A DNA stretch of 42,505 bases from Lautropia sp. SCN 69-89 (GTDB lineage Bacteria; Pseudomonadota; Gammaproteobacteria; Burkholderiales; Burkholderiaceae_E). Positions 1-42,505 of the stretch are shown in pieces. Position 1 is the first letter of the stretch. Each line of letters starts with the position of its first letter. Both the position numbers and the translations under genes were made by a program. Under the pieces are notes generated by a model that saw only the letters and a program-made list of their open reading frames with translations, was not told the origin of the DNA and searched no databases. The stretch is from the NCBI GenBank assembly GCA_001724855.1, contig MEED01000028.1:1-42505 (forward strand), given 5' to 3'.

Positions 1-236
1 TCTTCCCGAAGGCGCAGCGTGCCTGCGCCGACCCGCCCGAGCACTTGCCCGCTGTCGTGATCGTAGAGCGCGCGCACCTGGTCGGCGCTGGCCAGCGAGC
101 GCCGGAACGCCCCCGGTCGAATCACCTCCACGAACCCGCCCAGGTCGCGCGAAGGCGAATCGAAGACGGCGGCGTAGCCGGCCAGCTTGCCGCTGCCGGC
201 CGCGCGCAGCTCGCCGAAGGTGCGTCGCTCGATCAT
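1..236 (-). CDS. HK97-family prohead protease, N-terminal part (cut by window edge)
   Basis: Reading the minus strand from the ATG at 236 gives MIERRTFGELRAAGSGKLAG, then a YAAVFDSPSRDLGG stretch, IRPGAFRRSL and YDHDSGQVLGR. This is the beginning of the HK97 prohead maturation protease (peptidase U35), which cleaves the scaffolding domain of the capsid protein during head assembly. The DHD segment is the family's conserved N-terminal catalytic-histidine region. Only about 78 residues are inside the window. The ATG overlaps the capsid stop codon by one base (TGATG), so the two genes are probably translationally coupled. The protease lies downstream of the capsid gene, the reverse of the usual portal-protease-capsid order of HK97-like phages. 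The family call is firm; whether the gene is complete cannot be seen here. Confidence 0.85.
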   Translation of the reverse strand, partial: MIERRTFGELRAAGSGKLAGYAAVFDSPSRDLGGFVEVIRPGAFRRSLASADQVRALYDHDSGQVLGRVGAGTLRLRE

Positions 237-1426
237 CAGATGGTCAGGTCGTCCGCGACGACGAACGCGTCTGCGTGCCGGACGGCGACATCGACCGTGC
301 TCATCGCGCGCACCTGGACGTTGCCCTTGCTGAAGGCGGTCGTCTCGTAGGGATTGGCGAGGATGTCGATTTCGCTCCAGATGCCGAGCAGCACTTGCGA
401 CCAGTCGCCTGCGATCAGGCGGCCGGTGTTCGGTGTGCCAGTCTTCTCGGGAACCTGATTCGAGAAGTAGGCCGGCAGGTCCGCGATGCGGCCGTCCTGG
501 TAGATGAAGCCCGCGCCCGCGTCGCCGCTTACCTTCAGCGTGCCAGCGACCTTCGCCTTGACCTTCATCGACGCGACGATGTTGGCGGCCGGCGCGTTCA
601 CGATGTCCAGTTTCTGGAGCAGCGCCAGGACGTTGGCCCACGAGAGCGTTGCGAGGCTCGAGGTCTGCGGCGTCGAACTCAGCACGCCGTCGGGTTCGTT
701 CGAGCCGCCGCCGAGGATCGTCGCGCTGTCGATCGCTTGCGCGAGGATCGCGGCCAGGTCGTCACGAACAAGCTGTTCGATGTCGGGACTCGATTGCTGG
801 ATCAGTTGCCGCGACAGCTCGGTCAGCCCGCCCGCGTGCTTGGGCGCAAGCGTCACGCTGTCGAACGCCATGTCGGAAGGCGTGAGCGCCGCATTCTCGG
901 CGACCCATCCGGCAGTGAGCGACGTTTGATGCTTCGGGATCGAGAGATTGCCGCTCAGGCCCGAGAGCACCCGCACGCCCAGCCGGCGCGTGAGCAGCGC
1001 ATTGCGCAGCGGCCCGATGTACTGGTCCGGCCGGTGCTCGGTCGGAACGACTTCCGGCGCGCCGCTCGTCGTGCTCACCCGCTGCTCGATCGCGGCCAGC
1101 GGCACGAAGACGCCCTGCGCCTTGCGCCCGGTGCGGCGTTCGGTTTCGGCGTGGTACTCGCGCGCCGCGCCGTCCAGCGATCGGCCTTCCATCTGCGTGC
1201 GGATCACGTCGAGCACCGACACCCGCGACTGCAGGTCGCCGAAGGCACGATCGGAACCGCCGGCCGGCGTGCCCATCATGCGCCGCTCGGCTTCGACGAG
1301 GAACGATGCTCGCGCCTCGTCGGCCTCGGCCTTTTCGATCGACGCCTTGAGTGCGTCGAATTTCGCCTGCTCGTCGGCCGACAGCGAGCGTTTCTCGCCT
1401 TCGGCCTTTGCGAGCATCGCGCGCAT
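236..1426 (-). CDS. HK97-family phage major capsid protein
   Basis: The 396-residue product has a charged alpha-helical N-terminal delta/scaffold segment (about 1-65, rich in E, K and A), a variable linker, then the HK97 fold from about residue 95 (VFVPLAAIEQR). Family landmarks follow: GWVAENAALTPSDMAFD, LAPKHAGGLTELSRQL, an AIDSATILGGGSNEPDGVL loop and a C-terminal region with IAGDWSQVLLGIWSEIDI and VAVRHADAFVV. It would form the icosahedral head and be matured by the adjoining protease. The annotated ATG has no ribosome-binding site. Open sequence continues upstream (encoding FHALQAIREQRAGHVAE) to a TGA with no start codon in frame. An ATG at 1473 in another frame would give MLFKL and join this sequence if one base were restored near 1460. 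The real start may therefore be upstream, with a frameshift or sequencing error. Confidence 0.9.
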   Translation of the reverse strand: MRAMLAKAEGEKRSLSADEQAKFDALKASIEKAEADEARASFLVEAERRMMGTPAGGSDRAFGDLQSRVSVLDVIRTQMEGRSLDGAAREYHAETERRTGRKAQGVFVPLAAIEQRVSTTSGAPEVVPTEHRPDQYIGPLRNALLTRRLGVRVLSGLSGNLSIPKHQTSLTAGWVAENAALTPSDMAFDSVTLAPKHAGGLTELSRQLIQQSSPDIEQLVRDDLAAILAQAIDSATILGGGSNEPDGVLSSTPQTSSLATLSWANVLALLQKLDIVNAPAANIVASMKVKAKVAGTLKVSGDAGAGFIYQDGRIADLPAYFSNQVPEKTGTPNTGRLIAGDWSQVLLGIWSEIDILANPYETTAFSKGNVQVRAMSTVDVAVRHADAFVVADDLTI

Positions 1427-1473
1427 CTCGGCGACGTGGCCGGCGCGCTGCTCGCGGATAGCTTGAAGAGCAT

Positions 1474-1797
1474 GGAAGAGGTCTCACGCCGAAAAGTCGG
1501 CGACGAACTTGCGCGGACTGACAGTGCGACGCGCACGCGTCACTGACGCGTCACGCCTCCAACAAGCGAGCCATCCGCTCGATATGGTCGCGCGCGGGAA
1601 AGCGTGGGCATCGAAGGGGCTTGCAAGGGGCTTGCGAGGGGCATCGAAGCCACGGCCCGCGCGCGGGGGAAAGCGGGTCGGATCAAAGTGCAACGTTGCA
1701 CTTTGATTCCCACGGGCCCGCGCGCGCGGGAAGCCGTCGGCAATTAGTTCCAAAGAGGAACCAATACGTCACACGGGCCCGCGCGCGCGGGAAGCCG
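1474..1797. other. Repeat-rich non-coding spacer between capsid and upstream genes
   Basis: I see no credible gene in these 324 bases. The stretch contains short tandem repeats (GGGGCTTGC-type units, about 1618-1646), a long perfect palindrome (1682-1707) and two GC-rich direct repeats (1711-1738 and 1772-1799). It separates the regulatory/replication gene group from the capsid-protease group of the satellite-like element. A late promoter, a packaging (cos/pac) site or a regulator-binding region would all fit; the sequence does not decide between them. Confidence 0.6.
1682..1707. repeat. 26-bp perfect palindrome
   Basis: The 26 bases read the same on both strands, with core GTGCAACGTTGCAC flanked by ATCAAA and TTTGAT. 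It is AT-richer than its surroundings. A perfect two-fold symmetric site of this size directly upstream of the capsid gene group looks like an operator for a dimeric regulator or a nicking/packaging site. There is no T-tract, so a terminator is unlikely. Confidence 0.75.
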
Positions 1798-1799
1798 TC
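1711..1799. repeat. Pair of 28-bp GC-rich direct repeats
   Basis: Identical 28-base copies occupy 1711-1738 and 1772-1799, each starting CACGGGCCCGCGCGCG and ending GAAGCCGTC. They are separated by 33 bases that contain a small inverted repeat (GTTCC, five bases, GGAAC). A degenerate third copy sits near 1652-1676. The second copy runs into the stop codon of the gene ending at 1798. Function unknown; protein-binding repeats for packaging or transcription are possible. Confidence 0.75.
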
Positions 1800-2070
1800 A
1801 TTGCAGCGCCGGCCCTTCATCGAACTCCACTTCCGCGACAGTGTGAAACTCGTTCGTGCGATCGACCAGTAACAGGGTGATCTGCGGACGCCGGTCCGGT
1901 CCGCCGGCAATGAACCTCAGCCCCGGCCGGCAGCCCTGTTCGTCGAATGCCGCCGCGAGGTTGCGCCGCTGCTCGGCCGGCAGCTGCGCAATCCAGGCGG
2001 CCCAGGTGCGGCCGATTCCGTCGGCCACGTCGCAAAGTGCTTGCTGCGCGGCGTCGATGTTGTCGCTCAT
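1798..2070 (-). CDS. Small hypothetical protein of the satellite element
   Basis: This encodes 90 residues starting MSDNIDAAQQALCDVADGIG, with a helical N-terminal half (WAAWIAQLPAEQRRNLAAAF) and a beta-rich end (ITLLLVDRTNEFHTVAEVEF). A GGAGAA ribosome-binding site lies five bases before the ATG, which supports a real gene. No signal peptide, membrane segment or recognised domain is visible. It lies between the candidate origin repeats and the repeat-rich spacer upstream of the capsid gene. Its position in the early/regulatory half suggests a small regulatory or capsid-size-modifying role, but that is speculation. Confidence 0.6.
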   Translation of the reverse strand: MSDNIDAAQQALCDVADGIGRTWAAWIAQLPAEQRRNLAAAFDEQGCRPGLRFIAGGPDRRPQITLLLVDRTNEFHTVAEVEFDEGPALQ

Positions 2071-2154
2071 GTCGTTCTCCGATGCGCCCGCGCAGCCCTT
2101 TCGCTGGCAGGCAGTGATTCATGGAAGTGCGCAGAGATGGCAACCTCTAGAACA

Positions 2155-2364
2155 TCCCCGCAGCACGGACCGATGAAAAAATAGGCAGCGCACTTCGCGC
2201 AAAACCGCCGAGACCCGCGCCGGATAAGGCTTTCCGGCCAGTTGCGCGGCAATTTCTGTGGTCCGTGCTGCGGACCGATAGAAGTCATTTCTGCGCCTCC
2301 ATCGGTCCGTGCTGCGGACCACAAACCGGCCTTTTCGGGGGGGTATCGGTCCGTGCTGCGGACG
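2155..2364. repeat. Palindromic iteron-like repeats, 44-bp period (candidate replication origin)
   Basis: The 17-base element GGTCCGTGCTGCGGACC (6-bp arms, 5-base centre) occurs at 2260-2276 and 2304-2320, and with one end mismatch at 2348-2364. The starts are exactly 44 bases apart (2260, 2304, 2348), about four helical turns. A degraded copy in inverted orientation lies at about 2155-2171 beside an A-run (2175-2181). The two 27-base spacers are unrelated, so the elements rather than the intervals are conserved. The last copies run into the 3' end of the winged-helix gene (2285-2809). Iterons at or next to the end of the replication-protein gene are typical of satellite and plasmid origins; the assignment is inference. 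Confidence 0.65.
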
Positions 2365-2809
2365 ACAGAAACTGTTTTCCGTTGGCCGGCTTGCGCGCCT
2401 TGTTCGGGTCGATGCGAACGTCGGCCAGGTCGAAGAAATCCCCCAGCGGCCAGCCGGTCGCCGAGATGTCCATGCTCTCGTGCCAGTCGAGCCGCCACCA
2501 GGTGAAGCCCAGCCATTCGGACGTGCGCGGCGGATGGCCCATGCGCGTCTGGATGCAGAACCGCGTCGAGAGCAGCTCGCGCTTGGCCTTCACCAGTTGG
2601 TCTTTCGATGTCCAGCCGGCGCGACGCATCACCTCGAAACTGGGACACAGGCGGCCGTTGTTCTTGCCGCTGTACTGGCCCATCAAGTCAAGTGCCAGCG
2701 CCCGCCCCCGGAAGGACAGACGCTGCCACTCGAGCGATGCGATCAGCAGCTTGGGGACCGCGATGAACTGGTAGCTGATCGACCCCTTCGCGTGGCTACG
2801 CTTGCCCAT
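2285..2809 (-). CDS. Winged-helix DNA-binding protein, probable replication initiator or regulator
   Basis: This 174-residue protein starts MGKRSHAKGSISYQFIAVPK. The segment about 25-110 (LSFRGRALALDLMGQY, NNGRLCPSFEVMRRAGW, QLVKAKRELLSTRFCI) has the layout of the wHTH proteins common in proteobacterial phages and AlpA-containing islands, where a shortened replication-initiator-like fold is followed by a W-R-L strand (here WWRLDWHE). The C-terminal 30 residues (SSAARTD, CGPQHGP) are encoded by the 44-bp-spaced palindromes, so the tail may be repeat-derived rather than functional. The gene overlaps the PC4-like gene by 14 bp. Proximity to the iterons suggests it binds them. A purely transcriptional role remains possible. 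Confidence 0.65.
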   Translation of the reverse strand: MGKRSHAKGSISYQFIAVPKLLIASLEWQRLSFRGRALALDLMGQYSGKNNGRLCPSFEVMRRAGWTSKDQLVKAKRELLSTRFCIQTRMGHPPRTSEWLGFTWWRLDWHESMDISATGWPLGDFFDLADVRIDPNKARKPANGKQFLSSAARTDTPPKRPVCGPQHGPMEAQK

Positions 2810-3047
2810 CGTGACGGTTCCCCGCCGACGCGGCCAGTGCGTCTTGCGCGGCCTGCAGCGCCTCTACGACGGCCGCAATGGCATCCGACCGCAGCGATAC
2901 GCCCTTCGTCCCCGGACGCAGCTCGCCGCCACGGTCGAAGTACCAGACGCGAATGTCGGCGTAGGTCGTGCCTTTGAACTCGGACACCGAGACACGAAGC
3001 ATCTCGCGTCCGCGCGGCAGATCGAGGAAGACGGTCGGTTCACGCAT
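2796..3047 (-). CDS. PC4/p15-family transcriptional coactivator-like ssDNA-binding protein
   Basis: The 83-residue product matches the PC4 (Sub1/p15) C-terminal domain along nearly its whole length. It has an initial beta strand ending in RGREMLRVSVSEFKGTTYAD, then an IRVWYF strand, a turn, the PGTKGVSLRSD motif and a closing helix (AIAAVVEALQAAQDALA). PC4-like proteins bind single-stranded or melted DNA as dimers, and bacterial and phage versions are linked to replication, recombination and transcription. The gene sits in a tightly overlapping operon: eight bases shared with the preceding gene (3040-3330) and 14 with the following wHTH gene. A role at the element's origin is a reasonable inference. 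Confidence 0.8.
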   Translation of the reverse strand: MREPTVFLDLPRGREMLRVSVSEFKGTTYADIRVWYFDRGGELRPGTKGVSLRSDAIAAVVEALQAAQDALAASAGNRHDGQA

Positions 3048-3330
3048 GACGAACCCCCGCGTAGCTGTACCGCTTGACCCGCGCCCGCCTGCCGAAGCGC
3101 GTCGGCACTTCCTCCCAGCGGTCGATGATCGCGTAGCCCTCGGCCCGCAAGACGGCGATCGTGCTGTTAAGCGCGTGCTCGCCGATCCGCTCGGCCTCGA
3201 AGCGATTCAGGCTGCGGCCGGAACGAAGCATCGCCAGGACGCGGCCGATCTTGGTAGACTCCGAGTGTGCTGTTTCCTGAGCCGTCGCGCGATGCCAGTC
3301 GCCGGCGGCTTTTTCTTGGGTGAGGCCCAT
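3040..3330 (-). CDS. Phage-type winged helix-turn-helix protein
   Basis: The 96 residues comprise a polar N-terminal tail and, from about residue 28, a compact wHTH: VLAMLRSGRSLNRFEAERIG, then LNSTIAVLRAEGYAI and a basic end (RFGRRARVKRYSYAG). The LxSGRSLxRFEAE ... LNSTI pattern recurs in small regulators of prophages and islands. The ATG overlaps the TAA of the AlpA-like gene by one base (TAATG), so the two are translated together. It probably regulates the element or assists replication; target unknown. Confidence 0.65.
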   Translation of the reverse strand: MGLTQEKAAGDWHRATAQETAHSESTKIGRVLAMLRSGRSLNRFEAERIGEHALNSTIAVLRAEGYAIIDRWEEVPTRFGRRARVKRYSYAGVRHA

Positions 3331-3545
3331 TACGCGACCTCCATCGCCGATTCGGCTTCACGGTCACGCTGCCACTGGGTGTCCGCTTCGGCCGAGATGT
3401 AGCGACGGCGGCCGACCTTGTACGTCCGCAGCCGGCCCGACTGGATTTCCTCGAAGGCGCGCGTCCGTCCGACGCGGCGGACGTGGCACCATTCGGCGAT
3501 CGTGAGCGACTTTGCCGCAAGCGCGGCTTGAAGGATTTCCGACAC
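3330..3545 (-). CDS. AlpA/excisionase-like DNA-binding protein
   Basis: This encodes 71 residues with a MerR/excisionase-type helix-turn-helix: LTIAEWCHVRRVGRTRAFEE forms the HTH and QSGRLRTYKVGRRRYISAEA the wing. AlpA-type proteins act as recombination directionality factors and activate the integrase or early promoter; in Gram-negative phage-inducible islands AlpA is the master switch. The start is GTG at 3545 with an AGGAGTCGAAAG leader, chosen because the HTH begins immediately and no ATG lies upstream. It is the first gene of a four-gene overlapping operon (AlpA-like, wHTH, PC4-like, wHTH/rep). The 132 bases before it probably hold the operon promoter. Confidence 0.75.
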   Translation of the reverse strand: MSEILQAALAAKSLTIAEWCHVRRVGRTRAFEEIQSGRLRTYKVGRRRYISAEADTQWQRDREAESAMEVA

Positions 3546-3677
3546 CTTTCGACTCCTAGACTCCCCGCGTTCGGCGCGGTCCGCGATGCGTCACGCGAAC
3601 GCATCAGCGATCAATCTAGGAATCGAGCGGCGTCCGGTCGAAAAATCCGGCGGCAAATTTCTGCCCGCAGTTTTTCG

Positions 3678-4640
3678 CTATCCCCGGTCGCGCAGGCTTT
3701 GCAGCCATCGGCCATGCGAATCCGGGTGATCGGCCGCCTTCTTGAGCCAGTAGGAAACCTTCTCCACGTCCGCGCCGGCCAGGTCGAACAGCGCTCGCAG
3801 CACGTCGGCAGCGAACCCGGTTTCGGTCGTCTCGAACGGAATCTGATGTTCGAGAATGAGCCTTTCGACTGCCAGTGCGCGGCGAAGCCGCCAGTCGTTT
3901 TCCGCGTGGTCGAACTTCGGCAGGTTGTCCGCCGCCTTCCTGGTTGCCTCGACGGCGACGCCGACCATCTCACGCACCTGTTGCCGCGCCTCGCCGCCTT
4001 CGACCGTCGCCCGAAGTGGCTCCCGCAGCATCGACGCAAGCCGGTTGTCGGCTTCGCTGATCTGTACGCCGTGAACGGCGAGCGCATCGACCACGTTCGC
4101 GTACCAGAACCCAAGTGCGCCACTATCCAACTCGGATAGCGCCTGGTCGAACTTCATCAGCGCATTGGCGATCGAGTCCATCGCGCGCTTTCGATCCTTC
4201 TGCGATTTCGGCGTGATCGCCTCGAAAGAATCGACCGAATCGGCCCAGCTCTCGATGGTCCGGACGAAGATTCTGGCCTCGCTCCGCCAGTCGAATCGAC
4301 TGTTAGCCGGCGGCGTTCGCGTGGCGAGATACCGCCCAGCGAGCGCGGTCCGCTGCTCGTCCGTGAAGACCAGTTTGTAGTACACGTCGCCATCGCCATC
4401 GTCGTACTTGACGACGTTCGGGTCTTTGGCCTCCCATCGCCGCGCGCGCTCGGTTGTGTCCGGCCGTACCGGATAGACGGTTGGTATTCGGCTGGATAGC
4501 TCGCGGGCTTCCTCGGCCCGCCGGTGGAACCGCAGCGCGGCAACAATCCGCTCCGGGGTCAGCTCGACGCCGCTCGCCTCGAGGAATTGCAGCGCCTCCC
4601 GCTCGCGGTCGTTCAGGTTATTGAATCGGTCGTCGGTCAT
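3678..4640 (-). CDS. Hypothetical protein, accessory gene of the island
   Basis: The 320-residue product (start MTDDRFNNLNDREREALQFL, with a GAGG site six bases before) is soluble, acidic and mainly helical. No signal peptide, membrane segment or catalytic motif is evident. Visible blocks include a YDDGDGDVYYKLVFTDEQR beta patch, a long helical middle (IESWADSVDSFEAITPKSQK) and a helical C-terminus (AADVLRALFDLAGADVEKV). An in-frame ATG eight codons upstream overlaps the preceding stop and is less likely. It lies between the integrase block and the AlpA operon, the cargo position where satellites often carry phage-interference or defence genes. That location is the only functional clue; I do not recognise the family. 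Confidence 0.65.
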   Translation of the reverse strand: MTDDRFNNLNDREREALQFLEASGVELTPERIVAALRFHRRAEEARELSSRIPTVYPVRPDTTERARRWEAKDPNVVKYDDGDGDVYYKLVFTDEQRTALAGRYLATRTPPANSRFDWRSEARIFVRTIESWADSVDSFEAITPKSQKDRKRAMDSIANALMKFDQALSELDSGALGFWYANVVDALAVHGVQISEADNRLASMLREPLRATVEGGEARQQVREMVGVAVEATRKAADNLPKFDHAENDWRLRRALAVERLILEHQIPFETTETGFAADVLRALFDLAGADVEKVSYWLKKAADHPDSHGRWLQSLRDRG

Positions 4641-4647
4641 GCTCGCC

Positions 4648-5046
4648 TCACACGAAACGCCCATCAGACCATACCAGGCGCAGATGCCCGCCCGCTGTTC
4701 GCCCTTCCGGGATGTCGGGTCGCTGTCCGGCCATCGCCATCATCGTCTGGTATGCAAGCAGTCGATCGTTTGCGTCGATCTCGTCTTGCGTGCGTGCGAC
4801 GCGCACAGTGAATCGGACAGTGGGGCGAGCTCTAACGATGTAGATGCGCCGAATGCGTCGCGGGTCGTCGTCCGGGTATCTGACGTAGGTTCTAAGCTGC
4901 CCAGGATCGCCGGGTAGCGGGTCATCGGGACCGATGATCCCCGCCTCGAGTAGCTGCGCCCGACTGCCCGTGTAGTAGATGTTGTCCGTGCGCGCCTTCC
5001 GGCGCAGTGGCGGTTCCCCTCGGGTGCTATCTTGCGAATCAGCCAT
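4648..5046 (-). CDS. Hypothetical small protein next to integrase
   Basis: From the ATG at 5046 (GGAGGA ribosome-binding site eight bases upstream) this encodes 132 residues starting MADSQDSTRGEPPLRRKART. The middle has IYYTGSRAQLLEAGIIGPDD and RRIRRIYIVRARPTVRFTVR, mixed alpha/beta and arginine-rich, ending in GGHLRLVWSDGRFV. No family is recognised. The open frame extends upstream into the integrase gene's antisense-free region, but the strong ribosome-binding site fixes this start. Its stop is seven bases before the start of the 320-residue hypothetical, so the two are probably co-transcribed. Confidence 0.6.
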   Translation of the reverse strand: MADSQDSTRGEPPLRRKARTDNIYYTGSRAQLLEAGIIGPDDPLPGDPGQLRTYVRYPDDDPRRIRRIYIVRARPTVRFTVRVARTQDEIDANDRLLAYQTMMAMAGQRPDIPEGRTAGGHLRLVWSDGRFV

Positions 5047-5085
5047 GATCCGATCCTCCATTGATCGGGTTGTGGTCAGGGTCGG

Positions 5086-5103
5086 CCAGTGTTCGCGCAC
5101 TGG
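5086..5103. repeat. Small inverted repeat behind the integrase gene
   Basis: CCAGTG and CACTGG flank six bases in the roughly 100-bp gap between the integrase stop and the next gene. Without a T-run it is a weak candidate for a terminator; it could be a processing hairpin. Confidence 0.35.
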
Positions 5104-5147
5104 TCGGCCCGCCTTTGCCGATGAACCGCATCGGCCACGGTCAAACC

Positions 5148-6314
5148 CTACAGCGCCAGCGCGGCGAGCGCCTTCGCCGCGTGATCCTGCCGAAGATGCC
5201 CGTAGTGCGCCTCGATCATGGCGACACTCGTTCCGCTGATCTGCGCAATGGTCAGCAGGTCCAGCCCGCCGGTCACGAGGTCGGTAATGACGCTGTGGCG
5301 CAACGTGTACGCGGTCGTGGCCTGCGGCAGCTTCGCCGCCGTCACCGCGTCCCGGATCGGCGTCTTCCACCTATCCTTCGTCCAGTGTTGTCCGCCGGCC
5401 GTTCCGATGAGCGGCGCACCCGGAAGCTTGCTCTTCGCCTGCTCGGCGAGGAAGTCGGCCGTCGCCTTCGGGACCGTGATCCAGCGTTCGCCGCCGGTCT
5501 TGTCCACGCCGACTCGCAACGTCTTCAGCTTCGGATTGAAGTCGGCGACCGTGAGCGCGGCCAGCGCGCCCGGGCGCAGCGGCAACAGCGCCAGCCCCTT
5601 GAGGAAGGCTTTCAGCTCGTCGCTGGCCTTCTCGATCAGGCGCGACCGCTCCTTGCGGTCGAGATAGATTCCGCGCCGCCGGTCGGCATTCTTGATCGGC
5701 TTGAGCGCGACGCGCCAGGCGATGTCGGATGCGACCAGCCCGTTTTCGAGCGCCCGATTGAGCGCGGCCCGCAGCGGCACGATGTCGCGGTTTACCGTGG
5801 CCGGCGCGCGCGGCGTGGTCTTCACGCGCTCGCCGCGCCCGAGCCGAGCCGGTGCCGACGACATCCGATCGCGCCACGCTTCGAGGTCGCCCCGCTTGAG
5901 TTTGCCCAGCTCGATCTTGCCAAGCTTCGCGTCAATCAGGCGGCGAAAGTCGGCCTCGGTGCGCGCGGCCTTCTTCGCGTCGGTGCGGCGTATCGCCTTG
6001 ACGTGCTGGTCGCAGATGTCGGCGACCGTGAGCGCGTGCGGGACGACTCCGGCGTCAGCGGCATGGAACCATTCGAGCGCGGCCTTGAGCGCGGCGTCAT
6101 AGCGCCTGGACTGCGGATGCTCCGCGAACTCGCCCAGCGCCTTGTAGTGCTGCTTGCCGGTGCTCGGGTCGCGCAGCCGTGCCCACCATGTCCCGTGCTG
6201 CTCGCCGGTCTTCCGGAAACCGACGTACTGGCCGATCGCGTGCTTCGTCCAGACGATCGCGTCGGCGTCGATCGGCAGGTCGGCGCGTCCGCCCTTCGTC
6301 TTGATGTCGCTCAT
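5148..6314 (-). CDS. int: Tyrosine site-specific recombinase (integrase)
   Basis: The 388-residue protein has an N-terminal arm-binding region (about 1-75), a SAM-like core-binding domain (about 95-200, LTVADICDQHVKAI...) and a C-terminal catalytic domain. Catalytic landmarks are R in LLPLRPGALAAL, the LRHS box (R339), a SGTSVAMIEAH segment and the nucleophile Y371 in HYGHL. The first histidine of the usual HxLRH box is tyrosine (AYTLRHS), which is tolerated in this family. It would integrate and excise the element at the tRNA 3' end. The gene's start is about 145 bp from the right att copy at 6459-6502, with a large inverted repeat (6323-6374) between, the normal arrangement for a P4-like or satellite integrase. 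Confidence 0.95.
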   Translation of the reverse strand: MSDIKTKGGRADLPIDADAIVWTKHAIGQYVGFRKTGEQHGTWWARLRDPSTGKQHYKALGEFAEHPQSRRYDAALKAALEWFHAADAGVVPHALTVADICDQHVKAIRRTDAKKAARTEADFRRLIDAKLGKIELGKLKRGDLEAWRDRMSSAPARLGRGERVKTTPRAPATVNRDIVPLRAALNRALENGLVASDIAWRVALKPIKNADRRRGIYLDRKERSRLIEKASDELKAFLKGLALLPLRPGALAALTVADFNPKLKTLRVGVDKTGGERWITVPKATADFLAEQAKSKLPGAPLIGTAGGQHWTKDRWKTPIRDAVTAAKLPQATTAYTLRHSVITDLVTGGLDLLTIAQISGTSVAMIEAHYGHLRQDHAAKALAALAL

Positions 6315-6322
6315 AGGGGAGG

Positions 6323-6374
6323 GTCCGCAAAAATAGTTTTACGCGTGAAGCTTCCGTAAAACTCTATCGCGGAC
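6323..6374. promoter_or_regulatory. Two-tier inverted repeat upstream of int (candidate arm/AlpA-binding site)
   Basis: Nested symmetric arms are present: GTCCGC (6323-6328) pairs with GCGGAC (6369-6374), and AGTTTTACG (6335-6343) pairs with CGTAAAACT (6355-6363). It lies between the integrase start and the att core in unusually AT-rich sequence. It probably covers the int promoter and binding sites for integrase arms or the AlpA-like protein. No stop codon or T-tract makes it look like a terminator. Confidence 0.6.
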
Positions 6375-6458
6375 TTCGGCGAACAGTCAAGAACTAATCT
6401 CTGTTAAATCAAGTACTTGGCGAACCGCCACGAACGCCAGTTTGCTAGAGGAACTTCC

Positions 6459-6502
6459 TCCTAAGGGGAGGGTCGCACGTTCGATTCGTGCCGGGGGCGC
6501 CA
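6459..6502 (+). repeat. att repeat copy 1: 3' end of a tRNA, probably tRNA-Arg(CCT)
   Basis: The 44 bases run from an anticodon-loop-like TCCTAA through a T-arm (GCACG-TTCGATT-CGTGC) to an acceptor end GGGGGCGCCA with encoded CCA. No matching 5' acceptor (TGGCGCCCCC complement side) lies in the preceding 90 bases, so this is not an intact tRNA. It matches 8040-8083 at 42 of 44 positions. It is read as the right attachment site of the integrase-bearing element. Loop phasing C-T-CCT-A-A gives anticodon CCT, which is inference from the fragment only. Confidence 0.85.
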
Positions 6503-6653
6503 ATCCCGGGCCGTCGCTGCCTCGGCGCACGAACCGCGCATCGACCCGCCGGCCATCCTTCCGGCTGATCCATCCTTCTGGCCGATGGCACGTACGTTTG
6601 CCATCGTGCATCCTGAGAACAGGAGCGTTGCCTCGCAGTTGACATGTGATGAA

Positions 6654-6676
6654 CATGCAAACACCCTGTTTGCATG
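6654..6676. promoter_or_regulatory. Operator-like palindrome overlapping the FitA-like start
   Basis: Perfect 10-bp arms CATGCAAACA and TGTTTGCATG flank three cytosines, and the right arm contains the ATG at 6674. A TTGACA hexamer lies just upstream (6639-6644). Ribbon-helix-helix antitoxins bind palindromes at their own promoter, so this is the likely autoregulatory site. Confidence 0.7.
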
Positions 6677-6904
6677 AGCACGATGATCCAGATCCGCCAC
6701 GTCCCCGACGATACGCACCGCAAGCTGAAGGCACGGGCAGCGCGCGAAGGCCTCTCGCTCTCGGATTTCCTGCTGCGCGAAGTGCAGGCGCTGGTCGATC
6801 GCCCCAGCCTGTCCGAACGTCAGGCGCGACTGGCCGCCCGCGCACCGGTCAAGACCCGCGTCTCCGCAGCGAAAGGGGTGCGCGCCGAGCGTGATTCGCG
6901 GTGA
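6674..6904 (+). CDS. FitA-like ribbon-helix-helix antitoxin
   Basis: The 76-residue product has an N-terminal RHH: strand MIQIRHVPDD, then helices THRKLKARAAREGLSLSDFL and LREVQALVDR, followed by a charged C-terminal tail that normally wraps the toxin. This is the FitA/VapB class pairing with PIN-domain ribonucleases. Start choices are ATG 6674 or ATG 6683; the second gives the usual MIQIR beginning. Its TGA overlaps the GTG of the toxin remnant (GTGA), the classic coupled arrangement. As the cognate toxin is deleted, this is an orphan antitoxin. Confidence 0.8.
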   Translation: MSTMIQIRHVPDDTHRKLKARAAREGLSLSDFLLREVQALVDRPSLSERQARLAARAPVKTRVSAAKGVRAERDSR

Positions 6905-7114
6905 TCGTCCGCGACGCTTCCGCCGCAATCGAGTTGCTGCCGCTACCCGCATTCGATGCTGCTGCCCGCCGTCTGGGCCCTGCGCGAAAACGCCACCGCC
7001 TACGACGCCGCCTACCTTGTCCCGGCCGAGGCACTCGGCGCCACGCTGGTCACCTGCGACACGGCACTCGGCTCGATCCCGGGCGACCGCGCCCGCGTCG
7101 AAGTCATCCGTTGA
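6901..7114 (+). pseudogene. PIN-domain toxin remnant (FitB/VapC-like), internally deleted
   Basis: The first frame begins VIVRDASAAIELL, the start of a PIN domain with its first acidic residue. A different frame then gives LLPAVWALRENATAYDAAYL and LVTCDTALGSIPGDRARVEV, the PIN C-terminal half with the YDAAY and TCD acidic motifs. The full interval is 214 bases, not a multiple of three, and about 60 central residues expected in a PIN toxin are absent. A deletion around 6940-6955 removed the middle and broke the frame. The product would be inactive. Confidence 0.8.
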
Positions 7115-7179
7115 TCGCAGTTCTGGCGTCGGGGCGCGGCTTGCGGTCGCAGCATCGCTAGCTTGACCTACGGGCTATT

Positions 7180-7203
7180 TTGTGCCCCAATATAGGGGAA
7201 CAA
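7180..7203. promoter_or_regulatory. Inverted-repeat operator before the UPF0175/DUF3368 pair
   Basis: TTGT-g-CCCC and GGGG-a-ACAA arms surround AATATA (7189-7194), centred about 27 bases upstream of the antitoxin ATG at 7219. Position and symmetry suit autoregulation by the antitoxin or the complex. The AATATA centre could also provide a -10 element. Confidence 0.6.
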
Positions 7204-7218
7204 TTTGAGCGAACCACC

Positions 7219-7551
7219 ATGCATGTCTTCACCGTCCGCGAACTGCGCGAACGCTCTGGCGACCTCAGCCGCGAGGCCGAGGAAGGCCGGCTTGCGCTCG
7301 TCACCCGCCACGGGCAGCCGCTGTTCGTCAGCGTTCCCTTCACCGACGAGCTACTGGAAGTGGGTGTCCATACGGCATTGGCCGTCAACCTTTTCAAGAG
7401 CGGCGAGATCACCTCTGCGCGCGCAGCCAGGCTGGCACGGATGAGCCTGCCGCAGTTTTTGGCGCATCTCAGCGCACAGGGCATTCCGGTGGTCGATCAC
7501 GAACCGGCTGAACTGGAGCAAGAACTCGCCGCCTTCGATGCGGCGCGATGA
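7219..7551 (+). CDS. Antitoxin: Phd-like N-terminus with UPF0175 domain
   Basis: From ATG 7219 the product has 110 residues. Residues 1-35 (MHVFTVRELRERSGDLSREA, then a LALVTRHGQP turn) resemble a Phd/YefM DNA-binding beginning. Residues about 45-95 (HTALAVNLFKSGEITSARAA, MSLPQFLAHLSAQGIPVVDH) are a UPF0175 antitoxin domain. A longer reading from TTG 7180 would put the start inside the palindromic operator, so 7219 is preferred. It overlaps the toxin gene by four bases (ATGA). It probably neutralises the DUF3368 protein and represses the operon. Confidence 0.75.
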   Translation: MHVFTVRELRERSGDLSREAEEGRLALVTRHGQPLFVSVPFTDELLEVGVHTALAVNLFKSGEITSARAARLARMSLPQFLAHLSAQGIPVVDHEPAELEQELAAFDAAR

Positions 7552-8045
7552 GTCGGCCCGTTGTCGTCTCCGATGCCGGGCCGCTGATCGCGCTGGCCGG
7601 TTGCGGACATCTGGACCTGCTCGTCGCCGTGTTCGATGCCCTCCATGTGCCGCAGGTTGTGCTGGCTGAAACCACGGCAGATCGTTCGCGCCCAGGTGCG
7701 GTCGACATCGCTGTCTTCGTAGAGGCCCACGCGCAGGTGCACCCCGACCGCGATGACCTCGTCTACAACACTGCCGCCAGTCATCTGGACGAAGGCGAAG
7801 CGCAGGCCCTGAGCCTGGCGCACGCGCTGGGATGTGGCGTGCTGATGGACGAGCGTCGTGGCCGCCAGACCGCAATCCGTCAAGGCGTGCCCCTGTTCGG
7901 CGTGCTGGGCGTACTGCTGCAAGCCAAGCGCATCGGCAAGCTCGAATGCATCGCACCAGCGCTGGATCGGATGCAGGCCAACGGCTATCGCGTCTCGCAG
8001 GCTCTCGTCGATGCGGCCTTGAAGCTCGCGGACGAATCATCCTGA
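7548..8045 (+). CDS. DUF3368 PIN-like toxin
   Basis: The 165 residues show PIN-like landmarks: SDAGPLIALA at the N-terminus (first acidic residue), LDEGEAQALSLAHALG in the middle (acidic pair), VLMDERRGRQTA and GVLGVLLQAKRIGKL, ending with ALDRMQANGYRVSQALVDAA. DUF3368 proteins are the usual partners of UPF0175 antitoxins and are presumed nucleases. All expected acidic motifs are present, so it may be active. The stop codon TGA (8043-8045) lies inside the tRNA-derived att repeat 8040-8083, so the last codons are set by the junction. Confidence 0.8.
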   Translation: MSRPVVVSDAGPLIALAGCGHLDLLVAVFDALHVPQVVLAETTADRSRPGAVDIAVFVEAHAQVHPDRDDLVYNTAASHLDEGEAQALSLAHALGCGVLMDERRGRQTAIRQGVPLFGVLGVLLQAKRIGKLECIAPALDRMQANGYRVSQALVDAALKLADESS

Positions 8046-8083
8046 GGGGAGGGTCGCACGTTCGAGTCGTGCCGGGGGCGCCA
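8040..8083 (+). repeat. att repeat copy 2: 3' end of the same tRNA
   Basis: This matches 6459-6502 at 42 of 44 positions; the two changes are A to G in the loop (TCCTGA) and T to G in the T-loop (TTCGAGT, the more canonical tRNA form). It bounds the 1.6-kb toxin-antitoxin islet on its right. The canonical T-loop suggests this copy is the original chromosomal tRNA tail. No complete tRNA precedes it. Confidence 0.85.
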
Positions 8084-8105
8084 GCGATGCCGTCGTCGCG
8101 GCCGA

Positions 8106-8270
8106 TCAGGGCGTCACCACCTGCGTGTGAAACTCGACTCCGAGCGCACGCTTGATCGCAGCGAAGACCGCCGAAATGTTGCTCATGGCCGGGTTGCCCG
8201 ACTTCGACAGCATCCGGTGCAGGCTCCTGGCAGGCTTGTGAATCTCCTCGGCGAACGCCGTTCCCTGTCC
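8106..8270 (-). pseudogene. C-terminal fragment of a putative addiction-module antidote (XRE-type)
   Basis: The minus strand encodes FAEEIHKPARSLHRMLSKSG followed by NPAMSNISAVFAAIKRALGV and EFHTQVVTP before a TGA at 8108-8106. The LHRMLSKSGNP ... ISAVFAAIKRALG pattern is the end of HigA-like antidotes of RelE/HigB-type addiction modules. There is an in-frame TGA at 8273 and no start codon, so only about the last 54 residues survive. Too short and overlapped for standard gene finding. Confidence 0.7.
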
Positions 8271-8324
8271 TCACGGTCGGGCGTAGCATCGCACTACGCA
8301 TCGCCGACTCGCCCGGAGGAAAGC

Positions 8325-9254
8325 ATGAGCACACGCGCCGGAATCCTCTCCTGCATCGGTAACACCCCGCTGGTGCGTCTCGAAGCGGTCGTGCCTGGCG
8401 GATGCGCCGAAGTCTGGCTCAAGCTCGAGGGAGGCAATCCCACCGGCTCGTACAAGGACCGGATGGCCCTGTCGATCGTGCGGTCGGCGATGGAGCGAGG
8501 CGAGCTTCGCGCGGGCGAGCGGGTCGTCGAATACACCGGCGGCAGCACCGGGATGGCGCTGTCCTTCGTCTGCGCGGTCACGGGACTGAAGTTCGCGGCG
8601 GTGTCGTCCGACGCGTTCGCCGCCAGCAAGCTCGCCGGTATCCGGGCTTTCGGCGGCGAACTGCTGATCGAGCGCAGCGAGGGTGGCGCGATCACGCCGG
8701 CACTGATGCAGCGCATGAAGGAACGTGCACATGCACTGGCGAAGGAACCCGGCAGCTACTATGCAAACCAGTTCGGCTCGCCCTACGTGCCTGCCGGCTA
8801 CCAGTCGATGGGCCGCGAGATCGCGCAGGCGCTCGACGGACGCGTGGACGCGCTGTGCGCGGGGGTCGGAACGGGCGGCGCGCTGATGGGCACCTTCGAC
8901 GGCCTGGCCGCATCGGGCGCCGCGCCGCGGGCCTGGGCGCTCGAACCCCTGCAGTCGCCGTTGCTGACCGAAGGCCGCGGCGGCGCTCACAAGGTGGAAG
9001 GCATCGGCGTCGGTTTCGAGCCGCCGTTTCTCGATCGCAGCCGCCTCGCCGGCATCCGCGCCATCGACCAGGAAGAGGCCTTTGTCATGTGCAGGCGGCT
9101 CGCCCGCGAAGAAGGGATCTTCTCGGGGGCGTCGACCGGCCTGAACGTCGTGGGGGCCATCGAACTCGCGCGCGAACTGGGGCCGGGCAAGCGCGTGGTC
9201 ACACTGGCCTGCGACAGCGGACTGAAATATCTTGGCGGACACCTGTTTCCCTGA
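8325..9254 (+). CDS. PLP-dependent cysteine synthase-family enzyme
   Basis: The 309-residue protein starts at an ATG with a textbook GGAGGAAAGC site. It has the fold-type II pattern: CIGNTPLVRLEAV, GGNPTGSYKDRMA (Schiff-base lysine in SYKDR), TGGSTGMALSF (substrate/phosphate loop), GVGTGGALMGTF (PLP-phosphate glycine loop) and a late FSGASTGLNVVGA. O-acetylserine/O-phosphoserine sulfhydrylases and cystathionine beta-synthase-like enzymes share these. The usual TSGNTG loop is TGGSTG, so the substrate may differ from O-acetylserine. It is followed after 13 bases by a metallophosphoesterase gene. The family is clear; the exact reaction is not. Confidence 0.85.
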   Translation: MSTRAGILSCIGNTPLVRLEAVVPGGCAEVWLKLEGGNPTGSYKDRMALSIVRSAMERGELRAGERVVEYTGGSTGMALSFVCAVTGLKFAAVSSDAFAASKLAGIRAFGGELLIERSEGGAITPALMQRMKERAHALAKEPGSYYANQFGSPYVPAGYQSMGREIAQALDGRVDALCAGVGTGGALMGTFDGLAASGAAPRAWALEPLQSPLLTEGRGGAHKVEGIGVGFEPPFLDRSRLAGIRAIDQEEAFVMCRRLAREEGIFSGASTGLNVVGAIELARELGPGKRVVTLACDSGLKYLGGHLFP

Positions 9255-9267
9255 CGGATTACGACGC

Positions 9268-10032
9268 ATGAAACTGAACATCCTGTCCGACCTGCACCTG
9301 GGCGTCGGCGGGCTCGAACGTCCGCGCAACGACGCCGACGTGGTCATCCTGGCCGGCGACATCACGCGTCCGCGCGAGGCCGCGGCCTGGGCGCTGGGCT
9401 TCGACAAGCCGGTGCTCTACGTGCCCGGCAACCACGAGTTCTACGGCGGCAGCATCGAGGGCACGATCGGGGAGCTGAAGCGGCTGTGCGCCGGCACGCA
9501 CGTGCAGGTGCTCGACGACGCCGAGATCGTCATCGACGGCGTGCGCTTCCTGGGCAGCACGCTGTGGACCGATTTCCGCCTGTTCGACGACGACGAGCGC
9601 AGGGCCGCGTCGAAGGCCGAGGCGCAGCGCCTGATGCGCGACTTCAGCCGCATCACGCTCGAAGGCGAGGCCGGCCGCGTCTTCACCCCCGACGACTCGA
9701 CGGCGCTGTTCGATCGCCACGCCGCGTGGCTCCACGCCAGGTTGTCCGCGGCGCACGACGGGCCGACGGTGGTCGTCACGCACCACGCACCGTCGCCCAG
9801 GAGCATCCACCCCCGCTTCGCCGATTCCCTGCTCAACGCGGGCTTCGTCTCCGACGCCGAGCGGCTGATCGGCGCCGATCGCGCGCAGCTGTGGATCCAC
9901 GGCCACACGCATGACAGCTTCGACTACCCGGTGAACGGCACACGGGTGGTCTGCAATCCGCGCGGCTACTCGAAGAACGGGGTCAACGAGAACCCGCTCT
10001 TCGACCCCGACCTCGTCATCGAGGTCGGCTGA
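9268..10032 (+). CDS. Calcineurin-like metallophosphoesterase
   Basis: The 254 residues carry the metal-binding motifs in order: SDLHL near the N-terminus (DxH), VILAGDITRP (GD), YVPGNHEFYGG (GNHE), VVVTHHAPSP and WIHGHTHDSFD (GHTH). These coordinate a di-metal centre for phosphomono- or diester hydrolysis. No signal peptide is present, so it is cytosolic. The gene is probably co-transcribed with the upstream PLP enzyme. It converges with the small gene ending at 10039, six bases away. Substrate unknown. Confidence 0.9.
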   Translation: MKLNILSDLHLGVGGLERPRNDADVVILAGDITRPREAAAWALGFDKPVLYVPGNHEFYGGSIEGTIGELKRLCAGTHVQVLDDAEIVIDGVRFLGSTLWTDFRLFDDDERRAASKAEAQRLMRDFSRITLEGEAGRVFTPDDSTALFDRHAAWLHARLSAAHDGPTVVVTHHAPSPRSIHPRFADSLLNAGFVSDAERLIGADRAQLWIHGHTHDSFDYPVNGTRVVCNPRGYSKNGVNENPLFDPDLVIEVG

Positions 10033-10038
10033 ATCCCT

Positions 10039-10254
10039 TCACGCGCGGAACGTCGCCGAGGCGCGCGAACCGGGTCGCTGCAGCGGAGGGGGAATCGACA
10101 CAATGGCCGGCGCCGTCGGGTCGCTGGCCGGGAAGGTCTCCATCAGCGCCTCGTCGAGCAGCCACTCGTCGTGAGCCTGCGATCCGGTGTCTTCGGCACC
10201 GGCTGCGGCGCGCAGCGCCCTGTCGGCGCTCGTCGATCGGTTGCGCAAATTCAT
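10039..10254 (-). CDS. Small hypothetical protein with ETFPASDP motif
   Basis: The 71-residue product from ATG 10254 (GGAGGCG site, six bases upstream) contains DEALMETFPASDPTAPAIVS. The D-E-A-L-x-E-T-F-P-A-S-D-P pattern recurs in short proteobacterial proteins of unknown function. An ATG seven codons upstream lacks a ribosome-binding site. No membrane segment or catalytic residue is seen. Confidence 0.6.
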   Translation of the reverse strand: MNLRNRSTSADRALRAAAGAEDTGSQAHDEWLLDEALMETFPASDPTAPAIVSIPPPLQRPGSRASATFRA

Positions 10255-10290
10255 GCTCGCCTCCGGTGATGTCACTCGAGATCGGATAAC

Positions 10291-10304
10291 GGTATCACGA
10301 TACC
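10291..10304. promoter_or_regulatory. 14-bp palindrome upstream of the ETFPASDP gene
   Basis: GGTATC and GATACC flank AC, giving a near-perfect two-fold site in an AT-rich gap (10255-10351) between the small gene and the lyase-like gene ending at 10352. It could be an operator for the small gene. Confidence 0.4.
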
Positions 10305-10351
10305 AATTACCATCCTCGGCGAATGGTGCCGCGGCGACCCGCTCCGCGCCA

Positions 10352-12109
10352 TCACATCGACAGTGAACCCTCGCGGAATTCGGTGCGGTCGAGCCACACG
10401 TTGACCAGCACCGGCCTGCCCTGTCGCGCCAGCTCGCGCGCCCGCTTCAGTGCGCCGTCGACCTCGTCGGCGCGCTTCACCAGCAGTCCCTCGGCGCCGA
10501 AGCCGCGCGCCACTTCGTGATACGCGGTGCGCGCGAGCACCGTGCCCACGTCGTCCTTCAGCATCTTCACCTGCTCGCGCGCGATCTGCGTCCAGCCGGC
10601 GTCGTTGCCGACCACCGCGATCACCGGAATGCCGTGGCGCACGAAGGTGTCGAACTCCGACAGCCCGAAGCCGCAGGCGCCGTCGCCGAAGACGATCCAG
10701 ACTTCGCGCTCGGGCCGCACCGTGGCCGCCCCGATCGCGAAGCCGGCGCCGACGCCGAGCGTGCCGAAGGCGCCGGGGTCGAGCCAGGTGAGCGGTCCGC
10801 GCGGGTGCAGCACGTAGCTGGCGGTGGCGACGAAGTCGCCGCCGTCGGCGACGAAGAGCGCGTTCTCGCCCGCGTCGCGCTCGATCGCGCGAAACAGCGC
10901 CAACGGATTCACCAGCTCGCCGTGGACCTGCGCCTGCCGGTCGATCTCGGCTTCGCGGGCCGCGTCGCGCACGCGCAGCGCGGCGAGCCACTCCTCGCGT
11001 CCAGGCTGTCCGCCCTGCGGTGCCCGCTCGGCCAGTGCCTGCATGAAGCGGCCCGCATCGCCGAGCGCCAGCACGTCCGGGCGCCGGTTCAGCTTCGCGT
11101 CGCGCGTGCTGCGGTTCGCCGCGATCAGCGTGGCGCTGCGCCGCACGTGGCGCCCGTAGTCGAGACGGAAATCGCAGGGCACGCCAGCGAGCAGAACGCA
11201 ATCGGCTTCGCGCAACGCCTGCCTGCGCTGGTGCCGCATCTGCAGCGGGTGATCGCGTCCGAGCAGCCCGCGCGCCATCCCCGACAGGTACACCGGTACG
11301 CCGAGCCGCGCGACGGCAGTCGCGATCCGCTCGGCCTCGGCCGCGTTCACCACCGCCTGGCTGCCGATCACCGCCAGCGGCTGGCGAGCACGGGCGAGCG
11401 CAGCCAGCGCCGCGCCGATCGATGCATCGCCGGCCAGGGGCGTAGCGACTTCGCGCACCCGGGCGGGCGATCCGGCTCCGCTGCCCTCGAACATGCGGCG
11501 CACGTGCCGATCGAGGTACCAGCGCAACGCCCGGTCGGCCGGTGACCTGCCCTTTCCGCCGGCCTCGGCATACCACTGGCGGATCGACGCCTCGTCGTAG
11601 AGCAAATCCACCGGACACTCGACGAACACCGGCCCGGGCACGCCCGAGCGCGCCAGCGCGAACGCCTCCTCGACGGCCGGCCCGAGTTCGCGCACGCGCC
11701 GCAGCTTGAAGAAGCGTTTCACGTGCGGCTCGACCAGCGGGCGCTGGTCGATGTCCTGCAGCGCGCCGCGCCCCTGCAGCGCGGTGGGCGCCGCGCCGCC
11801 CAGCAGCAGCAGCGGCGACTGCGCCAGCTGCGCGTTCTTCAGCGCGGTGATCGTGTTCGTGATGCCCGGCCCCGCGGTGACGGCCGCAACACCGGGCAGC
11901 CCGGACAGCCGTGCCGCGGCGTCGGCGGCGAACACCGCGGCCGCCTCGTCGCGCACGTCGACCACGCGGATGGCGCGCGCCCGTGCCGCGCTCAGGATCG
12001 GCGAGATGTGGCCGCCGCACAGCGTGTAGACGCAGCGCACGCCATGGGCCTGCAGCACGTCGGCGACGCGGTCGCCGCCGTGGCGCGCCGGAATCGCGAT
12101 GGTGCTCAT
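10352..12109 (-). CDS. ThDP-dependent 2-hydroxyacyl-CoA lyase-like enzyme (ILVBL/HACL2 type)
   Basis: The 585 residues show the three-domain acetolactate-synthase fold: Pyr domain ([17 protein letters not shown], glutamate in [32 protein letters not shown]), a central domain, and the PP domain with [15 protein letters not shown] ... VVGNDAGW (GDG-N metal/ThDP motif). The GGHISP segment, the [17 protein letters not shown] run and the FREGSL ending match vertebrate ILVBL/HACL2, which cleaves 2-hydroxyacyl-CoA to an aldehyde and formyl-CoA, better than IlvB. It starts four bases after the stop of the acyl-CoA synthetase gene, fitting a CoA-thioester substrate. Acetolactate synthase or another lyase cannot be excluded. 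Confidence 0.75.
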
Positions 12110-12113
12110 CGGC

Positions 12114-13796
12114 TCAGGCCCATACCACCCTGCGCGCCTGCCCGAGCCAGCGCTCGACCTGCGGCTGCACGGCGGCCTCGATGCGGTTGCGACGCACCTT
12201 CATCGTCGGCGTGAGGAAACCGTTCTCGATCGACCAGGGCTCGCCCGTCACCACGATCGTGCGCAACTGCTCGTAGTCGGGCAGCGCGCGGTTGACGTCT
12301 TCGAGCAGGCGTTCGAGTTCGGCCTGCACCTGCGCGCGCACCGCCGGGTCGCCGAGGCGCGGACGCAGGTCTTCGGCGAGCTGCACGATCGCGTAGGCGG
12401 CCGGTTGGCCCACCCCCGAGACCAGCGACAACTCCACCATCGGATGCGCATTCAGCCGGTTCTCGATCGGCGCGGGCGCCACGTACTTGCCCTTGGCGGT
12501 CTTGAACAGCTCCTTCGCGCGGCCGGTGATCTTCAGCATTCCGTCCGAGCGCAGCTCGCCGAGGTCTCCGGTGCGAAAGAACCCGTCCTCGGTGAACGAC
12601 TCGGCGGTGAGTTCCGGCTGACGGTAGTAGCCGACCAGCCGCGCCGGCGACTTGATCAGGATCTCGCCTTCGGGGCTGATGCGCACCTGCACGCCCGGCA
12701 ACGGGACGCCGACGTAACCCGGCGCGTTGAACTGCGCGTTCGAGGTGTGCGAATACGAGTTGTCCTCGGTCATCCCGTACCCCTCGTACAGCGGCAGGCC
12801 GATGCGGCGATACCACTGGATCAGCTCGGCCGGAATCGGCGCCGAGCCGCTGCCGGCGACGATCACCTTGTCGAGTCCCAGGCCCTTGCGCACCTTGCGC
12901 GCGACCAGCCGGCCGACGAGGGGAATCGACAGCAGCCGGTCGAGCCTGGCCGGAGGCATCTTCGCGAACACGCCCTGCTGGAACTTCAGCCACAGCCGCG
13001 GCACCGAGATGAACAGCGTCGGGCGCGCGCGCCGCAGGTCGTCCAGGAAGGTGTCGAGCGACTCGGCGAAGAACAGGTGCGTGCCGCCATCCACCAGCGA
13101 CGACGCCTCCACCCACGAGCGCTCGAAGCTGTGCGCCAGCGGCAGGTACGACAGCATGCGGTTGTCGGCACCCTCGCCCACCCGCGAACGCGTGTCGCGG
13201 GAGATGCCCTCGCCGGCACGTGTGAATCCGTCGAAGCTGGTCATCACGCCCTTGGGCGTGCCGGTGGAACCCGAGGTGTACAGGATCATCGCGAGGTCGT
13301 CGGGGCGGCGCTCGAGTCGGCCCGCGATTGGCGCCGTACGGCCGACGATCGCATCCCAGGTGTCGAACCCGGTTTGCGGTGCCAGCGGAAAGGCGATGCA
13401 CGGCAGCCCCTGCGGCACGCCGGGCTGCTGCTGCGGCCAGGTGTCGAGCTTGCCGACGAACAGCAGGCTCGAGCCGCTGTGCTCCAGAACGTAGCGGATC
13501 GTCTCGGCGGTTTCGGTGGGAAAGACCGCCACCGTGGTGTAGCCGGCCATCCAGATCGCCAGCTCGGCCATGATGAAGTGCGCGCAGTTCTTCGACAGGA
13601 TCGCGATGCGCGCGCCCGGCTCGAAGCCGCGGCTTTTCAGGTGCGCGGCCATGCGGCGCGACTGGTCGACGACCTGCGCCCAGGTGTAGTCGACGACCTG
13701 GCCGTTGCCGACCGGCTGCGTGAGGTAGACGCGCGCGGGAGACTTTTCCGCATGCTCGAGGACGTAGTCGAGGATCAGCTTGCCCTGGGCTGCCAT
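12114..13796 (-). CDS. AMP-forming long-chain acyl-CoA synthetase
   Basis: The 560-residue product has the ANL superfamily motifs: P-loop MILYTSGSTGTPKGVM, YLPLAHSFERSW, VAGSGSAPIPAELI, LYEGYGMTEDNSY (A5), FFRTGDLGELRSDGMLKITG (A7/A8) and a C-terminal domain with NGFLTPTMKVRRNRIE (catalytic lysine). It activates a carboxylic acid as the acyl-AMP then acyl-CoA. At 560 residues it is somewhat shorter than FadD-type enzymes (about 600). It lies 55 bp behind the LysR gene in the same direction and just ahead of the lyase-like gene, suggesting an operon. Chain length cannot be read from sequence. Confidence 0.9.
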   Translation of the reverse strand: MAAQGKLILDYVLEHAEKSPARVYLTQPVGNGQVVDYTWAQVVDQSRRMAAHLKSRGFEPGARIAILSKNCAHFIMAELAIWMAGYTTVAVFPTETAETIRYVLEHSGSSLLFVGKLDTWPQQQPGVPQGLPCIAFPLAPQTGFDTWDAIVGRTAPIAGRLERRPDDLAMILYTSGSTGTPKGVMTSFDGFTRAGEGISRDTRSRVGEGADNRMLSYLPLAHSFERSWVEASSLVDGGTHLFFAESLDTFLDDLRRARPTLFISVPRLWLKFQQGVFAKMPPARLDRLLSIPLVGRLVARKVRKGLGLDKVIVAGSGSAPIPAELIQWYRRIGLPLYEGYGMTEDNSYSHTSNAQFNAPGYVGVPLPGVQVRISPEGEILIKSPARLVGYYRQPELTAESFTEDGFFRTGDLGELRSDGMLKITGRAKELFKTAKGKYVAPAPIENRLNAHPMVELSLVSGVGQPAAYAIVQLAEDLRPRLGDPAVRAQVQAELERLLEDVNRALPDYEQLRTIVVTGEPWSIENGFLTPTMKVRRNRIEAAVQPQVERWLGQARRVVWA

Positions 13797-13851
13797 GAGA
13801 CCTCCGCGTGCATTGGACAGTCGCAGCCTACCGGGCGCAGCCCCGCCCCGT

Positions 13852-14784
13852 CTACCGGGTCGCCGCCGCCCCCACCGTAGAACCTCGGCGAAACAGCCGC
13901 AACACCCGCTCCCTCAGCCAGACCTGCGCCGAATCCCCATCCGTCGCCGCATGCCACACCATGCCGACGTCGTACAGCGGCATGGCAAGCGGCACGGGCC
14001 ACATCGCCAGCTTCAGCCGCGTACAGGCCATCTGCGCGAACATCTCCGGCACGATGGCCAGCAACTGCCCGCCGGCGACCAGGTCCGGAATCGCCGCGAA
14101 GTGCCGCGCGCGCACCACGATGCGGTGCCCGAGCCGGTGGCGCTCCAGGCTCTCGGCGATGCCCTGGTGATAGGTGGCGGTCGGTGCCGCCACCACGAGC
14201 GCCGCATCGATGAAACCCGCGCGGGTGCGCCAGCTGCCCGGACAGTCGCGGCGGCTGAGCGCCATGTAGCGCTCGCGAAACAGCAGCGTCGAGCGAATGC
14301 CGCGCTGCTTCGGATCCATGATGCCGATGGCCAGGTCGATCTCGCGGCGCCCGAGCGCATCGGCGACCCGCTCGGCCGGTGCCGCCACGTTCGTCAGCCG
14401 GGTGCGCGGCGCCTCGCGCAGCACCGCGTCGGCGATCGCGGGCAGGAAGACCATCTCGCCGAGGTCCGACAGCGACAGGCGCCACTCGGTGACGCTGCGC
14501 TGCGGATCGAAGGCCGCCGGCTCGGTCAGCGCGGCCTCCAGTGACTCGAGGTGCTGCGCGGCGATCGGCACGATCCGCTCGGCGAGCGGCGTGGGCATCA
14601 GCCCGCCGGCTGCACGGACGAACAGGGGGTCGTCGAACGCCTCGCGCAGCCGGGCCAGCGCATTGCTGGTCGCCGGCTGGCTCAGCGCGAGCCGACGCCC
14701 GGCCTCGGTGACCGAGCGGCAGCGGTCGATCGCCACCAGCACGCGCAGCAGGTTCAGGTCGAGTCGGTGGAACTGGGTCAACAT
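13852..14784 (-). CDS. LysR-family transcriptional regulator
   Basis: The 310-residue protein has an N-terminal winged HTH (residues about 5-65: DLNLLRVLVAIDRCRSVTEA, LSQPATSNALARLREAFDDP, LFVRAAGG) and a periplasmic-binding-like effector domain (about 90-300). Residues LFVRAAGGLMPTPLAERIV follow the NodD/SyrM-type subgroup. It is divergent from the iorA-like gene (136-bp shared promoter region) and co-directional with the synthetase/lyase genes. It most likely controls the divergent operon; the inducer may be an aromatic or 2-oxo acid. The synthetase/lyase pair could be under the same promoter. Confidence 0.9.
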   Translation of the reverse strand: MLTQFHRLDLNLLRVLVAIDRCRSVTEAGRRLALSQPATSNALARLREAFDDPLFVRAAGGLMPTPLAERIVPIAAQHLESLEAALTEPAAFDPQRSVTEWRLSLSDLGEMVFLPAIADAVLREAPRTRLTNVAAPAERVADALGRREIDLAIGIMDPKQRGIRSTLLFRERYMALSRRDCPGSWRTRAGFIDAALVVAAPTATYHQGIAESLERHRLGHRIVVRARHFAAIPDLVAGGQLLAIVPEMFAQMACTRLKLAMWPVPLAMPLYDVGMVWHAATDGDSAQVWLRERVLRLFRRGSTVGAAATR

Positions 14785-14920
14785 TGATCAGATCGATTCC
14801 GTCAATTCGGAGAATCCATTTGACGAATGAATAGCCTACGTTTAACTTCGGCCGGAATCAATATGGCAAGCAGCCGGCGGCGGCATCGCCGGCCTGCCGC
14901 GCTTTCCCGGAGTCCGAACG
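14785..14920. promoter_or_regulatory. Divergent LysR/iorA promoter region
   Basis: The gap holds the promoters of both genes. GTCAA (14801-14805) and TTGAC (14820-14824) form an inverted pair, and AT-rich sequence lies around 14783-14850, GC-poor against its neighbours. LysR proteins bind interrupted dyads of this kind. The iorA-like gene starts with GTG after a GGAG site; the palindrome GGAACGTTCC follows at 14923-14932. Confidence 0.5.
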
Positions 14921-17068
14921 GTGGAACGTTCCTTCAGTGCGGAAATCCGCTCGCTTTCGCTGGGCGCCGGCGAGACCTTCCACGGCGAAGGCATCCTCGC
15001 GGTCACCAAGGCCCTGCTTCAGTCGGGAGTGAGCTATGTCGGCGGCTACCAGGGCGCGCCGGTCTCGCACCTGCTCGACGTGATGGTGCAGGCGCGCGAC
15101 TACATGGACGAACTCGGCGTGCACGTCGAGGCCTGTACGAACGAGGCGTCGGCCGCCGCGATGCTCGGCGCCTCGATCATGTACCCGGCGCGTGGCGCGG
15201 TCACCTGGAAGTCGGTGGTCGGCACCAACGTGGCCTCCGACGCGCTGTCGAACCTCGCCTCACCCGGCGTGATGGGTGGCGCGCTGATCGTGGTCGGCGA
15301 AGACTACGGCGAGGGCGCCAGCGTCATCCAGGAGCGCACGCACGCGTTCGCGATGAAGTCGGGCCTCTGGCTGCTCGACCCGCGGCCCAACCTGCCCACG
15401 ATCGTGCGCATGGTCGAGCACGGCTTCGAGCTGTCCGAGGCGTCGAACACGCCGGTCATCCTCGAATTGCGCATCCGTGCGTGTCACGTGCGCGGCAGCT
15501 TCGTGGCGCGCGACAACGTCAAGCCGAAGATCTCCACCCGCGAGTTGCAGATGGAGCCGGCCGCGTTCGACTACAGCCGGCTGTCGCATCCGCCGGTCAC
15601 CTTCCAGCACGAGAAGCTGAAATACGAAGTACGGATGCCGGCGGCGCGCCGCTACATCGTGCAGGCCGGCCTGAACGAACTCTTCGACGGCGATCGCGGC
15701 GAGCTCGGCATCATCGTGCAGGGCGGCCTCTACAACAACCTGATCCGGGCGCTGCAGGCGCTCGACCTGGCCGACGCCTACGGACGCTCGCGCATCCCGA
15801 TCCTGAACCTGAACGTCGTCTACCCGCTGGTGCCCGAACAGATCGGCGCCTTCTGTGCGGGCAAGCGCGCGGTGCTGGTCGTCGAGGAAGGCCAGCCCGA
15901 CTTCATCGAGCAGGAGATCAACACCATCCTGCGCCGCGCCGACCTGCAGACGAAGCTTCACGGCAAGGACCTGCTCGCGATGAGCGGCGAGTACACGGCC
16001 GAACTGATTCTCTCGGGGCTGGCACGCTACCTCGCGGCGCACGCGCCCGAGCTGCCCCTCGCCGCCGCCGAAGGCCTGCTCGCCGACATCGTCGACCTGA
16101 AGAGGCAGGCGACCGAGGCGTTCAGCGGCCCGGTACCGGCGCGCCCGCCCAACTTCTGTACCGGCTGTCCCGAGCGGCCGGTGTTCGCCGCGCTCAAGCT
16201 CGTCGAACAGGACATCGGCAAGCTGCACGTGTCGGCCGACATCGGCTGCCACTCGTTCGCCACCTTCGCGCCGTTCTCGTTCGGCAACTCGATCCTCGGC
16301 TACGGGATGAGCCTGGCCAGCAGTGCCGGCGTGCGCAACTTCTCGGCGAAGCGGCCGGTCGCGATCATGGGCGACGGCGGGTTCTGGCACAACGGCCTGC
16401 TCTCGGGTGTCTCCTCGGCGCTGCTGAACAAGGGCGACGGCGTGCTGGTCATCATGAAGAACGGCTACACCTCGGCCACCGGCACCCAGGAGACGATCTC
16501 GACGCCGACCTCCGAATCGCGCCGGGTCGCCGAAGGCACCAGCGCCACCTCCACCGAGGTGACGATCGAGAACACGCTGAAGGGCCTGGGCGTGAAGTGG
16601 CTGCGCACCGTCGACAACTACAAGGTCGCCGAGGTGCGCAAGACGCTGGAGGAGGCGCTCACCACCCCGTTCGAGGGCCTGAAGGTCGTCATCGCCGACG
16701 GCGAATGCCAACTCGAGCGCCAGCGCCGCATCAAGCCGCTGCGCGCGAAGATGCTGAAGGAAGGCAAGCGCGTGGTGCGCACCCGCTTCGGCGTCGACGA
16801 GGAAACCTGCACCGGCGACCACTCGTGCATCCGGCTCTCGGGCTGCCCCACCCTCACCGTGAAGACGCCGACCGACCCGCTGAAGGTCGACCCGGTGGCC
16901 TACGTCACCAACGACTGCGTCGGCTGCGGGCTGTGCGGCGAGGTGGCGCACGCGGCCGTGCTGTGCCCGTCGTTCTGGCGGGCCGAGATCACCAGCAACC
17001 CGAACCGCTGGGATCGTTTCAAGGCCCGCATCCGCGAGGCCTTCATCAACGCGATCCAGCCTGCCTGA
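14921..17068 (+). CDS. Indolepyruvate:ferredoxin oxidoreductase alpha subunit-like (IorA)
   Basis: The 715-residue protein has a pyruvate-ferredoxin-oxidoreductase alpha-like N-terminal domain (GGYQGAPVSHLLDVMVQARD, EACTNEASAAAMLGASIMYP), a middle domain, then the ThDP-binding domain (DIGCHSFATFAPFS; MGDGGFWHNGLLSG with the GDG-N motif near residue 485). The C-terminus has ferredoxin-type cysteines (CTGDHSCIRLSGCPTL, CVGCGLCGEVAHAAVLCP). It would oxidatively decarboxylate aryl or branched 2-oxo acids to acyl-CoA using ferredoxin. The partner beta-like gene begins two bases after its stop. The N-terminal region is arranged as in proteobacterial homologues annotated as indolepyruvate ferredoxin oxidoreductase; the true substrate is not proven. 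Confidence 0.85.
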   Translation: MERSFSAEIRSLSLGAGETFHGEGILAVTKALLQSGVSYVGGYQGAPVSHLLDVMVQARDYMDELGVHVEACTNEASAAAMLGASIMYPARGAVTWKSVVGTNVASDALSNLASPGVMGGALIVVGEDYGEGASVIQERTHAFAMKSGLWLLDPRPNLPTIVRMVEHGFELSEASNTPVILELRIRACHVRGSFVARDNVKPKISTRELQMEPAAFDYSRLSHPPVTFQHEKLKYEVRMPAARRYIVQAGLNELFDGDRGELGIIVQGGLYNNLIRALQALDLADAYGRSRIPILNLNVVYPLVPEQIGAFCAGKRAVLVVEEGQPDFIEQEINTILRRADLQTKLHGKDLLAMSGEYTAELILSGLARYLAAHAPELPLAAAEGLLADIVDLKRQATEAFSGPVPARPPNFCTGCPERPVFAALKLVEQDIGKLHVSADIGCHSFATFAPFSFGNSILGYGMSLASSAGVRNFSAKRPVAIMGDGGFWHNGLLSGVSSALLNKGDGVLVIMKNGYTSATGTQETISTPTSESRRVAEGTSATSTEVTIENTLKGLGVKWLRTVDNYKVAEVRKTLEEALTTPFEGLKVVIADGECQLERQRRIKPLRAKMLKEGKRVVRTRFGVDEETCTGDHSCIRLSGCPTLTVKTPTDPLKVDPVAYVTNDCVGCGLCGEVAHAAVLCPSFWRAEITSNPNRWDRFKARIREAFINAIQPA

Positions 17069-17069
17069 G

Positions 17070-18665
17070 ATGAACGACGCGAAACCCTTCACCTTGCTGA
17101 TCGCCGCGCTGGGCGGCGAAGGCGGCGGCGTGCACGCCGACTGGATCGTCGAGTGCGCGATCGCCCACGACCTGCCGGTGCAGGCCACCTCGGTGCCGGG
17201 CGTGGCGCAACGCACCGGTTCCACCAGCTACTACATCGAGATGATGCGCGCGCCCGCACCCGAGGGGGCGCAGCCGGTGTTCGCGCTCAACCCGATGCCG
17301 GGCGGCGTCGACGTGGTGCTGTGCAGCGAACTGGTCGAAGCCGGCCGCATGATCGAGCGCGGCTTCGTTCATCCGAAGCGCACCACGCTCGTGTCGGCAT
17401 CGCACCGCGTCTACACGACGCAGGAAAAGATGCAGATGGGTGACGGCCGCTTCGACGACGAGCGCATCCACGCGGGCGCGCGCGCGCTGGCGGCGCGCTA
17501 CCTGAGCGTCGACATGACCTCGATCGCCGCGGCGCACGGCACCGTGATCAGCGCCGTGATGTTCGGCGCGCTGGCCGGCGCCGACGTGCTGCCGTGGCCG
17601 CGCGAAACCTGCGAGCGCGTGATCCGCGAAGGCGGCGTGGGCGTGCAGGCAAGCCTGGCCGGCTTCGGTGCCGCCTTCGACATGGTGGCCACCGGCGCGG
17701 CGCGCCAGGCACTGGCCGGCGCCGGCGCCGGGCTTGCGCCGAAGACCAGTCCCGAAGTCTGGGCGCCGCTGCTGGCCACGCTGCCCGCCCCGATGCGCGA
17801 GAACGCCGCGCATGGCGTGGTGCGCCTGCTCGACTACCAGGACGCCGCCTACGGCCGGCTCTACGTCGAGCGGTTGCAGCGCATCGCCGCCGCGGCCGGC
17901 GACGCCGCGGCTCAGCCGGCGACCGCCCACGCGTTGTCCGAGGCTGCGCGCCTGCTCGCACTGTGGATGAGCTACGAAGACGTGATCCGGGTCGCCGACC
18001 TGAAGTCGCGACGCAGTCGCGTCGCGCAGATCCGCAGCGAGTCGCGCGCGCGCGACGGCGAAATCCTCGAGGTGTTCGAGTACCTCAAGCCCGGCGTCGA
18101 CGAGGTGGCCGCGATCCTGCCGCGCGGAATCGGCGCCCGCCTGCGCGACTGGGCCACGCGCCGCGGCAAGCTCGACACGCTCAACCGCGGCATGCACCTG
18201 CCGAGCACACGCATTCACGGCTACCTCATGCTGCGGATGCTCGCGCGGCTGCGCCCGATGCGGCGCGGCTCGCTGCGCTTTCACGAAGAACAGCAGGCGG
18301 TCGAGCGCTGGCTCGTCGCGCTCGAACGGATGTTTCCGGTGTCGCCGGCCTTCGCCACCGCGCTGGCCGAACTGCCGCGCGTGCTCAAGGGCTATGGCGA
18401 CACGCATCGCCGCGGCCGTGCAAGCTTCGAGCGCATCTTCGACACGCTGGTCGCGCGCGCGCTGGGTTCCGATACCGGACCGGCCGCCGGCGCCGCGCAG
18501 GAGCTTCGCGCGGCAATCGAGGCGGCAATGGCCGAGCCCGAAGGCCGCGAACTGGACCGCTCGCTCGAGAAGGCCGGAATCACGCCGCGCCCGCCCGTGG
18601 CCAAGCCGATCGTCTGGATGAAAAAACCGCGCACGACCGGCTCGGGTGTAGTAACTTCGCGCTGA
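17070..18665 (+). CDS. Indolepyruvate oxidoreductase beta subunit-like (IorB) with C-terminal extension
   Basis: Residues 1-200 match the gamma/beta-type POR domain: LLIAALGGEGGGVHADWIVE, TSVPGVAQRTGSTSYYIEMM and PGGVDVVLCSELVEAGRMIE. The remaining 330 residues, helical and rich in arginine (RIHGYLMLRMLARLRPMRRG), form the extension (DUF6537-like) seen in long proteobacterial versions; archaeal IorB has only about 200 residues. The pairing with the alpha-like gene in one operon supports a two-subunit enzyme. A TRAP transporter operon begins 56 bp downstream and is probably co-regulated, which would make the transported organic acid the substrate or its precursor. Confidence 0.8.
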   Translation: MNDAKPFTLLIAALGGEGGGVHADWIVECAIAHDLPVQATSVPGVAQRTGSTSYYIEMMRAPAPEGAQPVFALNPMPGGVDVVLCSELVEAGRMIERGFVHPKRTTLVSASHRVYTTQEKMQMGDGRFDDERIHAGARALAARYLSVDMTSIAAAHGTVISAVMFGALAGADVLPWPRETCERVIREGGVGVQASLAGFGAAFDMVATGAARQALAGAGAGLAPKTSPEVWAPLLATLPAPMRENAAHGVVRLLDYQDAAYGRLYVERLQRIAAAAGDAAAQPATAHALSEAARLLALWMSYEDVIRVADLKSRRSRVAQIRSESRARDGEILEVFEYLKPGVDEVAAILPRGIGARLRDWATRRGKLDTLNRGMHLPSTRIHGYLMLRMLARLRPMRRGSLRFHEEQQAVERWLVALERMFPVSPAFATALAELPRVLKGYGDTHRRGRASFERIFDTLVARALGSDTGPAAGAAQELRAAIEAAMAEPEGRELDRSLEKAGITPRPPVAKPIVWMKKPRTTGSGVVTSR

Positions 18666-18721
18666 CCCGGGCGCCGGCCCGGACAATTACAACACTGACC
18701 ACAATTCCGAGGAGACGATTG

Positions 18722-19753
18722 ATGAAGATTGCGGGAATCCCGCTCGCGGCCGCCGCGGCTGCGACGGCGCTGGTACTGGCCACGGCGCCCGTGGCCGCAC
18801 AGACCAGGCCGGTCGAGCTGCGCTTCGCTCACTGGTTGCCGCCGACGCATCCGCTGTCGAAACTGGGTTTCGAACCCTGGGCGAAATCGGTCGAAGCCGC
18901 CTCCGGCGGGGCGATCAAGGTCGTGCTGTTCCCGGCCCAGCAGCTCGGCAAGGCCCCCGACCACTACGACATGGCGCGCGACGGCATCGCCGACATCACC
19001 TAGGTCAACCCGGGCTACCAGGCAGGCCGCTTCCCGATGTTCGCGGCCGGCGAACTGCCGATGCTGATCGGCAACGCGGGCCGTGGCTCGGCCGCAATCG
19101 ACGCCTGGTATCGCAAGTACGCCGCCAGCGAGATGAAGGACGTGATGCTGTGCTTCGCGCACGTGCACACCGGCACGCTGCATTCCAAGCAGGCGATCGC
19201 CGACCCGGCGCAGATCAAGGGCATGAAGATCCGCCCGTCCAACGGCACGATGGCCGCCTTCATGAGCCTGCTGGGCGCCACCAACGTGCAGGTCTCGGCG
19301 CCGGAGTCGCGCGACGCGCTCGAAAAGGGCGTGGCCGACGCGATCGTGTTCCCGTGGCACTCGATCATCACCTTCGGCATCGACAAGGTGGTCAAGTTCC
19401 ACAACGACCAGAAGCTGTACGCTTCCACCTTCGCCTGGACGATGAACCGGCGCTGGTACGAGTCGCTGTCGCCGGCCAACAGGAAGGTCATCGACAACCA
19501 CTGCAACAACGAGTGGGCGGCGAAGGTCGGCGTGGCCTGGGGCGACGACGAAGACTCCGGCCAGGGCAAGCTCGAGAAAATGCCGGGCCACACGATCGTC
19601 AAGCTCACGCCCGAGCAGAAGAAGGCCTGGCGCGACGCCGCCGAGCCGCTTTACGTGAAGTGGATCGAGTCGGCGAACAAGGCCGGCCAGGATGGCAAGG
19701 CGGCGCTCGACGCGCTGCGCGACGAACTGAAGAAGCGCGACGCGCTGAACTGA
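18722..19753 (+). pseudogene. TRAP-transporter substrate-binding protein (DctP-type) interrupted by an in-frame TAG
   Basis: One reading frame covers 343 codons from ATG 18722 (GAGGAGA site) to TGA 19753, broken only by TAG at 19001-19003. Before it: a Sec signal peptide (MKIAGIPLAAAAAATALVLA, AQT cleavage) and ELRFAHWLPPTHPLSKLGFE. After it: VNPGYQAGRFPMFAAGELP, the arginine-containing ligand box IKGMKIRPSNGTMAAFMS and ISVE-type features continue unbroken. The interrupted place reads DIT-stop-VNPGY, where the family often has tryptophan, so TGG to TAG is the simplest change. The rest has kept normal codon use and frame, so the change is recent, an error, or read through. The permease genes follow intact. 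Confidence 0.85.
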
Positions 19754-19779
19754 GCCGCCACATCCGCGGCCACCTGAGC

Positions 19780-19804
19780 AGCGCCGGGCCCCCCGCCCGG
19801 CGCT
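19780..19804 (+). terminator. Strong hairpin between binding-protein and permease genes
   Basis: A perfect 10-bp stem (AGCGCCGGGC with GCCCGGCGCT) closes a five-cytosine loop. No T-run follows, so it is more likely a stabilising or attenuating hairpin that keeps the binding-protein message more abundant than the permease message. Confidence 0.55.
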
Positions 19805-19852
19805 GCGTCGTTGCAGCCCCCGCACGCGCCGCACGCTTCGCCGGATGAATCG

Positions 19853-20356
19853 ATGAAACGCCTGCTCGCGACCACCGAGAACGTCGCCGCCCTGTTCCTT
19901 CTGGCCATCGCACTGCTCACCGCAGGCAACGTGGCCTTGCGCGACCTCTTCAGCATGCAGATCCCCGACTGGTTCGACGGCTCGAGGCAGTTGCAGGCGA
20001 TTGCGCTGTTCTGGGGCATCGCGATCGCCACCTGGCGCGGCGGGCACATCTGTGTCGACATCGTCTGGGAGCACCTGGGTCCGCGCGGGCGGCGCTGGCT
20101 CGACCTGTTCGCAACGCTGGTCACGTTCGGCTTTCTCGCACCGCTCGCCTGGATGGTCTGGGTCAAGGTCGGGGGCACCGGTACCCAGGCCACCAGCGAC
20201 CTGCGCCTCCCGCTCGTCTGGTTCTATGCGCTCGGCGCGCTGGGCGCCACCGTCGCCGCGTTGCTCGGGGCGCTGCGAGCGATCGAGCTCGCGCGCGGCA
20301 AGGCCGCCGACGAGAACGCCGCCAACGCCGCCGCGGAGTCCGCCGATGGATCGTGA
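19853..20356 (+). CDS. TRAP transporter small permease subunit (DctQ-type)
   Basis: The 167-residue product has four predicted membrane segments: NVAALFLLAIALLTAGNVAL, IALFWGIAIATWRG, LDLFATLVTFGFLAPLAWMV and LVWFYALGALGATVAALLGA. The RGGHICVDIVWE segment between the second and third is characteristic of DctQ. It works with the large permease and a periplasmic binding protein to import organic acids with sodium. The ATG at 19853 is preferred because the first helix follows immediately. Its end overlaps the large permease start by 11 bases. Confidence 0.85.
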   Translation: MKRLLATTENVAALFLLAIALLTAGNVALRDLFSMQIPDWFDGSRQLQAIALFWGIAIATWRGGHICVDIVWEHLGPRGRRWLDLFATLVTFGFLAPLAWMVWVKVGGTGTQATSDLRLPLVWFYALGALGATVAALLGALRAIELARGKAADENAANAAAESADGS

Positions 20357-21647
20357 TCTCGTCGCGCTGCTGGGCTTCGTCGGCATGTTCGTGCTGATGG
20401 CACTTCGCGTGCCGATCGGGCTGGCGATGGGCATCGCCGGCGTCGCGGGCTTCGCCGTGCTCACCAGCGCGCAGACCGGCCTGAACCTGCTGGCCAACGT
20501 CCCGCTGTCGGTGCTCACCGACTACAACCTGAGCGTGATCCCGATGTTCATCCTGATGGGCGCCTTCGCCTCGCACTCGGGAATGAGCCGGGAGTTGTTC
20601 GGCGCCGGCCGCGCATGGCTCGGCCACCGTCGCGGCGGGCTGGCGCTCGCCACCGTCGCCGCCTGTGGCGGCTTCTCGGCGATCAACGGTTCGTCGGTGG
20701 CCACGGCGGCAACGATGACCCAGGTGGCGCTGCCCGAGATGCGCCGCGCCGGCTACGCACCGGGCTTCTCGGCCGGCGTGATCGCGGCCGGCGGCACGCT
20801 GGGCATCATGATCCCGCCGTCGGTGATCTTCGTGCTGTACGGGATCATGACCGAGACCGACATCACGAAGCTCTTCGCTGCCGGCGTGTTGCCCGGAATG
20901 CTCGCGATCGGCTTCTACTTCCTGGTGATCCAGTTCATCGGCTGGCGCTCGCCGCAAAGCATGCCGCGCGGCGAGGTCTACGGTTGGCTCGATCGCTTCG
21001 CGAGCCTCGAGGACCTCTGGGCGGTGATGCTGCTGTTCATATTCGTGCTCGGCGGCATCTACGGCGGCATCTTCATCGTGCAGGAAGCCGCCGGCATCGG
21101 CGCGGCCGGAACGCTCGCGATCGGGGTGCTTCGGGGCCGCCTGAAGGCGCCGCAGATCCGCGCCGCGCTCGTCGACGCACTCAGGGTGTCGTCGGCGATC
21201 ATGATGATCGTGCTCGGCGCCTACCTGTTCGGATACTTCCTGACGATCACGCAGTTCACGCAGAAGGCGGTGGAGTTCCTGGTGCAGCTGCCGGTCGGGC
21301 CCTACGGAGTGCTGGCGCTGGTGATGGTCGGCTACTTCATCCTCGGCGCGGTGATGGACGAACTGGCGATGATCCTGCTCACCGTGCCGATCGTCTTCCC
21401 CGCGATGATGCAGCTCGGTTTCGACCCGGTCTGGTTCGGCGTGATCATCGTGATGGCGGTCACCTTCGGGATGATCTGCCCGCCGGTGGGCATCAACGTG
21501 TTCGTGATCAATTCGATCGCGCGCGACGTGCCGCTGGGCACGATCTACCGCGGCACGATGCCGTTCATCGCGATCGACGTGGTGCGTCTGGTGATCCTCT
21601 GCGCGTTCCCGTCGATCTCGCTATGGCTGCCCTCCACGATGGGATGA
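20346..21647 (+). CDS. TRAP transporter large permease subunit (DctM-type)
   Basis: The 433 residues have about 12 membrane segments. DctM markers include ALRVPIGLAMGIAGVAGFAV, VIPMFILMGAFASHSGMS, ACGGFSAINGSSVATAATM, GYAPGFSAGVIAAGGTLGIM with IPPSVIFVLYGI, LGAVMDELAMILLTVPIVFP and MICPPVGINVFVINSIA. It is the translocation subunit. It ends ten bases from the convergent HAD-UbiA gene. With the small permease it appears intact, so loss of function of the system would rest only on the interrupted binding-protein gene. Confidence 0.93.
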   Translation: MDRDLVALLGFVGMFVLMALRVPIGLAMGIAGVAGFAVLTSAQTGLNLLANVPLSVLTDYNLSVIPMFILMGAFASHSGMSRELFGAGRAWLGHRRGGLALATVAACGGFSAINGSSVATAATMTQVALPEMRRAGYAPGFSAGVIAAGGTLGIMIPPSVIFVLYGIMTETDITKLFAAGVLPGMLAIGFYFLVIQFIGWRSPQSMPRGEVYGWLDRFASLEDLWAVMLLFIFVLGGIYGGIFIVQEAAGIGAAGTLAIGVLRGRLKAPQIRAALVDALRVSSAIMMIVLGAYLFGYFLTITQFTQKAVEFLVQLPVGPYGVLALVMVGYFILGAVMDELAMILLTVPIVFPAMMQLGFDPVWFGVIIVMAVTFGMICPPVGINVFVINSIARDVPLGTIYRGTMPFIAIDVVRLVILCAFPSISLWLPSTMG

Positions 21648-21657
21648 GCGCCAGCGC

Positions 21658-23112
21658 TCAGCCCGGCAGGTCGAGCCCCGCGGCCACGCCGAACAGCACC
21701 AGCAGCACGCCGACGGTCCAGCGACTGCCGGGATCGCGCAGCGTGTAGACCAGCGGATCGTCGTGCATGCGGCCGCGCGCGGTGTCGAGCCACAGGCGGC
21801 CGAGCCAGACCAGCAATCCGAACAGCATCAGCCACAGCACCTGCGGCGACGCATAGCGGCGCGCCACGTCGGGATCCTGCACGTACAGCGCCAGCACCAC
21901 CAGCGCCGCGCACGAGGTCGCGATGCCGAGCGACTGCAGCACCGGCAGGTCGCCCACCCCGTAGCCGCGCCCCTTGCCGGTTTCCTCGTCGCGCTCGCGC
22001 TGCGCGACCAGTTCGCCGCAGCGCTTGAGCAGCGCCAGGCTGAAGAACAGGAACACCGAGAACGCGAGCAGCCAGACCGACACCGGGATACCGGTGGCCG
22101 CGCCGCCGGCGAACACGCGCACCGTGTACAGCCCGGCCAGCATCGCGACGTCGAGCAGCGCGACCCGCTTGACGAACGCCGAGTACGACGCGGTCATCGC
22201 GAGATAGAGGAGCACCGTCACCACGAAGCGTTCGCCGACCACCCAGGCGATCGCCAGCGACGCGAGCAGCAGCGCCGCCGAGCCGACGAAACCGCTGCGC
22301 ACCGAGAGCCTACCCGCAGCGAACGCGCGCTCGCGCTTGCGCGGATGACGGCGATCGGCAGCGAGGTCGAGAAGGTCGTTGAGCAGGTAGCCGCTGGAGG
22401 CCGCGAGGCTGAACGACACGAACGCGAGGAACGCGTCGCGCTCGAGCATGGGCTCCTCGATGCGAAACGAGGTGAGCACCGGCACGAGCACCAGCAGGTT
22501 CTTCAGCCACTGGTGCGGACGCAGCGCCCCCACCCACCCTTGCATCCGCTGCGGGCGCGCCGGCCGGGGCTCGAGCACCGCCGCCACGTCGGCGCGCCTT
22601 CGCGCCGCGCGCACCACGCGCGGCGAGGCCCCCACGACGATGGCGCGCCGCGCCGCGGCGAAGATCGCGACGTCCTCCGGTCCGTTGCCGCAATAGTCGA
22701 ACGCAGCGCCTCTTGCATCCTCGCGGATGGCCGCCAGCTTGTGGCGTCCCTTCAGGTTGTGGTGGCCGTCGCTGGCGAGCACGTGGTCGAACACTCCCAC
22801 CCTCGCAGCGACCGCCTCGGCCAGTGCGCGATCGGCGGCGGTCGCGAGCACGATGCGCCTTCCGGCGCCGCGCTGTTCGCGCAGCCAGGCGACGAAGCCT
22901 TCGTGCAGCGGCAGGGTGTCGAGGTCGGGCGTGCCCAGTTCCGCGAGCCGCCTCTTCAGCGCCGCCCTGCCCCAGACCAGCGCGGCGAGCGCCGCGACGG
23001 TGCGCAGCGGATGACGCCGCAACGCGCTGGCGAACGATTCCCACAGCGTGTCGCCGCGGAGCACGCTGCCATCCAGGTCGACGTACAGCGGCACCTCGCG
23101 ATCGGCGGACAT
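21658..23112 (-). CDS. HAD phosphatase fused to UbiA-family phosphoribosyl/prenyl transferase
   Basis: The 484-residue protein has two parts. Residues about 8-200 are a HAD domain (LYVDLDGSVLRGDTLWESF motif I, IVLATAAD motif II, LKGRHKLAAI, CGNGPEDVAIF motif IV). Residues about 215-484 are an eight-to-nine-helix UbiA domain: LRPHQWLKNLLVLVPVLTSF, the first aspartate motif NDLLDLAADRRHPRKRERAF and SYSAFVKRVALLDVAMLAGL. The UbiA part resembles decaprenyl-phosphate 5-phosphoribose synthases (KRxRxxAAG after NDxxD), and the HAD part could remove the 5'-phosphate from the product. Such a fusion would make a polyprenyl-phosphoryl pentose for cell-surface glycans. Start ATG 23112; it is divergent from the acyltransferase with 21 bases between. 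Confidence 0.85.
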   Translation of the reverse strand: MSADREVPLYVDLDGSVLRGDTLWESFASALRRHPLRTVAALAALVWGRAALKRRLAELGTPDLDTLPLHEGFVAWLREQRGAGRRIVLATAADRALAEAVAARVGVFDHVLASDGHHNLKGRHKLAAIREDARGAAFDYCGNGPEDVAIFAAARRAIVVGASPRVVRAARRRADVAAVLEPRPARPQRMQGWVGALRPHQWLKNLLVLVPVLTSFRIEEPMLERDAFLAFVSFSLAASSGYLLNDLLDLAADRRHPRKRERAFAAGRLSVRSGFVGSAALLLASLAIAWVVGERFVVTVLLYLAMTASYSAFVKRVALLDVAMLAGLYTVRVFAGGAATGIPVSVWLLAFSVFLFFSLALLKRCGELVAQRERDEETGKGRGYGVGDLPVLQSLGIATSCAALVVLALYVQDPDVARRYASPQVLWLMLFGLLVWLGRLWLDTARGRMHDDPLVYTLRDPGSRWTVGVLLVLFGVAAGLDLPG

Positions 23113-23133
23113 GCGGTCGATTATAGTGGCGCG

Positions 23134-23748
23134 ATGGAGACGCCGAGCGCATCCCGAACCGCGCAGCCACGACAGCCACCGCTGCCGCAACCCGGCGCCA
23201 GCGTGCCGCGGCGCGATTACGGCGCGCTGCGCCGGCTCGGCCTGGCGTGGCTGCGCCTGAGCGGCTGGCGCATCGAGGGCGAGATCCCCGACCTCGACCG
23301 CGCGGTCGTGGCGGTGGCGCCGCATTCGTCGAACTGGGATTTCGTCCACGCGGTCGCGGCGGTGTTCTCGCTCGGCCTGCACGTGTCGTTCATCGGCAAG
23401 CACACGCTGTTTCGCGGCCCGCTCGGCCGCTTCATGACCTGGCTGGGCGGCATACCGGTCGATCGCGCGCGCCCGGATGGCGTGGTCGAGGCACTGCAGG
23501 CGCGCTTCGCCCGCGGACTGCCGCTCTGGTTCGGCGTCGCGCCCGAGGGCACGCGACGCGAAGGCGCGCCCTTCAAGTCGGGCTTCTATCGGGTGGCCCG
23601 CGCGGCCGGAGTGCCGATCGTTCCCGTATACCTCGACTATCGGCGGCGCGTCATCGGCATCCTCGCGCCCTGCCCGGCGAGCTTGCCGGTGGACGAAGGC
23701 GTCGCGCAGATCCGGGAACGGCTTCTCGCGCACGGCCGCCGACGCTGA
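23134..23748 (+). CDS. 1-acyl-glycerol-3-phosphate acyltransferase-like (PlsC family)
   Basis: The 204-residue protein has acyltransferase motif I as HSSNWD (HxxxxD, about residue 65-70), FIGKHTLFRGPLGRFMTWLG, IPVDRAR (motif II/III region) and APEGTRR (PEGTR). Only a weak hydrophobic stretch is seen, so it is probably peripheral to the membrane. Shorter than PlsC (about 245) and closer to the 'glycerol acyltransferase' subgroup that acylates varied lipids. It would transfer an acyl chain to a lysolipid or other lipid. Its promoter must lie within or opposite the divergent HAD-UbiA gene because only 21 bases separate the starts. Confidence 0.85.
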   Translation: METPSASRTAQPRQPPLPQPGASVPRRDYGALRRLGLAWLRLSGWRIEGEIPDLDRAVVAVAPHSSNWDFVHAVAAVFSLGLHVSFIGKHTLFRGPLGRFMTWLGGIPVDRARPDGVVEALQARFARGLPLWFGVAPEGTRREGAPFKSGFYRVARAAGVPIVPVYLDYRRRVIGILAPCPASLPVDEGVAQIRERLLAHGRRR

Positions 23749-23808
23749 CGCCCCCGCGCATTGCGTGCCGGCGCGCCGATCGAGCCGGTCGCCGAGGTGC
23801 CACCCAGC

Positions 23809-24477
23809 TCAACCGCCGAGCCGCTGCTCGAGCCGCCTGACGCGAAGCGCCAGGCCGCGCAGTTCGTCGCGGCCCTGCGGCGCTGCCCAGCCCGCGAGGA
23901 ACAGGTCGACCATCGTCGCGGCCAGCCGGTTCGGATCGATCCTGCGCTGCCGCCCCAGCCCATGCCAGACATGGTGCTCGAGCCCGCCGAACACCAGGTC
24001 GCGCGCGAGCGCGAGGTCGAGATCGGCGCGCAGTTCGCCCCGTGCCACCCCGTCGCGCAAGGTGTCCAGCAGGAATCGCGCATAGCGCCGATTGAGCGCG
24101 TGCAACTTCGATCCGAAGTACAGGCTCTGTCCGCGCGCCTCGCGCACGATCAGTCGGGCGAATGCCGGATCGTCCACCGCGATCTGCAGGTGACGCGCGA
24201 TCAGGTAGCTGAGCCGGTCGCGCGTGCCCGAAATGGCTGCGAGGCGAGGCTCGATGTCGGCGATCAGTCGATCGTAGAACTCGGCGAGCACCGCATCGAA
24301 GAGGTCGCGCTTGCCGCGGAAATAGGTGTAGATCGTGCCTTCGACGCAGCCGGCGCGCGCGGCGATCTCGCTGATCGCCGCCGCGTCGAACGCGCGCTCG
24401 AGAAATACCTGCCGCGCGGCCGCCAGGATCTCGGCGCGCCTCGCCGACTTGCGTCGCCGTGGGACTTGTAGCGTCAT
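23809..24477 (-). CDS. TetR-family repressor
   Basis: The 222-residue product has the TetR HTH at about 12-58 (ILAAARQVFLERAFDAAAIS, IAARAGCVEGTIYTYFRGKR, DLFDAVLAEF) and a helical ligand domain. It is divergent from the SDR-carboxylase operon; two copies of a TTGAA-N5-TTCAA dyad lie in the shared gap. It is the likely acyl-CoA- or acid-responsive repressor of that operon, in the way AtuR (TetR) controls the atu genes and unlike LiuR (MerR). The last ORF end is 60 bases from the convergent acyltransferase. Confidence 0.9.
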   Translation of the reverse strand: MTLQVPRRRKSARRAEILAAARQVFLERAFDAAAISEIAARAGCVEGTIYTYFRGKRDLFDAVLAEFYDRLIADIEPRLAAISGTRDRLSYLIARHLQIAVDDPAFARLIVREARGQSLYFGSKLHALNRRYARFLLDTLRDGVARGELRADLDLALARDLVFGGLEHHVWHGLGRQRRIDPNRLAATMVDLFLAGWAAPQGRDELRGLALRVRRLEQRLGG

Positions 24478-24496
24478 GGACGCGCAACCCGCGATG

Positions 24497-24638
24497 TTGA
24501 ACGTCGCTCAATATATGGCGAAACCACACTTCGTGGAAAGGCCCCAGGTGTGCCGATCGCGTGCGGGCGATGCCGGATGTTGCATTGCAACTTGACCACT
24601 GCTGGTGCAGCGGGCAACTTATTGAACAGCATTCAATA
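24497..24638. promoter_or_regulatory. Two TetR-type dyads in the TetR-SDR intergenic region
   Basis: Site A (24497-24511) is TTGAA-N5-CTCAA, one base off symmetry, 20 bases upstream of the repressor start. Site B (24620-24638) is TATTGAA-N5-TTCAATA, with perfect seven-base arms, ending 11 bases before the SDR ATG. The sites share the same half-site and spacing and sit close to each divergent start, so one dimeric repressor could control both transcripts. Confidence 0.75.
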
Positions 24639-24648
24639 TCCCGTCGTC

Positions 24649-25536
24649 ATGAGCACTTCTGCCTACCGATCGGTCTTTCGGCCCGGCCTCTTCGCGGGCC
24701 GCGTCGTGCTGGTGACCGGCGCCGGATCCGGCATCGGTCGTTGCACGGCGCACGAACTCGCCGCGCTCGGCGCATCGCTCGCGCTGGCCGGCCGCAGGGC
24801 CGACAAGCTCGAGAAGGTGGCTGCCGAAATCGCCGAAGCCGGCGGACGGGCGAGCTGCCATCCGGTGGACATCCGCGAGGAGGACGCGGTCACCGCGGCT
24901 GTCGGCGACGTGATCGCCCGCCACGGGCGTCTCGACGCGCTGGTGAACAACGCGGGCGGCCAGTTTCCCGCGCCGATCGAATCGATCTCGTCCAGAGGCT
25001 GGGATGCGGTGGTGCGCACCAACCTGGCGGGCGGCTTCCTCGTGGCGCGCGAGGCCTACCAACAGTGGATGAAGGCGCACGGCGGAGCGATCGTCAACAT
25101 GATCGCCGACATGTGGCACGGCATGCCCGGCATGGCCCACTCCGGCGCGGCACGCGCCGGCATGCTGAACTTCACCGAGTCGGCCGCCTGCGAATGGGCC
25201 GCCAGCGGCGTGCGGGTGAACGCCGTGGCTCCCGGCTGGATCGCTTCCAGCGGCCTCGACACCTACGACGAGGCGACGAAGGCGCAACTGCGCCGCCTGC
25301 GCGACGTGGTGCCGCTGCGGCGCTTCGGCACCGAGTCCGAAGTCTCGGCGGCGATCGCGTTCCTGCTGTCTGACGCGGCTGCCTTCATCACCGGCACCTG
25401 CATCCGCATCGACGGCGGCGTTCCGAACGCACGTCACACCTGGCCTGCGCGCGCGCCAGCCCATGCGAGCGGGGCCACCGCCGCCTTCGACGGGTTTCAC
25501 CTCGCCAGCTCGCCGCGCATGCTCGACGAACGCTGA
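24649..25536 (+). CDS. SDR-family enoyl/dienoyl-CoA reductase-like enzyme (PECR type)
   Basis: The 295 residues have the Rossmann TGAGSGIGR cofactor loop (about 22-30), GRRADKLEKV (NADP-type basic residues), LVNNAGGQ and the C-terminal LLSDAAAFITGTCIRIDGG. In place of the classic YxxxK the sequence reads HSGAAR (with AHSGAARAGMLNFTESAACE), which also occurs in peroxisomal trans-2-enoyl-CoA reductase (PECR). It therefore probably acts on enoyl-CoA or dienoyl-CoA intermediates. It is the first gene behind the TetR dyads; its last 40 residues (HTWPARAPAHASGATAAFDG) are an extra tail. AtuB/AtuG-like SDRs occupy the comparable place in terpene clusters. Confidence 0.85.
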   Translation: MSTSAYRSVFRPGLFAGRVVLVTGAGSGIGRCTAHELAALGASLALAGRRADKLEKVAAEIAEAGGRASCHPVDIREEDAVTAAVGDVIARHGRLDALVNNAGGQFPAPIESISSRGWDAVVRTNLAGGFLVAREAYQQWMKAHGGAIVNMIADMWHGMPGMAHSGAARAGMLNFTESAACEWAASGVRVNAVAPGWIASSGLDTYDEATKAQLRRLRDVVPLRRFGTESEVSAAIAFLLSDAAAFITGTCIRIDGGVPNARHTWPARAPAHASGATAAFDGFHLASSPRMLDER

Positions 25537-25550
25537 ACCGGCGCGCCGCC

Positions 25551-27224
25551 ATGCCACGCCTCGAATCGCGCATCGATCCCCACGACGAGCGCTTCGCCGC
25601 ACAGCGCGCGGCGATGCTCGCGCTGGTCGAGCAGTTGCGTGCGCTCGAGGCGCGCACGCGCGAGGCCTCGGCACGCGCGGCGCCGCTGTTCGAACGCCGT
25701 GGCCAGTTGCTGCCGCGCGAGCGCGTGGCACGGTTGCTCGACCCCGGCAGCCCGTGGCTCGAATTGTCGACGATGGCCGGCCATCTGCTCGATGACGCCG
25801 ACCCCGAACGCAGCGTCCCCGGCGCCGGGCTCGTTTGCGGAATCGGTTTCGTCGCAGGCGCGCGCTGCATGGTGAGCGCGAGCGACTCGGGCATCGACGC
25901 CGGTGCGATCCAGAGCATGGGCCGCGAGAAGATGCTGCGTGCCCAGACAATCGCCATCGAGAACCGGCTGCCGTTCGTGCAACTGATCGAATCGGCCGGC
26001 GCGAACCTGCTGCGCTACCGCGTCGAAGACTTCATCGAGGGCGGGCGGCTGTTCTTCAACCTTGCGAGGCTGTCGGCCGCCGGCATTCCGGTGGTCGCGG
26101 TCGTCCACGGATCGTCCACCGCGGGCGGCGCCTACCTGCCCGGCCTGTCCGACCACGTGATCATGGTGCGCGGGCGCGCGCGCGCATTCCTGGCCGGCCC
26201 TCCGCTGCTGCGCGCGGCCACCGGCGAGATCGCCACCGACGAGGAACTGGGCGGCGCCGAGATGCACACGTCGGTCTCCGGGCTCGGCGAGTATCTGGCG
26301 CAGGACGACGCGGACGCGATCCGCATCGCGCGCGAGGTGGTCGGTCGGCTCGGGTTCTCGCGCGAGACCGGCTTGTCGCGCGAGCCCGACTGCGGGGGGG
26401 CGCCCTCGCCTGCGGGCTCGCCGCAGCCGCGGCTCGCCGCCTTCGAGGAGCCTCGATTCGACCCCGACGAACTCGCCGGCGTCGTGCCGCTCGACTTCCG
26501 GCAGCCGTTCGACATGCACGAAGTCGTCGCCCGCATCGTCGATGGCTCCGACTTCCTGGAGTTCCAGCCCGACTACGGACCGCAGACCGTCTGCGGCCAC
26601 GCCGAGTTGCACGGGCACCGTATCGGCATCGTCACCAACAACGGCCCGCTCGATCCGGCCGGCAGCAACAAGGCGACCCACTTCATCCAGGCCTGCTGCC
26701 AGAGCGGCGCGGCGCTCGTCTACCTGCAGAACACCACCGGCTATATCGTCGGGCGCGCGAGCGAACAGTCCGGCATGATCAAGCACGGCTCGAAGATGAT
26801 CCAGGCGGTGGCCAACGCGAGCGTGCCCTCGATCACGATCCACTGCGGCGCCTCGTTCGGCGCGGGCAACTACGGCATGTGCGGGCGCGCCTTCGGGCCG
26901 CGCTTCGTGTTCTCGTGGCCCAACGCGCGAACCGCGGTGATGGGCGGCGAGCAGGCGGCGCTCACGATGCGCATGGTCACCGAAGCGACCGCGCGCCGCC
27001 GCGGCGAGCCGGTCGACCAGGCGAAACTCGACGCGCTCGAGCGGCGCATCGTCGAGACCTTCGAGCGCCAATCGGGCGCGCTGTACACCAGTGCCCGGCT
27101 GCTCGACGACGGCATCGTCGACCCGCGCGACACCCGCAGGCTGCTCGGCTTCGTGCTCGACACCTGCGCCGAGGCGAGCCGCCGCGAATTGCGCCCGCTC
27201 AGTTTCGGCGTGGCCCGCCCGTAG
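25551..27224 (+). CDS. Acyl-CoA carboxylase carboxyltransferase (beta) subunit, geranyl-CoA/methylcrotonyl-CoA type
   Basis: The 557-residue protein has both crotonase-like halves: FERRGQLLPRERVARLLDPG, ISAGAN-type ESAGANLLR, VVHGSSTAGGAYLPGLSDHV (acyl-CoA oxyanion glycines) and, in the C-terminal half, VTNNGPLDPAGSNKATHFIQ, IHCGASFGAGNYGMCGRAFG and WPNARTAVMGGEQAA. It transfers carboxyl from biotin to an enoyl-CoA. The HTSVSGLGEYLAQDD segment differs from the MCC beta usual HTxxSGVxDH pattern. Content of the operon (SDR, carboxylase, AtuD-like dehydrogenase, hydratase, TetR) favours geranyl-CoA carboxylase (AtuC) over MCC, but sequence alone cannot settle it. The biotin subunit is two genes downstream. 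Confidence 0.85.
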   Translation: MPRLESRIDPHDERFAAQRAAMLALVEQLRALEARTREASARAAPLFERRGQLLPRERVARLLDPGSPWLELSTMAGHLLDDADPERSVPGAGLVCGIGFVAGARCMVSASDSGIDAGAIQSMGREKMLRAQTIAIENRLPFVQLIESAGANLLRYRVEDFIEGGRLFFNLARLSAAGIPVVAVVHGSSTAGGAYLPGLSDHVIMVRGRARAFLAGPPLLRAATGEIATDEELGGAEMHTSVSGLGEYLAQDDADAIRIAREVVGRLGFSRETGLSREPDCGGAPSPAGSPQPRLAAFEEPRFDPDELAGVVPLDFRQPFDMHEVVARIVDGSDFLEFQPDYGPQTVCGHAELHGHRIGIVTNNGPLDPAGSNKATHFIQACCQSGAALVYLQNTTGYIVGRASEQSGMIKHGSKMIQAVANASVPSITIHCGASFGAGNYGMCGRAFGPRFVFSWPNARTAVMGGEQAALTMRMVTEATARRRGEPVDQAKLDALERRIVETFERQSGALYTSARLLDDGIVDPRDTRRLLGFVLDTCAEASRRELRPLSFGVARP

Positions 27225-27277
27225 CCGCTCCCCGACCCCATCCCGGCATCGAACCGATCCGCGCAGGAGCAGACCCG

Positions 27278-28426
27278 ATGATCTACACCGAACAGCACCT
27301 CCAGCTGCAGGACTCGCTACGCCGCTTCCTCGACGCCGAAGTCAACCCGCACGTCGACGAATGGGAGGCCGCCGGCACCTTCCCGGCGCGCGAGCTGTTC
27401 CGCAAGATGGGCCGGCTCGGTTTTCTCGGCGTCACCAAGCCGGTCGAGCACGGCGGCGCCGGGCTCGATTACTCGTACTCGGTCGCGATCGCCGAGGCGC
27501 TCGGACACGCGCGCTGCGGCGGCGTGCCGATGGCGATCGGCGTGCAGACCGACATGGCCACTCCGGCGCTGGCGCGCTTCGGCTCCGACGAGCTCAAGCG
27601 CGAGTTCCTCGCGCCGTCGATCGCCGGCGACCTGGTCGCCTGCCTGGGCGTATCCGAAGTCGGCGCCGGCTCCGACGTCGCATCGATCCGCACCGTTGCG
27701 CGCAAGGACGGCGGCGACTACGTGATCCGCGGCGGCAAGATGTGGACCACCAGCGGCACGCAGGCCGACTGGATGTGCCTGCTCGCGAACACCTCCGAAG
27801 GCGCGCCGCACCGGAACAAGACGCTGATCTGCGTGCCGATGGACACGCCGGGCATCGAAGTGACGCGCAAGCTGGTCAAGGCCGGCATGCGCTCGTCGGA
27901 CACCGCGCAGATCTTCTTCGACGACGTGCGCGTGCCGCAGCGCTACCGGATCGGCGAGGAAGGCATGGGCTTCGCCTACCAGATGATGCAGTTCCAGGAA
28001 GAGCGGCTGTGGGCGGCGGCCAATTCGCTGGCCGCCGGCGAGATCCTGGCCGAAACGATCGGCTACCTGCGCGAGCGCGAGGCCTTCGGCCAGCCGCTGC
28101 TGGCCAACCAGTTCATCTACTTCAAGCTGGCCGAGCTGAACGCCGAAGTCGAGGCGGTGCGTGCGCTGCTCTACCGTGCGGTCGAGCTTTACGTCGGCGG
28201 CACCGACGTGACGCAACTCGCGTCGATGGCCAAGCTGAAGGCCGCGCGGATGTCGCGCGAGGTGGCCGACTGGTGCGTGCAGTTCTGGGGAGGCATGGGT
28301 TACGTCGAAGATACGCGCGTGAACCGCTACTGGCGCGATTCCCGCCTGGCCTCGATCGGCGGCGGCGCCGACGAGGTGATGCTGGGCATCATCGCGAAGA
28401 CGATGGGCATCCTGCCGCGACAGTGA
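27278..28426 (+). CDS. Acyl-CoA dehydrogenase, AtuD-like
   Basis: The 382 residues follow the three-domain ACAD fold: helical N-terminus, CLGVSEVGAGSDVASIRTVA and MWTTSGTQADWMCLLAN (FAD/substrate loop), and a C-terminal helical bundle with FQEERLWAAANSLAAGEILA, REAFGQPLLANQF and the WGGMGYVEDTRVNRYWRDSR segment. The glutamate in EERL is the probable catalytic base, as in isovaleryl- and long-chain ACADs; the later loop is GGGADEVML rather than YEGT. The beginning MIYTEQHLQLQDSLRRFLDA resembles citronellyl-CoA dehydrogenase (AtuD). A CAGGAG site precedes the ATG. It oxidises a branched acyl-CoA to the 2-enoyl-CoA for carboxylation. Confidence 0.85.
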   Translation: MIYTEQHLQLQDSLRRFLDAEVNPHVDEWEAAGTFPARELFRKMGRLGFLGVTKPVEHGGAGLDYSYSVAIAEALGHARCGGVPMAIGVQTDMATPALARFGSDELKREFLAPSIAGDLVACLGVSEVGAGSDVASIRTVARKDGGDYVIRGGKMWTTSGTQADWMCLLANTSEGAPHRNKTLICVPMDTPGIEVTRKLVKAGMRSSDTAQIFFDDVRVPQRYRIGEEGMGFAYQMMQFQEERLWAAANSLAAGEILAETIGYLREREAFGQPLLANQFIYFKLAELNAEVEAVRALLYRAVELYVGGTDVTQLASMAKLKAARMSREVADWCVQFWGGMGYVEDTRVNRYWRDSRLASIGGGADEVMLGIIAKTMGILPRQ

Positions 28427-28434
28427 GGGAGCGC

Positions 28435-30399
28435 GTGAGCTTCGATACGCTGCTGGTCGCCAATCGCGGCGAGATCGCCTGCCGCATCCTGCGCAGCGCA
28501 CGCGCGATGGGCCTGCGCACCGTGGCCGTCTACTCCGAGGCCGACCGCGGGGCACGCCACGTCGCGCTGGCCGACACCGCGGTGGCGATCGGTCCGGCGC
28601 CTGCGCAGGAGAGCTACCTCTGCATCGAACGCCTGCTCGCGGCCTGCACGACGAGCGGCGCGCAGGCGGTGCACCCGGGCTATGGATTCCTGTCCGAGAA
28701 TCCCGCGTTCGCGCGCGCCTGCGACGAAGCCGGGCTGGTCTTCGTCGGCCCGCCTGTCGACGCCATCGAACGGCTGGGCAACAAGCGCGCCGCCAAGCGC
28801 CTCGCCGAGCGCATCGGCGTGCCCTGCCTCGCCGGCTACGACGGCGACGACCAGTCGCCGGCAGCACTGTCGCGCGAGGCCGCCCGGCTCGGCGCACCGC
28901 TGATGATCAAGGCAGCCGCTGGCGGCGGCGGCCGCGGCATGCGCCGCGTGGACGACCTGTCGCAGTTCGACGCTGCCTGCGAAGCGGCGCGCAGCGAGGC
29001 CGCGACAGCCTTCGGCAGCGGCGAGCTGCTGCTCGAGCGGCTCGCTCATCGTGCCCGGCACATCGAAGTGCAGGTGCTGGCCGACCGCTTCGGCCATTGC
29101 ATCCACCTGGGCGAACGCGACTGTTCGACGCAGCGCCGCCACCAGAAGATCGTCGAAGAGGCGCCGGCGCCCGGCGTGACGCCGAGCCTTCGCGCGGCCC
29201 TCGGCGACGCGGCGGTGAAGCTGGCGCTCGCGGCCGGCTACGTCGGCGCGGGCACGGTCGAATTCCTGCTCGACCCCGAAGGCCGCTTCCATTTCCTGGA
29301 GGTCAACACGCGGCTGCAGGTCGAGCATCCGGTCACCGAGGCGATCACCGGGCTCGACCTGGTCGAGCTTCAGCTGCGCATCGCGCGCGGCGAACCCCTG
29401 CCGTTGCGGCAGGACGACGTGCGACTGCAGGGGCACGCGATCGAGGCGCGGCTGTGTGCCGAGGACGCCTTCGAGGGTTTCAGGCCGCAGGCCGGACCGA
29501 TCCTCGCCTGGCGCCTGCCCGAGGACTCGCCCGGCATTCGCGTCGACCACGGGCTGGCCGCCCGCGCCGAAGTGTCTCGCCACTACGACTCGATGATCGC
29601 CAAGCTGATCGCCGTCGGCCGCGATCGCGACGAAGCGCGCCGCCGGCTCGTCGGCGCCCTCGCCCGCACGTCGATCCTCGGGCTCGCGACCAATCGGCAG
29701 TTCCTGCTCGCGTGCCTGGACGCGCCGCAGTACGCGCAGGCCGGGCTGTCGACCAGCTGGGTCGATGCGGCATCAGCGCATTGGCCTGCGCCGCGACCCG
29801 ACTCGCGCTGGCAGGCGGTGGCCACCGCGCTGTGGGCTCGCGCGCACGTGCGACTGCATGGTGCGCTGGCCAACTGGTCGTCGACCGGCCCGCGCACGCA
29901 GTTCGCCTCGCTGGCCTGCGGAGACGCGCACTGGCAGGCGCGCGTGGTCTCCGACGCTGGCGGCCACCGGATCACGGTCGGCGAGCACCAGCATCGGGTC
30001 GCGATCGACGCCGACGATCGCATCGAGGCCGACGGCCGGGCCGTGCGCGCGCACGCGCGCTGGCGCCGCGACGGCGGCGTACTCGCCGGCTGGCTCGACT
30101 TCGACGGCGTCTGCGCCGGGTTTGCCGACGTGTCGGCGCTGCCCCCGCGGCGCGCCGCCGTCGGTGCCAGCGGCGAAGTGCGCGCAACGATGCACGGCCA
30201 GGTCGCCGCCGTGTCGGTCGCCGCCGGCGACCGGGTCCGCGCCGGAAAGCCGCTGCTCGCGATCGAGGCGATGAAGATGCAGCACCGCGTCGATGCCCCG
30301 ATCGACGGGCGCATCGTGGAACTCGGCGCGCGCGTGGGCGCGCAGGTCGCTCCCGGGGCACTGCTTGCACGGATCGAACCGGAAAGGACACTTCGATGA
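28435..30399 (+). CDS. Acyl-CoA carboxylase biotin carboxylase/BCCP (alpha) subunit
   Basis: The 654 residues comprise biotin carboxylase (N-terminal LLVANRGEIACRILRSARAM; ATP-grasp KAAAGGGGRGMRRVDD; HIEVQVLADRFGHCIHLGER; FLEVNTRLQVEHPVTE), a linker and a C-terminal biotinyl domain with EAMKMQH, biotin lysine K614. The start is GTG with a GAGGGAGC site; the stop overlaps the hydratase ATG (ATGA). It carboxylates biotin for the beta subunit. The architecture is that of MCC alpha, GCC alpha (AtuF) and PCC alpha. Confidence 0.92.
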   Translation: MSFDTLLVANRGEIACRILRSARAMGLRTVAVYSEADRGARHVALADTAVAIGPAPAQESYLCIERLLAACTTSGAQAVHPGYGFLSENPAFARACDEAGLVFVGPPVDAIERLGNKRAAKRLAERIGVPCLAGYDGDDQSPAALSREAARLGAPLMIKAAAGGGGRGMRRVDDLSQFDAACEAARSEAATAFGSGELLLERLAHRARHIEVQVLADRFGHCIHLGERDCSTQRRHQKIVEEAPAPGVTPSLRAALGDAAVKLALAAGYVGAGTVEFLLDPEGRFHFLEVNTRLQVEHPVTEAITGLDLVELQLRIARGEPLPLRQDDVRLQGHAIEARLCAEDAFEGFRPQAGPILAWRLPEDSPGIRVDHGLAARAEVSRHYDSMIAKLIAVGRDRDEARRRLVGALARTSILGLATNRQFLLACLDAPQYAQAGLSTSWVDAASAHWPAPRPDSRWQAVATALWARAHVRLHGALANWSSTGPRTQFASLACGDAHWQARVVSDAGGHRITVGEHQHRVAIDADDRIEADGRAVRAHARWRRDGGVLAGWLDFDGVCAGFADVSALPPRRAAVGASGEVRATMHGQVAAVSVAAGDRVRAGKPLLAIEAMKMQHRVDAPIDGRIVELGARVGAQVAPGALLARIEPERTLR

Positions 30400-31178
30400 C
30401 TGCGCCCCCCGTGATGTACGAATCCGGCGAGGGAATCGCGACGATCACGCTGAACCGCCCGGAGGTTCTCAACGCGCTGAACGACGCACTGATCGGCGCG
30501 CTGCGCGAGGCGCTCGAGCGCGCGGCCGCCGAGGAGGCGGTGCGCGCGGTGCTCGTCACCGGCGCCGGGCGCGGCTTCTCGTCGGGCGCCGACCTCGCGT
30601 CGGTGCCACCCAGCCCCTCGCTCGATCTCGGCGAGCTGCTGCGCAAGCGCTACCACCCGGTGATCCTCGCGATGCGTTCGATGCCGAAGGCGGTGATCTG
30701 CGCGGTCAATGGGCCGGCGGCCGGCGCCGGCATGAGCATCGCGCTGGCCGGTGACATCGTCCTCGCAGCGCGCTCGGCGTCCTTCGTGCAGGCGTTCGCG
30801 CGCATCGGCCTGGTGCCGGACGCCGGCAGCACCTGGTTTCTGCCCCGCTATGCGGGCGACGCGCGCGCGCGGGCGTTGGCGCTGCTGGCCGAGCCGATCG
30901 ACGCGGCCGCCGCCGAGCGCTTCGGCCTGGTCTGGAAGGTGTTCGACGACGGAGAGCTGATGCCGCAGGCTCGCCAGCTCGCCGCGCGGCTTGCCGGGCA
31001 GCCCCCGCGCGCGATCGCGCTGATCAAGCGGGCCCTGAACGAAAGCCCGGCGCACGAACTGCCCGCGCAACTCGAGCTCGAGGCGGCGCTGCAGAGCGAG
31101 GCCGGCCGCACCGAGGATTTCGCCGAGGGCGTCGCGGCTTTCCTGCAGCGGCGCGCCCCGGTCTTCAGGGGACGATGA
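30396..31178 (+). CDS. Enoyl-CoA hydratase/isomerase family protein
   Basis: The 260-residue crotonase-fold protein has NRPEVLNALNDALIGALREA, the oxyanion loops GRGFSSGADLAS and NGPAAGAGMSIALAGDIVLA, and a late FARIGLVPDAGSTWFLPRYA. One expected glutamate position of ECH is replaced by alanine/aspartate-type residues as in PaaG-like isomerases, so it may isomerise or hydrate a non-standard enoyl-CoA. In context it would act on the carboxylated product (the AtuE or glutaconyl-CoA hydratase position). It shares four bases with the alpha subunit gene and four with the thioesterase. Confidence 0.85.
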   Translation: MTAPPVMYESGEGIATITLNRPEVLNALNDALIGALREALERAAAEEAVRAVLVTGAGRGFSSGADLASVPPSPSLDLGELLRKRYHPVILAMRSMPKAVICAVNGPAAGAGMSIALAGDIVLAARSASFVQAFARIGLVPDAGSTWFLPRYAGDARARALALLAEPIDAAAAERFGLVWKVFDDGELMPQARQLAARLAGQPPRAIALIKRALNESPAHELPAQLELEAALQSEAGRTEDFAEGVAAFLQRRAPVFRGR

Positions 31179-31672
31179 TGCCAACGACCAGCCAGCCCCT
31201 GCCGCCGCGTCCACCCGAGGACCAGCGGCGCTTCGAGGACGCCCTGCGCGACGTGTTCGAGGAGCGGATCGCTTTCAACCGCATCCTCGGATTCACCATC
31301 GAGTCGTTCGATCCGGTCGAGCCGCGCGTGCGCTTCGACATGCGACCCGAACTCGTCGGCCATTTCCTGTTCGGGCGGCTGCACGGAGGCGTGACCTCCG
31401 CGGTGCTCGATGCCACCGCCGGTTTCGCGCTGATGTGCGCGATCGCCGACAAGCATCGCGACGAACCCGCCGAGCAGGTCATGCATCGCTTCGCCCGCAT
31501 GGGAACCATCGACCTGCGCATCGACTTCCTGCGCCAGGGCATCGGCGAGCACTTCCACGCGGCCGCCCGGATCACCCGCCTGGGCGGGCGGATCGGCTCG
31601 ACGCAGATGACGCTGGAGAACGACGCCGGGCTGCTGATCGCGACCGGCTCTGCCTCGTACGTGCTCAGTTGA
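31175..31672 (+). CDS. Hot-dog fold acyl-CoA thioesterase (YigI-like)
   Basis: The 165-residue protein has the hot-dog core: FNRILGFTIESFDPVEPRVR, ELVGHFLFGRLHGGVTSAVL (HGG motif at the start of the central helix), DLRIDFLRQGIGEHFHAAAR and GSTQMTLENDAGLLIATGSA. It hydrolyses acyl-CoA or acts as an overflow valve for the operon. It begins MM; the overlap with the hydratase stop (ATGATG) puts the start at 31175 or 31178. It is the last gene of the TetR-controlled operon; a hairpin follows. Confidence 0.8.
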   Translation: MMPTTSQPLPPRPPEDQRRFEDALRDVFEERIAFNRILGFTIESFDPVEPRVRFDMRPELVGHFLFGRLHGGVTSAVLDATAGFALMCAIADKHRDEPAEQVMHRFARMGTIDLRIDFLRQGIGEHFHAAARITRLGGRIGSTQMTLENDAGLLIATGSASYVLS

Positions 31673-31684
31673 TTGAGGGTTTCC

Positions 31685-31706
31685 CCGGTGCCTCAGAGGC
31701 CACCGG
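31685..31706 (+). terminator. Hairpin after the thioesterase gene
   Basis: CCGGTG and CACCGG arms with an inner CCTC/GAGG pairing form a stem starting 13 bases after the thioesterase stop, followed by TTTC. It probably ends the SDR-to-thioesterase operon before the importer operon. Confidence 0.5.
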
Positions 31707-31802
31707 TTTCGTACTACCATCTCTCCCGATCATCGACAAGAGCAGCGCCCCGGGCGCCGGCGCGGCGCAGCGGAGGCGCGCCCCCTTCTGGAGACATCGC
31801 CT

Positions 31803-32678
31803 TTGCAGGTCCTGCAGGTTCTGGTCAGCGGCATCGCGCAAGGCTGCATCTACGGACTGATCGCGCTCGGCTTCGTCCTGATCTACAAGGCCACCGAAAC
31901 CGTCAGCTTCGCGCAGGGCGAGCTGATGATGCTCGGCGCCTTCCTCGGCCTTGCGCTGATGACGGTGCTCGGCTTCCCGTTCTGGCTGGCGGTGCTCGCG
32001 TCGACCGCGGCGATGGGCGCATTCGGCATCGTCGTCGAGCGCGCCGTGATCCGGCCGATCCTCGGCCAGCCCGCGTTCTCCATCGTGATGCTCACCATCG
32101 GCATCGGCTACGTCGCGCGCGGCGCGATCACGATGATTCCGAACGTGGGCACCGACACGCACACGCTGAAGGTGCCCTACCGGAACCAGACCCTCGAATT
32201 CGCAGGCGTGGTGTTCGCCGTCGAGCAGCTCGTGGTGATCGCGGCCACCGCAGCGCTGTGCGCGCTGCTCTACCTGATCTTCCGCTTCAGCAAGGTCGGC
32301 ATCGCGATGCAGGCGTCCTCGCAGAACCAGCTCGCCGCCTGGTACATGGGCATCCCGGTCAAGCGGCTGAACGGCCTGGTCTGGGGCCTGGCGGCCGCGG
32401 TCGCCGCGGTGGCCGGCCTGCTGCTCGCGCCGATCACCTTCATCCACGCCAACATGGGCTTCATCGGCCTGAAGGCTTTTCCGGCCGCCGTGGTCGGCGG
32501 CTTCGGCAGCCTGCCGGGCGCGATCGTCGGGGGCCTGATCATCGGCGCGGTCGAGTCGCTGTCGGGCTTTTTCCTGCCGGAGGGCTTCAAGGACGTGGCC
32601 GCCTACGTGGTGGTGCTCGTGATGCTGATGATCAAGCCGAACGGGCTGTTCGGCGAGAACCTGCGCAAGAAGGTGTAA
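31803..32678 (+). CDS. livH: Branched-chain amino acid-type ABC permease (LivH family)
   Basis: The 291-residue membrane protein begins MQVLQVLVSGIAQGCIYGLI (TTG start, GGAGA site) and has about eight helices. LivH signatures include ALGFVLIYKATETVSFAQGE, GIPVKRLNGLVWGLAAAVAA, FIGLKAFPAAVVGGFGSLPG and AVESLSGFFLPEGFKDVAAY. It forms the inner-membrane channel with LivM. Liv-type systems import leucine-like amino acids but also many aromatic and aliphatic acids; the following CoA ligase in this operon favours a carboxylic acid. Symbol indicates family only. Confidence 0.88.
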   Translation: MQVLQVLVSGIAQGCIYGLIALGFVLIYKATETVSFAQGELMMLGAFLGLALMTVLGFPFWLAVLASTAAMGAFGIVVERAVIRPILGQPAFSIVMLTIGIGYVARGAITMIPNVGTDTHTLKVPYRNQTLEFAGVVFAVEQLVVIAATAALCALLYLIFRFSKVGIAMQASSQNQLAAWYMGIPVKRLNGLVWGLAAAVAAVAGLLLAPITFIHANMGFIGLKAFPAAVVGGFGSLPGAIVGGLIIGAVESLSGFFLPEGFKDVAAYVVVLVMLMIKPNGLFGENLRKKV

Positions 32679-32682
32679 GCCC

Positions 32683-33759
32683 GTGCGCTTCGTCTTCAAG
32701 ACCAGCTACGACCAGGACATCGACCTGGCCCGGCACGGCGGCCACCGCTTCTGGTATTCGGCACTGGCGCTCGCCCTGGTGCTGGCGCCCTGGGGTCTGC
32801 CCGAATACTGGCTGGCGCAGCTCACCTTCATCCTGATCTACGGCATCGTCGGCGTGGGGCTGATGCTGCTCGCCGGCTACACCGGCCTGTTCTCGCTCGG
32901 CCACGCGGCCTTCCTCGGCGTGGGCGCATACACGCATACGGTGCTCGCCGCGATGGGCTGGCCGTTTCCGCTGTCGCTCGCCGCGGCCGCGGCCCTGTCC
33001 GCTGCGGTAGGCGCGGTGGTCGGCCTGCCCGCGCTGCGCGTCAAGGGCATCTACCTCGGCATCGCAACGCTGGCCTTCGGCTTCATCGTCGAGGAGGGGC
33101 TCGCACGCTGGGAGAGCGTCACTGGCGGCAACGCCGGCAAGATCGTGCCGGGGGTCGACGTCTTCGGGTGGAAAGCCGACACCGGCGAGTCGTTCTACTA
33201 CGTCTGCCTCGTCTGCGCGGTGGCCTGCACGCTCGCGGTGCTGAACCTGTTGCGCTCACCCACGGGCCGCGCATTCGTCGCGATCCGCGATTCCGAGATC
33301 TCCGCGCAAAGCATGGGCATCCACCTGGCGCGCTACAAGACGATGTCGTTCATGATCTCGGCCGCGCTGGCCGGCATCGGCGGCGCGCTGTACGCGCACC
33401 AGATCCGCTTCCTGTCGCCCGACCAGTTCGGAATCATCCAGTCGATCGACCTGCTGCTGATGGTGGTGATCGGCGGCCTGGGCTCGATCCACGGTGCGTT
33501 CCTGGGCGCCGCGTTCCTGATCTCGATGCCGCAGGTCATCGCGCTCGGCAAGGATTTCCTTCCACCGGCGATCGGGCAGGCACCTGGCCTGCAGGGCGTG
33601 GTCTACGGCGTGGTGCTGATCGCGTTCGTACTGTTCGAGCCGATGGGTCTATACGGGCGATGGCTGAAGATCCGCACCTGGTTCCAGCTGTTCCCCTTCT
33701 ATCGCCGCGGCCTGTTCCGGCGCCAGAAGGCGTTCCAGAAATCGGATCGCCTGCGATGA
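32683..33759 (+). CDS. livM: Branched-chain amino acid-type ABC permease (LivM family)
   Basis: The 358-residue product starts with GTG and has a cytosolic tail then about nine to ten helices: YGIVGVGLMLLAGYTGLFSL, GHAAFLGVGAYTHTVLA, GVDV-type loop, AIRDSEISAQSMGIHLARYK (the EAA-like coupling loop), SAALAGIGGALYAHQIRFLS and MVVIGGLGSIHGAFLGAAFL. It partners LivH. It begins four bases after the LivH stop and overlaps LivG by four bases (ATGA). The C-terminal tail (FRRQKAFQKSDRLR) is basic. Confidence 0.88.
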   Translation: MRFVFKTSYDQDIDLARHGGHRFWYSALALALVLAPWGLPEYWLAQLTFILIYGIVGVGLMLLAGYTGLFSLGHAAFLGVGAYTHTVLAAMGWPFPLSLAAAAALSAAVGAVVGLPALRVKGIYLGIATLAFGFIVEEGLARWESVTGGNAGKIVPGVDVFGWKADTGESFYYVCLVCAVACTLAVLNLLRSPTGRAFVAIRDSEISAQSMGIHLARYKTMSFMISAALAGIGGALYAHQIRFLSPDQFGIIQSIDLLLMVVIGGLGSIHGAFLGAAFLISMPQVIALGKDFLPPAIGQAPGLQGVVYGVVLIAFVLFEPMGLYGRWLKIRTWFQLFPFYRRGLFRRQKAFQKSDRLR

Positions 33760-34556
33760 GCGAGCCGCTGCTCAGCGCCCGCAACCTGTCCGTGCGCTTC
33801 GGAGGCGTGCTGGCGGTGAGCGACGTCAGTTTCGACGTGCGCCGCGGCGAGGTGTTCACGCTGATCGGGCCCAACGGCGCCGGCAAGACCACCGTGTTCA
33901 ACCTGATCAGCCGCATCTACACCGCGACCGCGGGCACGATCGATTTCGACGGTCACCGGCTGGGCGACATCGCGCCGCACCGCATCGCCGGCCTGGGCAT
34001 TGCGCGAACCTTCCAGAACATCGAGCTGTTCGAGCACGCAACGGTGCTGCAGAACCTGCTGATCGGGCGCCACATCCACCGCCGCAGCGGATTCTGGAGC
34101 GAGATCGTGTTCACGCCCCGCGTGCGCGCGGCCGAGCGCGAGACGCGGCGCAAGGTCGAGGAGGTGATCGACTTCCTCGACCTGCAGCACTACCGCGACA
34201 CGATGGTCGCCGGCCTGCCCTACGGCGTGCGCAAGGTCGTGGAGCTCGCGCGCGCGCTGGCCACCGAGCCGAAGCTGCTGCTGCTCGACGAACCCTCCTC
34301 GGGCCTGAACGTCGAGGAAACCGGCGACATGGCGTTCTGGATCGAGGACATCCGCGACGATCTCGGCATCACCGTGCTGATGGTCGAGCACGACATGTCG
34401 CTGGTCTCCAAGGTATCCGACCGTGTGCTCGCGATGAACCAGGGCGAGGTGCTGGCGCTGGGCACGCCTGCGCAGGTGCAGCAGCACCCCGGCGTGATCG
34501 AGGCCTACCTGGGCACCGCCGACGACGCGACCTCGCTGCGGAGGCCCGCGTCGTGA
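33756..34556 (+). CDS. livG: ABC transporter ATP-binding protein (LivG family)
   Basis: The 266 residues contain Walker A GPNGAGKTT, a Q-loop in ARTFQNIELF, Walker B LLLLDEPSSGL and H-loop VEHDMS. The signature is YGVRKVVELARAL rather than LSGGQ, which is typical of LivG-type subunits. A GIARTFQNI-to-IGRHIHRRSG region matches the family. It energises uptake with LivF. It shares four bases with LivM and four with LivF (GTGA). Confidence 0.92.
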   Translation: MSEPLLSARNLSVRFGGVLAVSDVSFDVRRGEVFTLIGPNGAGKTTVFNLISRIYTATAGTIDFDGHRLGDIAPHRIAGLGIARTFQNIELFEHATVLQNLLIGRHIHRRSGFWSEIVFTPRVRAAERETRRKVEEVIDFLDLQHYRDTMVAGLPYGVRKVVELARALATEPKLLLLDEPSSGLNVEETGDMAFWIEDIRDDLGITVLMVEHDMSLVSKVSDRVLAMNQGEVLALGTPAQVQQHPGVIEAYLGTADDATSLRRPAS

Positions 34557-35326
34557 GCCAGACGATCCTCGAATTGCTCAACGTGGAAAGCGCCTACGGC
34601 CCGATCAAGGCGATCCGCGGCGTGAGCCTGAAGGTGCGCGAAGGCGAGATCGCCACCGTGCTGGGCTCCAACGGCGCCGGCAAGACGACGATCCTGAAGA
34701 CCATCTCCGGGATCATCGACCCGCGCAAGGGCTCGATCTCGTTCCACGGCGAGAACATCACCGCGCGCGATCCGGCGCTGATCGTCCGGCGCGGCCTGTC
34801 GCATGTTCCGGAAGGCCGCGAGGTGTTCCCGCTGCTGTCGGTGCACGACAACCTGATGATGGGCGCCTACACGCGCGAGGACCGCGACGGCGTGCAGCGC
34901 GATCTCGAAGCGGTCTACGGCTACTTCCCGATCCTGCGCGAGCGCGCGGCGCAGGACGCCGGCCTGCTCTCGGGCGGCCAGCAGCAGATGCTGGCGATCT
35001 CCCGGGCGATCATGGCCGCACCGCGGCTGATCCTGCTCGACGAGCCGAGCCTCGGGCTGTCGCCCAGGCTCACGAAGGAGATCTTCGAGATCGTGGTGCG
35101 CATCAACCGCGAACGCGGCACGACGATGCTGCTGGTCGAGCAGAACGCCAACATGGCGCTCAACGCGTCCGACTACGGCTACGTGCTCGAAAACGGCCGC
35201 ATCGTGATGGAGGACAGCTGCGCGGCGCTGCGCGAGAAGGAGGACATCCGCGAGTTCTACCTGGGCATCCGCGACACCGGCGCGCGCGGCGAACGGCGCT
35301 GGAAGCGCAAGAAGACCTGGCGGTGA
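34553..35326 (+). CDS. livF: ABC transporter ATP-binding protein (LivF family)
   Basis: The 257-residue product (GTG start) contains Walker A GSNGAGKTT, SHVPEGREVFPLLSVHDNLM, signature LSGGQQQMLAISRAIM, Walker B LILLDEPSLGLSP and H-loop region LLVEQNANMAL. These are standard LivF features; the signature is canonical, unlike LivG's. The C-terminal RRWKRKKTWR is basic. Its stop overlaps the acyl-CoA synthetase start (GTGA). Confidence 0.92.
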   Translation: MSQTILELLNVESAYGPIKAIRGVSLKVREGEIATVLGSNGAGKTTILKTISGIIDPRKGSISFHGENITARDPALIVRRGLSHVPEGREVFPLLSVHDNLMMGAYTREDRDGVQRDLEAVYGYFPILRERAAQDAGLLSGGQQQMLAISRAIMAAPRLILLDEPSLGLSPRLTKEIFEIVVRINRERGTTMLLVEQNANMALNASDYGYVLENGRIVMEDSCAALREKEDIREFYLGIRDTGARGERRWKRKKTWR

Positions 35327-37194
35327 GCGCGATGAGCGTCCTCTGGAACCTCGACCACATCCGCCCGGAGCCCCGCATCGTCGTGCCCGGCGAGACGATT
35401 CCCGAGATCTTCCGCAACGCGGTCACCCAGCGCGGCGACGCGGTCTTCATGCGCGAAAAGGAACTCGGCATCTGGCGCAGCTGGTCCTGGAACGAAACCG
35501 GCCGTGCAGTGCGCGAGACCGCGATGGGGCTGGCCGCGCTCGGTTTCCGACCCGGCGAATGCGCGTCGATCCTGTCGAACACGGTGGTCGAATGGGTCCT
35601 CGCCGACCTCGGCGTGCTGTGCGCAGGGGGCGTTGCCAATGGCATCTATCCGACCGATGCAGCGAGCCAGGTGCACTACCTGTGCGAAGACTCGCGCACG
35701 ACGGTCGTCTTCGTCGAGGACGACGAGCAGCTCGACAAGGTGCTCGAGGTGCGCGACCGGCTGCCGCTGCTGCGCCACATCGTCGTCTTCGACATGGACG
35801 GGCTGCGGCACTTCGAAGACCCGATGGTGACGAGCCTGGAGGCACTGCGCCGCCGGGGCGCCGAATACGATGCGGCGCATCCCGGCGAATACGATGCCCG
35901 CTGCGCCGCGGCCAGGCCCGGCGACCTCGCGATCCTCATCTACACCTCGGGCACCACCGGACGCCCCAAGGGCGCGATGCTCAGCCATGCCAACGTGGTC
36001 TACACCACGCGCGGCTACAACCTGGTGATCTCCCAGACCGATCGCGACGAGCGGATGTGCTTCCTGCCGCTGTGTCACGTCGCCGAGCGGCTCGGAGGGG
36101 AATACTTCGCGCTCTACACCGGCGCGCGGCTCAACTTCGTGGAGAACCCCGACACGGTGCCCGAGAACGTGCGCGAGATCGCGCCCACGGTGTTCATCGC
36201 GGTACCCCGTGTCTGGGAGAAGTTCTACTCGGCGGTGTCGATCGCGATCTCCGAAGCGACGCGGCTGCAGCAGATCGCCTACGGCTGGGCGCTCGGCGTC
36301 GGCAAGCGGGTGGCCGAGCGGGTGCTCGAAGGAAAGCCGGTGCCGGCGACGCTGAAGGCGGCCTTCCGCGTCGCGCGCGTGCTGGCGCTCGACAACGTGC
36401 GCAAGATGATCGGGATCCATCGTGCGCGCTACCTCGTCACGGGGGCTGCGCCGATCTCGCCCGATCTCGTGCGCTGGTACCTGGCGCTGGGCGTGCCGAT
36501 GCTCGAGGTGTGGGGCCAGACCGAATCCGGGGGCGCCTCCACCGGCATGCCCGCCATGCGCATCAAGCCGGGCTCGATCGGGCCGGCAGCGGCCTATAAC
36601 GAGGTCAGGCTCGATCCGGCCACCGGCGAGCTGCTGGTGCGCGGGCCCAACGTGTTCATGGGCTACCTGAACCAGCCCGAGAAGACCGCGGAGGCGATCG
36701 ACGCCGACGGCTGGCTGCACACCGGCGACGTGGGCACGGTCGACGACGAGGGTTTCTTCCGCATCACCGACCGGATGAAGGACATCATCATCACGGCCGG
36801 CGGGAAGAACATCACGCCCAGCGAGATCGAGAACGAGCTGAAGTTCTCCCCGTACATCACCGATGCGGTCGTCGTCGGCGACAAGCGCCCGTACCTCACC
36901 GCGCTCGTGATGATCGACCAGGAGAACGTCGAGAAGTACGCGCAGGACCACGACGTACCATTTTCGAACTACGCGAGCCTCACGCGTGCCCGAGAGGTGC
37001 AGGCCCTGATCCAGGGCGAAATCGACCGGATCAACCGGGAGTTCGCCCGCGTCGAGCAGGTCAAGGCGTTCCGTCTGATCGAGACGCAACTGACCGCGGA
37101 AGACGAAGAGCTCACTCCCACGATGAAGCTCAAGCGCAGGTTCGTGGAGAAGAAGTACGCAGACCTGATCGAATCGATGTACAAAGGGGGCTGA
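35323..37194 (+). CDS. AMP-forming long-chain acyl-CoA synthetase embedded in the Liv operon
   Basis: The 623-residue protein (FAA/ACSL-like length) has AILIYTSGTTGRPKGAMLSH (P-loop), MCFLPLCHVAERLG, YLVTGAAPISPDLV, VWGQTESGGA (A5), WLHTGDVGTVDDEGFFRITD (A7), RMKDIIITAGGKNITPSEIE and a C-terminal TPTMKLKRRFVEKKYA with the catalytic lysine. It probably couples import to CoA activation. The start is GTG 35323 or ATG 35332 (three codons later). Being between the ATPases and the binding protein, it links the transporter to an acid substrate rather than an amino acid. Confidence 0.92.
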   Translation: MSAMSVLWNLDHIRPEPRIVVPGETIPEIFRNAVTQRGDAVFMREKELGIWRSWSWNETGRAVRETAMGLAALGFRPGECASILSNTVVEWVLADLGVLCAGGVANGIYPTDAASQVHYLCEDSRTTVVFVEDDEQLDKVLEVRDRLPLLRHIVVFDMDGLRHFEDPMVTSLEALRRRGAEYDAAHPGEYDARCAAARPGDLAILIYTSGTTGRPKGAMLSHANVVYTTRGYNLVISQTDRDERMCFLPLCHVAERLGGEYFALYTGARLNFVENPDTVPENVREIAPTVFIAVPRVWEKFYSAVSIAISEATRLQQIAYGWALGVGKRVAERVLEGKPVPATLKAAFRVARVLALDNVRKMIGIHRARYLVTGAAPISPDLVRWYLALGVPMLEVWGQTESGGASTGMPAMRIKPGSIGPAAAYNEVRLDPATGELLVRGPNVFMGYLNQPEKTAEAIDADGWLHTGDVGTVDDEGFFRITDRMKDIIITAGGKNITPSEIENELKFSPYITDAVVVGDKRPYLTALVMIDQENVEKYAQDHDVPFSNYASLTRAREVQALIQGEIDRINREFARVEQVKAFRLIETQLTAEDEELTPTMKLKRRFVEKKYADLIESMYKGG

Positions 37195-37243
37195 GGGACA
37201 CCGAACCCGAAGCCGTGTTGGTGGATAAGCAAGGAGATAGCAG

Positions 37244-38404
37244 ATGAAGCGAATCGTGGTCGCACTGGCGCTCGCGCTTGGCGGGTCGCTCGCAGTCGCG
37301 CAGACCCAGGGAGTCACCAAGGACAAGATCGTCGTGGGCTCGCTGCTCGACCTGTCGGGGCCGCTGGCGGGCTTCGGCAAGCAGTTGCGCAACGGCATGA
37401 CCCTGCGCACCGAGGAACTCAACGAGCAGGGCGGCGTGAACGCCCGCAAGCTCCAGTTGCTGATCGAGGACGACGGCTACGACCCGCGCAAGGCCGTGCT
37501 GGGCGCGCAGAAGCTGGTCAACCAGGACAAGATCTTCGCGATGGTCGGCCACCTGGGCACCGCGCCGAACATGGCGGCGATGCCGGTCCAGTTCGAGAAG
37601 AACGTGATCAACTTCTTCCCGATCACCGCGGCGCGCGAGATGTACGAGCCGTTCCACCGGCTGAAGTACGCCTTCGCCGCCACCTACTACGACCAGGTCC
37701 GCCACGCCACGCCCGTGCTCGTGAAGCAGAAGGGCGCGAAGAAGGTCTGCACGGTCTACCAGGACGATGAATTCGGGCTCGAGGTGCTGCGCGGCACCGA
37801 GGCCGGCCTGAAGACCATCGGCATGGAACTCGCCGAGAAGACCACCTACAAGCGCGGCGCCACCGACTTCTCGTCGCAGGTCGCACGGATGAAGGCCGCC
37901 GGGTGCGACTTCGTCGTGCTGGGCACGGTCATCCGCGAGACCATCGGCGTGATCGGCGAATCGCGCAAGACCGGCTTCAACCCCACCTTCCTCGGGTCGA
38001 GCGCGGCCTACACCGAGCTGATCCACAAGCTGGGCGGCAAGGCGATGGACGGGCTCTATGCGGCGATGACGGTGCAGGTTCCGTACCTCGACGACGCGTC
38101 GCAGCCGCTGCGCTTCTGGGCCAACAAGTACAAGACGCGCTTCAACGAGGATCCGAGCGTGTTCTCGGTCTACGGCTTTCTCGTTATCGACACCTTCGTC
38201 CGCGCGGTGGAAAAGGCCGGCCCGAACCTGACCACCGACAGCTTCGTGAAGGCGATGGACACCATGACCATCCCGACCGACATCTTCGGCAGCGCCGAGC
38301 AGACCTTCGGGCCGAAGAAGCGCCTGGGCAGCAACCTCTCGCGGCTGTCGCAGATCCAGGACGGTCGCTGGAAAGTGGTCTCCGACTACTTCAAGGCCGA
38401 CTGA
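37244..38404 (+). CDS. ABC transporter periplasmic substrate-binding protein (Liv/LivK-type)
   Basis: The 386-residue protein has a signal peptide (MKRIVVALALALGGSLAVAQ, cut near AQTQG) and the type-I periplasmic fold: GSLLDLSGPLAGFGKQLRNG, LIEDDGYDPRKAVLGAQKLV, FAMVGHLGTAPNMAAMPVQF and CTVYQDDEFGLEVLRGTEAG. The AAGCA-type ribosome site is AAGGAGA, seven bases before the ATG. It captures the substrate for LivHMGF; the ligand cannot be read. It ends the operon before the bidirectional terminator. Confidence 0.9.
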   Translation: MKRIVVALALALGGSLAVAQTQGVTKDKIVVGSLLDLSGPLAGFGKQLRNGMTLRTEELNEQGGVNARKLQLLIEDDGYDPRKAVLGAQKLVNQDKIFAMVGHLGTAPNMAAMPVQFEKNVINFFPITAAREMYEPFHRLKYAFAATYYDQVRHATPVLVKQKGAKKVCTVYQDDEFGLEVLRGTEAGLKTIGMELAEKTTYKRGATDFSSQVARMKAAGCDFVVLGTVIRETIGVIGESRKTGFNPTFLGSSAAYTELIHKLGGKAMDGLYAAMTVQVPYLDDASQPLRFWANKYKTRFNEDPSVFSVYGFLVIDTFVRAVEKAGPNLTTDSFVKAMDTMTIPTDIFGSAEQTFGPKKRLGSNLSRLSQIQDGRWKVVSDYFKAD

Positions 38405-38407
38405 CCG

Positions 38408-38488
38408 GGGCTCGCCGGGCGCGAGCCCGGCACGGATCCGGCGCGGGGCTGGTACGAGCCCGGCACGGGGCCGCCCAAGGGCGGCCCC
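38408..38488. terminator. Hairpins between convergent operons
   Basis: Hairpin 1 (38408-38428) pairs GGGCTCG with CGAGCCC. Hairpin 2 (38467-38488) pairs GGGGCCGCCC with GGGCGGCCCC around AA (probably fewer closing pairs). A GAGCCCGGCACGG sequence is repeated between them. They sit between the stops of the binding-protein gene and the acyl-CoA dehydrogenase gene and likely serve both strands; T-tracts are poor, as often in GC-rich genomes. Confidence 0.6.
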
Positions 38489-38496
38489 GTCGCGTT

Positions 38497-39648
38497 TCAG
38501 CGGGCGCCCAGCCCCATCGCCCGCGTGATCACTTCCTTCATGATCTCGTTGGTACCGCCGTAGATGCGCTGCACCCGTGCATCGGCGAACGCGCGCGCGA
38601 TCGGGTACTCCCACATGTAGCCGTAACCGCCGTGCAGCTGCACGCACTCGTCGATGACCTTGCACTGCAGGTCCGAGCACCAGTACTTCGCCATCGACGC
38701 GGTGGTGGTGTCGAGCTGGCCGGCCATCAGCAGCTCGATGCACTTGTCGACGAAGACGCGCGCGATCTGCACCTCGGTCTGCAGCTCGGCCAGCTTGAAG
38801 CGGGTGTTCTGGAACGTCGACACCGTGGTGCCGAACACCTTGCGCTCCTTCACGTAATCGGTGGTCCAGTCGATTGCCGCCTGCGCGTTCTCCACCGCAC
38901 CGATCGCGATCTGCAGACGCTCCCAGGGCAGCTCCTGCATCAGGTAGGCGAAGCCCTCGTTCTCGTTGCCGAGAAGATTCGACGCGGGCACCTCGACGTT
39001 GTCGAAAAAGAGCTCCGAAGTGTCCTGCGCCTTCATGCCCACCTTCTTCAGACGCTTGCCCTTCTCGAAACCCTTCATCCCGCGCTCGACCAGCAGCAGG
39101 CTCGTGCCCTTGGCGCCGGCCTTCGGTTCGGTCTTGGCGACGACGATCACCACGTCGGCGTGCCAGCCGTTGGTGATGAAGGTCTTGGAGCCGTTCAGAA
39201 GGTAGACGTCGCCGCGTCGGGTCGCGGTCGTCTTGACGCCCTGCAGGTCCGAGCCGGCCGCCGGCTCGCTCATCGCGATCGCCCCGATCGCCTCGCCGGT
39301 GGCCATCTTCGGCAGGAAGCGCTGCTTCTGTTCCTCCGAGCCGTAGTGGAGGATGTACGGAGCGACGATCTCCGAGTGCAGGCCGAAGCCCAGCCCGGTG
39401 GCGTTCACGCGCGCCGTCTCCTCCATCACCACGATCGAATAGAGCTTGTCGGCCCCGGCGCCGCCGTAGGACTCGGGCATGGATGCGCATAGCAGGCCGT
39501 TCGCGCCGGCCTTCTCCCAGACCTCGCGATCGACGTAGCCCTGCTCCTCCCAGCGGTCGTGGTGCGGAACGACTTCGTTCTCCATGAAGCGCCGGACGGC
39601 GTCGCGAAACATGTGGTGCTCGTCGGCAAACAGCGTGCGCTCGATCAT
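38497..39648 (-). CDS. Acyl-CoA dehydrogenase, long-chain (ACADL) type
   Basis: The 383 residues from ATG 39648 (GGAGCAGGACC leader) follow the ACAD fold: AIAMSEPAAGSDLQGVKTTA, NGSKTFITNGWHADVVIVVA, MQELPWERLQIAIGAVENAQ (Glu in QELPWERL the probable base, as in long-chain ACAD), VQLHGGYGYMWEYPIARAFA and IYGGTNEIMKEVI, which matches mammalian LCAD's PIYGGTNEIMKEL. It introduces the 2,3 double bond in long or branched acyl-CoA. It is divergent from the thiolase, so first and last beta-oxidation steps are adjacent. Confidence 0.9.
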   Translation of the reverse strand: MIERTLFADEHHMFRDAVRRFMENEVVPHHDRWEEQGYVDREVWEKAGANGLLCASMPESYGGAGADKLYSIVVMEETARVNATGLGFGLHSEIVAPYILHYGSEEQKQRFLPKMATGEAIGAIAMSEPAAGSDLQGVKTTATRRGDVYLLNGSKTFITNGWHADVVIVVAKTEPKAGAKGTSLLLVERGMKGFEKGKRLKKVGMKAQDTSELFFDNVEVPASNLLGNENEGFAYLMQELPWERLQIAIGAVENAQAAIDWTTDYVKERKVFGTTVSTFQNTRFKLAELQTEVQIARVFVDKCIELLMAGQLDTTTASMAKYWCSDLQCKVIDECVQLHGGYGYMWEYPIARAFADARVQRIYGGTNEIMKEVITRAMGLGAR

Positions 39649-39658
39649 GGTCCTGCTC

Positions 39659-39685
39659 CGGTCGGTGCGGTCGGTACGGTCGGTG
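39659..39685. repeat. Three tandem 9-bp units in the divergent promoter
   Basis: CGGTCGGTG, CGGTCGGTA and CGGTCGGTG follow directly. The stretch lies in the 82-bp gap between the divergent ACAD and thiolase starts and could be a regulator-binding array or a slippage-prone tract that alters promoter spacing. Confidence 0.7.
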
Positions 39686-39730
39686 GGAGCAGCATAATAG
39701 AATGACCGCGAACCTGACCGGGAGCCTTCC

Positions 39731-40936
39731 ATGGCCGAAGCATTCATCTACGACGCGATCCGCACCCCGCGCGGGCGCGGCAAGTCATCCGGATCGCTGT
39801 ACGAGGTCAAGCCGGTGCGGCTGCTCACGACGCTCATGCATGAGATGCAGCGCCGCCACGACCTCGACACCTCGCAGGTCGAGGACGTCGTGGTCGGCTG
39901 CGTAACTCCGGTGGGCGACCAGGGCGCGGTCATCGCCAAGACCGCGGCACTCGCCGCCGGATGGGCCCTCGACGTCGCGGGCGTGCAGGTGAACCGCTTC
40001 TGCGCCTCGGGCCTCGAGGCCGTCAACATGGCCGCCCAGAAGGTGCGCTCGGGCTGGGAAGACCTGGTCGTCGCCGGCGGCGTCGAGTCGATGTCGCGCG
40101 TGCCCATGGGCTCCGACGGCGGCGCCTGGGCGCTCGACCCGGAGACCAACCTGGCCACCAGCTTCGTTCCGCAGGGAATCGGCGCCGACCTGATCGCCAC
40201 ACTCGACGGCTTCTCGCGCGAGATGGTCGACGAGTTCGGCGTCGCGTCGCACCGCAAGGCCGCTGCCGCCCAGGGCAGCGGACACTTCCAGCGCTCGCTG
40301 GTGCCGGTGCGCGACGACCTCGATCTCGCCATCCTCGAGCGCGACGAGACGATCCGGCCCGACACCTCGCTCGAGAAGCTCGGCCAGCTCGCGCCCTCGT
40401 TCGCGAAGATCGGCGCGATGGGCTTCGATGCGGTCGCGCTGCGCAAGTATCCGCAGGTCGCGCGCATCGAGCACGTGCATCACGCGGGCAACTCATCGGG
40501 CATCGTCGACGGTGCGGCGCTCGTGCTGGTCGGCAGCGAAGAGGCGGGCAAGCGCCTCGGCCTCGCGCCGCGCGCGCGCATCGTCTCCGCTGCGCTGGTC
40601 GGCACCGACCCCACGATCATGCTCACCGGCCCGGTGCCCGCGACGCGCAAGGCGCTGCGCAAGGCTGGCCTGAGCGTCGACGACATCGACCTCTTCGAGG
40701 TCAATGAGGCATTCGCCGCGGTCGTCATGCGCTTCATGCGCGAGCTCGACGTGCCCGAAGAGAAAATCAACGTCAACGGTGGCGCGATCGCGATGGGCCA
40801 CCCGCTGGGCGCCACCGGCGCGATGCTGCTCGGAACACTGATCGACGAACTCGAACGCCGCCAGTTGCGGCGCGGCCTGGTCACGCTGTGCGTGGGCGGC
40901 GGCATGGGAATCGCCACCATCGTCGAGCGCCTCTAG
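39731..40936 (+). CDS. Acetyl-CoA acetyltransferase/3-ketoacyl-CoA thiolase
   Basis: The 401-residue product has the thiolase residues: nucleophile C91 in [47 protein letters not shown] (active histidine) and C387 in CVGGGMG. It cleaves 3-ketoacyl-CoA to acetyl-CoA in the last beta-oxidation step, or condenses acetyl-CoA. The start [15 protein letters not shown] and central [14 protein letters not shown] match acetyl-CoA C-acyltransferases of the FadA/PcaF set. Divergent from the long-chain ACAD; it converges on the kinase gene 22 bases away. Confidence 0.92.
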
Positions 40937-40958
40937 CAGGGCGCCCGGCAAGCGGGGC

Positions 40959-42505
40959 TCAGGCCTGGACCCCGTTCTGCGCGAAAGCGGCCAGCAGCTC
41001 GCGCAATCGGGCGAGCTGTGGCGGCTTGGCCATCACGTGAACATCGTCGGGCGCGCGGTCGCACAGGGTCTCCACCCGGAACTCGCCCGACAGCAGGATC
41101 GCCGGCGTGCGGCGTCCCTCGACGCGGCGCAACTCGTCGATCAGGTGCAGCCCGTCCCACGCGCCGGGCAGCCTGAAGTCGGAGATGATCGCGTCGAACG
41201 AGCGTTCGGCCCCGGCAGCCAGCATCAGCGCCTCCTCGCCGCTGGCCACCGCGTCGACCAGGATGCCCCATTGCTGCAGCATCTGACCTAGCGCATCGCG
41301 CATCGAATCGTCGTCCTCGATGAACAGCACGTAGGCGCCGGCCAGGGCCTCGACAGGCGGCGCAGCGGCGGCTCCCTGTACGGCGGGTCCAGACGCGGCA
41401 GGGCCCTCACCGTCACGCTCCTCCTCGCTGCGACTCGCCGGCGCTGCTGCCAGGTAAGGGGCCACGGGCATCTCACAGTGCCGGGGGCTCACCGCAGAAA
41501 CAGGGTCGAATGCATTCGGGATCCGACCGGGCGCGTGTGCGAAAGCGTCCGCTTGCGCGACGCCGTCGATGCGCGCTCCTCCATCCACCTTCGCGACACG
41601 GGCCGAATGTCCGCGCTGAGGCAGGGCGCCGGGCGCCGACGCCTCGCGGGAAGCCACGGTGGACGTCCCCTGCGCAGCAATTGCGGGTATCGACAGCCTG
41701 AACCAGGTGCCGACCCCGAGCCGCGAATCGAACTGGAGCGAGTGCCCGGGAAGGCGCGACACGGCTTCGCGAACGATCGACAGGCCCAGCCCGTGCCCGT
41801 GCTCGGGGTTGCGGGCGTGGTTGGCCACCTGGAAGTATTCGTCGAACATGCGACGCTGGTCCGCCGGCGCGATCCCGATTCCGTTGTCGCGCACTTCGAT
41901 CAGGAGGCCGCCACCCGAACGTCGGACGCGCACCAGTACCCAGGCAGCCCGCTCGACCGACGAGAACTTCAGCGCGTTACCCGTGAGATTCGACAGGATG
42001 TCCCAGAGCCGGTTCTCGTTGCTCAGGGCGAACTGGCGACCGCTGCGCGGTCGGCGCACGACGAGACGGACTCCACGGCGCGCCGCCTCGGCCGCGTAGA
42101 CATTGTCGAGACGCTCGAGCACGCTGCGCAGATCGGTGGGTCCCACCGGCAACGGGGCTTCGCGATCGCGCAAGCCGCCGAGTTCCGAGAGCCGGTCGAG
42201 GTTTCCGCTCAGTGCGGAAACGCAGGCATCGAGCCGCTCGACCGTACCCGCCAGGCCCGCAGGCTCCAGCACTTCGTTGCGGGCGCGCAACAGTTGCGCA
42301 TAGAGAGCGAGACTGGCCAGCGGTTGACGCAAATCGTGGCTGACCGCTGCCAGGACCCGAGTCTTGGCAGCGTCGGCGTCCGCCGCGTTGCGCGCCATCT
42401 CCTCCAGCGACCGGGTGGCCTCGGCCAGCTGCCTCGAACTCCAGAAGAGCGCCCGCTCGCGCCGCTCGATCTCGACGGACATGATCCAGCCGATGAGGTT
42501 GGCCA
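40959..42505 (-). CDS. Hybrid sensor histidine kinase with C-terminal receiver (5' end outside window)
   Basis: From the in-frame ATG at 42482 there are 507 residues, but the frame stays open to the window edge (ANLIGWIM precedes it), so a membrane-anchored sensor probably precedes it. Order: helical linker, HisKA with H49 (AAVSHDLRQPLASL), HATPase with NLTGNALKF (N box), DNGIGIAP (G1) and GHGLGLSI (G2), a 90-residue disordered Ala/Pro linker, then a receiver domain (FIEDDDSMRDAL, phospho-aspartate in IISDFRLPG, LLSGEF, MAKPP). The terminal receiver without output suggests a phosphorelay to a separate regulator. Signal unknown. Confidence 0.88.
   Translation of the reverse strand, partial: ANLIGWIMSVEIERRERALFWSSRQLAEATRSLEEMARNAADADAAKTRVLAAVSHDLRQPLASLALYAQLLRARNEVLEPAGLAGTVERLDACVSALSGNLDRLSELGGLRDREAPLPVGPTDLRSVLERLDNVYAAEAARRGVRLVVRRPRSGRQFALSNENRLWDILSNLTGNALKFSSVERAAWVLVRVRRSGGGLLIEVRDNGIGIAPADQRRMFDEYFQVANHARNPEHGHGLGLSIVREAVSRLPGHSLQFDSRLGVGTWFRLSIPAIAAQGTSTVASREASAPGALPQRGHSARVAKVDGGARIDGVAQADAFAHAPGRIPNAFDPVSAVSPRHCEMPVAPYLAAAPASRSEEERDGEGPAASGPAVQGAAAAPPVEALAGAYVLFIEDDDSMRDALGQMLQQWGILVDAVASGEEALMLAAGAERSFDAIISDFRLPGAWDGLHLIDELRRVEGRRTPAILLSGEFRVETLCDRAPDDVHVMAKPPQLARLRELLAAFAQNGVQA

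Follow-up and report, generated by a model that had tools for sequence, protein, structure and literature searches.

The first 6,502 nucleotides of contig MEED01000028.1 (C28) from Lautropia sp. SCN 69-89, analyzed here in a window that spans the whole 42,505-nt contig, very probably form one terminus of a phage satellite that encodes its own capsid, is estimated at about 10.8 kb and is integrated in a tRNA-Arg(CCT) gene. This is the integrase end of the element, and it closes with attR (6456-6502, plus strand), which copies the 3′ end of tRNA-Arg(CCT) and matches the intact gene at 46 of 46 positions. The opposite end, with attL beside the intact tRNA-Arg, is found on a separate contig (C10:366-441). 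A second att-like copy (94%), detected by repeat comparison at 8037-8083 on the plus strand, falls outside the satellite. In two genomes of the same genus (locus L141 in G072 and L133 in G070) one uninterrupted tRNA-Arg is bordered on one side by the flank seen on C10 and on the other by that seen on C28. The integrase gene (5148-6314), the att copies and the uninterrupted sites in G070 and G072 amount to site-specific integration by the element’s own integrase, a trait of capsid-forming PICIs (cf-PICIs). The original prediction had placed this DNA in a probable betaproteobacterium, which fits: the capsid of the same-genus genome G060 lies at the same coordinates as in MKUQ01000012, ‘Burkholderiales bacterium 70-64’.

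From the letters alone, that prediction had also named an integrase, an AlpA-like switch, small winged-helix proteins, a PC4-like ssDNA-binding protein, iteron-like repeats and a capsid followed by a protease, and all of these are present, the AlpA-like gene with weak scores. The genes lie on the minus strand. The prohead serine protease (3-236; PF04586, Peptidase_S78, E 1.4e-18; phrog_80) is cut by the contig start after its first 78 codons, and beside it is an HK97-fold major capsid protein (236-1426; PF05065 E 3.1e-37; phrog_617 E 3e-68) of 396 aa from the first standard start codon. The element thus has its own major capsid and prohead protease, as cf-PICIs do, and is not one of the PICI- or P4-like satellites that do without a capsid set of their own. 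The start of the capsid frame is unusual: no ATG, GTG or TTG precedes codon 1426 as far back as the upstream stop, and the capsid of the relative L007, 93-94% identical, begins 16 codons earlier than the first start here. Next comes a presumed control region for the structural module (1540-1797), which contains three GC-rich repeats (1654, 1715 and 1776) as well as a 26-nt palindrome with no mismatch (1682-1707). L007 has recX, which a profile search did not find in this region of the SCN 69-89 element. Since the relatives’ capsid start codon and recX are both missing, this copy may be decaying.

The remaining frames include a 90-aa ORF (1798-2070) with no Pfam or PHROG match, conserved in L005, L007, L008 and L011, a 328-aa ORF (3678-4664) whose distant homolog (28%) adjoins the integrase in L019, and a 132-aa ORF (4648-5046). 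The start of the latter is overlapped by a possible antisense RNA (5041-5113, plus strand) that resembles SymR and PtaRNA1, with scores of 43.3 and 41.7 bits below the gathering thresholds of 61 and 47, respectively. The tyrosine integrase (5148-6314; PF00589 E 1.3e-8; phrog_1 E 3e-39) is 76% identical in L009, and its DNA is 74% identical in L145, where it lies beside an att copy.

Between the structural genes and the integrase lies what is presumably a replication and control module. The presumed replication initiator is a winged-helix protein of 174 aa (2285-2809), a role suggested by homologs in 40 loci, an AF2 model with a wHTH fold, weak matches to replication initiators, and iterons. 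The latter are four copies of the 14-mer GTCCGCAGCACGGA (2 mismatches allowed), one of them inverted, with 44-44-106 spacing at and after the 3′ end of the gene, where they presumably form the origin of replication (2158-2374); none of nine control stretches from the same element reached four copies. New here is a presumed replication protein of the winged-helix type with lineage-specific iterons at the end of its gene. It is accompanied by the PC4-like ssDNA-binding protein (2796-3047; PF02229 E 4.1e-15), a winged-helix protein of the HTH_39 type (3040-3330; PF14090 E 1.1e-7; phrog_4973) and an AlpA-like HTH protein (3330-3545), a candidate activator or excisionase that scores below the Pfam cut-off (HTH_17 E 0.0055; phrog_2907 excisionase E 0.057) and has 76-78% identical counterparts at the corresponding position of L007 and L011. 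The Pri-Rep initiator of cf-PICIs was not found: Pfam, PHROG and profile searches of 1-6502 gave no primase match, and the winged-helix Rep with its iterons is there instead. Primase-type genes are found in the relatives L009, L012, L092 and L096.

What lies on the other side of the protease? The original prediction rightly put the left portion outside the visible 6.5 kb; it is also missing from the whole assembly, with about 3.9 kb between C28 and C10 unassembled and neither portal nor terminase found in the assembly contigs searched. No tail or lysis module occurs in 1-6502, as had been noted, and a profile search found no head-tail adaptor or connector gene in 1-6502 or C10:1-460. The satellite reading is therefore supported by way of the relatives, which suggest that the gap holds the rest of the protease and presumably portal, HNH, terS and terL, a complete module with no tail or lysis genes. 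The orientation can be read from C10. Positions 149-274 match at 85% the DNA directly after terL of L007, positions 149-449 match at 74% the DNA following terL of L009, and the contig carries the end of a small ORF resembling the one after terL of L090 (19/47 identical, E 0.003). The terminase end of the element is thus the one that faces the tRNA.

The relatives are compact. L007, with bounds set by eye, runs from integrase to post-terL motif in about 10 kb, with 14 assigned genes, one leftover ORF, and portal, HNH and terminases all present; L009 runs from integrase to tRNA in about 10.3 kb. Neither has tail or lysis genes between integrase and terminase, and no tail or lysis match was found among the 14 leftover ORFs searched, out of 42 in nine relatives, or for one leftover ORF of L009. 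Flanking repeats occur in 18 of 40 tabulated loci, L007, L009, L090 and L097 not among them; the seven repeats of at least 43 nt give 10,365-10,886 bp, and they alone were used because repeats of 15-20 nt may arise by chance. A 31-nt repeat of L104, which looks like a terminator, was set aside. Terminal repeats in 6 of 80 viral contigs correspond to circles of about 9.8-10.3 kb. The mobile element of SCN 69-89 is put at roughly 10-11 kb overall. Connector and closure genes vary across the 50 loci with a readable end: 29 have both, 11 the connector only, and 10 neither (including L007, L009 and L090), four of the last having less than 700 b after terL. L007 and L009 bear out the predicted portal, packaging genes and lack of tail and lysis genes, and depart from the prediction in the connectors: both the gp6-like connector and the head-closure genes are absent from these two loci. 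Other gaps in the profile results are the terminases, neither of which was found in L031, L035, L037, L042 or L095, which do have capsid, protease and portal, and terL in L094.

In the capsid tree, the SCN 69-89 capsid falls inside a clade of 38 rows, with 8 phage rows outside. The rows were thinned beforehand from 128 to 64 by removing stretches under about 330 aa and any row that shared more than 85% identity with one already kept, and the ‘sat’ label reflects how rows were fetched. The filter also removed L035 and L037, so this clade is not to be called free of tailed elements. Five loci (L087, L088, L089, L121 and L123) group with phages and were not counted as satellites; the capsids of L087-L089 are part of much longer reading frames (636-690 aa). 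Among the matches listed, phage capsids are at most 37% identical to the SCN 69-89 capsid, and the 9gyi ‘Major head protein’ is a weak match (E 0.0029).

Could the element instead be a complete HK97-type prophage, or one with tail genes of its own inside the assembly gap? The content of the gap between C10 and C28 is unseen, and in two relatives with capsids 56-58% identical to this one the portal is followed by tail-like genes (tape-measure-like ORFs in L035, a tail-fibre-J-like ORF in L037), so a capsid of this kind is not in itself proof that tail genes are missing. Tail and lysis genes on the left were the finding that the original prediction had set against itself; they are absent from L007 and L009 and, as tail-like genes, present in the more distant L035 and L037. 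The terminase-side DNA on C10 and the closest relatives, in which no tail genes stand between portal and terminase, make a prophage quite improbable. A domesticated, GTA-like capsid in place of a mobile satellite has in its favor that, after siphophage R4C, the solved structures nearest to the AF2 capsid model are the Rhodobacter capsulatus GTA capsids. It is scarcely credible given the element’s own integrase, tRNA att copies and replication module, the uninterrupted site in relatives, and a scattered occurrence in which 5 of 74 family genomes (its own included) have a capsid match, only one other above 60% identity.

A decayed, immobile remnant would be the same kind of element as the satellite proposed here and would differ in its present action. 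The missing capsid start codon and recX speak for it, yet the integrase, regulators, Rep and 396 capsid codons are all open and the 46-nt att copy is still identical to the tRNA end, so that loss of mobility appears unlikely.

If the satellite is active, a helper phage would turn it on via the AlpA-like switch, after which it would excise, replicate from the iterons with its own initiator, build its own HK97-type head and package its DNA with its own HNH, TerS and TerL. The heads would then be joined to helper tails, and the helper would also supply lysis. Without gp6-like connector and head-closure genes in L007 and L009, the joining proteins of this lineage may come from the helper too. The same genome harbors a lambda-like tailed prophage (C40), a possible tail donor.

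PICI/SaPI and P4-like satellites are likewise small and integrated, with their own replicon and regulators of the AlpA type (in part PMC6092414). The SCN 69-89 element resembles them in these respects and differs in encoding its own capsid, which in those satellites is helper-coded as a rule. By comparison with published descriptions, it would work like a cf-PICI: it has an integrase, a candidate AlpA-type gene, and its own capsid and protease, and its relatives add portal, HNH and terminases with no tail. The differences from cf-PICIs are the length (10.4-10.9 kb in seven relatives against 14 kb on average in the part of PMC10803314 consulted), a Burkholderiales host, which is not among the hosts in that part, the winged-helix Rep with iterons in place of Pri-Rep, and the lack of head-tail connectors in L007 and L009. 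With no connector seen and no Pri-Rep found, strict membership is not claimed. The cf-PISP satellite-plasmids of Vibrio, as described in PMC13230959, share the capsid module and terminases and the absence of tails; the SCN 69-89 element is integrated, whereas five relatives that are circular, RepM-bearing plasmid forms (L074, L079, L080, L081 and L083) are of the plasmid kind. Relatives without head-tail connector genes and these RepM plasmid forms are both new here. The capsids of the R. capsulatus GTA and R4C are kin in fold and sequence, but the GTA is not a mobile element and R4C is a tailed phage.

More tentatively, and with more doubt than assent, these elements could form a broad proteobacterial lineage of capsid satellites of about 10.5 kb, apart from published cf-PICIs. 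The capsid-protease-portal-HNH-terS-terL block would stay constant, whereas the elements would trade replicons and switch between ways of residence, from islands with an unnamed Rep-iteron family or various primase types to integrase-less RepM plasmids. Connector genes would have been lost in some, probably including the SCN 69-89 lineage, so that the head must fit the helper’s connector. Capsid-forming satellites are described mainly from enteric and Gram-positive hosts in the portion of the literature drawn on here, and this family offers a compact version of near-constant size in environmental Beta- and Gammaproteobacteria, with Diaphorobacter, Halomonas and Vreelandella as named carriers; complete relatives reside in Diaphorobacter nitroreducens DSM 15985 (L092) and in Vreelandella strains (L102 and L103). 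It makes testable which minimum set of proteins lets the head of a satellite accept the tail of another phage, and how easily one capsid module passes between chromosomal islands and plasmids.

Two reference comparisons contributed little: a distant search that took 4 kb from the PA7 element as query gave no match in E. coli genomes, and an E. coli Sakai stretch considered as a reference cf-PICI was not used, as it holds prophage remnant Sp1 and P4-like Sp2. An RF03044 search of 369 genomes, with 12 candidates scored per genome, was too insensitive and gave one weak match below the cut-off. The motif after terL (Rfam Proteo-phage-1) was rejected as a packaging (cos) site or satellite-specific RNA and belongs to a wider set of phage RNAs. 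A pattern scan of viral contigs found it in at least 120 stretches, our own profiles detected none of this family’s genes upstream in 52 of the 80 loci listed, and at some loci, read by eye, it adjoins apparently unrelated terminases or repressors. It does keep a steady place in these satellites, and two orphan Rfam RNAs are now placed inside such elements.

The 3' end of tRNA-Arg(CCT) is copied at window 6456-6502, and the intact tRNA lies on a second contig (C10:366-441) of the source assembly, which spans 3.81 Mb in 70 contigs, the window being all of contig C28. The C10 sequence before the tRNA (1-365) is element DNA: C10:149-274 matches at 85% the sequence immediately following terL in L007, a relative with a capsid 93-94% identical, and C10:149-449 matches at 74% the post-terL stretch of a second relative, L009, where it reaches the tRNA. 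C10:3-149 holds the end of a small ORF, identical at 19 of 47 positions (E 0.003) to the ORF after terL in locus L090. Element-free sites in two genomes of the same genus consist of a single tRNA-Arg with the C10 flank on one side and the window flank on the other (83% and 85-93% in G072, L141; 74% and 89% in G070, L133). Judged by these two flanks meeting around one tRNA-Arg, C10 and the window belong to opposite sides of a single insertion. Its middle part is absent from the assembly: whole-assembly searches with terminase and portal families, the L007 portal and the L007 TerL found no match (the Pfam searches gave matches in control genomes; those with the two L007 proteins were run without a control), and only one PF05065 capsid is present. 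Counted on L007, about 3.9 kb would be missing from a whole element of roughly 10.8 kb.

Pfam and PHROG matches and frame reading confirm the features of the original prediction, namely integrase, AlpA-like and winged-helix proteins, a PC4-like protein, repeats, and capsid followed by protease. On the minus strand from 6314 to 3 the order is integrase, two ORFs of unknown function, AlpA-like HTH, winged helix, PC4-like protein, a 174-aa winged-helix protein (rep) whose gene has repeats at the 3' end, a small ORF, a palindrome-bearing non-coding stretch, capsid, and the first 78 codons of the prohead protease. The AlpA assignment draws on weak scores (HTH_17 E 0.0055) together with a conserved place in relatives. 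The capsid frame extends upstream (window 1427-1486, minus strand), where the relatives' conserved N-terminus is present and their start codon absent. On the plus strand, a SymR/PtaRNA1-like structure below both gathering scores (window 5041-5113) is antisense to the start of a 132-aa ORF (4648-5046). Eleven relatives carry a 293-aa topoisomerase-like protein (phrog_6247 E 6e-38; for example L005:962-1837 and L007:8963-9841), directly before the capsid in L005-L008 and L011; profile search found none in the window.

The capsid places the element among its kin. The tree was built on the 64 rows that an 85% filter left of 128 (it removed L035 and L037 as near-copies of kept rows), and the window's capsid falls in a clade (support 92/97) whose 38 rows come from viral contigs and from beta- and gammaproteobacterial loci. 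A second clade (99/98) has 13 rows, ten alphaproteobacterial, one planctomycete and two from viral contigs, and outside both stand five prophage-like rows and eight phage rows, of which one comes from a Klebsiella plasmid record. A search of 50,697 phage records with the capsid gave 77 matches, all below 60%, the best 20 of the 77 reaching 37%. The solved structures closest to its AF2 model (mean pLDDT 75) are the capsid of siphophage R4C and, after it, those of the R. capsulatus GTA. According to PMC12846349 the E. coli cf-PICI capsid groups with the R. capsulatus GTA capsid, and the structural neighbours of the window's capsid would agree with a cf-PICI kinship.

Capsid relatives occur in 5 of 74 genomes of the host family, source genome included, in 35 loci of species genomes, and in 138 stretches of viral contigs, 80 of which were kept. 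Profiles built from L007, L012 and the window found, in 119 loci of which many are cut contigs, capsid in 118 (by construction), protease and portal in 110 each, HNH in 92, TerL in 82, connector in 56 and closure in 37. The recurrent order in beta- and gammaproteobacterial loci is capsid-protease-portal-HNH-terS-terL-(connector-closure); in several alphaproteobacterial loci HNH-terL precede the capsid. Fifty loci have terL followed by 400 b or more of sequence; by profile, 29 of them have both connector and closure, 11 the connector only, and 10 neither (L007, L009, L021, L024, L038, L090, L093, L096, L097 and L106). Less than 700 b follow terL in L007, L021, L024 and L097, and a tRNA or att copy lies within about 0.3 kb of it in L009, L093 and L096. 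Profile search found neither gene in the window or C10:1-460.

Does every element with this capsid lack tail genes? L007, bounded by eye, measures 10.4 kb from integrase to a post-terL motif, with 14 assigned genes, a single ORF left over (at least 60 aa, coding strand) and 0.56 kb after terL; Pfam confirms its protease, portal, HNH, TerS and both TerL domains, and a flanking-repeat search found no att repeat. L009 extends between an integrase at base 1 and tRNA-Arg at 10,338, and the single long ORF left unassigned there is primase/helicase-like. Nine relatives leave 42 ORFs over; the 14 searched gave no match to tail or lysis families, and some are primase/helicase-like. Flanking repeats were found in 18 of 40 tabulated loci, and the seven with repeats of at least 43 nt (L019, L093, L096, L098, L099, L100, L111) give element sizes of 10,365-10,886 bp. 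Against a tail-less satellite count two loci: L035 has two tape-measure-like ORFs after the portal (L035:7886-9969) and L037 a tail-fibre-J-like ORF (L037:8969-10045), so tail genes do occur in some elements that have this capsid. No terminase was found in either by profiles, and the two may be tailed prophages, chimeric elements or satellites that include parts of a tail.

Some relatives are circular. Direct terminal repeats of 77-141 nt mark six of the 80 viral contigs as circles. Five circular viral contigs of about 10 kb (L074, L079, L080, L081, L083) combine RepM, 75-97% to that of an Acinetobacter schindleri plasmid (L283), with a plasmid replication DNA-binding protein and a capsid-to-closure module, and profiles found no integrase in them; by gene content they are capsid-encoding satellite-plasmids outside Vibrio.

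The integrated element probably has a replication module of its own. The 174-aa protein (2285-2809) has homologs in 40 loci and no Pfam match itself; in a set of 28 family members eight match MarR_2, five RepA_N (best E 0.026) and two Phage_rep_O (0.0013), each time weakly. AF2 predicts a winged helix, with block means of more than 90 over residues 31-90. In a profile search of PDB sequences the top match is an IclR regulator (E 0.0022), with 4pta, 'Replication initiator protein', next (0.018); in Foldseek CodY leads (0.0066), followed by 4pt7 'Structure of initiator', 4pql and 5kbj 'Structure of Rep-DNA complex' (0.014-0.045), the last three of which we take to be pSK41-type RepA domains. At the rep 3' end, 550-b stretches of the 41 loci tested hold two to six copies of a 14-mer, a count that no control stretch from the same locus reaches in 34; it is reached in L007 (1/25), L068 (4/18), L098 (1/35), L100 (1/36), L102 (1/35), L113 (2/28) and L115 (30/35). 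The iterons of the window, GTCCGCAGCACGGA, and of L007, CCCCGCAGCACGGG, have the same spacing and core, with matching arms that differ. We infer a Rep-iteron origin at the rep 3' end, the same layout as in PICIs, whose origin, according to PMC6092414, sits immediately behind the initiator gene.

Structured RNAs recur as well. In many members Proteo-phage-1 RNA (RF03044) lies downstream of the last terminase, connector or closure gene. In 15 loci searched with Rfam it exceeds the gathering score in eight (L012, L021, L024, L050, L067, L068, L090, L098), falls below it in L049, and is not among the matches listed for L007, L009, L061, L062, L097, L101 or C10:1-460. A model built from 13 members gives coding-strand matches only (E up to 0.05), in 23 of 82 and in 11 of 35 sources, and these 34 include the 13 that went into the model; examples are L004:182-244, L007:15336-15397, L021:10502-10592 and L090:15370-15462. 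In 28 of the 34 the match comes after a terL, connector or closure gene; L031, L042, L043, L116 and L119 have it at another place, and in C10 the preceding gene is outside the assembled sequence; the C10, L007 and L009 matches are weak (19-23 bits). A smaller search added one minus-strand match in L092. A loop-to-3' pairing added as a pseudoknot pairs in 94.8% of cells, with a covariation score of 0.623 versus 0.154 in shuffles (0/500 as high), the structure being derived from the same sequences. Many unrelated phage contigs also carry this RNA. Int-alpA RNA (RF02996) lies after the integrase and before alpA in three of the 15 loci (L012:1843-1909, L021:2419-2487, L097:7369-7436). In the same regulatory part of the element, antisense immunity RNAs exceed their Rfam scores in L061 (C4, c4-a1b1 and isrK; 1995-2174) and L068 (C4 alone; 2399-2590). 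A keyword search of the literature found int-alpA in one paper and Proteo-phage-1 in none.

Upon the established integration site, window gene content and kinship a life cycle can be drawn in which a helper would induce the element through the AlpA-like switch, and the element would excise, replicate from its iterons, build its own head and package itself, taking tail and lysis from the helper. A possible helper is a lambda-like tailed prophage on another source contig (C40:8000-27999, L289), with portal, head protease, a major head protein of another type, tape measure and a J-like tail protein. Capsid-forming satellites are already known; in the literature searched no title or abstract concerns this betaproteobacterial family, which may figure in the main cf-PICI catalogues, outside that search.

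We read window 6503-9260 as older material accumulated at a tRNA-Arg hot spot. Sequence matching window 9268 onward begins about 110 b past the tRNA in G070, and in G072 a homolog of window 6503-7112 lies between the two; a second att-like copy is at window 8037-8083. By eye, ORFs of this stretch resemble toxin-antitoxin genes. On an 11-kb contig of another genome (G064 C27; L145, L285), where profiles found no capsid-module gene, a related integrase (74% DNA) adjoins an identical 44-nt att copy and is apparently common to another kind of element. In G065 (C91), about 24 kb separate the tRNA and the att copy.
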